This document shows, piece by piece, positions 1 through 64,000 of a stretch of 64,000 nt of DNA. Position numbers and translations under genes: made by a program. Source of the stretch: an uncultured Pelagibacteraceae bacterium (GTDB lineage: Bacteria > Pseudomonadota > Alphaproteobacteria > Pelagibacterales > Pelagibacteraceae). The notes beneath the pieces were generated by a model. The model was not told the DNA's origin. It did no database searches and was given only the letters and a program-made list of their open reading frames with translations. The stretch's first letter is position 1; the number at the start of each line of letters is the position of its first letter. The DNA is taken from NCBI GenBank assembly GCA_902517865.1, contig CABYDT010000001.1, positions 145,001 through 209,000 of the forward strand, written 5' to 3'.

Positions 1-525
<525 letters not shown>

Positions 526-528
526 TAT

Positions 529-590
529 GCACAGAAAAAATTTCTGTGTTATTGAATTTTTAAAATTGTAAAAAATTAAATTTTTTACAA
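529..590 (-). other. 23S leader hairpins in the internal transcribed spacer
   Basis: Two near-perfect inverted repeats lie just upstream of 23S on the transcribed strand. One is an 8-bp stem with arms CACAGAAA/TTTCTGTG at about 530-548. The other is an 11-bp AT-rich stem with a 3-nt loop at 566-590. They lie between tRNA-Ala and the mature 23S end, where precursor processing takes place. The 3' partner of the 23S processing stem would be outside the window, so their role is inferred from position. Confidence 0.5.
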
Positions 591-639
591 GGATATAAAA
601 CTTTTTCTAATTAACTATATTTTAGAATTTCTCTTGGTT

Positions 640-715
640 TGGTGGAGGATAGCGGGATCGAACCGCTGACCTCCTGAATGCAAATCAGGCGCTCTCCCAG
701 CTGAGCTAATCCCCC
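640..715 (-). tRNA. tRNA-Ala (anticodon TGC)
   Basis: A 76-nt cloverleaf on the minus strand begins GGGGGATTAGCTCAG and has anticodon loop TTTGCAT, a TTCGATC T-loop and a genomically encoded CCA end. It is the usual spacer tRNA immediately before 23S. Confidence 0.97.
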
Positions 716-722
716 AAAAAAA

Positions 723-799
<77 letters not shown>

Positions 800-828
800 C
801 TACATTAAGCTCTATTCAAATACCAGAG

Positions 829-851
829 TTTAGAAGAGAAACGAGGACGGT
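829..851 (-). other. 3' arm of the 16S precursor processing stem
   Basis: This 23-nt segment, just 3' of 16S, is complementary to 2492-2514 just 5' of 16S. All positions but one pair, one of them as a G-U wobble. Bases 829-851 and 2492-2514 therefore enclose 16S in a long stem of the kind cut by RNase III. Confidence 0.8.
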
Positions 852-899
852 CAACTTGTTATTGTTAAGTGAAACTTAATATAAATTAAGTTATCCTTA

Positions 900-2388
<1,489 letters not shown>

Positions 2389-2393
2389 TAACG

Positions 2394-2469
2394 GCGTACA
2401 CAAGCTTTAATGTATTTAAAATACATTACTTGTACAAATTACTATTTGTATAAGTTTTAAGCGTGTACG
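2394..2469 (-). other. Branched leader structure between the processing stem and 16S
   Basis: Between the processing arm and the mature 16S start lie nested inverted repeats. CGTACAC (2394-2400) pairs with GTGTACG (2463-2469). Inside are hairpins at 2409-2427 (arms AATGTATTT/AAATACATT) and 2428-2455 (11-bp arms, one wobble). This fits a folded 16S leader domain; no function is claimed beyond that. Confidence 0.5.
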
Positions 2470-2491
2470 ACAAATTTTAGTTACAAATATA

Positions 2492-2514
2492 ACCGTCCAC
2501 GCTTCTCTTCTAAA
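2492..2514 (-). other. 5' arm of the 16S precursor processing stem
   Basis: This segment pairs with 829-851 over 23 positions, with one T-T mismatch and one G-U wobble. It therefore forms the base of the 16S precursor stem. Confidence 0.8.
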
Positions 2515-2520
2515 TTTACG

Positions 2521-2535
2521 TTTTCTAGAGCTCAA
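2521..2535 (-). promoter_or_regulatory. Candidate boxA antitermination site in the rRNA leader
   Basis: On the transcribed strand the leader reads 'TTGAGCTCTAGAAAA' directly upstream of the processing stem. It resembles the rRNA boxA element (TTGCTCTTTGAAAA in many alphaproteobacteria) in position and in most bases. The match is imperfect, so this is a candidate only. Confidence 0.35.
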
Positions 2536-2536
2536 C

Positions 2537-2578
2537 AAAAACTGCAAAAAACCTTATTTAAGGGTTTTTTTCAGTTTT
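2537..2578. terminator. Terminator-like inverted repeat in the rRNA leader
   Basis: A long inverted repeat has arms 'AAAACTGCAAAAAACC' and 'GGGTTTTTTTCAGTTTT' around a short TTATTTAA centre. Either strand would give a stem with an adjacent U-rich stretch. It lies between the candidate rRNA promoter and the processing stem. It could be a bidirectional terminator, or an attenuator that rRNA antitermination must pass. Confidence 0.45.
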
Positions 2579-2636
2579 GTTTAATTTTGTTAACTTTCGC
2601 CTAAATAATATAAATTAATCAGCGTAAGGAAGGTGA

Positions 2637-2665
2637 TAATTATTGATAAATCGCCTCCAAGTCAA
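2637..2665 (-). promoter_or_regulatory. Candidate sigma70-type rRNA promoter
   Basis: On the minus strand TTGACT (2660-2665) is followed by exactly 17 bases and then TAATTA (2637-2642). It lies about 120 bases upstream of the processing stem, as expected for an rRNA promoter. A second AT-rich -10-like element (TATATT, about 2609) lies downstream. The remaining leader between 2388 and 2757 contains no gene. Confidence 0.5.
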
Positions 2666-2756
2666 GATTTATACTGTTTAAAAATGCCCCAATTTACTGT
2701 ATTTTTCCTCAATATAACTTATTAACAACCATAAATTGATATTAGCCTGGATTAAT

Positions 2757-4046
2757 ATGAAAGTTTTTGAAAAGTCACATAATACCTTAGGAATAATTAT
2801 ATTTTTTGCTGGTTTTATTCTTTTTGCATACTTGGCTTATTCATTCATTTACAAGCCATTATCATCAGAAAACCTTACGAGTAAAAATAACAATATAAGT
2901 CTTTTTGAGAAAGCTGATAAATTAAATATTTTTATTTTTAATAATAAAGTCAATTTCAAATCCAAAGTTAAAGTAAAAAAAAACGATACTTTAGAAAAAT
3001 TATTAATTGTTCAAAAAATTGACAAGCCGGAAATTGTAAAGATTTTAAATAGTCTAAATACGCATATAAATCCAAAAAAAGTAAGCATTGATCAGACTTT
3101 TGAATTTATAACAAGAAGAGTTGACGATAAAAATAATACAATTCAAAGAATTTCTCTGCAAATTGATAATATTAATACAATTCACTTAATAAGAGATGAA
3201 GATAAGTTTATCGTAAAAAAAATAGAAAAAGTTTTATACAAAAAAAATCACTTAGCTGAAGGCATGATAACTCGAAGTCTTTATCATTCTGCAAAAAAAG
3301 CAGATATTGACGATGAAGTAATTGTTGAGTTTGCCAGAGTTTTCGGGTTTGAAATAGATTTTCAAAGAGACATTCGTAAAAATGATATATTCCAAATAGT
3401 TTATGAAAAATTTGTAGACGATGACGGAGAATTACAAAAGAATGGTAGAATTATTTACGCATACATGAAAAATAACGGTAAAGATTATTCTTTATACTAT
3501 TTTAAAGATAAAAATAATAAAATTGGATACTTTTTTCCAGATGGAAAAAGTGTAGAGAAAGCTCTGATGAAAACTCCAATCAATGGTGCAAGACTTTCTT
3601 CAAAGTTTGGTATGAGAAAACATCCAATTCTTGGTTATAACAAAATGCATAAAGGTACAGATTTTGCAGCTAGAAGAGGTACTCCTATTATGGCATCTGG
3701 ATCGGGTGTTGTGGAAAAGGCTAGATGGTTTGGAGCTTATGGAAAATATATTAGGATTAGACATAACTCGACATATAAAACTGCGTACGCACATCTTAGT
3801 AAATTTGGAAGAGGTATTAAAGAAGGTAAAAAAGTTAGACAAGGACAGATTATTGGCTATGTTGGATCAACAGGCAGATCTACGGGTCCCCACTTGCATT
3901 ATGAAGTTTTAATTAGAAATAAACGTGTTAATTCTCAAAAATTAAAATTACCAGCAGGTAAAATCTTAAAAGGAAAAGACAGAGAAAATTTTGAAGTTGC
4001 TAGAATAAAAATTGATGTTATGAGATCGAGTTTAGTAAGTAACTAA
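2757..4046 (+). CDS. M23 family murein endopeptidase, membrane-anchored
   Basis: Probable peptidoglycan-cleaving metalloendopeptidase of the LytM/M23 class, acting in the periplasm on peptide cross-links. An N-terminal membrane anchor (about residues 10-30) is followed by a LysM/OapA-like region (about 70-110) and a C-terminal M23 domain. Zinc ligands are visible as His298 and Asp302 in HKGTDF and the HLH pair at 379-381, with YAHL between them, so the enzyme looks active. I chose the ATG at 2757; a TTG at 2736 would add seven residues, and neither start has a strong Shine-Dalgarno sequence. It is transcribed divergently from the rRNA operon. MepM-type hydrolases are its closest known relatives. 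Confidence 0.9.
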   Translation: MKVFEKSHNTLGIIIFFAGFILFAYLAYSFIYKPLSSENLTSKNNNISLFEKADKLNIFIFNNKVNFKSKVKVKKNDTLEKLLIVQKIDKPEIVKILNSLNTHINPKKVSIDQTFEFITRRVDDKNNTIQRISLQIDNINTIHLIRDEDKFIVKKIEKVLYKKNHLAEGMITRSLYHSAKKADIDDEVIVEFARVFGFEIDFQRDIRKNDIFQIVYEKFVDDDGELQKNGRIIYAYMKNNGKDYSLYYFKDKNNKIGYFFPDGKSVEKALMKTPINGARLSSKFGMRKHPILGYNKMHKGTDFAARRGTPIMASGSGVVEKARWFGAYGKYIRIRHNSTYKTAYAHLSKFGRGIKEGKKVRQGQIIGYVGSTGRSTGPHLHYEVLIRNKRVNSQKLKLPAGKILKGKDRENFEVARIKIDVMRSSLVSN

Positions 4047-4052
4047 TTTATT

Positions 4053-4412
4053 TTAATCTTCAGTATTACTTGTGTCTTTAATTTGCTGCGTCTCGTCTTT
4101 AGTATTTACATTCAAAGAGTTGTCATCAACCACCTTAGTGTCTGGCATTACTCTGGCAAAATGGTCAGCATGCTGATAATAACTTTCAGCAAGCACTTTA
4201 TCTCCTGCAGCAAGTGCATCGGATGCAAGTTTAGAATATTTTTCATACAACTTGGTAGCATTACCATTTGATCTTCTTGCTCCACGGTTAAAAGAGTTAT
4301 TTGGAGTACTTAAATTTATTACTTGAGATCCATTCCTTGATCCTGAGTAATTTCTTCTTCCATTTCTTCTAGAACCATTACGAGTTCTTTGTCTTCTATC
4401 AAAACCTGGCAT
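4053..4412 (-). CDS. DUF4167 domain protein
   Basis: A 119-residue protein. The first 55 residues are rich in Arg, Asn, Gly and Ser, which suggests nucleic-acid contact. A short helical segment follows (about 52-92) with the DUF4167 pattern KLYEKYSKLASDAL...ESYYQHADHF. DUF4167 is widespread in alphaproteobacteria, usually next to prmC as here, and its function is not established. The tail (about 95-119) is acidic and polar. The gene lies 82 bases downstream of prmC and is the last gene of the lysC-ispG-prfA-prmC run, though it may have its own promoter (TATACT-like element just upstream). The RNA-binding role is inferred from composition only. Confidence 0.85.
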   Translation of the reverse strand: MPGFDRRQRTRNGSRRNGRRNYSGSRNGSQVINLSTPNNSFNRGARRSNGNATKLYEKYSKLASDALAAGDKVLAESYYQHADHFARVMPDTKVVDDNSLNVNTKDETQQIKDTSNTED

Positions 4413-4494
4413 TTAGATTTAAATAATATTAGTATAATTTATAAATTGAATATGGTTAAAGAACATAGATTATTTTAAAAGTCAAAAGAAAATT

Positions 4495-5343
4495 TTATAT
4501 TTTTGTTGCTATAATGCAACGTATATCATTGTTTATAAGATTAAATGATTTAAGAAGCCTAAAACGATAATTTTTTAACATAAAACCTACTTTTTTAAAC
4601 TGATAGTTACCGATCTCTAATGCTAAAATTCCATTTTTTTTTAAATTATTTCGATAGTTTTTTATTATAAAATGCAAATATTTCAGTCCATCATATTTGT
4701 CTGCAACAAGTGTATTTTTAGGCTCAAAATATTTGATTGATTTACAAATGTTTATGAATTCTCTTTCTCTTAAATAAGGGGGGTTAGATATCAAAAGATC
4801 AAATTTTTGAGTGAATTTGTTATTAAGAATGTCCCTTTTTTTTACAATAACTCTGTCTGATAATTTATTATGTATTAAGTTTTGCTTACAAATTTTTAAA
4901 GTCTTATTACAATTATCTATTGCAACACCCTTAATATGTTTAATTTCTGATGCTAGAGCTATTGATATGCACCCTGTACCTGCTCCTAAGTCCAAAAAAG
5001 TTGGTCTTTTCTTATTTTTCAAAAAAGTTAATGTCATGTCAACGAGCACCTCTGTTTCTGGCCTAGGTATTAAAGTATTTTTATTTATATATATGTTTTT
5101 GCTCCAAAACTCTTTTTGTTTAGTTATATAGGCTATCGGTTCAAAGTTGGATCTTCTTATTATCGAGCTCATAAATTTAAGATGTTGGTCATTAGTTAGA
5201 GTCTTGTTTTCAATGTTGATCAAATCAAGTCTGTTCTTATTAAGAACTAAGCACAATAATATTTCAGCATCTAGCATTGGAGTAGGTGAAGAGTTTTTTA
5301 GTTTCTTAGCCCCTAGTTCTAAAGCTATTTTAATATTTGTCAT
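4495..5343 (-). CDS. prmC: Peptide chain release factor N5-glutamine methyltransferase
   Basis: SAM-dependent methyltransferase that modifies the Gln of the GGQ motif in release factors. The SAM-binding region carries [16 protein letters not shown], and the catalytic NPPY motif appears in [11 protein letters not shown], the PrmC signature. An N-terminal helical domain (about residues 1-80) contacts the release factor in the family. The length of 282 residues is normal. The start codon overlaps the prfA stop by 4 bases, so substrate and modifying enzyme are translationally coupled. Confidence 0.96.
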
Positions 5344-6413
5344 TCTACTGCCTTTAATAATTCTTCTTGAAATTGTAATTGTAGCTGATCTGATATTTCA
5401 TCAAATATATCACCCGACAGAAATTCATTTAATTTATGTAATGTTAAATTAATTCTATGATCAGTAACTCTCCCTTGAGGAAAATTATATGTTCTGATCC
5501 TCTCAGATCGATCTCCAGAACCAATTTGACTTTTTCGAGCAACTGCTCTTTCTTTTTCTAGTCTTGACCTTTCGAAATCATATAACTTTGATCTTAAAAT
5601 TTTAAGTGCTTTTGCCTTGTTCTTGTGTTGTGATTTTTCATCTTGTTGAGAAACAACAATACCAGTAGGTAAATGTGTAATCCTTACTGCACTATCTGTT
5701 GTATTTACTGACTGACCTCCAGGACCACTGGACCTAAAAACATCTATTCTCAAATCATTATCATCTATTTTGATATCAACATCCTCTGCTTCTGGTAGTA
5801 CGGCAACAGTCGCTGCCGAAGTATGCACTCTTCCTTGTGTCTCAGTATCTGGGACTCTTTGAACTCTATGAACACCAGATTCAAATTTTAATTTTGAAAA
5901 AACATTTTTACCGTTTACCAGAAAAATGATTTCTTTAAATCCGCCTGCATCACTCTTGGAAGTATTTAATATTTCTATTTTCCAATTATTTTTTGATGAT
6001 ACCTTCTGGTACATAGAAAATAAATCAGATGCAAATAATGATGCCTCTAGCCCACCAGTTCCTGCTCGGATTTCAATAATGGCATTTTTTTCATCTGCTT
6101 CGTCCTTTGGTAACATAAAATATTTAATTTTCTTTTCTAAAATTAGCTCCTTTTTTTTTGCCTCGTTAAGTTCACTCTCTGCGATTATTTTTAAATCTTT
6201 ATCTGATTTTTGATCATTTAAGATTACTCTTAGTTCATCTTTATCTTTTAAAATTTTTTGATACTCTTTGGCTTCTTTTATTATCGATCCTATTGATGAA
6301 TACTCCTTGGAGTTTTTTACAAATTCCTTTTTATCGATATTTGTTTTTGATAAGAGTTTTTCAAGTTCGTCATATCTTAATATAATACTATTTACTTTCT
6401 CTAGCGGTATCAT
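5340..6413 (-). CDS. prfA: Peptide chain release factor 1
   Basis: Class I release factor that reads UAA and UAG and triggers peptide release on the ribosome. The catalytic GGQ lies at residues 232-234 ([13 protein letters not shown]). The codon-recognition tripeptide PxT lies at 188-190 as PDT; the middle residue varies in the family. The RF1-type context [16 protein letters not shown] separates it from RF2. The 357 residues are the usual length. It sits between ispG (2-base gap) and prmC (4-base overlap). Confidence 0.97.
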
Positions 6414-6415
6414 AT

Positions 6416-7516
6416 TTATGAATTTCTTAATTCTTGCGCTTTTTTTTCTACTAACTCAACGATATGATCGATAATATTTTCAGAAGGGACTTTATGATTT
6501 TGTAGGCCGGATAAATAAACCATATTATTACCCTTGCCTCCTCCTGTTAGGCCAATATCAGTTTGGGAAGCTTCTCCTGGTCCATTAACCACGCAACCTA
6601 TTATAGACAAAGTTAATGACTCTTTAATATGAGATAATCTTTTTTCTAAAATTTCTACCGTTTTTATCACCTCAAATGCCTGTCTTGCACATGATGGGCA
6701 TGAAATAATTTTTACTCCTCTATTTTTTAAATTTAAACTTTTTAAAATCTCTAAACCTGCTTTGACTTCCTCAACTGGATTTGCTGACAAAGAAACTCTT
6801 ATTGTATCTCCAATTCCTTCCATTAAAAGCAAACCTAAACCGATTGAAGATTTTACGGTACCAGGGAAATACCCACCAGCTTCTGTGATACCCAAGTGCA
6901 AAGGATAATCACATAAGTCTGCTAATTTTCTATATGAGTTAACCGCTAAAAAAATATCTGACGCCTTAACACTAATTTTGAAGTTAGAAAAATTATTATC
7001 TTCTAAAATTTTTATATTCTTTAAAGCGCTTTCTACTAAAGCTTCGGGGCAGGGCTCTTTATATTTTTCTAAAATATCTTTTTCCAATGATCCTCCATTA
7101 ACTCCAATCCTAATAGAACAATTATAATCATTTGCTGCTTTAATAACTTCTCTAACTCTACTAATCGATCCAATGTTACCTGGATTTATTCTTAAACACG
7201 CTGCCCCGGATTTTGCTGCTTCAATTGCTCTCTCATAATGAAAATGAATATCAGCAATTATTGGAACACTGGAATGTTTAATGATTTCCTTAAGAGCTAA
7301 GGTAGAGTCTTTGTCTGGACAAGAAACTCTTACAATATCTGCTCCTGCTTCAGCTAGTTCTGAAATCTGAGTAATAGTACCTTTAATATCTGTTGTAAGA
7401 GTATTTGTCATTGATTGAACTGATATAGGGTTATCACCACCTACAGCTACTTTTCCAACAAAAATAGTTTTTGATTTTCTTCTTTTAATGTTTCTAAATG
7501 GTCGAATATTATCCAT
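6416..7516 (-). CDS. ispG: 4-hydroxy-3-methylbut-2-enyl diphosphate synthase
   Basis: Iron-sulfur enzyme of the MEP isoprenoid pathway, converting methylerythritol cyclodiphosphate to HMBPP. The N-terminal TIM barrel begins with [15 protein letters not shown]. The C-terminal 4Fe-4S ligands appear as CPSCAR and CVVNGPGE, with GGGKGN near the end, all expected. I chose the ATG at 7516; a TTG at 7522 overlapping the lysC stop would add two residues. It is part of the lysC-ispG-prfA-prmC run. Confidence 0.96.
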
Positions 7517-7518
7517 AA

Positions 7519-8733
7519 TCAATCTAAATCAAAAACTGAATGCAGTTTTTTTACAGCATTTTCTGCGTTAATTTCATCAATCAATACTGAAATTTTAATT
7601 TCAGAAGTTGTGATTGCTAAAATATTTATATTCTCTTTATAAAGTGAATCAAACATTTTATAAGCAACTCCAGGATAAGTAATCATTCCCGCTCCTATTA
7701 CTGATACTTTTGATACTTTATCATTAGATATAATTTTTTCATAATCTAAATCTTTTATTAAACTTTTCATGATTGAATTTGTTTTTTCAAAATCTTTTCT
7801 TTTAACCGTAAAAGTAATATCAGTTTTCAATTTATCTGCAGATATATTTTGTACTATCATATCAACAACAATATTGTTTTCATATAAGGGTTTAAATATA
7901 CTAGATGCTACACCTGGTTTATCTTTTACACCTTGTAAAGTTATTTTTGCGTCATCTTTTGTAAAAGCAACTCCCGTTATAACTTTAGCGTATGAAATTT
8001 TATTTTGATTGATTATTGCCGTTCCATCTGAATCTTTAAAACTTGATTTCACATAAACTTCAATATTATTAAGCATTGCAGATTGCACAGAAGAACTTTG
8101 CATAACTTTTGCTCCTAATGAGGACATCTCTAACATCTCATCATAAGAAATTTTATCTATTTTTTTTGCTTTGGAATTAACATCAGGGTTTGTAGTAAAT
8201 ACCCCGTCGACGTCAGTAAATATTTCACATCTAATCGCGTTTAAACATTTTGCTAATGCAACAGCAGAAGCGTCTGATCCACCTCTACCCAAAGTATTAA
8301 TTCTTAATTGTTCGTTGACACCTTGAAATCCAGGTATCACAACTACAAAGTTTTGATATAAGCACTTTTTAATAATATCTGTATTCACAGATATAATTCT
8401 ACTATTAGTGTGTTTACCTTCCGTTACAATTGGTATTTGCCAACTCATTAATGTTTTAGCTTTTATTTTAATCTCATTTAAAGCTCCTGACAGGAGTGCT
8501 GTAGAAACCTGTTCACCCGAAGATAATAATAAATCACAATCTTCTGTATTGAAGTTTTTAGAGATAGTTTCAGCTTTTTTTTGCAATTCATTTGTTACAC
8601 CTGACATTGCTGAAACTACAACTACAACAGAATTGCCTTGATCAACACTTTTTTTTACAATTTTCGCTACATTTTTAATACGGTCAATATTTCCAACTGA
8701 CGTACCACCAAATTTCATTACTATAATGCTCAT
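7519..8733 (-). CDS. lysC: Aspartate kinase
   Basis: Catalyses ATP-dependent phosphorylation of aspartate, the first step toward lysine, methionine, threonine and diaminopimelate. The N-terminal kinase domain opens with [16 protein letters not shown] and has [14 protein letters not shown], the standard aspartokinase motif. Two C-terminal ACT domains (about residues 265-404) indicate feedback control by an amino acid. The 404 residues match the monofunctional alphaproteobacterial form. It is the first gene of a minus-strand run and is divergent from ubiG across 61 bases. Confidence 0.96.
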
Positions 8734-8794
8734 AATTATTTTTTGTTACATAAATACTCTTGAGAAGTGAATTAAACAATACTAAGTCTTAATT

Positions 8795-9523
8795 ATGAAT
8801 ATAAAAAACACTGTTAATAAAGAGGAAATAGATAAATTTTCAAAACTTGCAGATGAATGGTGGGATCCACATGGCAAATTTGCTCCATTACATAAATTTA
8901 ACCCTATAAGACAAGAATATATTATAAATGAGATTTCAAAAAATTTTGACATTAAGATTGATAATCCCAGCTCTTTGGAAGGGTTAAAAATATTAGATGT
9001 TGGATGTGGTGGCGGCTTACTTTGTGAACCATTAGCAAGACTTGGGGCGAAAGTTACAGGAATTGATGCATCAGAAAAAAATATAGAAATTGCAAAGGCT
9101 CATGCACGAAAAGGAAATATAAATGTTAATTACATTTGTACTAGTCCAGAAAAAGTAAACGAAAGTTATGATGTCATATTATGTATGGAAGTCGTTGAAC
9201 ACGTTGAAGATTTAGATTTCTTTTATAAAAGTTGTTCAAAATTATTGAAAAAAAATGGATTAATATTTTTTGCAACGATTAATAAAACTATTAAATCTTA
9301 TTTCCTTGCAATTTTAGGAGCAGAATATGTATTAAGATGGTTACCAATTGGTACACACGATTGGAAAAAATTTGTAAAGCCCTCGCATATGATCAATTCA
9401 TTATCTCAAATAGGATTATCTCATAAAGACATTATTGGAGTTATCTTTAATCCTCTAATAAATAAATGGAAATTAAGTAAGGATTTAGATGTTAACTATA
9501 TGAGCTATTTTAAAAGAAACTAA
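8795..9523 (+). CDS. ubiG: Ubiquinone biosynthesis O-methyltransferase
   Basis: SAM-dependent enzyme that methylates two hydroxyl groups on the ubiquinone ring. Visible hallmarks are the N-terminal FSKLADEWWDPHGKFAPLHKFNPIR, which is almost diagnostic of UbiG, the SAM-binding LDVGCGGGLLCEPLARLGA, and MEVVEHVED. The length of 242 residues is normal. The 3' end overlaps the convergent DUF1178 gene by 4 bases. Confidence 0.96.
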   Translation: MNIKNTVNKEEIDKFSKLADEWWDPHGKFAPLHKFNPIRQEYIINEISKNFDIKIDNPSSLEGLKILDVGCGGGLLCEPLARLGAKVTGIDASEKNIEIAKAHARKGNINVNYICTSPEKVNESYDVILCMEVVEHVEDLDFFYKSCSKLLKKNGLIFFATINKTIKSYFLAILGAEYVLRWLPIGTHDWKKFVKPSHMINSLSQIGLSHKDIIGVIFNPLINKWKLSKDLDVNYMSYFKRN

Positions 9524-9942
9524 TTATGATTTTTATTTACCCACGGCACTGAATTCACCTCGATACCCTCTTCAATTAACTCTTGAGTTTCTTCCTCCGT
9601 AGCCTTGCCATATATACTTCTTACATTTTTTTTATCATAATGAATCGATCTTGCCTCGGAGGCAAAATTATCACCTACGTATTCGGCATTTTCTTTAATA
9701 AGGTTGTTTAGTTCTCTTATTTTTTTTTGTAAATTTTTATAAAAATTAACTTTTTTCTTAAAATCAATATTTTCTCTTTTTGATCTAACTTGTGGGGACA
9801 TAAGGGCTTTTGAAACATTATTAGATTTTCCACAAACACAATTTAGCAAACCTTTTTTTTCAAGTTTTTCATATTCATTTGAACTAGTAAACCAACTTTC
9901 AAAATTTTGTCCACATTCGCACTTTAAGTTATATTTTATCAT
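9520..9942 (-). CDS. DUF1178 family zinc-ribbon protein
   Basis: A 140-residue protein with the DUF1178 opening MIKYNLKCECGQNFESWF. Paired cysteines CECG (about 9-12) and CVCG (about 35-38) suggest a bound zinc. The middle is charged and helical, and the C-terminus EEGIEVNSVPWVN is also family-like. The function of the family is unknown. It lies 44 bases downstream of the DUF3833 lipoprotein gene and ends against ubiG. Confidence 0.88.
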   Translation of the reverse strand: MIKYNLKCECGQNFESWFTSSNEYEKLEKKGLLNCVCGKSNNVSKALMSPQVRSKRENIDFKKKVNFYKNLQKKIRELNNLIKENAEYVGDNFASEARSIHYDKKNVRSIYGKATEEETQELIEEGIEVNSVPWVNKNHN

Positions 9943-9986
9943 ATTTTATAAAATAATTATGAAATATATTTTTTCAAGTTCTAAAG

Positions 9987-10526
9987 TTATTCTTTTTCAA
10001 AAAACAAAATTACTCTTCCTAATGTAATTCCAAATTTTTTAACCTTTGCTATATTTATAAGATAATTTTTTTCTTGAAGAAACATCCAATCATCAAAATC
10101 AACCTTAACAGTTTTATTACCTATTTTTAAATTAAACTTATATTTCCAATTAAATGCATTACCATTTGTAGAACCTTCTGCTAAACCTACAACGCCATCA
10201 GCATACCCGGAATAGAAATTACTTTTGGCTTTATCTTTTTTAATTGTCCACTTTCTAAACTCTTTTGTTCCGTCGTTATAAACAAAATTTTCCTCTAAAA
10301 TAAGTGTGCTACCGTCCCACTTGCCTACAATGTCAACTTTAAAGTATTTTTTAATATTACCAAATCTATCCTCAAAGACTCCTCTGGCTACAGTTTTTCC
10401 AGAAAAAAAATCCTCTAATATTAATTTAGGTTCATTATTCTTATAATCTTCCAAATTCATAGTTGAACAATTGTTAAGGTAAATAAAAGAAACAAACAAG
10501 ATAAAATATTTTATAATATTGCGCAT
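9987..10526 (-). CDS. DUF3833 family lipoprotein
   Basis: A 179-residue predicted lipoprotein. A hydrophobic signal sequence ends in the lipobox-like LNNCS, with Cys20 as the likely lipidated residue. The mature part carries the DUF3833 pattern: LEDFFSGKTVARGVFEDRFG, WTIKKD, and YADGVVGLAEGSTNGNAFNW. It is probably attached to a membrane on the periplasmic side; its biochemical role is not known. Its ATG begins at the base after the argJ stop, so the two are almost certainly co-transcribed. Confidence 0.85.
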   Translation of the reverse strand: MRNIIKYFILFVSFIYLNNCSTMNLEDYKNNEPKLILEDFFSGKTVARGVFEDRFGNIKKYFKVDIVGKWDGSTLILEENFVYNDGTKEFRKWTIKKDKAKSNFYSGYADGVVGLAEGSTNGNAFNWKYKFNLKIGNKTVKVDFDDWMFLQEKNYLINIAKVKKFGITLGRVILFFEKE

Positions 10527-11789
10527 CTAATTTCTATAGTCTGCATTGATTGAGATGTAATCATGCGTAAGGTCACATGTGTAGGCCTTGAATGATTTCT
10601 TTCCAGTGCCAATAGAAATTTCTATATTTAAAAATCTATTTTTCATATATTTTTTAACATTCTCCTCGTTATAGTTCTTATTTATTATTCCACTCGAGAA
10701 AATTATGTAATTTCCTATTTTTAAATTTATCTTGTTTACATTTATATTTTCATCACTTTTACCTGCAGCCATTAAGATTCTTCCCCAATTTGGATCCTCA
10801 CCTGCAATTGCAGTTTTCACGAGTTGTGAGTTAGCAATCGCGAAAGCTATTTTCTTTGCAGAGTTTTCGCTTTTTGCGTTACTTACATTTATCTCAATAA
10901 ATTTTTTAGCTCCTTCTCCATCCATAACGATTTGTTTTGACAGATTAAGCATGACTTCGTGCAGATTTTTTTTAAAATCAATAAATTCTTTACTATTTGT
11001 TTTATCTATTATTTTGTTCTTTGCTTTTTGTGTAGAAAAAACAATTACCATATCATTTGTAGATGTATCACCATCCACGCTTATCGCATTAAAAGTTGAA
11101 TTTAAATTTTCTTTCAAAGCATTATTTAATAACTTTTGACTGATTTTAATATCTGTAAAAATAAATCCTAACATAGTACCCATGTTAGGAAAAACCATTC
11201 CTGACCCTTTTGCAATTCCCGAAATAGAGCAAATTTGTTTATTTATTTTAAATTGGGAGTAAGTCATTTTAGGGGTGGTATCAGTAGTCATGATCGCTCT
11301 TGCAGATTTTATCCACTTTAATTTATTCATTGATCCAAGGTTTTCGGTCAATTCTTGAATTTTATTCTTTATTGTATCTAAAGGGAATTTCTCTCCGATA
11401 ACACCCGTTGATGAAAATAGTATTTCATTTTTCTTAAGTTTTAATTTTTTTGATAATTCATCTGCTAATTGAATAATAGAACTATAACCTTGTTTTCCTG
11501 TTAAGGTATTTGCATTTTTTGTATTAACAAATAATGCTCTAATATTTTTGCTTTTTTGATTGTTATTCCATTTTATGCATTCAGAACATACTTTGGATTT
11601 TGTATAGACTGCAGAAAAAATTGAATTTTGTGGCAGAGTAAATAACGTAAGATCATCTCTATTTATATCGTTATATAAATTGGCACTTAATGATGAAGCT
11701 TGCAATCCTTCAATATGTGGTAATTCCGGGAAATCTAACGATTTACCAGATAAATATTCTTCATTATAAATGTTATTTTTATCGGTCAT
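10527..11789 (-). CDS. argJ: Bifunctional ornithine acetyltransferase / N-acetylglutamate synthase
   Basis: Transfers the acetyl group from N-acetylornithine to glutamate, and in bifunctional members also acetylates glutamate from acetyl-CoA, closing the cyclic arginine pathway. The autocleavage site that exposes the nucleophilic Thr appears as MGTMLGF, where MATML is more usual; the Thr is kept. KTAIAGEDPNWGRILMA and the terminal SINADYRN are hallmark segments. The protein has 420 residues. argD and argF lie elsewhere in this window, and the ornithine it releases is also the substrate for the OlsB-type acyltransferase. Confidence 0.95.
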   Translation of the reverse strand: MTDKNNIYNEEYLSGKSLDFPELPHIEGLQASSLSANLYNDINRDDLTLFTLPQNSIFSAVYTKSKVCSECIKWNNNQKSKNIRALFVNTKNANTLTGKQGYSSIIQLADELSKKLKLKKNEILFSSTGVIGEKFPLDTIKNKIQELTENLGSMNKLKWIKSARAIMTTDTTPKMTYSQFKINKQICSISGIAKGSGMVFPNMGTMLGFIFTDIKISQKLLNNALKENLNSTFNAISVDGDTSTNDMVIVFSTQKAKNKIIDKTNSKEFIDFKKNLHEVMLNLSKQIVMDGEGAKKFIEINVSNAKSENSAKKIAFAIANSQLVKTAIAGEDPNWGRILMAAGKSDENINVNKINLKIGNYIIFSSGIINKNYNEENVKKYMKNRFLNIEISIGTGKKSFKAYTCDLTHDYISINADYRN

Positions 11790-11863
11790 TTTATTAATTG
11801 ATAACTTGGAGGTTTATAAGATAGAAATACTATTTTTACTATTACAAATTTAAAACAAAAAAA

Positions 11864-14440
11864 ATGCTAAAAAAAATTAAATTCTTAAAAAAGATATTTG
11901 GATCTTCAAATGACAGAAAATTGGCTGAAATTAATCCAATAATCAATCATATCAATAATTTAGAAAGTCAAATAGAAAAATTAAGTGATAATCAGCTTAA
12001 AGATAAAACAACCTATTTTAAGGAAAAATTGAAAAATGGTAAAAACCTAAACGATATCTTAGTTGAGGCATTTGCTGTGGTAAGGGAGGCAGCAAAAAGG
12101 ACTATAGGTCAAAGACATTTTGACGTTCAGTTAATTGGTGGTGTTTGTCTTCATCAAGGTAAAATAGCTGAAATGAAAACTGGCGAAGGAAAAACTTTAG
12201 TTTCTACGCTTGCAGCCTATCTAAACTCATTAAATGGAGGCGGGGTTCATATTGTAACTGTAAACGACTATTTGGCTAAAAGAGACTCGGTGTGGATGGG
12301 TCAAATTTATAAATTCTTAGGTTTGTCGGTTGGTTGTTTAACAAGTGAAGTAGGTGATAATGAAAGAAAGTTAATTTATAGATCTGATATAGTTTATGGA
12401 ACAAATAATGAATTTGCATTTGACTACTTAAGAGACAATATGAAACTATCTTTAAAAGAAATGGTTCAAAATAAATTCTCGTTTTGTATTGTAGATGAGG
12501 TTGATAGTATTTTAATAGACGAAGCAAGAACCCCTTTAATTATATCGGGTCCTAGTGATGATAATTCAAATCAATATTATCTTTGTACACAAGTTGTAAA
12601 TGAGCTTGATAAGCAACATTACCAATTAGATGAAAAAGACAAAAATGTAAGTCTGACTGAGGCTGGGATAGATGAAGTCGAAAGAAAACTTAAATCACTC
12701 AACAAATTAAAAGGAGAGGGGTTTTATGATCCTAGAAATTTGTCTTTAGTTCACCACATAAATCAAGCATTGAAAGCAAATCTCATATTTTCAAAAGATA
12801 AAGATTATATAATTAGAGAAAATAAAATTGAAATTATTGATGAGTTTACAGGCAGAGTACTAGAAGGCAGAAGATACTCTGATGGATTGCATCAAGCTAT
12901 AGAAGCTAAAGAGGGTGTTCCAATCCAAAATGAAAATCAAACTTTCGCTTCTATTACATATCAAAATTATTTTAGACTATACAAAAAACTTTCTGGAATG
13001 ACTGGTACAGCTATTACAGAAGCAGAAGAATTTTATGATATATATAAATTAGATGTATTAGAGATACCAACTAATCAAAATATGATAAGAGAGGATTTAA
13101 ACGATAAAATATATAGGACTGAAAAAGAAAAGTTAAATGCAATTTTAGAAGACATCTTAGACGCAAAAAAAAAATTGCAGCCTGTTTTAGTTGGAACAAC
13201 TAGTATAGAAAAGTCTGAACAAATATCAAAAATTTTAAATACAAAAAAAATTGATCATGAAGTTCTGAATGCAAAGCATCATGAAAAAGAAGCTAATATA
13301 ATTTCAAAAGCTGGTGAACCAGGGGCAATAACTATTGCAACTAATATGGCTGGTAGAGGAACTGATATTCAGCTTGGTGGTAATTTAGAAAAAAGGTTAG
13401 AGAATTCAGAAAATCAAAGTGAAACTATAAAAAAACATAAAGAAGATAAATTAAAAGTGATAAATGCTGGTGGTTTATTTGTGATTGGAACTGAAAGACA
13501 TGAAAGCAGAAGAATAGATAATCAACTAAGAGGTAGATCTGGTAGACAAGGTGATAAAGGTAAATCAATTTTTTATTTAAGTTTAGAGGATGACTTGATG
13601 AGAATTTTTGGTTCTGAAAAAATAGATTTTATGTTGCAAAAGCTAGGCCTAAAACCAAATGAGGCATTAGATCATCCTTGGATAAATAAGGCACTTGAAA
13701 AGGCTCAACAGAAGGTGGAGTCTAGAAACTTTGAAATAAGGAAAACTCTATTGCAATTCGACGATGTAATGAATGACCAAAGAAACGTAATATATGAGCA
13801 AAGACATAAAATATTAAGTGACAAAAACATCTATAATATAATTGATGAAATTAATTCAGAAATTATAGATGAAAATATAAAAAACTTGAATGACGATATC
13901 AACAAAGAAATCCAAATGACAAAATTAAATAGATTTTTAAAAGAAAAATTATCTAATGAAAGTTTTGAAAGATTTCGAAACATGTCTAAAACAGATAAAC
14001 TTAAAAAACTAAATGAAAAATATCTCAACAAAAGAAAAGATAGAATTCAAATGGTCGGTGATGATATTAATCGAGACGTAGAGAAAAAGATTTTTCTTCA
14101 GAATCTTGATTTTGAATGGAGAAACCACTTACAAAATTTAGAGCAGCTTAGACAAGTAATTGGTTTAAGAGGATATGGGCAAAGAAATCCTATAGATGAG
14201 TATAAAAAAGAAAGCTTTGATTTATTCCAAGAATTATTGTTACGAATTAAAGAAAATATAATAATTTTTTTATCAAATATAAATTTAAATATTGAGGATA
14301 ATATTCAAGAAGATTTATCAAAAGAAAACGTTAATATTAAAAAAATTAATCGTGATGAAATACCTAAAGTTTCAAGAAATGAAAAATGCCCTTGTGGATC
14401 TGGAAAAAAATATAAAAATTGTTGCGGCGCCCTAGCTTAA
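11864..14440 (+). CDS. secA: Preprotein translocase ATPase SecA
   Basis: Motor ATPase that pushes unfolded secretory proteins through SecYEG. Walker A is MKTGEGKT, Walker B includes VDEVDSILIDEARTPLIISG, and motif VI lies around QLRGRSGRQGD. The preprotein cross-linking, scaffold and wing regions follow. The C-terminal zinc tail has CPCGSGKKYKNCC, which binds SecB or the ribosome. The protein is complete at 858 residues. It is divergent from argJ, and its 3' end overlaps the convergent accA by 9 bases. Confidence 0.98.
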   Translation: MLKKIKFLKKIFGSSNDRKLAEINPIINHINNLESQIEKLSDNQLKDKTTYFKEKLKNGKNLNDILVEAFAVVREAAKRTIGQRHFDVQLIGGVCLHQGKIAEMKTGEGKTLVSTLAAYLNSLNGGGVHIVTVNDYLAKRDSVWMGQIYKFLGLSVGCLTSEVGDNERKLIYRSDIVYGTNNEFAFDYLRDNMKLSLKEMVQNKFSFCIVDEVDSILIDEARTPLIISGPSDDNSNQYYLCTQVVNELDKQHYQLDEKDKNVSLTEAGIDEVERKLKSLNKLKGEGFYDPRNLSLVHHINQALKANLIFSKDKDYIIRENKIEIIDEFTGRVLEGRRYSDGLHQAIEAKEGVPIQNENQTFASITYQNYFRLYKKLSGMTGTAITEAEEFYDIYKLDVLEIPTNQNMIREDLNDKIYRTEKEKLNAILEDILDAKKKLQPVLVGTTSIEKSEQISKILNTKKIDHEVLNAKHHEKEANIISKAGEPGAITIATNMAGRGTDIQLGGNLEKRLENSENQSETIKKHKEDKLKVINAGGLFVIGTERHESRRIDNQLRGRSGRQGDKGKSIFYLSLEDDLMRIFGSEKIDFMLQKLGLKPNEALDHPWINKALEKAQQKVESRNFEIRKTLLQFDDVMNDQRNVIYEQRHKILSDKNIYNIIDEINSEIIDENIKNLNDDINKEIQMTKLNRFLKEKLSNESFERFRNMSKTDKLKKLNEKYLNKRKDRIQMVGDDINRDVEKKIFLQNLDFEWRNHLQNLEQLRQVIGLRGYGQRNPIDEYKKESFDLFQELLLRIKENIIIFLSNINLNIEDNIQEDLSKENVNIKKINRDEIPKVSRNEKCPCGSGKKYKNCCGALA

Positions 14441-15508
14441 GTAAAATAATAAACCTAAAATAGTAATTATCAAAAAAGAAATTAAAATAATTTTCTTATT
14501 TTTAGACATCTGTATAATTTCTTCTTTGTTAAATTTTCCAAAAGATATATCTGCGGGTAAATCTTTACCTATCTTCATAAACTTCTCTCTTCTATCAGCT
14601 ATAATATTTATATCATTTCTATTGTTATAAAATTCTAAATATTTCAATAATGAAGACTTTATAGAATTAGCGCATCCAACAGGATCTCTGTGTGCTCCTC
14701 CGACCGGTTCTTTAATAATTTCGTCAATTATATTAAACTTAAATAAATCTTGAGCAGTAATTTTCATGGCTTCGGCAGCCTCATTTGATTTAGATACATC
14801 TTTCCAAAGAATTGATGCGCATCCCTCTGGAGAAATGACAGAGTAAATAGAATGCTCCAACATCAATACTTTATTTGATGTAGCAAGGGCTATTGCTCCT
14901 CCTGAACCTCCCTCACCAATTATTATTGAGATTGTAGGTACGTTTAAAGATAAACAACAATCAATTGAAGATGCAATAGCTTCAGCTTGCCCCCTCTCTT
15001 CAGCTCCTTTTCCTGGGTAAGCTCCAGGTGTATCGATAAACGAAATTATTGGGATATTAAACTTATCTGCTATTTTCATTAATCTCATACATTTTCGATA
15101 CCCTTCAGGTCTCATCATGCCAAAATTTCTTTTAATCCTACTCTCAGTGTCATAGCCTTTTTCTTGGCCGATAACTAATACTGACTTTTTATCTAATTTG
15201 GCAAATCCAGTGATTACAGACTCATCTTCAGCAAAATATCTGTCACCAGAAATTAATTCAAAATTTGTAAATATATTTTTTATATAATAATCAGATCGTG
15301 GTCTCTTTTCGTGTCTCGCCACTTTTGTTTTTTGCCAACTATTTAAATTAGAATATATTTCAATTATTTTTTTATCAATTGTTGATTGCAGATCTGTTAT
15401 TTTGTCTTGGTTTATTGAAGAGATACCCTCGCTTTCATAAGGATTTTTTAAGGCATCAAGGTTTTTATCTAATTGTTCAATTTCCTTTTCAAAATCTAAG
15501 TAAGTCAT
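14432..15508 (-). CDS. accA: Acetyl-CoA carboxylase carboxyltransferase alpha, with a membrane tail
   Basis: With AccD it transfers CO2 from carboxybiotin to acetyl-CoA, giving malonyl-CoA for fatty acid synthesis. Crotonase-fold motifs include FIDTPGAYPGKGAEERGQAEAI and GEGGSGGAIAL. The family is normally about 315-320 residues; this one has 358. The extra C-terminal segment holds a lysine-rich stretch followed by about 19 hydrophobic residues (about 338-357), which looks like a single membrane-spanning or anchoring helix ending the protein. A soluble AccA has no such tail. Confidence 0.95.
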   Translation of the reverse strand: MTYLDFEKEIEQLDKNLDALKNPYESEGISSINQDKITDLQSTIDKKIIEIYSNLNSWQKTKVARHEKRPRSDYYIKNIFTNFELISGDRYFAEDESVITGFAKLDKKSVLVIGQEKGYDTESRIKRNFGMMRPEGYRKCMRLMKIADKFNIPIISFIDTPGAYPGKGAEERGQAEAIASSIDCCLSLNVPTISIIIGEGGSGGAIALATSNKVLMLEHSIYSVISPEGCASILWKDVSKSNEAAEAMKITAQDLFKFNIIDEIIKEPVGGAHRDPVGCANSIKSSLLKYLEFYNNRNDINIIADRREKFMKIGKDLPADISFGKFNKEEIIQMSKNKKIILISFLIITILGLLFYLS

Positions 15509-15616
15509 TATTATACCTTGCCAGATTAAACTATTATATATATCACCTGGTCGTAGAAATTAAAGTAAAACAAAATCGAAGAAAATCTTATATTTTAATA
15601 AAATAAACAGTACGAT

Positions 15617-17779
15617 ATGAAATATACTCTTATAGGAAAATCTAAAATCAGTACTAATTTCTATGATTTTGTTAATGACGAAGTATTACCTGAAACAGGT
15701 TTAGACAAGTCAGACTTTTGGCGAAATTTTATTTCTGCAGCAAATGATTTGGTACCTGAAAATAATGATTTAATTAATGAGAGAAAAGACATCCAGAGCA
15801 AGATTGATAAATGGATGATAGATAATAAGGTCAATTTTGATTATAATAACTATTTAGAGTTTCTAAAGGAAATAAAATATATTGTAAAAGAAGGTCCAGA
15901 TTTTAAAATCGAAACTGAAAACGTTGATGATGAAATTAGTATTATTGCTGGTCCTCAATTAGTTGTGCCCATAGATAATGCTAGATATGCGTTAAATGCT
16001 GCTAATGCAAGGTGGGGTAGTTTATATGATGCTTACTATGGAACAGATGCTATTAAAGAAACTGATGGTTTACAGAAAACCAATAAATATAATCCAAAAA
16101 GAGGTTTAAAAGTAATTGAAAAAGGTCGGGATTTTTTGGATCAAATTTTCCCATTAGAAAAACAAAAGTGGAGTGATGTAGAAAAAATTTTTGTAGATAA
16201 AGAAAACTTAGCATTTAACTGTCAGAATAATTCACAAGATAAACTTAAAAATATAAAACAATTTATTGGTTACAATGGAAAAAAAGAAAATCCGATTAGC
16301 ATCATTTTAAAAAATAACAATCTTCATATAGAAATTATAATTGACCCCAAAAGTCAGGTCGGGAAAAATGATAAAGCCCATATATCAGATATTCTAATCG
16401 AGTCAGCAATTTCAACTATTATGGACTTAGAAGATTCTGTAGCTGCCGTAGATGCTGAAGATAAAGTTAAGTGTTATCGAAATTGGCTAGGCATAATGAA
16501 GAATGAACTAAAGACTACCGTAAACAAAAACGGTAATAGCTTTGATCGTAAACTGAATGATGACAAAAAATTTATTGATATTAATGGTAACGAAAAATTT
16601 CTAAATGGCAGATCTTTATTGTTAATCAGAAATGTTGGACATTTAATGAGGAACAATACAGTTATCTTGGATAATGGAGAAGAAATACCTGAGGGTATTT
16701 TAGATGCATTTATAACTGTGTTATGTGCTTTACACGATTTAAGAATTAAAAAAAATTCAAAAAAAGGCTCAATTTATATAGTAAAGCCAAAAATGCATGG
16801 TCCAAAAGAAGTGGCTTTTACAAACACAACTTTTTTGAAGGTTGAAAATGTCTTAAAGCTTAAACCTAATACAATCAAAATTGGCATAATGGATGAAGAG
16901 AGAAGAACAACTGTAAACTTAAAAGAATGTATAAGAAATGTAAAAAAAAGGATTGTTTTTATTAATACTGGATTTTTAGATAGAACTGGAGATGAAATGC
17001 ATACCTCTTTTGAAATGGGTGCAATGATTTTTAAGGGAGACATGAAAAAATCAAAGTGGCTTCTAGCATATGAAAATTGGAATGTTGATATTGGATTGTT
17101 ATGTGGGTTTACAGGTAAAGCACAAATAGGAAAGGGTATGTGGGCTATGCCTGATAAAATGCAAGATATGTTAGATCAAAAAGCTTCACATCCACTTGCA
17201 GGAGCAAATTGTGCCTGGGTGCCTTCTCCAACTGCTGCAACTCTTCACTCAATACATTATCATAAAATTAATGTTTTTGAGAGACAAAAGGAACTTTCAA
17301 AAAGGAAGCGAGCAGATATTTCCGATATACTTACAATTCCCGTTTCAGATAGGCAAAACTGGTCTAAAGAGGATATAAATTCTGAAATCGCAAATAATGC
17401 TCAAGGTATACTTGGATATGTTGTTAGATGGATTGATCAAGGTGTTGGTTGCTCAAAAGTACCCGATATAAATAATATTGGATTAATGGAAGATAGAGCA
17501 ACTCTAAGAATTTCATCCCAACATATTGCAAACTGGCTTCACCATAAAATAGTAAAAAAAGAAAAAGTTTTAGAGATCTTAAAAAAAATGGCAAAAGTTG
17601 TAGATCAGCAAAATGCTAATGATAAAAATTACAAACCAATGTGTGAAAACTTTGAGAAATCTATTGCTTTCAAAGCTGCATGCGAATTAATCTTTGAAGG
17701 AAAAGAACAAATCTGTGGTTATACAGAACCTATTTTACATAAAAGAAGAATTGAAAAAAAAAAATTAAGTGAAGTTTAA
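15617..17779 (+). CDS. glcB: Malate synthase G
   Basis: Condenses glyoxylate with acetyl-CoA to malate in the glyoxylate shunt. The protein has 720 residues, the length of isoform G. Recognisable segments are [45 protein letters not shown], and the region with catalytic Asp near [13 protein letters not shown]. The 108-base gap to the divergent accA shows no glycine-riboswitch core, although such a riboswitch is described upstream of malate synthase in SAR11. The 3' end overlaps the next gene, on the opposite strand, by 15 bases. Confidence 0.97.
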
Positions 17780-19513
17780 TTCATTTAAAACAAATATATT
17801 TTTTAAATTTTTCATTTCAAGTTTATCAAATATCTTAAGGACTATTAAAAAATTTTTTAAATAATTCTCATTATTTTCCAATTTATTTATAAAATTTAAA
17901 GTTTCCAATAAAGCCAAATTTTTTTGCTTTTTCTCTATTAAGTTAAAAATGTTATTAGGTATATAAATTTCGCCTGAGAAAATATTTTTCTTTAAATTGT
18001 CAGGTAATTTAATTTTTTCTTGATAAATATAGTTTATTAAGCCTAAATCCTTATTTGTTAGTTTATATTCTTTATCTTTTATTTTTTTAGAAAATAATTT
18101 AAAACTTCTAATAGCATTTTTGTCTTTTCTATTATTAATTAAATTTACAGCTTCTGATTTATGTAAAAGTTCATCTGTTACTTTTGCATTATTCGTATTT
18201 TTTTTTACTAAAGATTTATCTTTATCAGATAAAATATCTTGATTTATCTCTGTTAACTTTTCATTATAAAAAGTGTCCGCAAGGCTATTTAATCCATTAA
18301 GTTTCAACTTATTATAAAAGCTCTGTAAAATTTCATATTTTATAAAGTCATCCTGAGATAAAATAAATGCTTGATATAATAAAGCATGCGAGACTGGCCT
18401 CTGATACTTTTTGCTAGCTGTTTTTGGATTAATTAAGTCATCAATTGAAAAAGTTAACTTTTTATAAAGACCTAGTAGAATTTTTTTATCAATTAAATTG
18501 TCATTTGCAGATCTTTCTAAAAAAATTATTATTTTATTTAAGTTATTTTCTTCGACTTTATTTATAAAATTTTCATCTAAAAAGTTTTTATATAAGTTGC
18601 TTTTAAAATAGTAATTTCTTAATTCACTCTTCTTTGAAAAATTATTATAATTGATCTGATCTGCAGGAGAAGAAATTACAGACAAATGGGCGTTTAATAA
18701 ATTACTATAATTTACTTGATTAAAATTTTCAATTCCAGTTATTGAATTTACTTTTTTTATAAAAAATTTATCAAATCTGTTATTTTCGATTCCTAAATCT
18801 AATTTGCTTAAAGCAATTTTGTACTCCTTTTTATGCAGATGGCAAAAAATTTTATATTTATCTAAATTTTTACTATTTAAATCCGACGTCATGAGATTCG
18901 TATAACTACATGCTTTATTAATTTTATAGTTTGATAAATAATGATTAAATAAAAATTCCAATAACTCTGTATTCTTATTAAGTATTTTATTTTGGTAAAT
19001 AACTTCATCAATTAATTCCATTTTTTTATTTTTTATTAACCATTTTGATAAAAATGATAGGTATAATTCACCATCATCGTCAAAACTTTTTAAATTAATT
19101 TTTGAAAAAAATATTTTTTGCTTCAAATCAACAAGATTCTTTTTACTGGAAATAATTTCGTTTAATGACTTGGACAAAGTGGTTGTTTGTATTCCTGACC
19201 AAAAGTTTATATCAACCTGGGTTTCCTCAGGCTCAAATATTCCAAAAATTACTTCATCTTCTTCTGCAATTTTAGTTTCATTTATAGATGTCGTTTTTAA
19301 ATTTAAATCTTTATCTTTTGTAAAAACTGTTTCTGGCAAATCGGGTTTTGATAAAGTTTTATTTTCATTGCTCTTATTTTTTTTTTGATTTTTTATTTCC
19401 TTTGAACTCTGCCAAATATCTTTTGGCTCAGAATAAGCATAATTTGAAATACAAAAACAAAAAAGAATTAGAAAAATTATCCAAATATTATTTAATTTTG
19501 ACGATAACATCAT
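17765..19513 (-). CDS. Hypothetical secreted or periplasmic helical protein
   Basis: I do not recognise this family. The 582-residue product starts with a hydrophobic signal segment (about 8-27) ending near NYAYSEP, so it is probably exported. A polar, lysine- and glutamate-rich linker (about 30-90) is followed by a long all-helical region with regular spacing of hydrophobic residues, reminiscent of solenoid repeats, though no clear TPR consensus is seen. There is no catalytic motif. It is very AT- and Lys/Asn-rich, like its neighbours. A 49-codon reading frame for a small membrane peptide overlaps its start by 26 bases, and aroK is divergent. Confidence 0.7.
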
Positions 19514-19637
19514 TTTTTATTTTTTTTATTACGTCTTTTGTTTCAGGAGATAAGTCTAGGTAATTTACAAAATATATAAAACCAAATATAACTGATAATA
19601 GAAATGCTAATTTCAAAAAAAACTTTGTTTTAAACAT
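19488..19637 (-). CDS. Possible small membrane protein (49 aa)
   Basis: An ATG frame on the minus strand encodes 49 residues: a basic start (MFKTKFFLK), a hydrophobic segment of about 18 residues ending in IYFVNYL, then a charged tail ([20 protein letters not shown]). It fills the gap upstream of the 582-residue protein and overlaps its start by 26 bases, suggesting translational coupling. No Shine-Dalgarno sequence is seen. It could be a chance frame in AT-rich DNA, but the signal-anchor plus amphipathic tail layout is protein-like. Confidence 0.4.
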   Translation of the reverse strand: MFKTKFFLKLAFLLSVIFGFIYFVNYLDLSPETKDVIKKIKNDVIVKIK

Positions 19638-19706
19638 ATATTTTTATTAAGTATATAAACATTTTAGTCAAAATTGTGTTATTAAATTATTATTAAAATT
19701 TTAGCA

Positions 19707-20210
19707 ATGGTCAAAACAATTGTATTAGTTGGAATGATGGGTTCGGGTAAAAGCTCAATTGGACGTCAAATATCAAAAAAAACTGGTCTTTGTTACATTG
19801 ATATTGATGAAGAAATTGAAAAAAAAACGAAATGTAAAATTAAAGATATTTTTAAAAAGAAAGGTGAAGTGTATTTTAGAAATATTGAAGAAAGAATTTG
19901 TAAAAAATTTATAAATGGTGAAAAAAAAATTGTATCAATTGGTGGAGGGGCATTTATGAATAAAAATATTAGAGCTATTATCTCAAAAGTTGGTAAATCA
20001 TTTTGGATTGATGTTAATAGAGATATTTTGTTTAATCGTCTTAGAAAATCTAGAAATTTAAGACCCCTACTTGATTATAGTAATTTAAAAAAATCAATAG
20101 ATGATATTATCAAACAAAGAAAGAGCACCTACGCAAAAGCTGACATAAAAATTAAGGTATATAAAACTAACAAAGAAAATATTGCTAATAAAATTATAAA
20201 ACTTTTATGA
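19707..20210 (+). CDS. aroK: Shikimate kinase
   Basis: Phosphorylates shikimate at the 3-hydroxyl on the way to chorismate. Walker A is GMMGSGKSS (about residues 8-16), the shikimate-binding DIDEEIE follows, and GGGAF and RPLL mark the substrate and lid regions. It is 167 residues, normal for the family. The stop overlaps the aroB start by 4 bases, the common aroK-aroB arrangement. Confidence 0.96.
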   Translation: MVKTIVLVGMMGSGKSSIGRQISKKTGLCYIDIDEEIEKKTKCKIKDIFKKKGEVYFRNIEERICKKFINGEKKIVSIGGGAFMNKNIRAIISKVGKSFWIDVNRDILFNRLRKSRNLRPLLDYSNLKKSIDDIIKQRKSTYAKADIKIKVYKTNKENIANKIIKLL

Positions 20211-21295
20211 AAAAAATATATGTAAGAGTAAAATCTAGTAAATATCCAATTTATGTTGGATCCAACTTGTTACAAAAGATTCAAATTTTGCACAAACAGA
20301 AACTTTCAGGAGTTAAAAATGTAATTTTAATATCTACTAATAAAGTACCTAAAAAATATAAACTAATGGTTAAAAAATCATTTGCGAAGAAAAATTTTAT
20401 AAGTTTGGATATAAAAGACGGAGAAAAATCAAAAAACATTAAAAATATTATTAATATAAATAATAAGTTATCTAAAAATAATTTTTCAAGAGACGATTTA
20501 ATAGTATCACTTGGCGGCGGTGTTGTTGGGGATTTGTCTGGCTTTGCAGCCAGTATATTTAAGAGAGGAATAAAATTTATTCAAATTCCTACTACATTGT
20601 TATCTCAAGTTGACTCCTCTATTGGTGGTAAAACTGGAATAAATAATAAATATGGAAAAAATCTAATTGGAACTTTTTTCCAACCAGATTTAGTAATTAT
20701 AGATTTAGAAACACTTAAAACGTTACCCCAGAGACATATAGTTGCTGGTTTTGCGGAAATATTAAAATATTCACTTATAATGAATTCAAAGTTTTTCTCT
20801 TGGTTAGAAAAAAATACTAAGTCAATTTTAAAAAGAAGGGACACTAATATTATTTCAAAAGCAATTATTGAAAGTTGTAAATGCAAAGCTATTATCGTTA
20901 AAAAAGACGAAAAAGAAAAAAATATTAGAGCAATTTTAAATTTCGGTCATACATTTGCACATGCCCTAGAAACAAAATTTAATTATTCATCTAAAATAAT
21001 ACATGGAGAGGCTGTTTTAATTGGAATGATAGTAGCTTGCAAAATATCATTAAATAAAAAATTTCTTTCGATACAAGACTTTGAAAGAATTATAAATTTT
21101 TACAAAGTAAATAAGCTTAATTATGATTATAAAACCTTTATAAATAAAAAAAATATTAAAATATTTTTAAAAATTATAAAAAATGATAAAAAATTTAAAG
21201 GAAAAAAAATTAATTTGATTTTATTAAAAAAAATAGGGCAATCAATTATAAGAAGTTCAGATATTAATAATAGCTTCATGCCATTAGTGAAATAA
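20207..21295 (+). CDS. aroB: 3-dehydroquinate synthase
   Basis: Converts DAHP to 3-dehydroquinate using NAD and a divalent metal. Motifs are DGEKSKN, SLGGGVVGDLSGFAASIFKRG, the metal-binding segment with E and H residues near AGFAEILKYSLI, and NFGHTFAHALE with HGEAVLIGM. It has 362 residues with a lysine-rich C-terminus. It is translationally coupled to aroK and followed after one base by the CorC-type gene. Confidence 0.96.
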   Translation: MKKIYVRVKSSKYPIYVGSNLLQKIQILHKQKLSGVKNVILISTNKVPKKYKLMVKKSFAKKNFISLDIKDGEKSKNIKNIININNKLSKNNFSRDDLIVSLGGGVVGDLSGFAASIFKRGIKFIQIPTTLLSQVDSSIGGKTGINNKYGKNLIGTFFQPDLVIIDLETLKTLPQRHIVAGFAEILKYSLIMNSKFFSWLEKNTKSILKRRDTNIISKAIIESCKCKAIIVKKDEKEKNIRAILNFGHTFAHALETKFNYSSKIIHGEAVLIGMIVACKISLNKKFLSIQDFERIINFYKVNKLNYDYKTFINKKNIKIFLKIIKNDKKFKGKKINLILLKKIGQSIIRSSDINNSFMPLVK

Positions 21296-21296
21296 A

Positions 21297-22571
21297 ATGG
21301 AAAATCTTAATCTTGTTTCTGTAATATATATTATCTGCTTAATTGTAATTTCTGCTATATTATCAGGATCGGAAACATCCATAACTTCAATTCGAAAAAG
21401 TAAAATCCATAAGTTAGCAAATAAAGGAGACAGAAATGCTTTAAGAGTTTTAAAACTCATTGAAAAAAAGAACGATCTTGTCAGTTCAATTTTAGTTGGT
21501 AATAATTTTGTAAATATTTTAGCCTCTGCTTTGGCAACTGCTATACTAATAAAGTTTTATGGTGACGATGGTGTAATTTATTCAACCATTGTTATGTCTG
21601 TCCTAATTGTAATTTTTGCTGAAATACTTCCAAAAAATATTGCTTTATTAAAACCAGATAGATACGCCCTAACCTTGTCATTTATATTAACACTTTTTTT
21701 AAAGTTTTTCAGTCCTTTTGTTTACATCATAAAGAAATTTAATCTGCTAATTTTTAAAATATTTAATATTGAAAAGCAAAAAGTTACAGATGCTTCTGTA
21801 AGAGAAGATATTAGAAATATTATAAATATGCACGAAGATGAGGGAATTCTTCTTAAGGATGAAAGAGATATGCTAAATGGAATACTAGATTTAAAGGAAA
21901 TGACAGTTGAAAAAATTATGACGCATAGGAAAAATATTTATTCTATTAATATAGATCAGCCAGAGGAATATTTCAAAAAAATCTCACAAAGCTCTTTTAG
22001 CAGAATACCTGTTTGGAAAGAAAGTCCAAATAATATTTTAGGAGTTGTTCATGCTAAAAAACTTCTAGCAAATATAAATGAGAGTGGAAACATAGATTTA
22101 AAAAATATTAGCGATAGTACATTAGATCCATGGTTCATTCCTGAAACAACTAAAGTTAAAGATCAGTTAAATGCATTCATTGACCGTCACGAAAAAATTG
22201 CATTTGTTGTAGATGAGTACGGTGAATTAATGGGGCTAATATCTTTAGAGGATATCATAGAGGAAATTGTTGGAAATATTTTCGATGAGAGCGACTTATC
22301 AACAATAGGCATTAGAAAAATTGGAAAAAATATTTTTAGAGTTAGAGGAGACGTCAATATTAGAGATATGAACAGAACGCTCGAACTAAACTTAAATGAA
22401 AAGAATTCATCTACTGTAGCAGGATTTCTGATTTATGAAACTGAAACGTTTCCTGATGTTGGACAAACTTTTAAATTCAACAATATTTTATTTGAAATAC
22501 TAAATAAAAAGAATAATCAAATTACACAACTAAAAGTTACTTTACCTGAAAAGAATAAAATTACTCATTAA
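21297..22571 (+). CDS. CNNM / CorC-HlyC family membrane protein
   Basis: Membrane protein with an N-terminal CNNM (DUF21) transmembrane domain (about residues 1-150) that begins with a hydrophobic helix and LSGSETSITSIRKSKI. Two CBS domains follow (about 205-330), with MTHRKNIYSI and FVVDEYGELMGLISLEDIIEEIVG, and then a CorC_HlyC domain. The family is linked to magnesium and cobalt efflux or homeostasis; the transported ion here is not shown. It follows aroB by one base, as in many alphaproteobacteria. The end overlaps the convergent bolA by 11 bases. Confidence 0.9.
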   Translation: MENLNLVSVIYIICLIVISAILSGSETSITSIRKSKIHKLANKGDRNALRVLKLIEKKNDLVSSILVGNNFVNILASALATAILIKFYGDDGVIYSTIVMSVLIVIFAEILPKNIALLKPDRYALTLSFILTLFLKFFSPFVYIIKKFNLLIFKIFNIEKQKVTDASVREDIRNIINMHEDEGILLKDERDMLNGILDLKEMTVEKIMTHRKNIYSINIDQPEEYFKKISQSSFSRIPVWKESPNNILGVVHAKKLLANINESGNIDLKNISDSTLDPWFIPETTKVKDQLNAFIDRHEKIAFVVDEYGELMGLISLEDIIEEIVGNIFDESDLSTIGIRKIGKNIFRVRGDVNIRDMNRTLELNLNEKNSSTVAGFLIYETETFPDVGQTFKFNNILFEILNKKNNQITQLKVTLPEKNKITH

Positions 22572-22815
22572 TTTTTATTTCCAGTGCATGAATAATTTTC
22601 ATTTCTTCTACTAACGAAGAGTAAATCATCCTATGAATTTTTAATTTATTTTCTTTGGACAAAGTTTTGCTTTTTATTTTAATTAAAAAATGACTATTAT
22701 TATTGTTGGGAGAGTCTTTGTGGCCTTGATGGTAATGTGAATTATTTATAACATCTATATCTTTAATATTTAAAGTTTTTACAAGCTTTTTTTTAATATT
22801 TTCTTCTAATCTCAT
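22561..22815 (-). CDS. BolA family protein
   Basis: An 84-residue BolA-like protein. The fold markers are an N-terminal helix, the HxxGHK-like segment HYHQGHKDSPNNNNSHFLIKI, and the helix-turn LSKENKLKIHRMIYSSLVEEM. BolA proteins act with monothiol glutaredoxins in iron-sulfur cluster handling. It is divergent from the J-domain gene across 24 bases, a pairing conserved in alphaproteobacteria. Confidence 0.9.
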   Translation of the reverse strand: MRLEENIKKKLVKTLNIKDIDVINNSHYHQGHKDSPNNNNSHFLIKIKSKTLSKENKLKIHRMIYSSLVEEMKIIHALEIKINE

Positions 22816-22839
22816 TAAATTATTTATAATATATATTAA

Positions 22840-23493
22840 ATGAAAAAAAAATGTGAAAATATTAATTGTACAGAACCTTCCTACAAAAAAGTTTTGATTC
22901 GAGATAAGAAGAACAAAGAATATAAAAATTTATGTTATGACCACTATAGTCTTCATCTTAAAGAAAATAAAAATATAGGTTGCGATTGGGAAAACTGCGA
23001 TCAAATTGGCGAATTCAAAGCGCCGTCAAAAAATAGCTTACATTATCTTTGGTTTTGCGAGAAACATATTACAGATTATAACAAAAAATGGGATTTCTTT
23101 GATGGTATGTCACAAACAGAAATTGAAAACTTTATGTACGATGATATTGTTGGCCATAGAAAAACACAAAAATTTGGATCTAGAGACAATTTTTTTCAAA
23201 AGTTATGGAATAATGCGATTGAAGATGAATTATTAATTTTTTCAAAGTTTAAAAATAATTTAAATAAAAATAAGTCAAAATATAATGAGAAACAGTTATC
23301 AGCACTAAAAAAAATGAATTTAGATGCTAATGTTGATTGGTTTGGGATTAGAGAACAATTTAAAAAACTTGTTAAAAAATACCATCCTGATATGAACTCT
23401 GGGAATAAAGAATATGAGGAAAAATTAAAGGATATAACAATTGCATATACATACTTAAAAACAACAATTGAGGAACAAAAAAATATAGCATGA
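22840..23493 (+). CDS. J-domain protein with cysteine-rich N-terminus
   Basis: A 217-residue DnaJ-like co-chaperone. The J domain is C-terminal (about 150-210), with the essential HPD in KKYHPDMNSGNKEYEEK. The N-terminal half carries two cysteine/histidine clusters (CENINC...CYDH and CDWENC...CEKH), likely zinc sites, and the alphaproteobacterial family pattern YLWFCEKHITDYNKKWDFF. It starts an operon with cobS (4-base overlap) and cobT (8-base overlap), so it may assist assembly of that ATPase complex. That role is inferred from context. Confidence 0.88.
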   Translation: MKKKCENINCTEPSYKKVLIRDKKNKEYKNLCYDHYSLHLKENKNIGCDWENCDQIGEFKAPSKNSLHYLWFCEKHITDYNKKWDFFDGMSQTEIENFMYDDIVGHRKTQKFGSRDNFFQKLWNNAIEDELLIFSKFKNNLNKNKSKYNEKQLSALKKMNLDANVDWFGIREQFKKLVKKYHPDMNSGNKEYEEKLKDITIAYTYLKTTIEEQKNIA

Positions 23494-24482
23494 GCCAAGT
23501 AACATTCGAAAACCAACCTGATTTAAAAATATCTGTTAAACAGACTTTCAATATTGACACGGACATTGAAGTTAAAGCGTTCTCAAAAAAAAATATGTAT
23601 GTCCCTGAAATTGATGAAAATTATATTTTCGATAAAGATACTACTTTAGCGATACTCGCTGGATTTTCAAACAATAGAAGGGTTTTAATACAAGGTTTTC
23701 ACGGAACAGGAAAATCAACACATATAGAACAAGTAGCTGCAAGACTTAACTGGCCTTGTATCAGGGTTAACCTCGACAGTCATATTAGTAGAATAGATTT
23801 AATAGGTAAAGACGCCATTGTAATTAAAGAAAACAAGCAGATCACAGAATTCAAAGAAGGTATTATTCCTTGGTCATTACAAAATCCAGTTGCGTTAGTA
23901 TTTGACGAATATGATGCTGGTAGACCTGATGTTATGTTTGTAATTCAAAGAGTTTTAGAAAGTGATGGAAAATTTACTCTTCTAGATAAAAACAAAGTAA
24001 TTAAACAACACAATTTTTTTAGACTATTCGCAACTACGAATACAATCGGATTAGGTGATACAACTGGATTATATCACGGAACACAACAAATCAATCAAGG
24101 GCAAATGGATAGATGGAATATTGTAACAGCGCTAAATTATTTGAAACAGGAGAAGGAGGAAGAAATTATATTAGCTAAATGCAATCATTTAAATAATTCA
24201 GAAGGAAAAAAAATAATAAGCAATATGGTAAAGACCGCTAATCTTACAAGAAATGGTTTTGCTAATGGAGATATATCAACGGTAATGAGCCCTCGAACTG
24301 TTATTACATGGGCAGATAACTATAAAATTTTTAAAGATCTTTCGCACGCATTTAAAATATCTTTTTTAAACAAGTGCGATGAATTAGAAAGAGCAATAGT
24401 ATCAGAGTATTATCAAAGATGTTTTGGTCAGGAAATAAAAGACAATATATCGGATAATCAATCGTCTGATAAAGATGGATAA
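23490..24482 (+). CDS. cobS: Cobaltochelatase CobS subunit, AAA+ ATPase
   Basis: MoxR-like AAA+ ATPase. With CobT and the large subunit CobN it inserts cobalt into hydrogenobyrinate diamide in aerobic B12 synthesis. Walker A is GFHGTGKST (about residues 69-77), Walker B is [10 protein letters not shown], and the sensor region has [10 protein letters not shown]. The 330 residues match CobS length. No CobN or other cob gene is in this window, so an alternative metal-chelatase or chaperone role with CobT cannot be excluded. Confidence 0.92.
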
Positions 24483-26250
24483 CAATCTAGAAAAAATAAA
24501 GAATGCACTACAGTCCACAGCTAAAGCCTTGGCTAGAAAAAATATTAAAGAAAAAAAAGAAAAGTTCAATACGATAAATCCTCCTCAACTTTTTTCACTA
24601 AAGAACAAAGAAGAAATTATTGAAGCTAGAGTCACTTTAGATAGTCAGGCTTTAAAAATTAAATATAATGATGAGAACATTTCAAAAAAAAATGAACCTG
24701 TCGGACAAATAAGCAAAAGTTTATATAAGATTGCTGAAAAAATTAGATACGAAAAAATTGGTAGCGAGCAGTACGATGGAGTAAAAAAAAATATTAATGA
24801 TTTTTATACGAAAAAAATTACAAATAGCGAAATCCACTCTCAAAATTTTATTGCTGATGCATTTGAGGCATATTTAAGAAAAAAATTAATGAATTTTAAA
24901 GTACCTAATAATAAAAAAAAAGATTTTGATCGATGGGATGAATTTTTTAATGAAAAAATAATGAATAAAGTATCAAATCTTAGCAAAAATATAAATGACC
25001 AGAAACAATATTCCGACAATATTAATTCTATTATTCAAGATTTGGATTTAAAAGATCAAGATACAAACCCACAAAATGTTCAAAATGATGAAAATGAGGA
25101 CAACAATGATCAAAATGAAAATCAGCAACAACAGTTAGAAAATGAACAGGATCAAAACTCTGATGAACAAAATATAGATATGGAAAGTATTGTGCCTGAA
25201 ATTGAATTCGATCCTGAGATGAATAATACAGAGGTATTCTTAGAAGATAGTGAAGATAATGATATGCAAAATATGCAACGAAAATCATCAAAAGATGGAG
25301 GAATTAATAAATATAAAATTTTCACAAATAAGTTTGACAAAATTATCGATGCAAAAGATCTAATAACAGGTGATGAAATATTTAAACTTAGAAATAATTT
25401 AGATTTACAGATGTCAAATCTTCAAACTTTTATATCAAGACTAGCCAATAAACTTCAAAGAAAGCTACTAGCAAAACAAAACAGGTCATGGAACTTTGAT
25501 CTTGAAGAAGGTTTATTAGATTCTTCAAAGCTACCGAGAGTTATCATGGACCCTTTTAATTCATTATCCTATAAAAAAGAGAAAGATATTGATTTCAAAG
25601 ACACTGTTGTAACTCTCCTAATAGATAATTCCGGATCTATGCGCGGTCGACCAATAACCATAGCCGCAATATGTGCTGACATACTATCAAGAACACTCGA
25701 AAGATGTTCTGTTAAAGTAGAAATATTAGGCTTTACTACTATGAATTGGAAGGGCGGAAAAAGTAGAGAGATTTGGATGAAAAATAAAATTGAAAACCCT
25801 GGGAGACTTAATGATTTGTGTCATATAATTTACAAATCAGCTGATTTACCTTGGAGACGAGCAAAAAGTAATTTAGGTTTAATGCTAAAAGAGGGCATAT
25901 TAAAAGAAAATATCGATGGTGAAGCAATTTTGTGGGCTCATAGCCGCTTAAAAAAAAGGAAAGAAGAAAGGAAAATATTAATGGTAATTTCAGATGGCGC
26001 GCCTGTTGACGACTCTACATTATCTGTCAATCCCGGGAATTATTTAGAACTTCATTTAAAAAAAGTTATAAAATGGATTGAAAATCATTCAGACATAGAA
26101 ATTAATGCAATTGGAATCGGACATGACGTAACAAATTATTACGATAATGCATTGAAAATTGCGGATGTGTCAGAGCTAGGAGATGCTATCGTTGATAGAC
26201 TGGTTGATCTTTTTTCTAAAAAATCAATTAGAAAAAGGTCGATTAACTAG
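24475..26250 (+). CDS. cobT: Cobaltochelatase CobT subunit
   Basis: Partner of CobS with a C-terminal von Willebrand A domain. The MIDAS motif DNSGS lies at about residues 384-388 after TVVTLLI, with the later [13 protein letters not shown]. The centre (about 195-265) is an Asp/Glu/Asn/Gln-rich acidic linker typical of CobT and ChlD/BchD proteins. The N-terminal domain is basic. It has 591 residues and overlaps cobS by 8 bases. Its tail overlaps the convergent transporter gene by 27 bases. Confidence 0.92.
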
Positions 26251-26799
26251 AAATAAATTTAAAATAATTAATCTAAATGGTATTAAAAGCAATAACGCCA
26301 TTAACATTTTTACACAAAAATCGCCTATTGATAAAGTAATCCAAGGAACACCTGTATTGTAAAAGGCTATAGAGAAAAATATCAGTGTATCGAAAAATGA
26401 CGCGATTGATGATGATACAATTGGAGGAATAAACCAACTCTTAAGATTTCTAAGTTTATCGAAAATCTTAGCGTCCATTGTTTGCGCAACGAGAAATGCA
26501 ATCCCAGAACCAACAACAATTCTGATAGATATGAGATCAATAGCTTTTAATGAAAACAATGAAGATATAAAGACACCCCAGATAAATCCAATAATAATAA
26601 TTTTTTTTGCAAAACTAAGTCCATAAATTCTATTTGCAATATCGGTTACTAGAAATGCTATGGGATAAGTAAAAGCTCCCCAAGTTAAAATATTTTGTAA
26701 ATTTAAAAAATTAAATTGAAACTGTACAAGGTAGTTTGATGCTAATACTATTAACATCATTGCTACTACAAAAGGAACAATTTTTAAGTTCTTTTTCAA
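26224..26799 (-). CDS. VUT family queuosine precursor transporter
   Basis: Polytopic inner-membrane protein of about 190 residues with five or six membrane segments, of the YhhQ/VUT (TIGR00697) family. Typical features are [43 protein letters not shown] and the C-terminal [21 protein letters not shown]. In E. coli YhhQ imports preQ0/preQ1 for queuosine tRNA modification. The frame opens with TTG at 26799, two bases after the rpmB stop; an in-frame ATG at 26760 is the alternative start. Co-transcription with rpmB is likely. Confidence 0.85.
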
Positions 26800-26800
26800 T

Positions 26801-27082
26801 TTATTTATTTTTCGAAATGATAATTTTTCTTAATTTTTTAATTTTAGGAGATAAGTTTTTATTTTTTGCCTTAAGTAAGTACTCATCTAATCCTCCCTTA
26901 AAATCGACCGCTTTTAACGCTCTAGCAGACAATTTAACCTTAATATTTCTTTTTAAGATTTCACTTTTCAAAGAAACTTCTTTTATATTCGGATAAAATT
27001 TTCTTTTAGTCTTGTTGTTTGAGTGACTAACATTATTGCCGCTCATAGGTTTTTTACCAGTTAATTCACAAAAATTCGCCAT
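26801..27082 (-). CDS. rpmB: 50S ribosomal protein L28
   Basis: Large-subunit ribosomal protein of 93 residues. It starts at the ATG giving MANFCELTGKKPMSGNNVSHSNNKTKR, the canonical L28 opening; an upstream ATG at 27121 would add 13 unrelated residues. The middle has LSARALKAVDFKGGLDEYLL as expected for alphaproteobacteria. The VUT transporter follows directly. Confidence 0.97.
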   Translation of the reverse strand: MANFCELTGKKPMSGNNVSHSNNKTKRKFYPNIKEVSLKSEILKRNIKVKLSARALKAVDFKGGLDEYLLKAKNKNLSPKIKKLRKIIISKNK

Positions 27083-27187
27083 AATTCGTAGAGGTATATT
27101 TTGATAAAATATGTGGGTCAAGGTTTAATTTATCCTATTTGACATTTCATTAACCAAGGAATAATTGATTAATAATAAAATAAATAA

Positions 27188-28246
27188 ATGTTTGATATTT
27201 ATCTTCCAATAGCAGAAGTATTTATAAACGCGCCATTATTGCTTTTAATTAGCACAATTGTTGGTCTTTTAACGGGAATGCTTGGTATAGGAGGAGGATT
27301 TTTAATGACTCCAATTTTAATTTTTTTTGGAATACCTCCGATATATGCTGTGGCGAATGGAGCCAATAATATTTTAGCAGCCTCTGTCTCGGGAACTTTA
27401 GCACATTATTTTAAAGGACAACTAGATTTAAAAATGGGTGCCCTAATATTGGTTGGGGGTATAGTTGGATCAATAATCGGTATTGAAATTTTTAATTATT
27501 TTTTGAATGAGGGTTCAATAAATAATATAATTTCAATACTTTTTTTTGGGTTATTAACTCTGGTGGGTCTGTCAATGCTTTTTGAAAGCCTGAGTGAGAT
27601 TAGAAGAATTAAAAATAGAAGATTTATAAGACGAAAGCTACATAAGCATTATTGGATACATAATTTACCTTTTAAAACTAGAATCAGATCCTCTAAACTT
27701 TACATAAGTGTAATACCTCCAATATTTTTTGGAATATTAATAGGATTATTATCCTCAATTCTTGGTGTAGGTGGAGCTTTTTTATTAGTTCCAATTTTAA
27801 TTTATATAATAGGTATGCCTGCAAAATTGGTACCAGGAACTTCATTGTTGGCAATGATATTTGTAATGATAGGAGTTACACTGCTACACGCATTACAAAA
27901 TAATACAATTGATTTTTATCTTGTTTTAATTTTGGTTTTAGGATCTGTTACTGGTGCACAAATAGGCACATATATTAATATTAAAATGAAAGGTGAACAA
28001 CTGAGAGCTATATTATCAGTTGTCGTGCTTGGTTGTGGATTAAAATTTGGTTATGATTTATTTCAGCAGAAAATTATACCGGCAGTTAACATTACAAATT
28101 TAAAAGGTCCAATTGAGTTAAATTCTTTCTCTCAGGGTCTGATAAACATTTCAAATCAAAATCCTGAAATTTATGCGATTTTCTCTATAACTGTAGCAAT
28201 CGTATTAGGCATTATCGTAGCATACAGTTTTAAGAAATTATTTTAA
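27188..28246 (+). CDS. TauE/SafE family sulfite or organic anion exporter
   Basis: Integral membrane protein of 352 residues with about eight to nine hydrophobic segments and the two inverted family repeats. The first has GLLTGMLGIGGGFLMTPIL (about 27-45) and the second LLSSILGVGGAFLLVPILI (about 188-206). A basic cytoplasmic loop (about 130-165, RRIKNRRFIRRKL) separates the halves. TauE/SafE members export sulfite, sulfoacetate or related anions; the substrate here is unknown. The stop overlaps the next start (TAATG). Confidence 0.9.
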   Translation: MFDIYLPIAEVFINAPLLLLISTIVGLLTGMLGIGGGFLMTPILIFFGIPPIYAVANGANNILAASVSGTLAHYFKGQLDLKMGALILVGGIVGSIIGIEIFNYFLNEGSINNIISILFFGLLTLVGLSMLFESLSEIRRIKNRRFIRRKLHKHYWIHNLPFKTRIRSSKLYISVIPPIFFGILIGLLSSILGVGGAFLLVPILIYIIGMPAKLVPGTSLLAMIFVMIGVTLLHALQNNTIDFYLVLILVLGSVTGAQIGTYINIKMKGEQLRAILSVVVLGCGLKFGYDLFQQKIIPAVNITNLKGPIELNSFSQGLINISNQNPEIYAIFSITVAIVLGIIVAYSFKKLF

Positions 28247-28668
28247 TGGTAAATAAAAAACTAATTAATACCTTGTCTTATTTAGGTTTAATCCCATTCT
28301 ATGTAATATTAATTTTTTATTTTTTTAATAAAAATTTCTATTTAATAGATATATTTTTTTACTATTCTTTAGTTATCATAACTTTCTTATCAGGTTGCTC
28401 ATGGGTTAAGCTTATCGAAACCAGTAAAATATCTTTAATTATAGTGACTATTTTTACACCAATATTAAATTTAGTTGCTGAAATATTCCTTAGTTCATAC
28501 CTTAAAGGAGTACTATATCTTATATTTTATTATTTAATTTTTTTCATTGATAAAAAATATATCACTTACTCACCAGATTATATTTTTATGAGAAGAAATT
28601 TAACTTATTTAGTAATGCTGTCTCAAATTATAATGCTAATTGTTATTTATGCCAACAACCTCGGATAA
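28246..28668 (+). CDS. Small membrane protein, DUF3429-like
   Basis: A 140-residue protein with four or five predicted membrane helices. The pattern LGLIPFYVILIFYFF...YSLVIITFLSGCSWVKLIE resembles DUF3429, whose members have a similar G(C/I)xW segment. The function of that family is unknown. It is translationally coupled to the TauE/SafE gene by one shared base. The 3' end overlaps the convergent pyrD by 33 bases, a long overlap even for this compact genome. Confidence 0.65.
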   Translation: MVNKKLINTLSYLGLIPFYVILIFYFFNKNFYLIDIFFYYSLVIITFLSGCSWVKLIETSKISLIIVTIFTPILNLVAEIFLSSYLKGVLYLIFYYLIFFIDKKYITYSPDYIFMRRNLTYLVMLSQIIMLIVIYANNLG

Positions 28669-29685
28669 ATTTTTAAAGCCATCTCTATCTAAAAGATTAC
28701 TTAGTTCTTCATTTATTGATGATGCTATTAAAGGACCTTGATAAACTAGTGATGTATAAAGCTGTAACAGTGATGCTCCACACTTGATTTTTTCGTAAGC
28801 TGTTTCACCATCAAATACACCTCCCACTCCAATTATGGGGATTTTTTTACCAATAAACTTATAAAATATTTTTATTTTATCATTAGAAATTTTAAAAATA
28901 GGAAATCCTGATAGACCCCCACTCTCTTGCCTATTTTTATTAATCAATTTCTCACGATTTAAAACTGATGTATTTGTTAAAATTATACCATTCACGCTTT
29001 CCTTTAAAAGAAGTTCACACATCTTCTCTATATTTTTGTTTTCAAAGTCTGGAGATAATTTAATTAAAATCGGAATTTTTGAATTATTACTATTAATATT
29101 ATTAATTTCACTTAATAAATCTCCTAATTTATCAAGGTCATGGAAATCTCTTAAACCCTCAGTATTTGGCGAAGATATATTTATTGTTATATAATCAGCT
29201 AAGTCCTTAAGTTCTCTAATTAGATATAAATAATCTTCTATTTTTTGAGCATTACTTTTATTTGGACCAACATTTATTCCTAAAATTCCTTGTGGTTTGT
29301 CATTTAATATTCTGCTTTTTAATTTATCAAAACCATCATTTGGAAATCCGAGTCTGTTAATAATTGCTTTATCTTCTGATAAACGAAATACTCTAGGTTT
29401 AGCATTTCCATTTTGTGGTTTAGGAGTTACTGTACCAACCTCCACGAAACCAAAGCCAAGTTTTAAAAATTTATTATAAACTTCTGCATTTTTGTCAAAG
29501 CCGGCTGCAAGACCTATAGGAGATTTAAATTCTTTATTAAATAATTTTGTAGCAAGATTCAATTTTGGTTTAGAAACTAAAAGATTAAGTGGAAGTATAT
29601 TACTTTTTAAAGCTTTTATAGCAATTGAATGGGCAATCTCAGGGTCTGTTTTTTTTAAAAATGTATTAATTAAATCATATATCAT
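28636..29685 (-). CDS. pyrD: Dihydroorotate dehydrogenase (quinone), class 2
   Basis: FMN enzyme that oxidises dihydroorotate to orotate in pyrimidine synthesis and passes electrons to the quinone pool. The N-terminal amphipathic extension, found in membrane-associated class 2 enzymes, is present. SPIGLAAGFDKNAE, GFGFVEVGTVTPKPQNGNAKPRVFRL, NISSPNTEGLRDF with the catalytic Ser region, and GVGGVFDGETAYEKI are all in order. The length of 349 is normal. It starts 2 bases after the lysyl-tRNA synthetase stop. Confidence 0.96.
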   Translation of the reverse strand: MIYDLINTFLKKTDPEIAHSIAIKALKSNILPLNLLVSKPKLNLATKLFNKEFKSPIGLAAGFDKNAEVYNKFLKLGFGFVEVGTVTPKPQNGNAKPRVFRLSEDKAIINRLGFPNDGFDKLKSRILNDKPQGILGINVGPNKSNAQKIEDYLYLIRELKDLADYITINISSPNTEGLRDFHDLDKLGDLLSEINNINSNNSKIPILIKLSPDFENKNIEKMCELLLKESVNGIILTNTSVLNREKLINKNRQESGGLSGFPIFKISNDKIKIFYKFIGKKIPIIGVGGVFDGETAYEKIKCGASLLQLYTSLVYQGPLIASSINEELSNLLDRDGFKNLSEVVGINNN

Positions 29686-29687
29686 AA

Positions 29688-31244
29688 CTATTTTATTTTT
29701 GACTCTATTAATTCTTTTGTTTCTTTTGTCCCATAAAATTTAATAAACGATCCCATTCTTGGTCCTTGCTGGTCACCAAAAACTATTTCGTAAATAGCTT
29801 TAAACCAATCCCTAAGTTTTTCTTTAGGATAATATTTTTTTCCGATCGTGAATACTTCAGTTTGAATTTCAGATGGTGTTAATTTTTCGTCTAATGAACT
29901 AAGTAATGAAACCAAATCATTTAAAGCATTCCTTTCAGTCTCATTTGGTTTTCTATATATTTTTTTTGGCTTCACTATATCCTTATAGTAAACTATAGCT
30001 TTGCCAATTAAAGTTTTCAAAATAGGAAATTCATCTTTATTTAACTTCGCATTATAATTTTTAATAAATTTCCAAATAATATCTTGATCTTCAGCATTGC
30101 TAGCACTGACAAGATTTAAAAGTACAGCAAATGAGATAATAATTTTTTCTACTGGTGGCTTCCCATTATGAACATGCCATACTGGGTTACCTAATTTTTC
30201 TTTTGTATCTTGATCAATGAATTTTTCTAAAAAATTTAAATACTCATCCACTGCTTTTGGTATTACCTCAGGATAAAGTTTCTTTGCTCTTTGTGGATTT
30301 TGATACATATAGAATGCAAGACTTTCATGTGATGCGTACTTAAGCCAATCCTCAATTAAAATTCCATTTCCTTTTGATTTAGAGATTTTTTCTCCTTTGT
30401 CATCTAAAAAAAGTTCATAAAAAAAACCATTAGGTGGTTGAGCTCCTAATAACTTACAAATTTTTGACGAGAGCTCTGCACTTGGGATAAGATCTTTTCC
30501 GTACATTTCAAAGTCGACATTTAATGCATACCATCTCATTGCCCAATCGACTTTCCATTGAAGTTTACATTTACCTTTGGTTACCTGAGTTTTTATTTTT
30601 TTTCCGTCAACTTCGTAGACAATTTCTCCTTTTTCTTTTAACACTTCAACTATTGGAACTTCTAAAACCTTACCAGTAGTGTTACAAATAGGCAAAAACG
30701 GACTATAAGTTTTTCTTCTCTCTGGTCCTAATGTAGGTAAAATTAGGTCCATAACTTTTTCATAATTCTCCAAAACCTTTAATAATGATTTGTCAAATTC
30801 ACCCTTTTGATAGAGACTTGTAGAACTTTTGAAATCATATTTAAATTTAAAATCATTAAGAAACTTTTTTAGCATTTCATTGTTGTGCTCACCGTAACTA
30901 GAAAATTTATTAAAGGGGTCAGGTATTGATGTCAGTGGTTTTCCGAGATGATTTTTTAAAATTTCCGAATTTGTAATATTTTCTGGAATTTTTCTTAATC
31001 CATCCAAATCATCTGAAAATGTAAATAACTTTGTAGGTATCTTAGAAATCTTTTGAAAGGCTTGTATTACCATTGTTGTTCTGCACACCTCGCCGAACGT
31101 CCCGATATGCGGTAATCCGCTAGGTCCGTAGCCTGTTTGAAACAGAGCATAACCTTTATCTTCAATTTGTTTTTTTCTTTTTTTGAGAAGATTTTTTGCC
31201 TCTACAAATGGCCATGATTTACTGTTTAAATAATCATTATTCAT
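29688..31244 (-). CDS. lysK: Class I lysyl-tRNA synthetase
   Basis: Charges tRNA-Lys. This is the class I (archaeal-type) enzyme used by many alphaproteobacteria instead of class II LysS. The class I signatures are LPHIGTFGEV (HIGH) and EKISKSKGNGI (KMSKS). I chose the ATG at 31244 (MNNDYLNSKSWPFVEA); a TTG at 31262 would add six residues. It has 518 residues and is likely co-transcribed with pyrD. Confidence 0.95.
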   Translation of the reverse strand: MNNDYLNSKSWPFVEAKNLLKKRKKQIEDKGYALFQTGYGPSGLPHIGTFGEVCRTTMVIQAFQKISKIPTKLFTFSDDLDGLRKIPENITNSEILKNHLGKPLTSIPDPFNKFSSYGEHNNEMLKKFLNDFKFKYDFKSSTSLYQKGEFDKSLLKVLENYEKVMDLILPTLGPERRKTYSPFLPICNTTGKVLEVPIVEVLKEKGEIVYEVDGKKIKTQVTKGKCKLQWKVDWAMRWYALNVDFEMYGKDLIPSAELSSKICKLLGAQPPNGFFYELFLDDKGEKISKSKGNGILIEDWLKYASHESLAFYMYQNPQRAKKLYPEVIPKAVDEYLNFLEKFIDQDTKEKLGNPVWHVHNGKPPVEKIIISFAVLLNLVSASNAEDQDIIWKFIKNYNAKLNKDEFPILKTLIGKAIVYYKDIVKPKKIYRKPNETERNALNDLVSLLSSLDEKLTPSEIQTEVFTIGKKYYPKEKLRDWFKAIYEIVFGDQQGPRMGSFIKFYGTKETKELIESKIK

Positions 31245-31344
31245 CTTTTTCTTATAGGCCAAAATTGAATAAAGTTAAATTGGTATAAGTTGTAAAGACT
31301 GTAAGTCAAAAGCGAATATTGTTATATTTTTGGTTGTTATCAAA

Positions 31345-32793
31345 ATGAATTCTGGAATAAAAACGGTCTTTTTAATATCTGGTTATTTATTAATCATACT
31401 AAGCTGTGTGATGATTATCCCTTATGTTGTGGAGCAATTTATGGGTGATGGTTCACACGTATTTGCAATCTGTTCTGTGTTAACAGCATTCATAGGTATC
31501 TTATTAATAATTACGAATCAGACAAAAAATAAGAAATTAAATATACAACACGCTTTTTTAATGACCACTTTAGCCTGGTTATTTATATCTTTGTTTGGAT
31601 CACTACCCTTTATGTTCTCTACTCTTAACTTAAATTTTACAGACGCATATTTTGAAACTATGTCGGGTATAACTACCACGGGATCAACAATTTTAATTGA
31701 TGTCGAGCGATCTTCAAAAGGGATTTTAATTTGGAGAGCTCTATTGCAATGGCTTGGCGGAATTGGAATAATTGTGATGGCTATTACAATTTTACCATTA
31801 CTCAATGTTGGAGGGATGCAAGTTTTTAGAGCCGAAAGTTCTGACAATTCTGAAAAAATACTTCCTCGATCTAGAGAAATTGCTTTAGCCATATTTAAAA
31901 TATACTTTGTCCTAACTATAGCTTGCGCGTCGTTCTATTTTTTATTTGGAATGAGCGTGTTTGATTCAATCGCGCATTCAATGACGACTATTGCAACAGG
32001 CGGATTCTCAACTTACACAAATTCTTTTGGTCACTTCGATAGTTTTGAAATTGAATTGGTTGCTATAATATTTATTATAATGGGAAGCATCCCATTTTTA
32101 TCTTATATAAAATTTATTAAGGGTGATAGATTAATATTTTTTTCTGATAAACAAATTCAAGGTTTTATATTTTTTCTTATTTTATCTATTTTAACAATAT
32201 TAATTTACTCAATGCTTTATCTAAAAAGTGATTTAGTAACTGCTATCAGAACAACCTTATTTAATGTTACGTCGATTATTTCAGGCACAGGGTATACAAC
32301 TAATAACTATAGTGGATGGGGTAATTTCGCTGTTTTTTATTTTCTTTTATTGATGTTAGTAGGAGGATGTGCTGGATCAACCACCTGCGGTATAAAAATA
32401 TTTAGATTTCAAATCATTGGTCAATTCATAAAAAAACAAATTAAAAATATTTTTTATCCTCATGGAGTATTTCCTGTTAAATATAATAAACAGGCAATTG
32501 ATGAAAAGTTTTTGTCGTCTGTTCTGACTTTTGTTTGTCTTTACATTGGTTTATTTCTCTTATTGTCTTTGCTTTTATCTTTGACTGGTTTAGATTTGAT
32601 AACATCTATATCAGGTGCTGCAACATCTTTATCAAATGTTGGCCCAGGTCTTGGAGATACAATAGGACCTAGTGAAAATTTTGCATACATATCAAATATT
32701 GCTAAATGGTTTTTAATAGTTGGAATGTTATTAGGAAGGTTGGAATTATTTACAGTTTTAATTCTTTTTCTTCCATCGTTTTGGAAAAACTAA
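31345..32793 (+). CDS. TrkH family potassium uptake channel subunit
   Basis: Membrane subunit of the Trk potassium transporter, about 480 residues with four MPM (membrane-pore-membrane) repeats. Selectivity-filter-like loops are visible at SGITTTGSTIL, ATGGFSTY, ISGTGYTTNNY and SLSNVGPGLG. Characteristic helices include WRALLQWLGGIGIIVMAI. I chose the ATG at 31345 (MNSGIKTVF) over a TTG at 31330. The TrkA regulatory subunit is not in this window. It is divergent from lysK. Confidence 0.93.
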   Translation: MNSGIKTVFLISGYLLIILSCVMIIPYVVEQFMGDGSHVFAICSVLTAFIGILLIITNQTKNKKLNIQHAFLMTTLAWLFISLFGSLPFMFSTLNLNFTDAYFETMSGITTTGSTILIDVERSSKGILIWRALLQWLGGIGIIVMAITILPLLNVGGMQVFRAESSDNSEKILPRSREIALAIFKIYFVLTIACASFYFLFGMSVFDSIAHSMTTIATGGFSTYTNSFGHFDSFEIELVAIIFIIMGSIPFLSYIKFIKGDRLIFFSDKQIQGFIFFLILSILTILIYSMLYLKSDLVTAIRTTLFNVTSIISGTGYTTNNYSGWGNFAVFYFLLLMLVGGCAGSTTCGIKIFRFQIIGQFIKKQIKNIFYPHGVFPVKYNKQAIDEKFLSSVLTFVCLYIGLFLLLSLLLSLTGLDLITSISGAATSLSNVGPGLGDTIGPSENFAYISNIAKWFLIVGMLLGRLELFTVLILFLPSFWKN

Positions 32794-32794
32794 T

Positions 32795-33718
32795 TTAACT
32801 TAAGCACCATTCTATAATTGCCTTCTGGCAGTGTAATCTATTTTCAGCTTGGTCCCATACTACAGAATTTTTTCCATCTATAACCGAGTCTGTAACCTCA
32901 TCACCTCTTGCAGCAGGAAGTACATGCATAAACAAACAATCACTTTTAGCAAGTTTAAGAAGCTTATCGTTTGTCTGATATTTTTTTAAAATACTCTTTT
33001 TTTTCTTTATATTAACTTTATCACCCATTGAAATCCATTTGTCTGTCATAATACAATCAACATCTTTAATCCCCTTTTTTGGGTCATTAAAAACATTAAT
33101 ATTTCCTTTTTGAGATTTAGCCCAACTCATAATCTTTTTTGAAGGCATATAGTTTTTTGGAACACATAAATTTAAAGAAAAATTAAATTGTACTGCTGCC
33201 TCAATCGCGGAATTCGATACATTATTTCCATCACCAATCCATGCAATTTTAGCACCTTCAATTGATCCTTTTTTTTCTTCAAAAGTCAAAATATCACTTA
33301 GTAGCTGACATGGATGACTGTGATTTGTTAATCCATTAATTAGTGGAACCTGAATTAATTTAGATAACTCTACCAATGTTTTATGCTCAAATGTTCTTAG
33401 CATAACAATATCAGAAAAACCCGATATAACCTTGGCTGTGTCATCGATAGTCTCTTCACCTTTACCTAAATGCATGTCACTTGAGTTAATCACTATAGTT
33501 TGACCACCCAATTGTCTCATAGCTAAATCAAAAGATAATCTTGTTCTGGTTGAAGGTTTCTCAAATATCATCAATAACAATTTATCAGCTGCATTTGAAT
33601 TTTGAGATACAGAAACCTTTTTATCTTTTATGTAATTTGATTTAATTCTTTTTGCTTCATTCACAATATTTTTTAATTCAGTTTTATCGATTAGCGAAAG
33701 GTCTAAGAAATGTTTCAT
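32795..33718 (-). CDS. argF: Ornithine carbamoyltransferase
   Basis: Makes citrulline from ornithine and carbamoyl phosphate. The carbamoyl-phosphate site is EKPSTRTRLSFDLAM, HPCQLLSDILT follows, and the ornithine loop is MHVLPAARGDEV. The 307 residues are the anabolic length. The start overlaps the argD stop by 4 bases. Confidence 0.96.
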   Translation of the reverse strand: MKHFLDLSLIDKTELKNIVNEAKRIKSNYIKDKKVSVSQNSNAADKLLLMIFEKPSTRTRLSFDLAMRQLGGQTIVINSSDMHLGKGEETIDDTAKVISGFSDIVMLRTFEHKTLVELSKLIQVPLINGLTNHSHPCQLLSDILTFEEKKGSIEGAKIAWIGDGNNVSNSAIEAAVQFNFSLNLCVPKNYMPSKKIMSWAKSQKGNINVFNDPKKGIKDVDCIMTDKWISMGDKVNIKKKKSILKKYQTNDKLLKLAKSDCLFMHVLPAARGDEVTDSVIDGKNSVVWDQAENRLHCQKAIIEWCLS

Positions 33719-34881
33719 TTAAATTCCTTTAAGGATTTGTCAATTATATTAATTGCTTTTTTAATTTCCTCTTTTTTCACAATTAATGGTGGTAATAATC
33801 TAATTACGTTATCCGCAGCTTTTACTGCTAATAATTTATTTTTAAACATATGTTCTAAAAATTTATTATTATTAATCGATAACTTTATGCCAACCAATAG
33901 TCCCTTGCCTCTTACATCTAATATTTTGTTTTTATATTTGTGTTTTAATTTAACTAATTCATCTTTAAAAAATTGCCCGTTTCTCTCTACATTTTTAAGA
34001 AAACCTTTTTTCAAAATAATATCTAAAACTGCATTCCCGACTGACATTGCTAATGGATTTCCTCCAAATGTACTTCCGTGTGTACCTGGCTTCATACCTT
34101 CAGATGCTTTTTTATTTACTAAGCAAGCTCCTAGAGGAAAACCTCCACCAATACCTTTTGCAATAGGTACTATATCTGGTTTTATCTTTGCATAATCAAA
34201 AGCAAATAATTTTCCTGATCTCCCAATCCCACATTGAACTTCATCCAATATTAGAAGTATTTTTTTTTCATCACAAATTTTTCTTAATCCTACTAAACAT
34301 TCATTCGGAATGACTTTTATTCCTCCCTCTCCTAAAATAGTTTCAACCATTATAGCTGCAGTTTTATTAGTAATTGCTTTGTTCAAAGCTTCATGGTCCC
34401 CAAACGGTACTTGATCAAAGCCTTCAACTCTTGGCCCAAATCCCTTTGTATGATCTTTATTGTTAGCTGCAAATAAAGCAGCAAGAGTTCTTCCATGAAA
34501 AGCTCCTTTGAATGTTATAATTCTATTTTTTTCGGGCATACCTTTTTCAAAAAAATATTTTCTTGCAATTTTAATACTTGCTTCAGTGGCTTCGGCACCT
34601 GAATTAACAAAAACAACAAAATCTGCAAATGAATTCTTGGTTAGTCTTTTGGCTAGTTTTTCTTGCTCAGGTATCTCAAAAGCATTCGAAACATGTATTA
34701 ATTTTTTTGATTGTTTTTGAATTGCTCTGACCATATGGCTATGGCAATGTCCCAATGAATTAACAGCAATTCCAGATACAAAATCTAAATATTTTTTTCC
34801 GTTATGGGCATATAAATACGCTCCCTTACCTTTTTTAAAAGATATTTTTTTTCTGTTGTATGTTCCTAAAATTGCACTCAT
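33715..34881 (-). CDS. argD: Acetylornithine aminotransferase
   Basis: PLP-dependent class III aminotransferase that makes N-acetylornithine, and often succinyl-diaminopimelate. Motifs are YLDFVSGIAVNSLGHCHSHMV, VNSGAEATEASIKIAR, FHGRTLAAL, LLILDEVQCGIGRSGKLFA, and the PLP lysine in IVPIAKGIGGGFPLGA. It has 388 residues. It lies between the ABC-2 permease (stop immediately upstream) and argF. Confidence 0.95.
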   Translation of the reverse strand: MSAILGTYNRKKISFKKGKGAYLYAHNGKKYLDFVSGIAVNSLGHCHSHMVRAIQKQSKKLIHVSNAFEIPEQEKLAKRLTKNSFADFVVFVNSGAEATEASIKIARKYFFEKGMPEKNRIITFKGAFHGRTLAALFAANNKDHTKGFGPRVEGFDQVPFGDHEALNKAITNKTAAIMVETILGEGGIKVIPNECLVGLRKICDEKKILLILDEVQCGIGRSGKLFAFDYAKIKPDIVPIAKGIGGGFPLGACLVNKKASEGMKPGTHGSTFGGNPLAMSVGNAVLDIILKKGFLKNVERNGQFFKDELVKLKHKYKNKILDVRGKGLLVGIKLSINNNKFLEHMFKNKLLAVKAADNVIRLLPPLIVKKEEIKKAINIIDKSLKEFK

Positions 34882-35694
34882 CTAATATTTAATTTTATAA
34901 CCGTTTTTAAATAATTTATAACTAATATATACAGCTATTATATTACATACTGTGACAATAATAAGACCGTGCAATACATTGCTGTCTGATGAACCTAGAA
35001 ACCCATATCTAAATCCATCTATGACATAAAAAAACGGATTAAATTTACTAATTGTTGCAAGTGTTGAATTTAGATTAGCTATAGAAAAAAAAGTACCAGA
35101 CAAGAAAGATAGCGGTATTACTATAAAATTCGTAACAGCAGCTAAATTATCAAATCTATCAGCCCATAACCCAGCAATAAATCCAATGCATGCCAAAAGC
35201 AAAGATCCTAGCAATGCGAAAATAAAAATATAGAAAATGCTAAATATTGGCACTTTAATGAATAAAATTGAAACTAATATTGAAAAAAAACCAACTACAA
35301 GCCCTCTGGTCGTGCCCCCTAAAAGCATTGCTGAAGTTACCTCTCCGGGGGACAAGGGTGGATATAGAAAATCTACAATATTTCCTTGAACCTTGGAAAT
35401 AATCAATGATGACGAGGTATTTGCAAAAGCATTTTGAATGATTTGCATTGCTATTAATCCTGGTACCAAAAAAGTTGTAAAAACATGTCCTAATACTGGT
35501 GCTCTGTCAGTCCCAATTGCTAAACTAAATACGTATAAAAAAAGCAAATAAGTAATAATTGGCGATACGATTGTTTGAATCCAAACCGTTACAAATCTCA
35601 TTACCTCTTTATAATAAAGAGTATAAAATCCTACCCAATTAACTGAACCAAATCTTCTTTCGCCGAATTTGTGTTTTTGTTCAAATGTGCTCAT
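34882..35694 (-). CDS. ABC-2 type transporter permease
   Basis: Six-helix membrane permease of the ABC-2 class, about 270 residues. It shows FVTVWIQTIVSPIITYLLFLYVFSLAIG near the N-terminus and the family motif GLIAMQIIQNAFANTSSSLIISKVQGNIVDFLYPPLSPGE in the middle. These permeases export lipids, polysaccharides or drugs; the substrate is unknown and no ATPase partner is adjacent. I chose the ATG at 35694; a TTG at 35709 would add five residues. It is the first gene of the run with argD and argF. Confidence 0.88.
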   Translation of the reverse strand: MSTFEQKHKFGERRFGSVNWVGFYTLYYKEVMRFVTVWIQTIVSPIITYLLFLYVFSLAIGTDRAPVLGHVFTTFLVPGLIAMQIIQNAFANTSSSLIISKVQGNIVDFLYPPLSPGEVTSAMLLGGTTRGLVVGFFSILVSILFIKVPIFSIFYIFIFALLGSLLLACIGFIAGLWADRFDNLAAVTNFIVIPLSFLSGTFFSIANLNSTLATISKFNPFFYVIDGFRYGFLGSSDSNVLHGLIIVTVCNIIAVYISYKLFKNGYKIKY

Positions 35695-35848
35695 ATTGAT
35701 AAATATCAATAAATTTAAAAAAATGTATAATTATTGTGGATATTCGGAGTTTTTTTAATAAATCGTTAATTTTCAAGGGTTTTTATATCAACATATAGTA
35801 TTGAATTTAATTCAAACCAACTAAATGTGCTTATATAAATGCTTATAA

Positions 35849-36364
35849 ATGCCTTGGGATACTGAAACTACAGAAAAACTTAAGAAATTATGGGCCGAAG
35901 GTCATACTGCTAGTCAGATTTCAAAAATGTTGGGCGGAGGTATTTCTCGTAATGCTGTTATAGGGAAGGCCCATCGTTTAAGTTTAGGCGGAAGAACTCA
36001 GTCTAGAATGATATCTTCTCCAAGGATTAATAACTTTAACAATCAAAATAAAATTCAAGGTCAAAAAAGGATAAGAAGACCAAGAGGACTTAGAGCTATA
36101 GTTATTGAGAAAGATTTTGAAGCGGAAAAACCAACTACATTAGAAAATCTGACAGATAAAACATGTAGATGGCCAATAGGACACCCAAATGAAAAAGACT
36201 TTTATTTCTGCGGTAGGACACCCATGGAAGATAGGGTTTATTGCAAATTACATGTTTTACATGCTTATCAACCTAAAGGCTTTAAGGGTGATGAAGACAA
36301 AGGTCCAGAGGAACTACCCAATTTTATTGAGAAGAAAGTAAAAAAACGAGTTAAATCAGCGTAA
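35849..36364 (+). CDS. gcrA: GcrA family cell cycle regulator
   Basis: Transcription factor of alphaproteobacteria that binds sigma70 and promoters carrying methylated GANTC. The opening WDTETTEKLKKLWAEGHTASQISKMLGGGISRNAVIGKAHRL is the GcrA helix-turn-helix. The C-terminal part has the conserved CRWPIGHP and FYFCGRTPMEDRVYCKLH cysteine cluster. The 171 residues are normal. It is divergent from the ABC-2 permease across about 150 bases. A weak inverted repeat (GTGAC/GTCAC) lies just after the stop. Confidence 0.95.
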   Translation: MPWDTETTEKLKKLWAEGHTASQISKMLGGGISRNAVIGKAHRLSLGGRTQSRMISSPRINNFNNQNKIQGQKRIRRPRGLRAIVIEKDFEAEKPTTLENLTDKTCRWPIGHPNEKDFYFCGRTPMEDRVYCKLHVLHAYQPKGFKGDEDKGPEELPNFIEKKVKKRVKSA

Positions 36365-36395
36365 GTCGTGACACTCAAAGTCACTTAATAATGGT

Positions 36396-36424
36396 TTGTA
36401 ACATTATTGTAATAATTCCGACAT
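36396..36424 (+). promoter_or_regulatory. Candidate PhoB binding site upstream of arsC
   Basis: Three 7-bp elements repeat at an exact 11-bp period: TTGTAAC (36396), TTGTAAT (36407) and CCGACAT (36418). Each matches the PhoB half-site CTGTCAT/CTGTAAC at five or six positions. The site is only 11 bases before the arsC ATG, so the transcript would be very short-leadered. It argues for the downstream start of arsC. Confidence 0.4.
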
Positions 36425-36435
36425 ATTTTTTAAAG

Positions 36436-36852
36436 ATGAAAAAAGTTTTATTTTTATGTACAGGAAATTCAGCAAGATCTATTATATCAGAATGTCTATT
36501 AAATCAAATGGGTAAAAATAGATATCAAGCATTTAGTGCTGGATCAAAACCAGTGGGTAAAGTGAATCCCTATTCAATAAAAATTTTAGAAAAAAATAAT
36601 ATAAATTATGAAAAGGTTTCAAGTAAAAGCTGGGATGATTTTTCAGATACAAAGTTTGATACTATTGTTACAGTTTGTAACAATGCAGCAAATGAAACAT
36701 GCCCTGTTTATCCTGGATCGCCAAATAAATTACATTGGGATCTAGAGGATCCTGCTGCTTTTAATGGAAATGATGAAGAGAAATTAAATCAATTTCAAAG
36801 AACGTTTGATCAAATTCATAAATATATTAAAAAAGAATTTATAAATAAATGA
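36436..36852 (+). CDS. arsC: Arsenate reductase, low-molecular-weight phosphatase type
   Basis: Reduces arsenate to arsenite using thioredoxin or glutaredoxin. The phosphatase-like P-loop near the N-terminus is LCTGNSARS (Cys, then Arg). The later VCNNAANETCPVYPG supplies the cysteines used for the disulfide relay, and the DP acid is in WDLEDPAAF. It has 138 residues from the ATG at 36436; an ATG at 36391 would add 15 residues that run through the putative regulatory repeats. It overlaps the aquaporin gene by 4 bases. Confidence 0.92.
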   Translation: MKKVLFLCTGNSARSIISECLLNQMGKNRYQAFSAGSKPVGKVNPYSIKILEKNNINYEKVSSKSWDDFSDTKFDTIVTVCNNAANETCPVYPGSPNKLHWDLEDPAAFNGNDEEKLNQFQRTFDQIHKYIKKEFINK

Positions 36853-37499
36853 AAAATTTAGACAAATATTTCTCAGAATTTTTAGGGACATTAATTTTAT
36901 TACTATCAATTGTAGGATCTGGTATGATGGGACAATCCATGACAGAAAATGAGGCAGTAATCTTATTAGCAAACTCTTTGGCCATTGGATTTACTCTTGT
37001 TTTTTTAATTATTACTTTTGGTAAGAAATCAGGTGCTCATTTTAATCCTGCGGTTACATTAGTTATGTTATTACTGAGAAAAATTAAAACACGAATAGCT
37101 TCCATTTATGTTTTAATGCAGATTATGGGTGCGTGTACAGGTGTTATAATTGCAAATATCATTTTTGGCTTTGATGCAGTGGAACTATCAACAAAATATC
37201 GAAATGGATCAAATATTTTAATATCTGAGATCATTGCAACATTTGGATTATTAATGATTATTTTATTAAATCTTAAAAATAAAATCGAGGTGGTTGCGGG
37301 TTTAGTAGGGCTTTACATTGGAGCTGCAATTTGGTTTATGTCATCAACTGCATTTGCAAACCCAGCCGTTTCGATTGCTAGAACGCTGACCAATACTTTC
37401 ACTGGCATACATTATTCAAATATTATTTACTTTATTATTGCACAACTTATAGGTGCATTTTTATGTATGATTGTCCTAAAAAGAATTTACAAAATTTAA
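36849..37499 (+). CDS. Aquaporin / AqpS-like channel
   Basis: Major intrinsic protein family channel of 216 residues with six helices and both NPA half-helices: SGAHFNPAVTLV (about residue 65) and FANPAVSIARTL (about residue 173). In rhizobial ars operons an aquaporin (AqpS) releases the arsenite made by ArsC. Translational coupling (ATGA overlap) to arsC here supports the same task. A glycerol or water channel is the alternative. The sequence alone does not prove arsenite selectivity. Confidence 0.9.
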   Translation: MKNLDKYFSEFLGTLILLLSIVGSGMMGQSMTENEAVILLANSLAIGFTLVFLIITFGKKSGAHFNPAVTLVMLLLRKIKTRIASIYVLMQIMGACTGVIIANIIFGFDAVELSTKYRNGSNILISEIIATFGLLMIILLNLKNKIEVVAGLVGLYIGAAIWFMSSTAFANPAVSIARTLTNTFTGIHYSNIIYFIIAQLIGAFLCMIVLKRIYKI

Positions 37500-37547
37500 C
37501 TTTATTATAAAATGATAAATATTTTTAATATAAATATGGGGGCATAA

Positions 37548-37760
37548 ATGAAAAAAAAAATAAAAAAACAAGAGAATAAAAAACACAAAGTTTTAAAAAA
37601 AGTAAACAAACTTAAAAGTAAGATTATAGCTCAAGAAAAAAAGATTTCTAAAATTGAAGCGAAAATAGCTAAACTAGAAAAAAAGGCAGCTGAAAAAAAA
37701 AACAAAAAACTAGCTAAGTCAGCTTCTGCACAAACATTTTCAACACAATTAAATAATTAA
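37548..37760 (+). CDS. Small lysine-rich coiled-coil protein
   Basis: A 70-residue, very basic protein made almost entirely of Lys, Ala, Ile and Glu with a heptad-like pattern through residues 15-55, then a Ser/Thr/Gln tail. A clear GGGGG Shine-Dalgarno sequence lies 5-9 bases upstream of the ATG, stronger than for most genes here, which supports real and possibly abundant expression. It may be a nucleoid- or nucleic-acid-associated protein; no family was recognised. It ends 3 bases before the convergent ppx. Confidence 0.65.
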   Translation: MKKKIKKQENKKHKVLKKVNKLKSKIIAQEKKISKIEAKIAKLEKKAAEKKNKKLAKSASAQTFSTQLNN

Positions 37761-37763
37761 TTT

Positions 37764-39266
37764 TTAAGAATAAATAATTTTGAAGTCTGACTCCATTTCC
37801 CTGGACAAGGACTTTAATCTTTTTTGAACAGATTTAGTTACAATCTGACTATGTTGATTAGATACTGAAAGTACAATTGTATTCCCCTTTTTAGATAATG
37901 ATAAATTATCAAGAAATATAGTTGACATTGCAGCTATACCAGAAGCCAATCTTAATGCTGCACCAACTTGTCTTGAAATCAAAATTTCATTATTTGAAAG
38001 CAAGCCTAAATAATCGCGATCTGGATAATGTTTGACAGAGCAATGTCGCCAAAACCCTGCCAAAGCTACTTTTATACGGTCACTATGACTTAGAGATAAT
38101 GCAGGTGTATTTAAGATTTGTGCAAAAACAAGTTCTGCCTTTTGAAAAGCTCCAAGCCCCCAATCTATATTACTTAAAGAGCATGTTGGTTTTAATAACC
38201 TTATTGGAAAATTTTCATTATCCTTAAAAATATCTTTTATAAAATTATAGTATTTTAAATAGTTTTCTCCATAGTCGCCTGTTCTAAATGCGGAATAATC
38301 AATAAAATTATTTAGTAGATCATGCGCAGTCAACTTATATCCTGATTTGACGATCAATGTTCCTTCTCTTACGCCAGATATTGAGCACTGTAATTTTTCT
38401 GGTGCTATCATCAGCAAGAGCTGTTTTAAAATGTTTGTTGCAATAGGAATATAATTTGTTCTTGATTTAGTAATATGATCAACTTTTAAAGATCTTAGCT
38501 TTTTTTTATCATCTAAACTTAAACAAAGATCCAAAGCTTCTTCCCTGGTAATTTGATATTGATGCAAAACATTGAGTGGATATTTTTTTAAAAAAATATC
38601 TGCCTTTAGCAATGTTCTCCAAACCCCACCAACAACATATAAATTTTTAGCTTTAGTTTTTTTTAACCAACCAATGCTTGATAAGTTTTCACTAATTATT
38701 TGACTTATTTTTTTTGTTTTTTTCTTTTTTGGTCTATTAAATAATCTCAGAACACCTATGGGCAAAGAGGCTTTTTTTTCAATCAATCCATTTTTTACTT
38801 TTGCAATCTCTAAGCTTCCACCCCCAAGATCAGCTACAATACCATCAACCTTTTCAAATCCTAAGATTACTCCTAACGCGGATCGTTCAGCCTCTTGCTC
38901 ACCAGTTAATATTTCTACCTGATTGTCAAAAATTTTTTCAACTACGCTTTTAAAATATGGTCCATCTTTGGCATCTCGAACAGCTGCTGTTGCAAAAATA
39001 TTTATATTACTTACCCTTGAGTTACCTAAGATATTTTTAAATCTTTCTAAAACGCTTATGGAATATTCAACACCTATAGGATCTAATTTTCCTGTCAGTT
39101 CCAATGAACTACCCAGAGAACAAACCGCTTTTTCATTAAATATTGGAATTTGGGATTTTTCAAAATCTTCATATATAAGCATTCTTATTGAGTTGGAGCC
39201 AAGATCTATAACTGCTTCTTTTTTTGCTGAAAAAATTTTTTGTTTAATAACTTTTTTTAACAACAT
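37764..39266 (-). CDS. ppx: Ppx/GppA family exopolyphosphatase
   Basis: Hydrolyses terminal phosphates from polyphosphate or pppGpp. The actin-like ATPase fold motifs are AVIDLGSNSIRMLIY, FATAAVRDAKDG and GIVADLGGGSLEIAKV with GxLPIGVLRL. An additional C-terminal HD-like helical region (about 310-500) gives a total of 500 residues, the longer family form. It lies directly after ppk (no gap), so polyphosphate synthesis and breakdown are co-transcribed. The choice between Ppx and GppA activity cannot be made from the sequence. Confidence 0.92.
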   Translation of the reverse strand: MLLKKVIKQKIFSAKKEAVIDLGSNSIRMLIYEDFEKSQIPIFNEKAVCSLGSSLELTGKLDPIGVEYSISVLERFKNILGNSRVSNINIFATAAVRDAKDGPYFKSVVEKIFDNQVEILTGEQEAERSALGVILGFEKVDGIVADLGGGSLEIAKVKNGLIEKKASLPIGVLRLFNRPKKKKTKKISQIISENLSSIGWLKKTKAKNLYVVGGVWRTLLKADIFLKKYPLNVLHQYQITREEALDLCLSLDDKKKLRSLKVDHITKSRTNYIPIATNILKQLLLMIAPEKLQCSISGVREGTLIVKSGYKLTAHDLLNNFIDYSAFRTGDYGENYLKYYNFIKDIFKDNENFPIRLLKPTCSLSNIDWGLGAFQKAELVFAQILNTPALSLSHSDRIKVALAGFWRHCSVKHYPDRDYLGLLSNNEILISRQVGAALRLASGIAAMSTIFLDNLSLSKKGNTIVLSVSNQHSQIVTKSVQKRLKSLSREMESDFKIIYS

Positions 39267-41360
39267 TTAAATTTTTAAATTCATTATTTCTTCTTTGATA
39301 ATTGATTTGCCCTGACCAGACAAGCTTGGATTTTTCATGAAGTATTCATGTGCTGAAAATACGTCGTCACCTGCTTTTAATATTTTATAATATTTTTTAT
39401 CTTTTAACTCCCAGCTCGACTTAATATCTTTAAGATTTGCCATCATGATTTGGTCTAAAACCTGGGCGTGTACTGTTTCATTTTTTATTGGCAACATAAT
39501 CTCTAATCTGCGATCCAAATTTCGCGGCATTAAATCAGCTGATGAAATAAAAACTTTATTTTGTCTTGATGGCATTTCTTTACCATTCGCAAAACAGTAA
39601 ATTCTTGAGTGCTCTAAAAATCTTCCTACAATACTTTTAACATAAATATTTTCTGACATATTTTTTATTCCAGGTTTTAAGCAACAAATTCCTCTGACAA
39701 ATAAATGAATTTTAACACCATGTTTTGAAGCTAAATAAAATCTATCTATTATTTTAGGATCTACTAATGAATTCATTTTTGCCCAAATTTCTGCGGGCTT
39801 TCCAGATTTTGCGTTTTCAATTTCATTGTCAATTAAGTCATTTAATTTTGGTCTCAAAAATCTTGGGGCAAGTATCACATTTTCTAATTCTCCAGGATCT
39901 CCATAACCAGTTACAAAATTAAAAAACTTTTCAATATCATTTGCATAATCGGGGTCTGCACTAAATAATGACAGGTCAGTATAAATTTTTGCGTTTATGG
40001 GATGGTAGTTTCCTGTTCCTATATGAACGTATTTATTTAAGACTCCATTTTCTAACCGCACAACCAAACTAGATTTGGCATGTGTTTTTAAATGAACAAA
40101 ACCATAAACAACCTGAACACCTGATCTTTCTAAAGATTTTGCTAAACTTATATTTGCTTCTTCATCAAATCTTGCTTTGATTTCAACTATTGCTGTGACT
40201 GACTTTCCGTTTTCTGCGGCAATTTTGAGAGCTTTTACAATTGGTGAGTCTAAAGTTGTTCTATACAAAGTCTGTTTAATTGCTTGAACATTTGGATCAT
40301 TTACCGCCTGATTTAAAAATTCTATAACTGCATCAAAAGTTTCATAAGGATGATGTACAATCATATCCTTAGATTTAATTGCTTTAAAATAATCACCATT
40401 AAATTGATTTACTCTTTCAACTTGTCTTGAATTAAATTTTTTGAAATAGAACTCTTTTTTGCCTTGTTCAAGGATTTGTGAGATTTCGTAAGTTCCAACA
40501 AACTCCTCAATCTCATCCACTGTATCTGGGTCTGCTTTAATTTTTTTTATCAAGAATTTTTTTAAATGACGTTCAGATCCTTTCCTTAATTCCAACCTCA
40601 CAATTCTGCCTCTTTTTCTTTTTTTCAAAGCTTTCTCATAGAAAACCACCAGATCTTCCGCCTCATCTTCAACTTCAATATCGCTATCTCTTGTTACACG
40701 TGCAGATATATAATTTTTGATTTCATAACCTGGAAAAAGATTTGAGCCATATGAGCTTACGGTTTCTTCTAATGATACATAATTTTTTACAGCTTCAATG
40801 TTGCTGACATTGTAAAATCGCTTTAAATTTTTAGGTAAAATAATAATTGAATAAATTGATCTTTTTTTTCCTTTTTTTTGCATTTCCATAAGCAAAAAGT
40901 GTCCTTGGTTAAAAAGAAATGGAAAGGGATGCGAAGGATCAATGGCTTGAGGTGTTAAGACTGGTGCTATATTAGTATTGAAAATATTTAAAAGATTTGA
41001 TTTCTCATCCTGATTAATTTCTACAAAACTTTTAAAAAATATTCTTTGTTTTGATAAATCTTTTTTTAATTTTGACCAAATATAATTTGATTTTTTTAAT
41101 AACTCGGATGATTTGATTTTTATTTTTTTCAATTGCTCCTTAGGAGATAATCCATCTATTGTTTCGTGTTTAATTTTTTCTTTAATCTGTGCATATACAC
41201 CTGCCACACGAACCATATAAAATTCATCTAAGTTATTAGAGGCAATTGATAAAAATCTTAGTCTTTCAAAAAGTGGCAGATCAGTATTGCCTGCTTCGGA
41301 TAATACCCTTGAATTAAATTCTAACCAGGATAGCTCCCTATTATTATATCTTTTTGTCAT
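39267..41360 (-). CDS. ppk: Polyphosphate kinase 1
   Basis: Polymerises the ATP gamma-phosphate into polyphosphate. The N-terminal domain opens with NRELSWLEFNSRVLSEA. The catalytic phospholipase-D-like domains carry HLKTHAKSSLVVR and YVHIGTGNYHP, with the autophosphorylated His region, and LEHSRIYCFANG with SADLMPRNLDRRLE. It has 697 residues, full length. It heads the ppk-ppx pair and is divergent from sixA. Confidence 0.97.
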   Translation of the reverse strand: MTKRYNNRELSWLEFNSRVLSEAGNTDLPLFERLRFLSIASNNLDEFYMVRVAGVYAQIKEKIKHETIDGLSPKEQLKKIKIKSSELLKKSNYIWSKLKKDLSKQRIFFKSFVEINQDEKSNLLNIFNTNIAPVLTPQAIDPSHPFPFLFNQGHFLLMEMQKKGKKRSIYSIIILPKNLKRFYNVSNIEAVKNYVSLEETVSSYGSNLFPGYEIKNYISARVTRDSDIEVEDEAEDLVVFYEKALKKRKRGRIVRLELRKGSERHLKKFLIKKIKADPDTVDEIEEFVGTYEISQILEQGKKEFYFKKFNSRQVERVNQFNGDYFKAIKSKDMIVHHPYETFDAVIEFLNQAVNDPNVQAIKQTLYRTTLDSPIVKALKIAAENGKSVTAIVEIKARFDEEANISLAKSLERSGVQVVYGFVHLKTHAKSSLVVRLENGVLNKYVHIGTGNYHPINAKIYTDLSLFSADPDYANDIEKFFNFVTGYGDPGELENVILAPRFLRPKLNDLIDNEIENAKSGKPAEIWAKMNSLVDPKIIDRFYLASKHGVKIHLFVRGICCLKPGIKNMSENIYVKSIVGRFLEHSRIYCFANGKEMPSRQNKVFISSADLMPRNLDRRLEIMLPIKNETVHAQVLDQIMMANLKDIKSSWELKDKKYYKILKAGDDVFSAHEYFMKNPSLSGQGKSIIKEEIMNLKI

Positions 41361-41393
41361 AAATTTTTAATTATTTAATAATATAATCTAGAA

Positions 41394-41900
41394 ATGTTAA
41401 TTTTATATGTCATGAGACACGCAAAATCTAGTTGGGAAAATCCTGATTTATCTGACTATCAAAGACCACTTAATAAAAGAGGAAGACATAATGCAAAATT
41501 GATGAAAAAAATTATGAAAAATAAGGTAATGTTTTTTGATTTTGCTTATATTTCTGGGTCTCAAAGAACAATGGAGACATTTAAATATATAAAAGATTTA
41601 AATTTAAGGAAAAAAAAAATAAAAAAAGATCATTATTTGGCTTCACCAAAAATTTTGCTCGAAACAATTCAGTCTACAAAGGATAAGTATAAAAGTATTC
41701 TAATTCTAAATCACGAACCAGCAGTAAAAAATTTAACAATGCAATTATGTTCAGATTTAAGTAATGAGGGAAAAATTTTAATCCAAAAATTTAGCACTGC
41801 AGGCATTGCAACAATTATTTTTAAAAAAAGATCTTGGTCAGAAATAAAATTTGGTGATGGTTTGCTTGATGAATTTATTAAACCTAAAGATTTTTACTAA
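41394..41900 (+). CDS. SixA-type phosphohistidine phosphatase
   Basis: Histidine phosphatase superfamily protein of 168 residues. The RHG-type catalytic motif is VMRHAKSSWENPDLSDYQRPLNKRG, with the second His in LILNHEPAV. SixA removes phosphate from histidine-phosphorylated proteins in E. coli; the target here is not known. Its position between polyphosphate and Pho genes suggests a role in phosphate signalling, by context only. The end overlaps the convergent phoB by 4 bases. Confidence 0.85.
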   Translation: MLILYVMRHAKSSWENPDLSDYQRPLNKRGRHNAKLMKKIMKNKVMFFDFAYISGSQRTMETFKYIKDLNLRKKKIKKDHYLASPKILLETIQSTKDKYKSILILNHEPAVKNLTMQLCSDLSNEGKILIQKFSTAGIATIIFKKRSWSEIKFGDGLLDEFIKPKDFY

Positions 41901-42580
41901 CCATCTATTGAATAGCCGACTGATCGTACAGTTCTTATCAAATCACATTGGTTATCTATATTAATAGCTTTCCTTAATCTTCTAATATGAACATCAACAG
42001 TACGAGTTTCTACATAAATATCATTACCCCAAACATGATTCAGTAACTGCTCCCTAGAGTAAACGCGTTTTGGATTTTTGATAAAAAAGTTTAACAAATT
42101 ATATTCGGTCGGACCTAATTTAATTTCTTTACCGCCTCGATAAACACGTCTTGCCAAACGATCAATTTTAATATCCTTAAATATAACTATGTCTTCAGTT
42201 AAGGATGGCTTCACTCTTTTTAATAATGCTCGAATTCGTAGATTAAGCTCTTTTGTACTAAATGGTTTTGTAACGTAATCATCGGCTCCTGTCTCAAACC
42301 CTCTAATTTTATCAGACTCTTCTGCTTTTGCAGTTAACATGATTACAGGTATTGATTTCAGTTTACTGTCCTTTTTAATTTGATTACAAATTTCAATTCC
42401 TGATAAATCTGGTAGCATCCAATCAAGTAGAACTAGATCTGGATTATTTTTTTTTATAAAAGTAAGTCCGTCTTCTCCATTTTCTGATATATGAACTTTG
42501 AAACCTTCTTTTTCTAAATTATACTGAATTAAAGTCGATATTGGTTTTTCGTCTTCAACAACTATTATCGTTGCATTCAT
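41897..42580 (-). CDS. phoB: Phosphate regulon response regulator PhoB
   Basis: Two-component transcription factor activated by PhoR. The receiver domain has acidic residues near VVEDEKP, phospho-acceptor Asp53 in LVLLDWMLPD, and the Lys in DDYVTKPFS. The OmpR-type winged helix has PTEYNLLNFFIKNPKRVYSREQLLNHVWG and VDVHIRRLRKAI. It has 227 residues. It is the last gene of the phoR...phoB run, which is unusual because phoB and phoR are more often adjacent. Confidence 0.95.
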   Translation of the reverse strand: MNATIIVVEDEKPISTLIQYNLEKEGFKVHISENGEDGLTFIKKNNPDLVLLDWMLPDLSGIEICNQIKKDSKLKSIPVIMLTAKAEESDKIRGFETGADDYVTKPFSTKELNLRIRALLKRVKPSLTEDIVIFKDIKIDRLARRVYRGGKEIKLGPTEYNLLNFFIKNPKRVYSREQLLNHVWGNDIYVETRTVDVHIRRLRKAINIDNQCDLIRTVRSVGYSIDG

Positions 42581-42585
42581 AGAAA

Positions 42586-43284
42586 TTATTGACCAGATAC
42601 TATACCTGATTCGCCTTTGGGTCTATCACCCTCTATATATTTCCCTGAAACCAAAAAATAAACTGTTTCAGCAATATTAGTTGCATGATCACCAATCCTC
42701 TCTAAATTTTTAGACATAAACATTAATTGCGAAAAAGGTGCCGCTGCGTCTTTTTTCTCCTCAATACATTTTAAAATTGAATTCATGCATATATCGACTA
42801 ATCTATCTATTTCTTGATCTGCATTCCAAACTTGCTCTGCTAACTTAGTGTCGCGGTTTAAAAAAGCATCCAAAACTGTCTTTACACTCTTTTGAACTTT
42901 TTCAGAAACCAATGAAAAATTTTTATTTATTTCATGTCCAATGTTTTTATCGAGATAACGAGATCTTTTTGCAATATTTTTGGATAAATCCCCAATTCTT
43001 TCCAAATCAGAAGAAATCTTCATTGCAGAAACGGTCTCTCGTAAATCGATTGCTAGTGGCTGACGCATAGTTAATAAATTTACAACCTGTTCTTCTATAC
43101 TTTTTTCTAAGTCATCAATACGGTCGTCTTTTCCAACAATTTTATCTGCAAATTCTTGATCTTGCTTGATCGCTGCCTCCGTAGCATCTTTAATTTGTTT
43201 TTCAGCTAATGAACCCATCTTTGCAATTGTATTTTTTAAGATGTTTAATTGCTCGTCATATGATTTTACAATGTGCTCACTCAT
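42586..43284 (-). CDS. phoU: Phosphate signalling protein PhoU
   Basis: Negative regulator that links the PstB ATPase to PhoR. The two three-helix bundle repeats are present with the acidic metal-binding motifs in RETVSAMKISSDLERIGDLSKNIAKRS and SQLMFMSKNLERIGDHATNIAETV. It has about 232 residues. I favour the ATG at 43284, 4 bases after the pstB stop; a TTG at 43296 would overlap pstB. It is followed by phoB after 5 bases. Confidence 0.95.
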   Translation of the reverse strand: MSEHIVKSYDEQLNILKNTIAKMGSLAEKQIKDATEAAIKQDQEFADKIVGKDDRIDDLEKSIEEQVVNLLTMRQPLAIDLRETVSAMKISSDLERIGDLSKNIAKRSRYLDKNIGHEINKNFSLVSEKVQKSVKTVLDAFLNRDTKLAEQVWNADQEIDRLVDICMNSILKCIEEKKDAAAPFSQLMFMSKNLERIGDHATNIAETVYFLVSGKYIEGDRPKGESGIVSGQ

Positions 43285-43288
43285 AAAT

Positions 43289-44053
43289 TTATCCAAACCT
43301 TCCTGTTATATAATCTTGTGTCATTTTATCTTCTGGATTCTTAAATATTTTTTCAGTAGAATCAAATTCTATTAATTTTCCTAAATGAAAAAAACCAGTA
43401 TGTTGAGAAACTCGAGCTGCTTGAGCCATAGAATGAGTTACAATTGCAATCGTGTATAATGATTTTAACTCATCAATTAAGCTTTCGATTTTCGCTGTTG
43501 CAATTGGATCAAGCGCTGAACAAGGTTCGTCCATTAATATTACTTCTGGATTAATTGAAATAGCTCTTGCTATACAAAGTCTTTGTTGCTGTCCACCAGA
43601 TAAACCTGTTCCAGGTTGATCTAAACGATCTTTAACTTCATCCCACAATGCCGCTCTTTTTAAACTTGTTTCAACAATCTCATCCATATGGGTTTTATCT
43701 TTCGCAATCCCATGAATATTTGGACCGTAGGAAATGTTTTCGTAAATACTTTTTGGGAATGGATTGGGTTTTTGGAAAACCATTCCAACCTTTTCTCTGA
43801 GTTGCACAACATCAACAGAATTGTCATAAATATCTTGACCGTCAATTTCTATATTGCCTTCAACTTTACAAATATCAATTACATCATTCATGCGATTTAA
43901 ACATCTTATGAAGGTTGATTTTCCACACCCCGATGGACCAATTAAAGCAGTAACCTCTTTTTCAGCTATATTTAAATCAACATCAAATAAAGCTTGTTTT
44001 GATCCATAAAAAACTGAAACCTGTTTTGCTGTTATCTTATTTTTATTACTCAT
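43289..44053 (-). CDS. pstB: Phosphate ABC transporter ATP-binding protein PstB
   Basis: ATPase of the high-affinity phosphate importer. Walker A is GPSGCGKST, the signature is [15 protein letters not shown], Walker B is [13 protein letters not shown], and the H-loop is THS. The start is the ATG at 44053 because AGGAG (44058-44062) lies at ideal spacing before it. A further ATG at 44071 would overlap pstA. It has 254 residues. Confidence 0.97.
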
Positions 44054-44064
44054 GTTGCTCCTGA

Positions 44065-45330
44065 TTACCATTTCCTTTCAAATTTTTGCCTTGCCCATAC
44101 TGCTAAGGAATTCATAATTACTAAAAATCCAATTAGCAACATAATTGTTGCTGAAGTTTTTTCTACGAACCCTCGCTCAGCAGACTCAGACCACAAATAA
44201 ATTTGAACTGGCAAGGATGTTGAGGGGTCTGTTGGAACGCTTGGTACGTCTACAACAAATGCAACCATTCCTATTAATAATAATGGAGCTGTTTCACCTA
44301 AAGCTTGTGCTAATCCAATGATTGTTCCAGACAAAGTCCCTGGCATTGCAAGCGGTACAACATGATGACATACAGTTTGAACCTTTGATGCGCCAATAGC
44401 TAATGCACCCTCACGAATTGATGGAGGAACAGCTTTTAACGATGCGCGGCAAGCGATAATAATTGTTGGTAAAGTCATTAATGATAATGTCATACCTCCA
44501 ACAAGTGCTGTAGATCTTGGCATCCCAAATACACCCAAAAGCATACCAAGGCCTAATAGTCCAAAAACTATTGATGGTACAGCTGCGAGGTTGTTTATGT
44601 TAATTTCGATTATATCTGTGATTACATTTTTAGGTGCAAATTCTTCAAGATAAACCGCAGCCATCAGAGCAATTGGAAATGAAATTATTAAACATATGAT
44701 AATTGAAAAAAATGAACCAATTACTGCTCCAGCGACACCCGCAATTTCAGGATCTCTTGAATCTCCGCTAAACAAGAAGTAATCACTAATAGAAGACCCG
44801 ATTTTTCCCTGTTCTACTAAGTTATCATATACATTTAGTTGAAAGTTATTTAATCGTCTTCTGTCTTCTGGAATATTTCTTGGAAAATTACCTTTGTGTA
44901 ACTGATCTAAATCATCGGACGCGGTTAATTCAATTATAACCTTTTTTCCGAGCATTTTTGGATTTTTTAATAAATAACTTTTAATTTCATATTCATAATT
45001 TCCGCCTAATAATAATTTAACACTTTTTTCTTCCTCATCATTTTTGTACGGATACAAACTTGTTGCAGCTTTATATGTAACATCAAAAAACTCTGCTTCT
45101 TTAATTTGTTTTAATGTAGGATTTTTTATATCTTCTAATTCTAATAATTTTTTATCAAAATCGACTTCGGTCTGAATAGTTGTTTTAAAGAATGCGGTAC
45201 TTCCAGTTGAAAAAACTTTAAATAACAATAAACATACAAAAAATATTGAAATACCTATTGATACTACACCGAGAAATTGAAAGCGCTTTTCAGCAGCGTA
45301 TCTTTTTTTCATTCTTTGTTCTCTAATCAT
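44065..45330 (-). CDS. pstA: Phosphate ABC transporter permease PstA
   Basis: Membrane permease of the Pst system. After one N-terminal helix (about 25-47) there is a large soluble insertion of about 150 residues (DUF3333-like), seen in alphaproteobacterial PstA, and then the usual six-helix core. The transporter coupling loop is [26 protein letters not shown] chose the ATG at 45330, overlapping the pstC stop by 8 bases; a TTG at 45354 would overlap by 32. Confidence 0.94.
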
Positions 45331-46726
45331 ACTTCTCTCTATATTTTTTAACAATTCTCAATGCAATGAAATTTAAAATTAATGTAAGAACGAAAAGTGT
45401 TAAACCTAATGCAAAAGCAGATTGAGTTTTTGCACTGGTAAATTCTTGATCGCCTACTAATATCATGACAATCTGTGTTGTAATGGTTGTTGTCGAGTCT
45501 AAAGGATTGATCGTTAAATTTGCAGCTAGGCCTGCGGCCATCACAACAATCATAGTTTCGCCGACTGCCCTGGAAACTGCAAGCAGAACTGATCCAACAA
45601 TTCCTGGCAATGCTGCAGGAAAAACAACTTTTTTGATTGTTTCAGATTTTGTTGCTCCCAAAGCATAAGAACCCTCTCTTAATGATTGCGGTACTGCATT
45701 AATTACATCATCAGACAAAGAGGAAACAAATGGAATAATCATGACACCCATGACTAAACCGGCTGCTAACGCACTTTCTGAAGATACTTCCAAACCTAGA
45801 CTCTCTCCAACGACCCTAAAAAATGGTCCAACTGTGAGCGCTGCAAAGAAACCATAAACTACGGTTGGAACTCCAGCAAGAATTTCAATTATTGGTTTGC
45901 CCCATTTTCTTTGTCTATAATTTGCGTATTCTGCTAAGTAAATTCCAGAAAAGAGACCGACAGGAACCGCTACACACATTGCAATAAATGCGATAAAGGC
46001 TGTACCAGCAAATAATGGAACTGCCCCAAACGCTTCAGCTAAATCTTTTGCCTCCTGTGGTGTTAGGTTAGTTGGGTCACTGACAAATGCTTTTTGTGGC
46101 GACCAACCCAATCCAAAGAAAAAATCTAAAGGATTTATTTTTGTAAAAAATTGAATTGTCTCAAATAATAAAGAAAATATAATTCCAGCTGTTGTTAAAA
46201 TAGCTGCAACAGATGATAAAAATAATACTGTTGTAAATATCTTCTCTACACCATCTCTTGCGTGAACATTTTTATTAATTTTATTATAAGCAAATAAGAA
46301 TGTAGCAATTATTGCACAAAAGAAAAGTACTGCCTTTGCACCATGAGAAATAGATAACAAATTTTTATATGTTAACGCTCCAGATTTTATTGCTTCCGTA
46401 ACTTGACCAGAAAAATTACCTTGAGCCAAGGATACAATCTGAGAATATATTAAATTTAATTCATTTTTTGTTAACTCATTTATCGATGACAATTGTAACT
46501 TGTTTTCTATTAAATTTTTTACAATAATAGGTTCTAAAATTGTCCAAAGTATTAAAATTAAAAATGCTGGAAGTGCACACCATAAAGCTTGATAATATCC
46601 ATAAAAATGTGGAAGGGCCTTTGGTCTAAAAGAACCTGATGTGGCAATTTTTTTAATTCTTGATTTACCGAAAAAAAAACTTGAAATTCCAAAAAGAACT
46701 AACGAAGTTAAAAGTATTGAGTTCAT
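45323..46726 (-). CDS. pstC: Phosphate ABC transporter permease PstC
   Basis: Second permease of the Pst importer, 467 residues, with an N-terminal extension (about 1-150) holding extra membrane helices, as in alphaproteobacteria. The core carries VPVGLFSGIYLAEYA and the coupling loop EGSYALGATKSETIKKVVFPAALPG. A clear AGGGG Shine-Dalgarno sequence lies just before the ATG. It is separated from pstS by 70 bases containing a strong hairpin. Confidence 0.95.
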   Translation of the reverse strand: MNSILLTSLVLFGISSFFFGKSRIKKIATSGSFRPKALPHFYGYYQALWCALPAFLILILWTILEPIIVKNLIENKLQLSSINELTKNELNLIYSQIVSLAQGNFSGQVTEAIKSGALTYKNLLSISHGAKAVLFFCAIIATFLFAYNKINKNVHARDGVEKIFTTVLFLSSVAAILTTAGIIFSLLFETIQFFTKINPLDFFFGLGWSPQKAFVSDPTNLTPQEAKDLAEAFGAVPLFAGTAFIAFIAMCVAVPVGLFSGIYLAEYANYRQRKWGKPIIEILAGVPTVVYGFFAALTVGPFFRVVGESLGLEVSSESALAAGLVMGVMIIPFVSSLSDDVINAVPQSLREGSYALGATKSETIKKVVFPAALPGIVGSVLLAVSRAVGETMIVVMAAGLAANLTINPLDSTTTITTQIVMILVGDQEFTSAKTQSAFALGLTLFVLTLILNFIALRIVKKYREKYD

Positions 46727-46755
46727 CGTGTCCCCTTTTTAGAATTTAATTTCAT

Positions 46756-46782
46756 TAAGGGCCTACATCATATAGGCCCTTA
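46756..46782 (-). other. Intercistronic hairpin between pstS and pstC
   Basis: A perfect 10-bp inverted repeat, TAAGGGCCTA and TAGGCCCTTA, is separated by 7 bases. No U-run follows it in the direction of transcription, so it is less a terminator than a stem that could protect the 3' end of pstS mRNA and raise binding-protein output over permease. Confidence 0.7.
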
Positions 46783-46796
46783 AAATTAAAGCTAGA

Positions 46797-47819
46797 CTAG
46801 TTTAACTTGATTGTTGTTAACTTAGTTCCAGCAGTTCTTGTTTTTTTGTAAGATTTGTTATCTAGAGGTACTAATCCAATGTCAGTTAAATAACCTTTTG
46901 GACCCATAGTTCCTTTAGATGTGAACTCTTTCAAGTATTCTTTGATACCCGGTACAGTTCCAATATGAGCCTTCTTTACATAAAAGAATAAAGGTCTCGC
47001 GATTGGGTACGAATAATCTTGAATAGATGCTAAAGAAGGTTTTTTACCTTCAATTTTAGTTGCTTTGATTTTATCTTTGTTAGCTACTAAGTAAGAATAA
47101 CCAAATAAACCAAACATATCTGGATCAGCAGATAGTTTATTAACGATTAAAGTATCGTTTTCACCAGCTTCTACCGCCAAACCATCTTCTCTAAGCTTTC
47201 TACAACCCTTTTTAGGTTTAATACCTTGTGCTTTGTACGCAGCTTTTGCAGCTTTCGTACAACCTTTTTTCATTACTAATGAGTTCCAAGCATCTCTAGT
47301 TCCTGATGTTGGTGGGGGTACTAAAATCTTAATACCTTTATTGGGTAAAGACTTATCAATATCACTCCATTTTTTGTAAGGGTTTTTTACCATTTTACCA
47401 TCGATCTCAACATCGTGAGCTAAAGCTCTCCATAGTTGTTCTTTAGTAAAATTCATATCTTTTGCTTTCACAGAATGAGCAAAAGAAATTCCATCATTAC
47501 CTACAACGATTTCAACGATATCTTTCACACCATTTTTTGCACATAGAGCTTTTTCTTTAGATTTGATTGCTCTAGAAGCATTTGTGATATCTGGATGTTT
47601 AACACCAACACCAGCGCAAAATAGTTTCATTCCTCCACCTGTACCAGTCGATTCGATAACTGGAGTTTTAAATCCAGACTTACCAAATTTTTCCGCAACG
47701 ATAGTCGCGTATGGATATACTGTAGAAGAACCAACGATTTTGATTTGATCTCTTGCAGATGCAACACCTGAAATAGCAATTGCAACTAACAGAGATAATA
47801 CAAAGTTTAGTTTTTTCAT
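46797..47819 (-). CDS. pstS: Periplasmic phosphate-binding protein PstS
   Basis: Binds phosphate in the periplasm and delivers it to PstCA. A cleavable signal peptide (about 1-22, ending ISGVASA) precedes IVGSSTVYPYATIVAEKFG, the phosphate-binding loop at the mature N-terminus. The PPTSGTRDAWNSLV segment holds further ligands. It has 340 residues. The Shine-Dalgarno AAGGA is good, and Pho-box-like repeats lie upstream. Base composition is slightly less AT-rich than neighbours, in keeping with high expression. Confidence 0.96.
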   Translation of the reverse strand: MKKLNFVLSLLVAIAISGVASARDQIKIVGSSTVYPYATIVAEKFGKSGFKTPVIESTGTGGGMKLFCAGVGVKHPDITNASRAIKSKEKALCAKNGVKDIVEIVVGNDGISFAHSVKAKDMNFTKEQLWRALAHDVEIDGKMVKNPYKKWSDIDKSLPNKGIKILVPPPTSGTRDAWNSLVMKKGCTKAAKAAYKAQGIKPKKGCRKLREDGLAVEAGENDTLIVNKLSADPDMFGLFGYSYLVANKDKIKATKIEGKKPSLASIQDYSYPIARPLFFYVKKAHIGTVPGIKEYLKEFTSKGTMGPKGYLTDIGLVPLDNKSYKKTRTAGTKLTTIKLN

Positions 47820-47873
47820 TTTATTATGTCCTTTTATTAAAATTAAAATGTTTTGACGATTTACTGATACGGC

Positions 47874-47902
47874 GTGGCACTAATATTAAACAAATATTAC
47901 AG
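47874..47902 (-). promoter_or_regulatory. Pho box upstream of pstS
   Basis: Reading the minus strand, three 7-bp elements stand at an 11-bp period: CTGTAAT, GTTTAAT and GTGCCAC. The first matches CTGTCAT at six of seven bases and the third matches CTGTCAC at five. It lies 55 bases before pstS, where PhoB control is expected. Confidence 0.6.
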
Positions 47903-47916
47903 TTTTGTAAAAAAGC

Positions 47917-48558
47917 TCACCGAATGGTTGAGTTATGAACAATTTTTACATCGCTTTTTTCGTCAGATAAGTTGCCACTACATGAAAATGGCAATACGGC
48001 TTTTGATAACGCATATTTGTTTGTCGGTCTCAAAACAACCTCTAAGACAACTAATTTGACCAAAGCTTTTCGGTAATTTTCCTGTAGTGTCCAAGGTTGG
48101 TTGGAAGGTGGATAAAATTTTTCAACTAAATATGATGCAACTTGAGACTCAGATAGCGTTGACTCTGGCTGACTCCTTAAAAGGCTATGTCTCACATCAT
48201 CGAAAATCTCTCTACATTTATTGCTCGAGCTTAAATAATCATTTTCACTTAGACCTTTACTCATTGGTATAGAAATTGAAGCTATAACTGCAGTTTTTCT
48301 CCAATTATATATAACCGACATCTCAACCTCTTCTTTTCTATCTCCTATTAAATTTTTTAATAATCTTGAAGTATATCTGCTTATAATTCGATCAATTGAT
48401 CGTTCCATATCTCTTTCTAAGTTAATAATACCTAAATCTAGATAATTTAATGGACGTTGCATTAAATTTGTAACAACTTCTTTTTGATCTGACACTGAAA
48501 TATTAGGAAATAAAAAAAACGACAATAGTAAAACAAAAATACTAGTTTTTTTTTTCAT
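47917..48558 (-). CDS. Hypothetical secreted protein in the pho operon
   Basis: I do not recognise this family. The 213-residue product has a signal peptide (about 1-23, ending ISVSD). The mature part is helical, with a charged segment rich in Arg and Glu (about 45-75), IYNWRKTAVIASISIPMS in the middle and a single Cys pair (about 120 and 200). It overlaps the phoR stop by 17 bases and precedes the pstS promoter, so it is expressed with the phosphate sensor. It may be a periplasmic accessory to phosphate sensing or uptake; that is context only. Confidence 0.7.
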   Translation of the reverse strand: MKKKTSIFVLLLSFFLFPNISVSDQKEVVTNLMQRPLNYLDLGIINLERDMERSIDRIISRYTSRLLKNLIGDRKEEVEMSVIYNWRKTAVIASISIPMSKGLSENDYLSSSNKCREIFDDVRHSLLRSQPESTLSESQVASYLVEKFYPPSNQPWTLQENYRKALVKLVVLEVVLRPTNKYALSKAVLPFSCSGNLSDEKSDVKIVHNSTIR

Positions 48559-49771
48559 AAATCGGTAAATGAACTATAAACTCACTTCCCTCGTTTAGTC
48601 TACTGTTAATTTCTAAATCTCCTCTATGTTGATTAATAATGTGTTTAACTATCGCTAAACCAAGACCCGTTCCTTGAATAAGATTTTTTTTTGCATTAGC
48701 GGTTCTATAAAACCTTTCTGTCACCCGATGTATTTCATTTTTTGGTATTCCAATACCCTGATCTTTCACATGAATGCTTACTGATCCTTTTGTTAATTTA
48801 TCCTCATTATTTTTTAAAAATATTTCGACCACTGAATTATCTTTTGTATATTTAATTGCATTATCATAAAGATTTTGAACTACCTCAAAAATTTTATCAT
48901 AATTACCTCTTACAAAAGGTGTCGTTTTGTTTTTAATAATTTTAATATCTAACCCTTTTTTCTCAGCCATTTTATTTGGTACCTTTTGTAAACTTTCTAA
49001 AATCTCATTAACATTTACTTTTGAATTAGGCTGAACATGTTCTTGCATCTCTATACGACTTAGAGACATCAAATCGGAAATTAATATTTCCATTTTATTT
49101 GCTTGCTCTTGCATAATTTTAATAAATTTCTGTTGAGCTATTGGATCATCTTTAGCTGATGAATAAATTGTCTCTAAAAATCCTTTAATAGAAACTAATG
49201 GTGTTTTAAGTTCATGGCTAACGTTTGCAACAAAGTCAGATCTTAACCTTTCAGCTTTTTTAACATCGGTATAATCTTTTACGACTAATAAAACATTTTT
49301 CTGACTAAGCGGCACAATAGTCAGTCTAAAAAAACTATATGTTGGCAAATTAATGTCAAACTCAAGATATTGATTAATTCTTTTGTTTCTTGAAATTTCA
49401 ATTTTATCCAAAAGATCAGGAACTCTGATAAAACCAGATAAATCTTTACCAATAACATCACCATAGTAATTTTTTGCAGCCTGATTTGCTGCAGAAATCG
49501 CATTAAAGGAGTTTATAAATAAAATATAATCCTCAATTTCATTGATTAATTGATTTTCTAAATCCTCAGAAGTGAATGCTTTAGAAGAATTTGTGACATT
49601 AAAATCTGCTGTATTTTTCTTTATTTTTGTTTTTTGATCTTCAATCTTGGAGGCGAAATACATTAATGTGCCATTTGATATGCACAAAATTACTAATGAA
49701 ATTAGTTCTAACTTTTCAAAAAAAAACAACAGAACTAGCAAAATGAAATTAAAAATTGGAATCATTAGCAT
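48542..49771 (-). CDS. phoR: Phosphate regulon sensor histidine kinase PhoR
   Basis: Membrane sensor kinase that phosphorylates PhoB when phosphate is low. Two N-terminal hydrophobic segments (about 3-40) have almost no periplasmic loop, as in PhoR. A PAS domain (about 75-170), the HisKA motif SHELKTPL with His186, and an HATPase domain with the N-box YDNAIKYTKD, DQGIGIP and GTGLGLAIVKHI follow. It has 409 residues. It is divergent from olsB across a 92-base region with Pho-box repeats. Confidence 0.94.
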   Translation of the reverse strand: MLMIPIFNFILLVLLFFFEKLELISLVILCISNGTLMYFASKIEDQKTKIKKNTADFNVTNSSKAFTSEDLENQLINEIEDYILFINSFNAISAANQAAKNYYGDVIGKDLSGFIRVPDLLDKIEISRNKRINQYLEFDINLPTYSFFRLTIVPLSQKNVLLVVKDYTDVKKAERLRSDFVANVSHELKTPLVSIKGFLETIYSSAKDDPIAQQKFIKIMQEQANKMEILISDLMSLSRIEMQEHVQPNSKVNVNEILESLQKVPNKMAEKKGLDIKIIKNKTTPFVRGNYDKIFEVVQNLYDNAIKYTKDNSVVEIFLKNNEDKLTKGSVSIHVKDQGIGIPKNEIHRVTERFYRTANAKKNLIQGTGLGLAIVKHIINQHRGDLEINSRLNEGSEFIVHLPIYEKKN

Positions 49772-49801
49772 ATCAACTAACTTTTAACATTATTTCGCAA
49801 A

Positions 49802-49841
49802 AAGTCATAATACTGAAACATTACTTTCATTTTACTGAAAC
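49802..49841 (+). promoter_or_regulatory. Four-fold Pho-box array upstream of olsB
   Basis: Four 7-bp elements lie at exactly 11-bp spacing: AAGTCAT (49802), CTGAAAC (49813), CTTTCAT (49824) and CTGAAAC (49835). They alternate two versions of the PhoB half-site CTGTCAT. Orientation favours the olsB-olsA operon; a TTTAAC -10-like element follows at about 49850. The array could also control phoR in the opposite direction. Confidence 0.65.
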
Positions 49842-49863
49842 CAAATCACTTTAACAACGTCCC

Positions 49864-50682
49864 ATGTCTGCTGAACAACTAACTAAATTACCTTTTGCAA
49901 AAAAAGTTAATATTATAACCTCTGCCTTTTTTGCTCCTAAATTAAGTTATTATTTTGCTGAAAACCAAAAAGATATTAAGGCTGCACAACGACTGCGATA
50001 TAAAGTTTTTTTTTCAGAACGAGATAAAAAGATTGTAAGTTTAAAATATTTTAAAAGAGATTCTGATAAATATGACCAATTCGCAGATCATTTAATAGTT
50101 ACGCATCAAAACGGTAAGTTTTCTAAAACGAAAGTCGTTGGAACATATCGATTGTTAAATAGTAAATCTGCTCAACGATGTGGATTTTATTCAAAGGAAG
50201 AATTTGACATTGATCGAATGTTAAATAATCATGAGAACCAAAATCTTTTAGAATTAAGTCGTTCGTGCATTCATAAAAATTTTAGAAAAAAAAATGTATT
50301 ACAATTTATGTGGAAAAAAATTCATCATTATATTTTAAATCATAATATTGATGTCTTATTTGGCATGGCAAGTTTTTTAAATGATAAACCTCAAGAAATA
50401 AAAACAGAGTTAACTTATCTTTATCAAAAATTCCTAATGGAAGAGTCAATTAGAGTTTCTGCATTAAATAAACACAAAACAGATATGAATATCGCAAATT
50501 TAGATAATGTTTCTGAACTATCAATTGTAAAAAATCTACCAACTTTAGTGAAGGCATATTTAAGATTGGGAGCTAAAATTGGTGATGGAGCTGTGATTGA
50601 TTATGTAGTCAAAACAACAGATATTTTTATTTATTTACCTTACAAAAATATTAGCAAGACTTATCTTAAAAAATTTATATAA
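49864..50682 (+). CDS. olsB: Ornithine-ACP N-acyltransferase (OlsB-like)
   Basis: GNAT-fold acyltransferase that would attach a 3-hydroxyacyl chain to the alpha-amine of ornithine, giving lyso-ornithine lipid, a phosphorus-free membrane lipid. The family pattern is AQRLRYKVFFSERD near residue 40, the VVGTYRLL strand, and ELSRSCIHKNFRKKNVLQFMW, typical of the OlsB/hemolysin-like acetyltransferase family. It has 272 residues. It is followed after 9 bases by the OlsA-type gene and preceded by Pho-box repeats. An N-acyl-amino-acid synthase with another amino acid is possible. Confidence 0.85.
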   Translation: MSAEQLTKLPFAKKVNIITSAFFAPKLSYYFAENQKDIKAAQRLRYKVFFSERDKKIVSLKYFKRDSDKYDQFADHLIVTHQNGKFSKTKVVGTYRLLNSKSAQRCGFYSKEEFDIDRMLNNHENQNLLELSRSCIHKNFRKKNVLQFMWKKIHHYILNHNIDVLFGMASFLNDKPQEIKTELTYLYQKFLMEESIRVSALNKHKTDMNIANLDNVSELSIVKNLPTLVKAYLRLGAKIGDGAVIDYVVKTTDIFIYLPYKNISKTYLKKFI

Positions 50683-50691
50683 ACTTTAAGA

Positions 50692-51444
50692 GTGAAATCA
50701 TTAATAGCTTGGTTATTTGGTTTTTTGTATTTAAAAAAATTATACCAAAAACATTATAACAACTCTGAACTTAAAAATAATTTTTGGAATAAAACATTAG
50801 AACTTTTCAACATAAAATACTCGATATTAAATACTGAAAAAATTCCTAAGACTGGTCCTGTAATTATTGTATGTAACCACCCATTTGGACTAGTAGATGG
50901 ATTAATTATTGCTGATACTGTTTCTAAGAAAAGGGGAGATTACCGAATACTTATTAACGACGAAATATCACAAGTTGATCTCATAAGACCTTATTTGTTT
51001 CCTCTTAAACTTGATGAAAAAAGAGAATCTATAAAGTTTAACTTAAAATCAAAAAATGATGCTATCCAATATGTTCAAAATGGCGGTGCTTTAATCATTT
51101 TTCCATCTGGTGAAGTGGCAACTAGACAAAAAATATTTGAAAAAGCAATTGAAAAGAGGTGGCAATCTATTTTAGGTGCAATAATTAGAAAAACCGAAGC
51201 AGCAATATGTCCTGTTTATTTTCATGGTGAAAATAGTTTTTTATTTCACCTATTAGGAATGATGCATTACCCGTTAAGAAGAATTCTTTTTGCGAGGGAA
51301 CTAATTAATAAAAAAAATAAATTTTTTAAAGCAATATGCTTACCAACCTATCATACTTCTCAATTTATAGGTAAGGGTAACTCTGAAATTTCAAATGAGT
51401 TGAGAGAATATACCTTAAGAGGCAAAGAGTCTTTTAATAATTAG
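50692..51444 (+). CDS. olsA: 1-acyl-glycerol-3-phosphate-type acyltransferase (OlsA-like)
   Basis: O-acyltransferase of the PlsC family that would add the second chain to lyso-ornithine lipid. The catalytic NHX4D-like motif is CNHPFGLVDG, and FPSGEVATRQK matches the FPEGT-type block III. An N-terminal hydrophobic stretch suggests membrane association. It begins with GTG, 9 bases after olsB. The tail overlaps the convergent glycosyltransferase by 11 bases. Pairing with olsB supports the lipid role over general phospholipid synthesis. Confidence 0.83.
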   Translation: MKSLIAWLFGFLYLKKLYQKHYNNSELKNNFWNKTLELFNIKYSILNTEKIPKTGPVIIVCNHPFGLVDGLIIADTVSKKRGDYRILINDEISQVDLIRPYLFPLKLDEKRESIKFNLKSKNDAIQYVQNGGALIIFPSGEVATRQKIFEKAIEKRWQSILGAIIRKTEAAICPVYFHGENSFLFHLLGMMHYPLRRILFARELINKKNKFFKAICLPTYHTSQFIGKGNSEISNELREYTLRGKESFNN

Positions 51445-52444
51445 GTACACAAACTGACTCAAATATTTTAGCACATTCTTCCCAAGTATATTGTTTTGCT
51501 AATTTCCTACATTTTTGTTTATCAATTTTTAATGCTTTTAAAGCTGAAGTTTTTAAATCATCATCTAAAGTATCAATTTCTGTGCCTCCAGTAATATCAA
51601 TTGGGCCAGGAACTTTATACGCAGCTATTGGTAAACCTGCTGCGAGTGCTTCTATCAATACTATACCAAACGTGTCGGTTTTGCTTGGAAAAACAAATAC
51701 ATCACTAGAAGCCAAGTAGTTAGAAATATCCTTATCATTTAACATTCCAGTAAAAATAACATCTGGATATTTTTTTTTAACCTCACTCATTTGTGGTCCG
51801 TCTCCAACTACTATTTTAGTTCCATCAATATCTAAATTTAAAAATGCTTTAATATTTTTTTCAATAGCGACACGTCCTACATAAATCCATACAGGACCTT
51901 TAAAATCCTTTATTTTTTCACCATTGCCGAAAACTTCATGCTTTACTCCTCTAGTCCAGACTTTAAGCTTATCAATATTAAATCCATTTGATACCAATTC
52001 ATTTTTCATTGTATTAGTTGTAACAAGAATACTTTGAGAATATTTATGGAAATATCTCATAAAACGATAAGAAAAACTCACTGGAATTTTAACTCTTGCA
52101 TTAACGTATTCTGGAAACTTTGTATGATATGAAGTTGTAAATTTAATATTGTGTTTAAGACAATATTTTCTTCCAAAAAAACCAAGGGGTCCTTCAGTTG
52201 AAATATGAATGACCTGGGGATTATAATCTTTAATCATTTTATTAATTTTTGGCCATGCATTTAAAGCTAATCGAATTTCGGGATAGGTTGGCATCGGGAC
52301 AGTAAAAAATTCTTTAGGAGTAATATATTTTACTTCATGGCCTCTTTTTCGAAGTTGTTGTCCAAGGTTATCCATAGTGCGAACTACTCCATTCGTTTGT
52401 GGATACCAAGCGTCAGTAATAATTAAAATTTTAAGAAGACTCAC
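51434..52444 (-). CDS. agt: Glycosyltransferase, Agt-like (glycolipid synthesis)
   Basis: GT4-family GT-B glycosyltransferase of 336 residues. The N-terminal acceptor domain has DAWYPQTNGVVRTMDNLGQQLRKRGHEV. The C-terminal donor site has VGRVAIEKN and FPSKTDTFGIVLIEALAAGLP, with the E(x7)E pattern. Directly after plcP, it matches the arrangement in which PlcP makes diacylglycerol and Agt glycosylates it to mono- or glucuronosyl-diacylglycerol during phosphate starvation. The sugar donor cannot be read from the sequence. Confidence 0.82.
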   Translation of the reverse strand: MSLLKILIITDAWYPQTNGVVRTMDNLGQQLRKRGHEVKYITPKEFFTVPMPTYPEIRLALNAWPKINKMIKDYNPQVIHISTEGPLGFFGRKYCLKHNIKFTTSYHTKFPEYVNARVKIPVSFSYRFMRYFHKYSQSILVTTNTMKNELVSNGFNIDKLKVWTRGVKHEVFGNGEKIKDFKGPVWIYVGRVAIEKNIKAFLNLDIDGTKIVVGDGPQMSEVKKKYPDVIFTGMLNDKDISNYLASSDVFVFPSKTDTFGIVLIEALAAGLPIAAYKVPGPIDITGGTEIDTLDDDLKTSALKALKIDKQKCRKLAKQYTWEECAKIFESVCVPNY

Positions 52445-52449
52445 TTAAA

Positions 52450-53301
52450 TTACGACACAACCCTAATTTTATCTTGTCTAATCTCTTCGAATTGTTCCTC
52501 GACATAAGTGTCAGTCAAAATTTCTTTTCTTTTATCTAACCAGTAAATAAGTTCAAATGTCCCATCAAAATGTTCAACTAACGCTGTACAACTTTCAACC
52601 CAGTCACCACAATTTTTATATTCAATTGCTTTCATATTTTCCATTGCTGGATGATGAATATGACCACAGATCACTCCATCTGCTTTTTGTTTTTTTGCAG
52701 AATTAACAACTAATTCTTCAAATTCACTGATAAATTTTACAGCATTTTTAACTTTAAATTTTAAATATTTTGATAAGGACCAGTATTCCTTACCAAGGCG
52801 TCTTCTAAAATAATTTAAATATCTATTAAAAGCGATTAACCCCTCATAAGCAGTAGATCCTAATCTTGATAACCATTTTGCATATCTTATAATTCCATCA
52901 AATTGATCACCGTGTACCACCCAATACTTTTTTCCATTAATTCCTTCATGAATTAATTGGTTTAGAATTTCGACATTTCCAAGATTAATAGGAATAAATT
53001 TTCTTAATATCTCGTCATGATTTCCAGCAATATAAAAAACTCTTGTGCCATGTCTTGCTTTTCTTAATATTTTTTGAACAACATCATTATGTTGCTGGGG
53101 CCAATACCATTTATTTTTAATTGCCCATCCATCGACAATATCGCCGACTAAATATAAATTTTCTGAGCGAGTATATTTAATAAATTCTAAAACCATATCT
53201 GCCTGACAACCTTTTGTTCCTAAATGAATGTCTGAAATCCAGATGGATTTGTACTGTAGTAACTTTCCGTCAACTGCTTTTAATGCTGTTTTTTTTATCA
53301 T
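52450..53301 (-). CDS. plcP: PlcP-like phospholipase C metallophosphoesterase
   Basis: Calcineurin-like metallophosphoesterase of 283 residues. The metal motifs are in order: SDIHLGTKGC, LVGDIVDGW, AGNHDEILR, VHGDQFDG and GHIHHP. This family includes both LpxH-type enzymes and the PlcP phospholipase C that frees diacylglycerol from phospholipids under phosphate starvation. The 5-base link to the Agt-type glycosyltransferase and the Pho setting favour PlcP over LpxH. It is probably a peripheral inner-membrane enzyme. Confidence 0.85.
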   Translation of the reverse strand: MIKKTALKAVDGKLLQYKSIWISDIHLGTKGCQADMVLEFIKYTRSENLYLVGDIVDGWAIKNKWYWPQQHNDVVQKILRKARHGTRVFYIAGNHDEILRKFIPINLGNVEILNQLIHEGINGKKYWVVHGDQFDGIIRYAKWLSRLGSTAYEGLIAFNRYLNYFRRRLGKEYWSLSKYLKFKVKNAVKFISEFEELVVNSAKKQKADGVICGHIHHPAMENMKAIEYKNCGDWVESCTALVEHFDGTFELIYWLDKRKEILTDTYVEEQFEEIRQDKIRVVS

Positions 53302-53325
53302 AAACGAATCTCTACTTTGAGTTGA

Positions 53326-53354
53326 ATCATAATTATGTTACAGAAGTGTTAAAA
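53326..53354 (-). promoter_or_regulatory. Candidate Pho box upstream of plcP
   Basis: Reading the minus strand, three 7-bp elements recur at 11-bp spacing: TTTTAAC, CTGTAAC and TTATGAT. The middle one matches CTGTAAC fully. It lies 25 bases before the plcP start in the 76-base region shared with the divergent lipid kinase gene, so it could serve both. Confidence 0.5.
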
Positions 53355-53377
53355 TTTTTTTAAAAAAAAAATAATAT

Positions 53378-54238
53378 ATGAACAAAATAGCAATTATTTA
53401 CAATCCGAATGCGGGTAGCGCAAAAATAAAAAAGCTTTTAAAAATTAAAGAGAGGCTTAGTCTTAAAAGCTCCGTTACTATTTATGATACTCAAAAACCT
53501 GGTGATGCAACTAGTATTGCTAAAAGAGAATGTAAAAACTTTGACATTATTGTAGCTGCTGGTGGAGATGGAACCATTAATGAAGTTATAAATGGAATTC
53601 AAAAAGATACTATACTAGGCATAATTCCTCTTGGGACTGCGAATATTCTTGCCATAGAAGCTGGTATCAAAAATGACATAAAATCAATTTGTAAGTCTAT
53701 TGAAAAGGGCGTAACTAAAAAAATTTATATTTCAAATATTAATAATAAGAAATTTTTTTTAATGGCGGGAATTGGATATGACGGCGACATTGTACATAAA
53801 ATGCATCCATCTCTTAAAAAAATGTTTGGAAAGGCAATGTTTGGTTTTTTAGGGTTGCTCGAATTTTTTAAATTAAAAAAATATAATATTAAAGTTGAGA
53901 CAGAACATGAGACTGCATTTGGAAACTGGGTTTTAGTAACGAATTCAAAACATTACGCAGGGCCTTATAGCATAACAAAATCCACAAGTATTTTTGATAA
54001 TAGCATTGTTTGTTATGTTTTTAACGATCTAAGTCGCCTTGGTTTTTTATATTATATTTTTCTTATTTTGTTTTACGGAGATTTAGGCAGATCTGCAAAA
54101 ATAACTAAAATTATCTCAAAAAATATCAAAATCTCATCTAAGGAAAAAATAAACGTACAATGTGATGGTGAAAAATATGGGAATTTACCTATTGAGATAA
54201 ATTTTTCTTCGGAGAGTGTTAATCTTTTAACCGCTTAA
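53378..54238 (+). CDS. Diacylglycerol kinase family lipid kinase
   Basis: Soluble DAGK-catalytic-domain protein of 286 residues (YegS/DgkB-like). The nucleotide site is VAAGGDGTINEVINGI, preceded by IYNPNAGSAK, with PLGTANILA and the C-terminal VQCDGEKYGNLPIEI. These enzymes phosphorylate diacylglycerol, sphingosine or related lipids. Divergence from plcP suggests it recycles diacylglycerol between glycolipid and phospholipid pools. The substrate is not proven. Confidence 0.87.
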   Translation: MNKIAIIYNPNAGSAKIKKLLKIKERLSLKSSVTIYDTQKPGDATSIAKRECKNFDIIVAAGGDGTINEVINGIQKDTILGIIPLGTANILAIEAGIKNDIKSICKSIEKGVTKKIYISNINNKKFFLMAGIGYDGDIVHKMHPSLKKMFGKAMFGFLGLLEFFKLKKYNIKVETEHETAFGNWVLVTNSKHYAGPYSITKSTSIFDNSIVCYVFNDLSRLGFLYYIFLILFYGDLGRSAKITKIISKNIKISSKEKINVQCDGEKYGNLPIEINFSSESVNLLTA

Positions 54239-54327
54239 ACAATTAAAGTAATTGCCAGTAAAACTATACCAACAATTATGAGCAATACAGGAACTGCTTT
54301 AATTAAGGGTAAATTTGAAAGGCTCAT
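54235..54327 (-). CDS. Possible 30-residue membrane peptide
   Basis: A minus-strand frame starts with an ATG that shares one base with the doxX stop (TAATG) and encodes 30 residues. A short polar start (MSLSNLPLIK) leads into about 18 hydrophobic residues to the end. Translational coupling to doxX and a clean single-pass hydrophobic profile argue that it may be real; the shortness argues for caution. The end overlaps the convergent lipid kinase gene by 4 bases. Confidence 0.45.
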   Translation of the reverse strand: MSLSNLPLIKAVPVLLIIVGIVLLAITLIV

Positions 54328-54782
54328 TAAAATTCTTTTGGTAATTGAGAATCTAATGAAAACGCTCCGCCTCCTCTAAACGTAATTGCGATCATAATGA
54401 GCATCCACAGTAAAGGATATTCATATCCACCTTTGATCCATAAAAAGCCGTTGGGAAGATGTATATAAAATGTAGCTACAGCAAGTATTATGACTAACTG
54501 AATAGAAAAAACTCGAGTTAAAAGCCCTAATGCTACACATATTCCTCCAACAAATTCGGCTAGACCCACGTACCAGGCAAAATATAATGCAGGTTCAATA
54601 CCTACACTCTTAAAAAAACCAGCAGTCCCATCAATACCACCAAATACTTTACCGTAACCATGAGGTATCATCATGGCCCCTGCAGAAACTCTAATTAGTG
54701 GATAGGAAAAAGGTTTTAGAAGTTCATAAATTTCCTCAAATCTTCTACTGAAATATCTTGATCTCCTTGAAACTTGTATCAT
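54327..54782 (-). CDS. DoxX family membrane protein
   Basis: A 151-residue protein with four membrane helices and the DoxX pattern: PLIRVSAGAMMIPHGYGKVFGG, GLAEFVGGICVALGLLTRV, and FLWIKGGYEYPLLWMLIMIAITFRGGGAFSLD. The family is broad, and members relate to redox or membrane stress in some bacteria; no specific reaction is established. It is downstream of the fused glycosyltransferase-like gene (31-base gap) on the same strand. Confidence 0.9.
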   Translation of the reverse strand: MIQVSRRSRYFSRRFEEIYELLKPFSYPLIRVSAGAMMIPHGYGKVFGGIDGTAGFFKSVGIEPALYFAWYVGLAEFVGGICVALGLLTRVFSIQLVIILAVATFYIHLPNGFLWIKGGYEYPLLWMLIMIAITFRGGGAFSLDSQLPKEF

Positions 54783-54813
54783 GGCAATAAATTTATTTCA
54801 TTTTAAAAAAATT

Positions 54814-56037
54814 TCAAGCATATTTATTACGATTAATAAAATCTATTAATTCTTTTTGTGAAGTAGTCAAATTTCTTTTTTCGCGTAAATTATCGTAAGC
54901 TCTTCTAAGTGAATAAATTGTATCTACATTTACCACTTTCTCTTCAGACAAACCATAGTTGTATAGCTGCTTAATAAAATTGTCTTTTGTTGTGGAAATA
55001 TTAAATGTAATTTTGCTTAAAACTGGAGCTAATGTTTTTAATTTTGTCGAAAAACAACAAATACTTCCATTATCGGACTCTATTAAATAAGTATCAAATT
55101 TATTTAGGTTTTTTATGCAATCCTGAATGTTTAAATGATTAATTTCAGGTGAGTCCGAAATGCATATTGTTATTTTTTTTCCAAAAATTTTACAAAGATC
55201 GTAAGCATTGCTTAAAAGTTTATTAATACTTTCTCCGTGGTAATTAATTATACTATTATCACTTAGTCCATAATCATTTAAATAAGTGTTAGTAAAACTT
55301 GTATTTATAACCACAATTTTATTATTTGATGATTTGCAATTCTTTATATTTTCAGAAGTAATTTTTAAACAGATATCATTATATTTATCTATCAGCGTGT
55401 TGTTATTTAATTCCTGTCTAATTTTAGTTTTATTCTCATTCGATTTTGGATCAGAACAAACAAAACAAATAATATTTTCGTATTTTTTATAACCCCCTCC
55501 TTTAAATATTTTGTTCTTAATTGTATTAATTGAACGTTTAATAAAACTGTCATCTTTAAAATCTTGAGATTTTATTTGTTTCGTAATTTCGTTTACTTCA
55601 ATTTCTAATATTTTGCACTTATTAATAAAATTTAGTATAATGTCATCAGCATTATCGCTTTCAAATTTATTTAGCATATAAAAAAGGTTTTTATCGATCA
55701 CCAGCGACAAGAGTTTATCCGGATTAATATCTAAATAATTAACTGAATTTTTTTTGATTTTACTTAAAAGTTCAAAATGTATTTTATTAATATCATCGTT
55801 TTCGTTAAGAAATATTATATTTTGGTTTTGAGCTTCTTCAACGCCAGCATTAAAAGCATTCCTTTTTGACATTTGATCTATCTTAATAATTTTTTGGGTA
55901 TGATTACTCAGCTGTTCAGCACTACTAAAATCATTTTCGGTTACACAAATTATCTCTATTTCAGGAATTTTATTTTTTAAATCTTCAAAAAATTTTATAT
56001 TATAATCTTTGATGGGTATGACGGCCGAAAACTTCAT
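54814..56037 (-). CDS. Fused glycosyltransferase-like protein (GT2 + DUF2064), degenerate
   Basis: A 407-residue protein that reads as two nucleotide-sugar transferase-like halves. The N-half (about 1-95) begins FSAVIPIKDYN and has MSKRNAFNAGVEEAQNQNIIFLN, matching the GT2 family TIGR04283. The C-half (about 185-390) resembles DUF2064/TIGR04282: IICFVCSDPKSNENKTKI, then ICISDSPEINHLN, IESDNGSICCF and VVNVDTIYSLRRA. Both families are named for arsenosugar synthesis. The usual HADT metal motif is NEND here, and GSDCP and EDGGYYLIG are altered, so catalysis is doubtful. It lies downstream of DUF3047 (13-base gap). Confidence 0.6.
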   Translation of the reverse strand: MKFSAVIPIKDYNIKFFEDLKNKIPEIEIICVTENDFSSAEQLSNHTQKIIKIDQMSKRNAFNAGVEEAQNQNIIFLNENDDINKIHFELLSKIKKNSVNYLDINPDKLLSLVIDKNLFYMLNKFESDNADDIILNFINKCKILEIEVNEITKQIKSQDFKDDSFIKRSINTIKNKIFKGGGYKKYENIICFVCSDPKSNENKTKIRQELNNNTLIDKYNDICLKITSENIKNCKSSNNKIVVINTSFTNTYLNDYGLSDNSIINYHGESINKLLSNAYDLCKIFGKKITICISDSPEINHLNIQDCIKNLNKFDTYLIESDNGSICCFSTKLKTLAPVLSKITFNISTTKDNFIKQLYNYGLSEEKVVNVDTIYSLRRAYDNLREKRNLTTSQKELIDFINRNKYA

Positions 56038-56050
56038 ATTTTAAATTTTA

Positions 56051-56713
56051 TTATTTTGACGAAAAATATATATCTTTATAGTATCCAATTGCTTCTTGTT
56101 TACTATTATCAGTGTCGGTCATTATTGCAATACCGTCAATCTTATTAACATTTAGTTTGTGAATAGTTTGAAAATCCTCTTTTACATTTGTTTTAACACT
56201 AATCCATTTATTTTGCTTGTCATCCTTCAAACTTGATAAAACATAGTCAACAGACTGCTTTGTATAAGGGCTTGTCCAAGAACTTTGCTTAATTTCATTG
56301 CTAGAAAAAACATAGTTTATTACTTTTTTTTTCCACGGTAACTTACCTGTCGATTTTATAACAAAAACCCTGAGGGCAAAGTCATGTCCTTTTTTTGATT
56401 TTTCGTTTATTCCAATTAAGCCTTTTTCTAGCTTCCAACTAATATTTAAAAAAGGTGTTTCATTTAAATCTATCTTTTTCTCTACCCCAAGTCCTGAAGC
56501 AGTTCCATTTGCTTTAGCCTTTAAATAAGCATTATTATTTTCTTTAATAATTTCATAGTTTGTTTCGCCTTTGATGCTGTGTTTTTTAAATTTTTTTAGA
56601 TTTCCATCGTTAAAATTAAATATTTTTTTCTCTAAAGAAATAGAATTTGAATTAGATAAAATTAAAATTATAAATGTAAAAAATATTAAACTAGATGATC
56701 TTTTTAAGCTCAT
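56051..56713 (-). CDS. DUF3047 family secreted protein
   Basis: A 220-residue protein with a signal peptide (about 9-27). The mature part matches DUF3047 in pattern: NISWKLEKGLIGINEKSKKGHDFALRVFVI, then INYVFSSN, and near the end VNKIDGIAIMTDTDNSKQEAIGYYKDIYFS. It is predicted to be a beta-sandwich, periplasmic, of unknown function. It is the first gene of a run with the fused glycosyltransferase-like protein, DoxX and the 30-residue peptide, 43 bases downstream of tRNA-Arg on the same strand. Confidence 0.85.
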   Translation of the reverse strand: MSLKRSSSLIFFTFIILILSNSNSISLEKKIFNFNDGNLKKFKKHSIKGETNYEIIKENNNAYLKAKANGTASGLGVEKKIDLNETPFLNISWKLEKGLIGINEKSKKGHDFALRVFVIKSTGKLPWKKKVINYVFSSNEIKQSSWTSPYTKQSVDYVLSSLKDDKQNKWISVKTNVKEDFQTIHKLNVNKIDGIAIMTDTDNSKQEAIGYYKDIYFSSK

Positions 56714-56756
56714 ATAAGTATCTTATCTTATAACAAAGTTTGTTAAAGATATTTTT

Positions 56757-56833
56757 TGGCGCGCCCGGGAAGATTCGAACTCCCAACCTTTTGGTCCGTA
56801 GCCAAACGATCTATCCAGTTGATCTACGGGCGC
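56757..56833 (-). tRNA. tRNA-Arg (anticodon ACG)
   Basis: A 77-nt cloverleaf has acceptor stem GCGCCCG/CGGGCGC, discriminator G, an encoded CCA, anticodon stem TTTGG/CCAAA enclosing CTACGGA, and T-loop TTCGAAT. Anticodon ACG would be edited to ICG to read CGN codons. Confidence 0.96.
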
Positions 56834-56954
56834 ATAGTTCAATTAAATATCACAATTAATAAATATCTGCCAATTGTCTATATTTAAGGTAATTAATTTT
56901 TAGTTATTTAATTTAGTTTTTAGTGTAATTTAAATAAATATTATAAATATATTG

Positions 56955-58196
56955 ATGGATATAAAAAACCACCTCTTAAATTTACAGCCTTCATCAACGT
57001 TAGCCATTAATGAGAAAACAAAAGAATTAGAAAGCAAAGGTTCTAAGGTTTATAAGTTTGGTTTCGGACAGTCACCATTTCCTATACCATCAGACATAGT
57101 CGAGGAGCTTGCTTATAATGCTAGTAAGAAAGAGTATTTACCATCAAAGGGTTTATTAGAATTGCGAATAGCAATTGCAAAGAATCTTAAAAGTAAAAAA
57201 TATTTGTTTGAACAAAATGACATTATTATTGGACCCGGAACAAAAGAATTAATGTTTTTACTTCAAATAGCTTTTGATGGAGAAATCATTTTACCTATTC
57301 CAAGTTGGGTTTCATATTTCCCACAGGCAATAATAAATAAAAATAAAGTTCATTTTCTTGAAACAAATTTTGAAGATAAATGGCACGTAACAGAAAATAA
57401 ACTAAAAGAAATTTCAGACAAAATAGGTAATAAAAAAAAATTGATTATTATGAATTATCCTAATAATCCATCTGGTACAAATCCAAAAAAAATAGAAGAG
57501 CTATCAAATTGGCTCAAAAAAAATAATTTCATAGTTTTAGCTGACGAAATTTACAGTGATTTAAATTTTCAAGATAATTATTCATCTATTTCCCACTTTT
57601 ATCCTGAAGGAACAATTGTAAGTAATGGATTAAGTAAATGGTGTGGTGCAGGAGGTTGGAGATTAGGTTTTTTTGCAATACCTAATCAATTTAAAAAATT
57701 AAATACAACAATTTCAAATTTAGCCACTGAAACATTTAGTGCTGTATCGGCACCGATACAATATGCTGCTATTAAAGCTTACAATAGTAATCAAGATGAT
57801 TATCTCTCTAAATCAAAAAATATTTTGAAAAAAATTGCATTAGAAGCTTATAAAAAATTTAATACCAATAAAATTAAAGTTATCATGCCAGATGGAGGAT
57901 TTTATATAATGCCAGATTTTTCGGAATTATTAAAAAACAGATTTAAAAGCTCGGTAGATATGTGTAATCAATTATTAAAAGATACAGGTGTTGCAGTGCT
58001 TCCAGGATCTGACTTTGGATTTCCAAAAGATAAATTAGTGTTTAGGCTTAGTTACGTAGATTTTGATGGAAAAAAATTTTTAAATTCAGTAAGCAAAGAT
58101 GTAAACATTAATGATGAGCATTTGAAGAAATTTGCACCAAAGATTATAGAAGGTATTGATAAAATTATTAATTGGTCAAATAAAATGTCAAAATAA
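56955..58196 (+). CDS. Class I/II pyridoxal-phosphate aminotransferase
   Basis: Fold-type I aminotransferase of 413 residues. Features are FGFGQSPFPIP, ILPIPSWVSYFPQ, NYPNNPSGT, the PLP phosphate region FIVLADEIYSDL, the Schiff-base lysine in SNGLSKWCGAGGWRLG, and a C-terminal FRLSYVDFDG with substrate-binding Arg. It is related to aspartate and aromatic aminotransferases; the substrate cannot be assigned. The ATG at 56955 is preferred over a TTG at 56952. It lies upstream of the TRAP genes (81-base gap with its own promoter-like TATAAT), so co-transcription is uncertain. Confidence 0.88.
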   Translation: MDIKNHLLNLQPSSTLAINEKTKELESKGSKVYKFGFGQSPFPIPSDIVEELAYNASKKEYLPSKGLLELRIAIAKNLKSKKYLFEQNDIIIGPGTKELMFLLQIAFDGEIILPIPSWVSYFPQAIINKNKVHFLETNFEDKWHVTENKLKEISDKIGNKKKLIIMNYPNNPSGTNPKKIEELSNWLKKNNFIVLADEIYSDLNFQDNYSSISHFYPEGTIVSNGLSKWCGAGGWRLGFFAIPNQFKKLNTTISNLATETFSAVSAPIQYAAIKAYNSNQDDYLSKSKNILKKIALEAYKKFNTNKIKVIMPDGGFYIMPDFSELLKNRFKSSVDMCNQLLKDTGVAVLPGSDFGFPKDKLVFRLSYVDFDGKKFLNSVSKDVNINDEHLKKFAPKIIEGIDKIINWSNKMSK

Positions 58197-58277
58197 CTAT
58201 AAATTTAAGTTAAAATAGTATTAGTCAAGAATTGTATAATATAGTACTTTTCCTATTCAAAAAACAAAGGGGGATTA

Positions 58278-59276
58278 ATGAAAAAAATAATATCTTCATT
58301 ATCTAGTGCTTTAATACTTTTTGCATTCAGTTTACCTCTAAATTTTGCTGCTAAGTCAGCTGAATTTTTTACTATAGGTACTGGTGGACCAACTGGCGTT
58401 TATTTCCAAGTTGGTAACGCAATTTGCAAAATGGTTGCAAAGCTTCAATCTTCTGATCACGGTAGAAAAAAAGGTGGCGATAAAGCTTATCGTTGTTCCG
58501 CTCCATCAACAGGTGGATCTACTTACAATATAGGTCAGATACAACAAGGAGAATTCCAATTTGGAGTTGCTCAATCAGACTGGCAATATCATGCGTATAA
58601 CGCAAGTAAGCCAGAAAAAGTCAAACCTTTTAAAGATTTAAGAGCAGTTTTTTCTGCTCATCCGGAACCTTTTCAAATTATTGCTAGAAAAGGGTCAAAA
58701 GTAAAAGACTGGAAATCATTAAAAGGAAAAAAAGTTAATATCGGAAACCCTGGATCGGGTCAAAGAGGAACATTTGAAGTTTTAATGGAGTCTCATGGAG
58801 TAAACAAAAGTTACTTTGGTGCTACATCTGAACTTACCTCTTCTGAACAATCTGGAGCACTTTGTGATAAAAAAATTGATGCTTATGGATATACCGTAGG
58901 TGTGCCAAATGCTGGAGTAGCTCAAGCTACGGATGGATGTGGAGCTTACATAATTGATCTTCAGACTCCTGAAGTTAAAAAATTAGTAGCTAATAATCCA
59001 TTCTACGCATTTGCAACTATTCCAAAAGGTACTTACAAAACTTCTAAAAAAAATGTAACTACTTTTGGAGTTATGGCATCAGTCGTAACTAGTGCAAAAG
59101 TTTCAGATGAAATGGTTTACAACGTAGTAAGAGCAGTTTTTGAAAACTTAGACGATTTCAAAAAACAACATCCTGCTTTTGCAAATCTTGATCCAAAAAA
59201 AATGATCAAAGATGGTTTGTCTGCGCCATTACATCCTGGAGCAGTAAAATATTATAAAGAAAAAGGCTTAATGTAA
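58278..59276 (+). CDS. TAXI family TRAP transporter substrate-binding protein
   Basis: Periplasmic receptor of a TAXI-type TRAP transporter, 332 residues. A signal peptide (about 1-27) precedes FFTIGTGGPTGVYFQVGNAIC, the family opening. The TAXI signature region is around KVNIGNPGSGQRGTFEVLM. A strong AAGGGGG Shine-Dalgarno sequence sits at good spacing, and the gene is less AT-rich than its neighbours, which points to high expression. Known TAXI ligands include glutamate and other dicarboxylates; the ligand here is unknown. Confidence 0.94.
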   Translation: MKKIISSLSSALILFAFSLPLNFAAKSAEFFTIGTGGPTGVYFQVGNAICKMVAKLQSSDHGRKKGGDKAYRCSAPSTGGSTYNIGQIQQGEFQFGVAQSDWQYHAYNASKPEKVKPFKDLRAVFSAHPEPFQIIARKGSKVKDWKSLKGKKVNIGNPGSGQRGTFEVLMESHGVNKSYFGATSELTSSEQSGALCDKKIDAYGYTVGVPNAGVAQATDGCGAYIIDLQTPEVKKLVANNPFYAFATIPKGTYKTSKKNVTTFGVMASVVTSAKVSDEMVYNVVRAVFENLDDFKKQHPAFANLDPKKMIKDGLSAPLHPGAVKYYKEKGLM

Positions 59277-59285
59277 GTCATTCAT

Positions 59286-59319
59286 AAAAAAGGCCCAGTA
59301 AATCTGGGCCTTTTTTTTT
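59286..59319 (+). terminator. Rho-independent terminator between TRAP receptor and permease
   Basis: AAGGCCCAG and CTGGGCCTT form a 9-bp GC-rich stem around a short loop (TAAAT), followed by nine T. It ends 7 bases before the permease ATG. Partial read-through would give high receptor and low permease levels. Confidence 0.9.
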
Positions 59320-59325
59320 GTTTCT

Positions 59326-61680
59326 ATGAGTGATAATTCATCAACAGAAAATCAAGATTTAAAAAACTTTGAAGAAGAAAGCAGTTCTAAAAGATATTTA
59401 TCAGGCTGGAACTTAAAGTTAGTAGGTATTGTTGCCATATCATGGACGTTGTTTCAATTATGGTATGCTAGTCCGTTCCCTTTTATATTTAATTTTGGTC
59501 AGTTTATAGATGTACCTGCTCGGGCTATTCATTTATGCTTTGGTTTGACATTGTGTTTCTTAATATATCCATCGAAAAAGAAATTGGTAAATAGTAGTAT
59601 CAGTATAAAAGATTTCATTTTTGTTTTTCTATCAATAGTAGTGACATTGTATTTAGTTTTTGATTATGAAGGATTGGTAAATAGACAAGGTATTTTAGCA
59701 GAATTAAAAATTTTTGGCTTCAACATTCAATATGAATTAATTATTGGAGGGATTGGTATTCTCTTATTATTAGAAGCCACAAGAAGAGCGATTGGATTGC
59801 CGTTAGTAATCATCGCGATAATTTTTTTACTCTTTTCATATTTTGGAAGACAAATGCCAGAATTAATTTCTCATGCTGGTCTATCTTTAAAAAGACTTGT
59901 TGGTTATCACTGGTTAGGCGGTGAGGCTATATTTGGGATACCAATAAGTGTTTCTGTTAGTTTTATATTTTTATTTGTTCTTTTTGGAGCCATATTGGAT
60001 ACTGCAGGAGGGGGTAAATATTTTTTAAACTTAGCTTTCGCATTAGTGGGACGAATGAGAGGAGGCCCTGCTAAGGCAGCTATATTAGCATCAGGGTTAA
60101 CAGGTATGATTTCTGGGTCCTCAGTTGCAAATACAGTTACAACTGGAACTTTTACAATACCGATTATGAAGAAAACAGGTTTGCCAGCAATTAAAGCTGG
60201 TGCAGTAGAAGTTGCAGCTTCAGTAAACGGTCAGATTATGCCTCCGATAATGGGTGCTGCTGCTTTTGTGATGGCTGAACTTTTGGGAATTCCATATTTT
60301 ACTGTCGTCACGCACGCCTTCTTACCAGCAGTAATATCTTACATTGCTTTATTTTACATATCACATCTGGAATCTCTAAAATTAAATATTAAAGGGCTTC
60401 CTGAAAAGGAAGTTCCAAATTTGAAAAAAACTTTTTTTGGCGGGATACATTTTTTGATACCTATATTTATTTTAATTTATTTATTATTATTTCAACGTTG
60501 GACTGCTGCATCCTCGGTCTTTTATTCAATAATTTCTTTACTACTTATTATTATTTTCAAGCAAATTCTGGATAGAGATAAAAATAATTTAAATTTATTT
60601 AACTCTATCAAATCAGGTCTAAACCAAATACTGGCGGGCTTTGAAAAAGGAGCAATAAATATGATAAGTCTTGCTGTTGCAATTGCAACTGCTGGAATAA
60701 TTGTTGGTGCTGTTTCCTCAACTGGCTTAAGTAATAATTTGATTATTATAGTCGAAGCGATTTCAGGTGGAAATATTATTTATTTGTTAGGTCTAACAGC
60801 CTTTCTTTGTATTATTTTGGGCATGGGTCTTCCAACAACAGCAAATTACCTTGTTGTAGCTGCTCTAATGGCAAACGTTGTAGTGGAAGTCGGTAATGCA
60901 TCTGGCTATATATTTCCTTTGATAGCAATTCATTTATTTGTTTTTTATTACGGGTTGATGGCCGATGTTACTCCACCTGTTGGCTTAGCGTCGTATGCAG
61001 CGTCTGCGATTTCGAAAGCTGATCCGATCAAAACAGGAATTCAAGCCTTTTGGTACAGTTTAAGAACTGGAATTTTACCTATTGTTTTTATATTTAATAA
61101 CGAGCTTCTCTTAATAGGTATTGAGAGCTGGTTTCATGCATTAATCGTAATGATAACATCTTTAATAGCAATATTAATTTTTACTGCAGCAAGCCAAGGA
61201 TGGTTTATAAAAAAACTTAAATGGTATGAAGTTATATTATTTTTAGTGATTTCAATGAGTTTATTCCGACCCGATTATATTATGGATAAATTTTATCCTA
61301 AGTACAACTATCAAAGATTATCTATAGAAAATTTAAACAGCTTGAATATTCAAAAAGAAAAAGATTTACAAATTAAAATAACAAGAGAGACAGCCTATGG
61401 ACCAAGATATAAACTTTTTGAGTTTAAAAAAAACGAATACGATAAAAATTATTCGCTTGAAGATGTTGGAATAAAATTAGCGAGCAAAAATAGTCAATTG
61501 ATTATTGACACTTTGAAATGGAATGGTGAAGCAAAAAAAATGGGTATTGAGACTGGAGATATTATTAATGAAATTAAAATTGAAAATTTAAATCGCCCTA
61601 AAAAAGAAATAGTATATCCGATTTCTATTATGTTATTTTTGATATTATCTTTTTTTCATATCAGAAGAGGAAAAATTTAA
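59326..61680 (+). CDS. TRAP transporter fused permease, 4TM/12TM
   Basis: Fused small (DctQ-like) and large (DctM-like) membrane subunits of a sodium-driven TAXI-TRAP uptake system, 784 residues. N-terminal helices (about 25-165) come first, then the large domain with GAILDTAGGGKYFLNLA, GRMRGGPAKAAILASGLTGMISGSSVANTVTTG and GMGLPTTANY. The C-terminal part (about 645-770) is a soluble DUF3394-like region with a PDZ-like stretch, then a last helix. The ATG follows the terminator so closely that its ribosome site must use the terminator T-run or read-through RNA. Confidence 0.93.
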   Translation: MSDNSSTENQDLKNFEEESSSKRYLSGWNLKLVGIVAISWTLFQLWYASPFPFIFNFGQFIDVPARAIHLCFGLTLCFLIYPSKKKLVNSSISIKDFIFVFLSIVVTLYLVFDYEGLVNRQGILAELKIFGFNIQYELIIGGIGILLLLEATRRAIGLPLVIIAIIFLLFSYFGRQMPELISHAGLSLKRLVGYHWLGGEAIFGIPISVSVSFIFLFVLFGAILDTAGGGKYFLNLAFALVGRMRGGPAKAAILASGLTGMISGSSVANTVTTGTFTIPIMKKTGLPAIKAGAVEVAASVNGQIMPPIMGAAAFVMAELLGIPYFTVVTHAFLPAVISYIALFYISHLESLKLNIKGLPEKEVPNLKKTFFGGIHFLIPIFILIYLLLFQRWTAASSVFYSIISLLLIIIFKQILDRDKNNLNLFNSIKSGLNQILAGFEKGAINMISLAVAIATAGIIVGAVSSTGLSNNLIIIVEAISGGNIIYLLGLTAFLCIILGMGLPTTANYLVVAALMANVVVEVGNASGYIFPLIAIHLFVFYYGLMADVTPPVGLASYAASAISKADPIKTGIQAFWYSLRTGILPIVFIFNNELLLIGIESWFHALIVMITSLIAILIFTAASQGWFIKKLKWYEVILFLVISMSLFRPDYIMDKFYPKYNYQRLSIENLNSLNIQKEKDLQIKITRETAYGPRYKLFEFKKNEYDKNYSLEDVGIKLASKNSQLIIDTLKWNGEAKKMGIETGDIINEIKIENLNRPKKEIVYPISIMLFLILSFFHIRRGKI

Positions 61681-61838
61681 AAAATAGGAAAAATAGTTTC
61701 TGCTAGTTTGCAGGATCTACATAGTTTGAATCCATATAATATAAAGTTACTTTCAACCTCTTCACAAGTATTTCCACATTTTTCACAAATTGATATTTTT
61801 TTTAAAATATCAGAATTTTTATTAGTATTTTTAATCAT
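61677..61838 (-). CDS. Small zinc-ribbon protein (53 aa)
   Basis: A minus-strand ATG frame encodes 53 residues with two cysteine pairs: CEKC (about residues 18-21) plus C25, and CRSC (about 40-43). This is a compact zinc-ribbon layout. The chance of such ordered cysteines in AT-rich DNA is low, which supports a real gene. The tail overlaps the convergent TRAP permease stop by 4 bases. It is divergent from the EamA transporter across about 50 bases. The function is unknown. Confidence 0.65.
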   Translation of the reverse strand: MIKNTNKNSDILKKISICEKCGNTCEEVESNFILYGFKLCRSCKLAETIFPIF

Positions 61839-61891
61839 AGTAAAATTTAGTAAATTTATATATTACATTAGTTTATTAAAATATAAAATAT

Positions 61892-62788
61892 ATGAACTGG
61901 ATAGCAGCAACCATCATAGCAGCCTTTTTTCAAAACTTAAGGTTTTCACTACAAAAAAATTTAAATAAAAACATATCTACAGTAGCATCAACATATGTAA
62001 GATTTATATTTGCTTTACCATTCGCAGCAATTTTATTTTTTTATTTTTTTAGCGATTATGACTTAATAAAATCATTTTTAGAAAACGATAAATTTATGTT
62101 TTTTGCTGTTTTAGCTTCTGTAAATCAAATAATATTTACATTTGTTCTACTATATTTATTCCAATTTTCAAATTTCGTAATTGGCACATCATTAAGTAAA
62201 ACTGAAGTAATTCAAATTGTTTTGTTAGAGTTTTTAATATTAGGAGATAAATTGAGTCCTATTGTTGTTATGGGAATTTTAATCTCTACAATTGGAATAA
62301 TTATTTTTAGTGTTAAAGATGTGAAATTATTTTTTAAAGGACTAACCTCAAAAACCACATTGGTTGGTCTTTTAAGTGGCTTCCTACTAGGTTTAAGTGT
62401 AGTTCTTTTTAGGGGCGCTGCACTAAGTTTAGATAATATACAATCAAATTTTGATAAAGCGTTAATCACATTGTTTTTTGGACTTTGTATTCAATCTCTT
62501 ATCTTAACAGTCTATTTGGTGATATTTGAAAAGAAACAATTCAAAAAATTATCACAAAATAAATTTCAGTGTTTATCAGCAGGTTTATGTGGTTTTTTCG
62601 CAACTTTATCTTGGTTTTATGCATTCACTTTGATTCAGGGATCTATGGTAAGAGCTATTGGTCAGATTGAGCTATTGTTTAGTTATTTTTCTTCAAAATA
62701 TTTTTTTAAAGAAAAAACAAATAAAATAGAATTATTTGGAATCTTGGTATTTGTAAGTGGAGTTATAATAATTTTATTAAACAGATAA
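61892..62788 (+). CDS. EamA / DMT family transporter
   Basis: Drug/metabolite transporter superfamily protein of 298 residues with about ten membrane helices in two EamA repeats (about 1-140 and 150-298). Each repeat ends with the usual pattern, such as VVMGILISTIGIIIFSV and ELFGILVFVSGVIIILL. The substrate cannot be predicted. It follows the divergent zinc-ribbon gene. Confidence 0.9.
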   Translation: MNWIAATIIAAFFQNLRFSLQKNLNKNISTVASTYVRFIFALPFAAILFFYFFSDYDLIKSFLENDKFMFFAVLASVNQIIFTFVLLYLFQFSNFVIGTSLSKTEVIQIVLLEFLILGDKLSPIVVMGILISTIGIIIFSVKDVKLFFKGLTSKTTLVGLLSGFLLGLSVVLFRGAALSLDNIQSNFDKALITLFFGLCIQSLILTVYLVIFEKKQFKKLSQNKFQCLSAGLCGFFATLSWFYAFTLIQGSMVRAIGQIELLFSYFSSKYFFKEKTNKIELFGILVFVSGVIIILLNR

Positions 62789-62793
62789 TTTTG

Positions 62794-62857
62794 GTGTGCT
62801 TTAATTTAACTAACAGGGGACAGAAATGAGCAAATTAAAGCACACATTCCAACTCCT
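62794..62857 (+). other. Inverted repeat with possible pseudoknot after the EamA gene
   Basis: Perfect 14-bp arms, GTGTGCTTTAATTT (62794-62807) and AAATTAAAGCACAC (62832-62845), flank a 24-base loop. The loop holds AGGGG (62815-62819), which can pair with CTCCT at 62853-62857 (one G-U) to make an H-type pseudoknot. The loop also holds a Shine-Dalgarno-like AGGGGACAG before an ATG that opens an 11-codon frame. No T-run follows, so it is not a standard terminator. Confidence 0.5.
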
Positions 62858-62915
62858 ATAAATATTCGCTAATGAAGACCAGATAAAAAAAATTTATTAA
62901 CAATTATTTATCGCC

Positions 62916-63770
62916 TTAAATTGCAGTTTTTAAAGAGTTTTTGATATATTCTTCTCTTAATTGACTTGTAAATTTACCAGGTTTTCCGTCTTTAATTTGC
63001 TTCCCGTTGATGTTGACTACAGGTGTAACAAAGGTTGTAGCGCTAGTAATAAAGGCTTCATCAGCTGTTATAGCATCATCTAATGTAAAACCCTTGTAAC
63101 TAATTTTATAACCAAGTAATTTTGCACAATTGATAACTGATTGCCTTGTAATACCATTCAAAATTAATTCATCCGCTTCTCTCGTTAATATATTTCCTGA
63201 TTTTATTATCCAAGCGTTATTTGAGGTCCCTTCAGATATATATCCATCACGCAACATCCAGGCATCATCGAATCCTTTTTCGGATGCCTGTGCTTTAGCA
63301 AAAGATGGATATAACAATTGAGTTGTTTTAATATCGCATCTTTTCCATCTTTTATCTTCTACTGTCATAACTCGAATACCATTAGCAACTTCATCGTTTT
63401 TCAAAAGTTTTTTTTCTTGTGTAAAAGCAGCTACAGTTAAATCAATATTTTTTGGAGGAAAATTAAAGCTTCTATCTGCGACACCTCTGCTGACATGCAA
63501 GTATATAATACCCTCTTTTAATTCATTTTTTACAATTAAATCTTTATGAAATTTTTTTATAGAGTCATGATTTAACATTTTTGGAAATTTTAATTCAGAC
63601 ATTGATCTATCCAGTCTTTTCATGTGATTATCAAAATCTATCATTTTTCCATCAAGTACTGTTGTGACCTCATATACGGAATCACTGAAAAGAAACGACC
63701 TATCAAAAATTGAAATCTTAGCATCTTTTTCATCACTAAAATGACCATTCAAATAAACAATTCTATTCAT
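62916..63770 (-). CDS. D-amino-acid transaminase
   Basis: Fold-type IV PLP aminotransferase of 284 residues, closest in pattern to D-alanine transaminase. IVYLNGHFSDEKDAKISIFDRSFLFSDSVYEVTTV is the Dat opening. The PLP lysine lies in the DIKTTQLLYPSFAKAQASEKGFDDAWML region, followed by ISEGTSNNAWI and GITRQSVI. It would supply D-glutamate or D-alanine for peptidoglycan, though branched-chain aminotransferase relatives exist. It overlaps the upstream aspartate oxidase gene by 8 bases. Confidence 0.9.
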   Translation of the reverse strand: MNRIVYLNGHFSDEKDAKISIFDRSFLFSDSVYEVTTVLDGKMIDFDNHMKRLDRSMSELKFPKMLNHDSIKKFHKDLIVKNELKEGIIYLHVSRGVADRSFNFPPKNIDLTVAAFTQEKKLLKNDEVANGIRVMTVEDKRWKRCDIKTTQLLYPSFAKAQASEKGFDDAWMLRDGYISEGTSNNAWIIKSGNILTREADELILNGITRQSVINCAKLLGYKISYKGFTLDDAITADEAFITSATTFVTPVVNINGKQIKDGKPGKFTSQLREEYIKNSLKTAI

Positions 63771-64000
63771 TTACAACTTTCTTGTCGTATTCTTTTTCAC
63801 TTAAAAAACTATTTAGGTCATTTATATTAAGGACTTTTCTTTGATTATAGTTTGTATTCATATTTGGAAAGTCAGTTCTATAATGCGTCCCTCTACTTTC
63901 TTTTCTCAGTTTAGCAGCAAATGTTATTAATCTTGAAACTAACAGCATATCTTTTAATTTTGCAGATAAGTTTTTAGCTTCCCTTTCAATTTTGTCAAAT
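63763..64000 (-). CDS. nadB: L-aspartate oxidase, C-terminal part (partial)
   Basis: This is the C-terminal end of a flavoprotein of the succinate dehydrogenase/aspartate oxidase family; the rest lies beyond the window. The helical tail contains AAKLRKESRGTHYRTDFPN, the conserved ESRG-H-R-DFP segment, with HYRTDFP favouring aspartate oxidase, the first step of NAD synthesis, over SdhA. About 78 residues are visible, continuing in frame to base 64000. Overlap with the transaminase gene suggests a shared transcript. Confidence 0.75.
   Translation of the reverse strand, partial: FDKIEREAKNLSAKLKDMLLVSRLITFAAKLRKESRGTHYRTDFPNMNTNYNQRKVLNINDLNSFLSEKEYDKKVVNE

Follow-up and report, generated by a model that had tools for sequence, protein, structure and literature searches.

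The window analysed here is a stretch of 64,000 nucleotides from a SAR11 (Pelagibacteraceae) draft genome of 962,553 bases, whose completeness is estimated at 85.6%. It contains an arsC gene followed by an aquaporin gene (aqp), and on their 3' side the order continues with ppx, ppk, sixA, phoB, phoU, pstB, pstA, pstC, pstS, phoR and plcP-agt. On the 5' side, a gcrA gene on the same strand as arsC ends 71 nt upstream, and gcrA is also found upstream in several relatives. A putative short ORF (37548-37760, 70 aa, lysine-rich) is located between the aquaporin gene and the convergent ppx. The features that are relevant for the following analysis are:

36396-36402, plus strand: Pho-box unit 1, TTGTAAC (followed by ATTA), first half-site in the match to the pstS-trained matrix
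36407-36413, plus strand: Pho-box unit 2, TTGTAAT (followed by AATT), 11 bp after unit 1, half-site in the matrix match
36418-36424, plus strand: degenerate unit 3, CCGACAT (followed by ATTT), its last base is also the first of the predicted -10, a feature shared with SAR11 pstS promoters
36424-36429, plus strand: predicted -10 element, TATTTT, 10 nt after unit 2; pstS promoters carry a -10-like hexamer at equal spacing
36436-36852, plus strand: arsC, arsenate reductase of the low-molecular-weight phosphatase type (thioredoxin-like), 138 aa; PF01451, 64 bits
36849-37499, plus strand: aqp, aquaporin/major intrinsic protein, predicted arsenite exit channel; PF00230, 100 bits
41354-41387, plus strand: Pho-box-like site 40 nt before sixA (41394), rank 4, seen again in genome G030
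41897-42580, minus strand: phoB, predicted activator of arsC-aqp; TIGR02154 (PhoB equivalog), 327.8 bits against a cut-off of 296.2
47880-47913, minus strand: Pho box of pstS, reference site held out from training, rank 1 in window and genome
48542-49771, minus strand: phoR, partner sensor kinase adjoining pst; TIGR02966, 290.8 bits, below the cut-off of 334.2
53332-53365, minus strand: Pho box of plcP-agt (lipid renovation operon), reference site, rank 2 in window and genome

The 4-base overlap of the two genes that had been noted in the preliminary description is real: an ATGA is shared by the aqp start codon (36849-36851) and the arsC stop codon (TGA, 36850-36852). An in-frame ATG at 36391 was rejected as the arsC start in favor of 36436, because homologues begin with MKKVLFLC; other relatives do not have the upstream ATG. 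The encoded protein carries both features of pI258-type ArsC proteins, the CX5R loop and two redox cysteines, and Cys8 (in CTGNSAR), Cys81 and Cys89 are invariant in 22 SAR11 ArsC sequences. The best homologue named arsenate reductase is 1jl3 (E 5e-19), and arsenate reductases make up most of the close solved structures. The NCBIfam arsenate-reductase models scored below their cut-offs, including the pI258-type model TIGR02691 (99.2 bits against a curated cut-off of 174.3), and the protein is therefore named an ArsC-like relative rather than an equivalog, with a predicted arsenate-reductase activity. The aquaporin belongs to the MIP family and contains two NPA motifs (AHFNPAVT and FANPAVSIAR); its pairing with arsC suggests that it is permeable to arsenite.

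The region 5' of arsC-aqp has the layout TTGTAAC-4-TTGTAAT-4-CCGACA-TATTTT. Three Pho-box-like units with an 11-bp period had been proposed at 36396, 36407 and 36418; these positions stand and units 1 and 2 are good half-sites, while unit 3 is weak. The region thus contains at least two 7-bp half-sites in the 11-bp register that is expected of a Pho regulon member, and the distance of 10 nt from unit 2 to the -10-like hexamer is the same in the arsC and pstS sites. Both PhoB and PhoR are encoded in the window, with the PhoR model scoring somewhat below its cut-off. The E. coli phoA and pstS promoters have a matching arrangement of box, 10 nt and -10. At arsC, box, 10 nt, -10, approximately 6 nt and the ATG follow each other, an arrangement from which the transcript is predicted to be leaderless or nearly so, whereas a long leader is predicted for pstS.

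A box model was built from 27 pstS loci of the family, whose promoters contain three 11-bp units with the consensus TTGTAACAAAANTGTAACATTTNTGTAATAATAA and a -10 that begins within the last unit. For training of the 34-nt matrix, the genome of the window and its near-copies were left out, so that only pstS promoters from other SAR11 genomes contributed. In the 64-kb window the highest scores were obtained for pstS (28.3), plcP (26.0), arsC (18.9) and sixA (16.7), followed by the next site at 12.2, which places the arsC site third among 127,934 scored positions; it is weaker than the pstS site. Dinucleotide shuffles yielded 0.005 matches per window at or above the arsC score for the full matrix, 0.08 without the -10 part and 0.8 for the two half-sites alone. 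The half-sites alone are therefore marginal and insufficient as proof, and the significance stems from the whole 34-nt arrangement. As the matrix spans the -10 and AT-rich spacers, part of the score reflects general promoter-like sequence. With a sequence-only covariance model of the pstS boxes, the three best sites of the entire draft genome were, in this order, those of pstS, plcP and arsC (E = 0.03 for arsC). Two other genome matches (L164, L165), next to genes that are not clearly connected to phosphate, were regarded as background. A scan of the window with the strict E. coli-type pattern CTGTCAT-N4-CTGTCAT, allowing up to three mismatches, gave matches at chance level and did not find the arsC site, so that a generic scan would miss this box. 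The site before sixA (phosphohistidine phosphatase; 41354-41393) has an arsC-like geometry, which suggests another leaderless PhoB target.

A scan of homologous upstream regions in SAR11 genomes showed that close relatives retain the 11-bp register, the loss of which would have spoken against the preliminary interpretation. The box has a fixed position in genera g1, g9, g12 and g6, beginning 39-42 nt ahead of the arsC ATG although the flanks do not align, and in the g9, g12 and g6 relatives the half-site matching unit 2 ends 21-24 nt before the ATG. A comparison of loci L002 and L007 gave 94% identity over the half-site region but 33% over the 40 nt in front of it. In genera g2, g4 and g5 the operon has the form DUF6552-arsC-aqp and the box lies in front of its first gene, DUF6552. 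A forward box scoring at least 8.8 was found in 37 of 46 loci, and in 35 of these no other 350-nt stretch of the window scored as high; near-copies are frequent among the loci, and the number of independent cases is nearer to seven genera. One locus (L117) has no box, and one g4 subgroup has only a reverse-oriented box that faces a divergent phnZ-like phosphonate oxygenase gene (L092, L095 and L123, with G034 also of this type). Across eleven regions from ten genomes of six genera, most matches above 14 precede pstS, plcP, arsC or DUF6552, ppx, sixA or phnZ, and a few lie elsewhere in the phosphate island. DUF6552, a small membrane protein of 73-79 aa that opens the Pho-box-led operon in three genera (L099, L118, L126 and others), is a candidate for a new arsenic or phosphate gene. 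In several g6 genomes (L111, L112, L113, L116) a gene for a Fur-family regulator is divergent from arsC.

The distance between arsC and pstS is approximately 6-13 kb in most genera; in G007 the two genes are far apart and the box is still kept. Among genomes at least 90% complete, the two genes tend to occur together: a hand tally gave 86 with both genes, 12 with arsC only, 21 with pstS only and 21 with neither (Fisher p ~5e-6, uncorrected for relatedness). In the same hand tally a pstS match was missing in 12 of 98 near-complete arsC genomes, which counts against a direct Pho reading. In G030, proteins of the pst-ppk-plcP island (L193, 2530-19427) are mostly 93-99% identical to those of the window; its GcrA is 76% identical and the sequence upstream of its arsC belongs to a different type. 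This pattern looks as if the phosphate island had recombined between genera, with a breakpoint close to the arsC start.

The preliminary description had also noted the absence of an ArsR gene, and none was found among the ORFs neighboring arsC-aqp. The locus thus lacks the ArsR gene in or near the operon that defines a classical ArsR-controlled ars operon. In profile searches with HTH_5 and HTH_20, neither the draft genome nor any of ten relatives (several with single-contig assemblies) yielded a match over the Pfam cut-off, and a few weak HTH matches fell below it; all 14 control genomes gave matches over the cut-off. In Roseobacter SK209-2-6 an ArsR-type HTH is fused to ArsC and followed by an arsC-aqp pair, and the comparison with the SAR11 box indicates that the pair is common to both and its control differs. 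The aquaporin of the window is 44% identical to the one in this Roseobacter arsR/arsC-arsC-aqp cluster. The ArsC tree places g6 nearer to Roseobacter than to the remaining SAR11; the support is modest (85/81, 92/63), and the grouping hints at a separate recruitment of arsC.

A SAR11 pair of LMWPc_ArsC and aquaporin genes, in the same order as in the window, has been described in HTCC7211 by Giovannoni and colleagues (PMC6426599). There, arsC rose 2.3-fold on phosphate starvation and did not rise with dimethylarsinic acid; the pair is present in warm-water ecotypes and inversely related to phosphate, with arsC becoming more frequent as phosphate falls. Together with the top genome-wide rank of the box, its retention where flanks differ and the lack of ArsR-family matches in 11 genomes, these data support the earlier proposal that arsC-aqp belongs to the phosphate-starvation regulon and that ArsR control has been replaced. 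As the pair shares its promoter signature with the high-affinity phosphate transporter, it is most likely switched on by phosphate hunger and not by arsenic. Very probably, arsC-aqp forms a transcription unit that PhoB activates directly. Under falling phosphate, PhoR would phosphorylate PhoB, which would bind the TTGTAAC/TTGTAAT repeats (36396-36413) in place of a -35 element and recruit RNA polymerase to the -10 TATTTT at 36424, with transcription beginning at, or a few bases from, the arsC ATG. Arsenate would enter with phosphate via the co-induced Pst transporter and be reduced by ArsC, and uncharged arsenite would diffuse out through the aquaporin. The cell would thereby read low phosphate as a sign of a high arsenate/phosphate ratio and need no arsenic sensor, and no additional induction by arsenite would be expected. 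PhoB binding, the start site and the enzyme and channel activities are the predicted elements of this scheme.

An ordinary constitutive sigma-70 promoter (-35 TTGTAA/TTTAAC, -10 TATTTT/CATAAT), whose likeness to a Pho box is accidental in an AT-rich genome, is a quite improbable alternative. The chance frequency of the half-sites alone and the g9 and g12 sequences, which can be read as -35 and -10 elements spaced by about 16, are compatible with it; the rarity of the full arrangement in shuffled sequence, the nature of the other top matches (pstS, plcP and sixA rather than housekeeping genes) and the box at the operon start in g2, g4 and g5 argue against it. Slightly less probable still is a transcription of arsC-aqp mainly by read-through from gcrA with a vestigial box. 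The same-strand gcrA lies close upstream and no strong terminator is obvious between the two genes, but the box is kept where an adjacent gcrA was not found (G023, G007) and where flanks diverged.

Dual control by phosphate and arsenic, with an arsenite sensor encoded elsewhere, is unlikely, yet it is the rival to which we give the most weight. The incompleteness of the draft genome, the weak HTH matches below the cut-off and the ArsR-PhoB crosstalk in Agrobacterium (PMC3834237) speak for it, whereas the profile searches over the cut-off in this genome and its ten relatives speak against it. The ArsC homologue might also be a protein tyrosine phosphatase in phosphate signaling rather than an arsenate reductase, given its Pfam family (LMWPc), its scores below the NCBIfam cut-offs and the presence of 'WzB' and 'GlpF' in the HIMB59 phosphate island (PMC10734472). 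This possibility is about as improbable as the read-through, in view of the invariant catalytic and redox cysteines, the related arsenate-reductase structures, the fixed pairing with an aquaporin and the higher arsenate tolerance of HTCC7211, which has the gene, compared with HTCC1062, which does not (PMC6426599). Independently of this question, 'WzB' and 'GlpF' in the HIMB59 ppx-sixA-ppk-pst island may be alternative names for the same arsC-aquaporin pair.

SAR11 are the most abundant ocean bacteria and dominate surface oceans with scarce phosphate and high arsenate/phosphate ratios. If direct PhoB activation holds, an ArsR-less, PhoB-driven arsC-aqp unit would account for the ability of a streamlined cell to deal with arsenate through a single sensor, and arsC transcripts would mark phosphate stress and not arsenic exposure. 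The SAR11 Pho-box model also predicts other regulon members. As a broader generalization, to which we give somewhat less than even weight, SAR11 as a whole may have abandoned arsenic sensing and made arsenate detoxification purely anticipatory within the PhoB regulon; this arrangement could have two or more origins, and several genera may use a leaderless PhoB promoter with box, -10 and start codon within approximately 40 bases. The rise of arsC on phosphate starvation is already published (PMC6426599), so the induction itself is not new, and the 2.3-fold change in HTCC7211 may stem from a different promoter layout with a reverse phnZ-type box. No mention of the Pho regulon or of ArsR was found in the main text of that study. 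The papers found on Pho boxes together with SAR11 concern lipids and Trichodesmium, and a search of mostly open-access literature found no report of an arsC Pho box; the Pho-box basis of arsC, its conservation and the predicted leaderless promoter seem to be unreported.

Compared with the HTCC7211 module (PMC6426599), the present analysis adds the cis-element, its conservation, the absence of ArsR and the DUF6552 form of the operon. As in the aqpS-arsC ars operon of S. meliloti and the Roseobacter arsR/arsC-arsC-aqp cluster, an aquaporin beside arsC takes the place of the ArsB pump, but unlike in Roseobacter, where the pair follows an ArsC with a fused ArsR-type domain, the present locus has a Pho box and no ArsR. 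A phosphate two-component system acting on arsenic genes is known from the PhoB-dependent regulation of arsenite oxidase in Halomonas HAL1 (PMC4563254) and, according to work cited in PMC3834237, from Agrobacterium. Those systems concern arsenite oxidation by aio, whereas the SAR11 genes would provide for reduction and exit and are located inside the pst island. A further parallel is the Pho-box-led plcP-agt operon of marine heterotrophs (PMC4796936), which shares the regulator type, the island and the box motif with arsC-aqp but serves lipid renovation instead of arsenic handling.

Follow-up and report, generated by a model that had tools for sequence, protein, structure and literature searches.

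A phoR-like gene and an olsB-like gene diverge from a gap of 92 bases (49772-49863) in the window, i.e., the whole 64-kb stretch of DNA analysed here, and the question raised by this locus is whether four short repeats in the gap form a PhoB site and, if so, which of the two genes they serve. The preliminary description had placed AAGTCAT, CTGAAAC, CTTTCAT and CTGAAAC in an 11-bp register before the ornithine-lipid genes, had connected lipid replacement with the Pho regulon, and had suggested that the repeats could bring phoR under self-control; a scan with a matrix made from pstS upstream regions and a search for conservation in related genomes were proposed as checks. The four heptamers are exactly present at 49802, 49813, 49824 and 49835, with 4-base spacers (AATA, ATTA and TTTA) and a step of exactly 11 bp, and the direct 7-bp half-sites at this step that characterize a Pho box thus occupy 49802-49841. 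Our reading, predicted from the sequence, is that this segment is a PhoB operator of four direct half-sites (two tandem Pho boxes), which would activate olsB-olsA on the plus strand, and we give this reading a probability of about 0.9. The relevant features are collected in Table 1.

Table 1. Window coordinates of the predicted PhoB sites and of the genes around them
Feature	Position	Strand	Basis or remark
PhoB half-site 1 (AAGTCAT)	49802..49808	+	Weakest of the four; T at position 4 and A at position 6 in 9/9 olsB upstream regions
PhoB half-site 2 (CTGAAAC)	49813..49819	+	Sequence, pstS-derived matrix
PhoB half-site 3 (CTTTCAT)	49824..49830	+	Sequence, pstS-derived matrix
PhoB half-site 4 (CTGAAAC)	49835..49841	+	Its end is 22 nt before the olsB ATG
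olsB core promoter region	49842..49863	+	Putative -10 at about 49850-49857: TTTAAC (8-nt spacing) or TAACAA (10-nt spacing)
olsB-like N-acyltransferase, 272 aa	49864..50682	+	Pfam Acetyltransf_5, E 3.8e-27; best NCBIfam models are OlsB, under curated cut-offs
olsA-like O-acyltransferase, 250 aa	50692..51444	+	Pfam Acyltransf_2, E 9.6e-14; resembles the acyltransferase half of OlsF
phoR-like histidine kinase, divergent neighbour	48542..49771	-	HisKA, HATPase_c; TIGR02966 phoR_proteo, E 1.2e-86, under its cut-off
phoB, presumed binder	41897..42580	-	TIGR02154 PhoB, 327.8 bits (cut-off 296.2); DNA-binding domain against E. coli PhoB 1gxp, E 4.9e-31
pstS Pho box	47885..47913	-	TTTTTAC, CTGTAAT, GTTTAAT in 11-bp register; rank 3 (k=3), rank 2 (k=4)
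plcP-agt Pho box	53337..53354	-	TTTTAAC and CTGTAAC in 11-bp register; rank 1 for two half-sites; conserved in relatives

The 7-bp half-site matrix was learned from 16 pstS upstream regions belonging only to other SAR11 genera, the window's own genus being left out, by starting from the E. coli half-site as the seed and searching iteratively for triplets of half-sites in steps of 11 bp; one pstS box recovered in this process is TTGTAAC-aaaa-CTTTCAT-atta-CTGAAAC. When both strands of the window (about 128,000 positions) were scanned, the olsB run ranked first both as four half-sites, starting at 49802(+) with 19.8 bits, and as three half-sites, starting at 49813(+) with 22.2 bits, and was followed by sites upstream of pstS and plcP and then of an arsenate reductase gene. 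The half-sites therefore agree with the ones found at bona fide Pho genes of this lineage, and the first of the proposed checks has turned out in favour of the preliminary description. In 60 order-3 Markov simulations of 64 kb, the maxima were 15.4 for four half-sites and 18.0 for three, and none of the 60 reached the scores of the olsB run. The score depends on the 11-bp period also inside the gap: the remaining periods between 7 and 16 all gave -6.7 or less. The run is, furthermore, the only exact match to BTKWMAY-N4-BTKWMAY-N4-BTKWMAY in the genome of 962,553 bases. With one mismatch allowed, this degenerate three-half-site pattern was found 23 times genome-wide versus 27 times in the reversed control, i.e., without enrichment, and therefore only the unique exact match is informative. 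We have dropped the one-mismatch pattern as a regulon finder for this reason.

For the second check, olsB genes of relatives were sought in 197 genomes, and ten olsB loci, which represent nine distinct runs including that of the window and reach down to 49% OlsB identity, were tested. In all nine distinct upstream regions the best period was 11 bp, as the check demanded, and four half-sites at 11-bp steps were the best arrangement in each (P <= 0.002 each, against simulated sequence of the same length). The bases themselves vary widely among the regions, although this arrangement is kept. Position 6 is A in 36/36 half-sites of the nine regions, and position 4 alternates along the run, being T in the odd half-sites 1 and 3 (9/9 and 8/9 regions) and mostly A in the even half-sites 2 and 4 (8/9 and 7/9). 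In the alignments of close relatives, the run and the 13 bases behind it are preserved, and the sequence on either side has drifted. For CP.15, conservation amounts to 32/40 in the run and 10/13 just behind it, compared with 10/30 in the phoR-side flank, 2/9 next to the ATG and 21/55 at 4-fold sites of olsB.

Concerning the gene that is served, the half-sites are oriented toward olsB, and the last of them lies 22-24 nt from the olsB ATG at all loci, while the distance from the run to phoR is not conserved and ranges from 8 to 47 nt. Within the family, every full-length olsB gene that was examined diverges from phoR. The run is present at 9/9 phoR loci adjoining olsB (k=4 scores from 7.2 to 21.2, k being the number of half-sites) and absent on either strand at 21/21 phoR loci without olsB (k=4 scores all -3.1 or less), many of which are near-identical and do not count as 21 independent cases. 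Because orientation, fixed ATG distance and genomic context all agree, we assign the run to olsB, as a predicted PhoB site serving olsB-olsA. Service to phoR as the main function was considered and rejected, since the 21 loci lack the run and the phoR distance varies. The run tracks olsB, not phoR, and therefore control of phoR by the run is unsupported: neither an activating orientation toward phoR nor conservation with phoR, which autoregulation would call for, has been found. Thus the PhoB-type tandem site and the link between ols genes and Pho regulon stand on the pstS matrix and conservation, and the suggested self-control of phoR falls on the direction of the half-sites, the drifting distance and the phoR loci devoid of the run.

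A weaker form of the phoR proposal, in which the run regulates both divergent genes and PhoB controls phoR too, appears rather unlikely, because a tandem site in the phoR orientation is missing (the best four-half-site score on the minus strand of the gap is only -8.2) and because the variable phoR distance and the phoR genes without olsB speak against it as well. The positions of the elements nonetheless give it some ground. The genes are so close that a phoR promoter carried by the gap would adjoin or underlie the run, and half-site 1 covers a possible phoR -35, ATGACT (-) at 49803-49808, 16 nt from TAAAAG at 49781-49786; in TMED146, TATAAA preceded by TG is found at the same place. A consensus promoter scan of the gap, however, gave only a chance-level result. 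Since the half-sites face olsB, repression would be the likelier effect on phoR, and, as a guess from position only, PhoB may be a phoR repressor through overlap of this -35 with half-site 1. Gene order in other genera also bears on dual control. Some genera that lack olsBA have an unbroken plcP-agt-phoR series on one strand (13 loci), with little space before phoR, which may there be read from the plcP promoter. In the window, olsBA lies reversed between agt and phoR, which points to gain or loss of a cassette at one spot; when olsBA is present, the route from the plcP promoter would pass antisense through olsBA, and hence a phoR promoter must sit in or near the gap. One could speculate, with considerable doubt, that the sign of PhoR feedback differs by SAR11 lineage, being positive without olsBA, where phoR would be read from the plcP-agt promoter, and negative where the olsBA cassette is placed between agt and phoR, where PhoB at half-site 1 would block the phoR promoter and the lipid-gene mRNAs would be leaderless.

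We next consider the protein that would bind the run. A phoB gene is present in the genome, and its product has a DNA-binding domain of the matching kind, in whose alignment to 1gxp RTVDVHIRRLRKA is identical. Tandem binding is common to OmpR-family regulators, and an A at position 4 sets half-sites apart from those of E. coli (three positions of CTGAAAC, 4, 5 and 7, depart from its consensus CTGTCAT), but it is very improbable that another OmpR-family regulator with direct-repeat sites takes the place of PhoB here, because the pstS-derived matrix finds pstS, plcP, arsC and olsB, and because CTTTCAT-N4-CTGAAAC, i.e., half-sites 3 and 4 of the olsB run, also sits inside the pstS box of another genus (three loci). 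A chance product of AT-rich intergenic DNA, with which the AT-richness of the gap, the degeneracy of the half-sites and the unenriched single-mismatch matches would agree, is contradicted by the simulations, the period specificity and the conservation in nine distinct regions, and can practically be set aside.

For the PhoB operator of olsB-olsA, we propose the following mechanism. When phosphate is scarce, PhoR would phosphorylate PhoB, which would bind the direct repeats head to tail, substitute for the -35 element and recruit RNA polymerase to a weak -10 located some 8-10 nt downstream, and transcription would probably begin at or next to the ATG and yield a leaderless mRNA. Pho boxes of E. 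coli usually stand in for the -35, close to the -10 (PMC4971064), and their spacing to the core promoter is considered strict (PMC10294691). We infer PhoB binding, activation, the -10 and the start site here. The -10 candidate of olsB is poor. All olsB regions (9/9) have a TA step 11-12 nt past half-site 4, as would fit a -10 with a spacing of about 10 nt and a start at or beside the ATG. A Shine-Dalgarno-like sequence is absent at every olsB gene checked; the pstS genes of the same family have such a sequence and are 52-65 nt from their box. Because the box-to-ATG distance is fixed at all olsB loci and the Shine-Dalgarno sequence is missing, we regard a leaderless olsB mRNA as fairly likely. 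This leaderless-type geometry is found at 49842-49863 and at nine other loci.

The product of olsB stays below the NCBIfam cut-offs for OlsB (226.8 of 320 and 202.9 of 350 bits), and OlsB is still its best-matching named family, in addition to its Pfam match; ornithine specificity of the enzymes is what we infer. With a gap of 9 nt, olsB and olsA are predicted to share one operon. The minus-strand neighbours are phoR, a protein of unknown family, pstS, pstC, pstA, pstB, phoU and phoB, and on the other side of the gap olsB and olsA (+) head toward agt and plcP (-). The convergent olsA and agt overlap by 11 bases (51434-51444), and the two Pho-box operons, olsBA and plcP-agt, therefore run into each other. 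The protein between phoR and pstS, encoded at 47917-48558 (-), looks secreted and has no Pfam match, and its counterpart occupies the same place in other SAR11 genera (two loci). After the plcP Pho box, a TGATTC...GATTCG pair (53302-53337) is conserved in many relatives (among 23 plcP upstream regions). Another Pho box, TTGTAAC-atta-TTGTAAT at 36396-36413 (+), stands ahead of arsC (36436-36852) and an aquaporin gene (36849-37499). Two half-sites in 11-bp register were found for arsC in 9/9 homologues of at least 71% identity, the box-to-ATG distance is 21-22 nt in the six measured, and some arsC relatives have a Shine-Dalgarno-like sequence. An arsenate reductase gene is 2.3-fold up in P-starved HTCC7211 (PMC6426599), and PhoB control of the arsC-aquaporin pair, as suggested by this box, would explain the rise.

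The E. coli Pho box, CTGTCAT-A(AT)A(TA)-CTGT(CA)A(CT) (PMC3465305), is composed of two 11-nt direct repeat units (PMC4415409). The olsB run resembles it in its direct 7-bp half-sites, 4-bp AT-rich spacers, 11-bp step and predicted location in place of a -35 element, and differs in that SAR11 half-sites approximate YTKWMAY and that olsB has four half-sites versus two in the minimal box. Pho boxes upstream of olsB have been described in Acinetobacter (PMC11828411) and Burkholderia sensu lato (PMC7814305), where a PhoB-type site likewise precedes the first ornithine-lipid synthesis gene; unlike these, the SAR11 olsB-olsA operon is divergent from phoR, inside a pst-pho-plcP-agt cluster, with the site 22-24 nt from the ATG. 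Pho boxes have also been predicted in marine plcP gene clusters including that of SAR11 HTCC7211 (PMC4796936), with the same neighbours (plcP, agt) and the same regulator, but that paper treats plcP and its neighbours, and the name olsB is absent from its text. SAR11 aminolipids respond to P limitation and are not constitutive (PMC9938194). Our literature search found no description of the SAR11 olsB site, the main SAR11 lipid paper being outside the search scope. A paper on SAR11 lipid renovation reportedly describes, for strain HTCC7211, a cluster of four lipid genes that phosphate starvation induces. Phosphate-responsive SAR11 ornithine lipids and olsB Pho boxes elsewhere are thus already known; the present analysis adds the particular SAR11 element and the evidence that it is conserved, together with a half-site matrix specific to the lineage and the constant spacing between box and ATG.

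SAR11 bacteria are among the most abundant cells of the ocean, and the swap of phospholipids for phosphorus-free lipids is one answer to phosphate scarcity. A conserved DNA element can explain the phosphate response of their ornithine-lipid genes, and a usable SAR11 PhoB matrix has been obtained as a by-product. The geometry in which a box is followed after 22-24 nt by the ATG predicts leaderless PhoB transcripts, and may aid the search for further Pho genes such as the arsenate-reductase operon.
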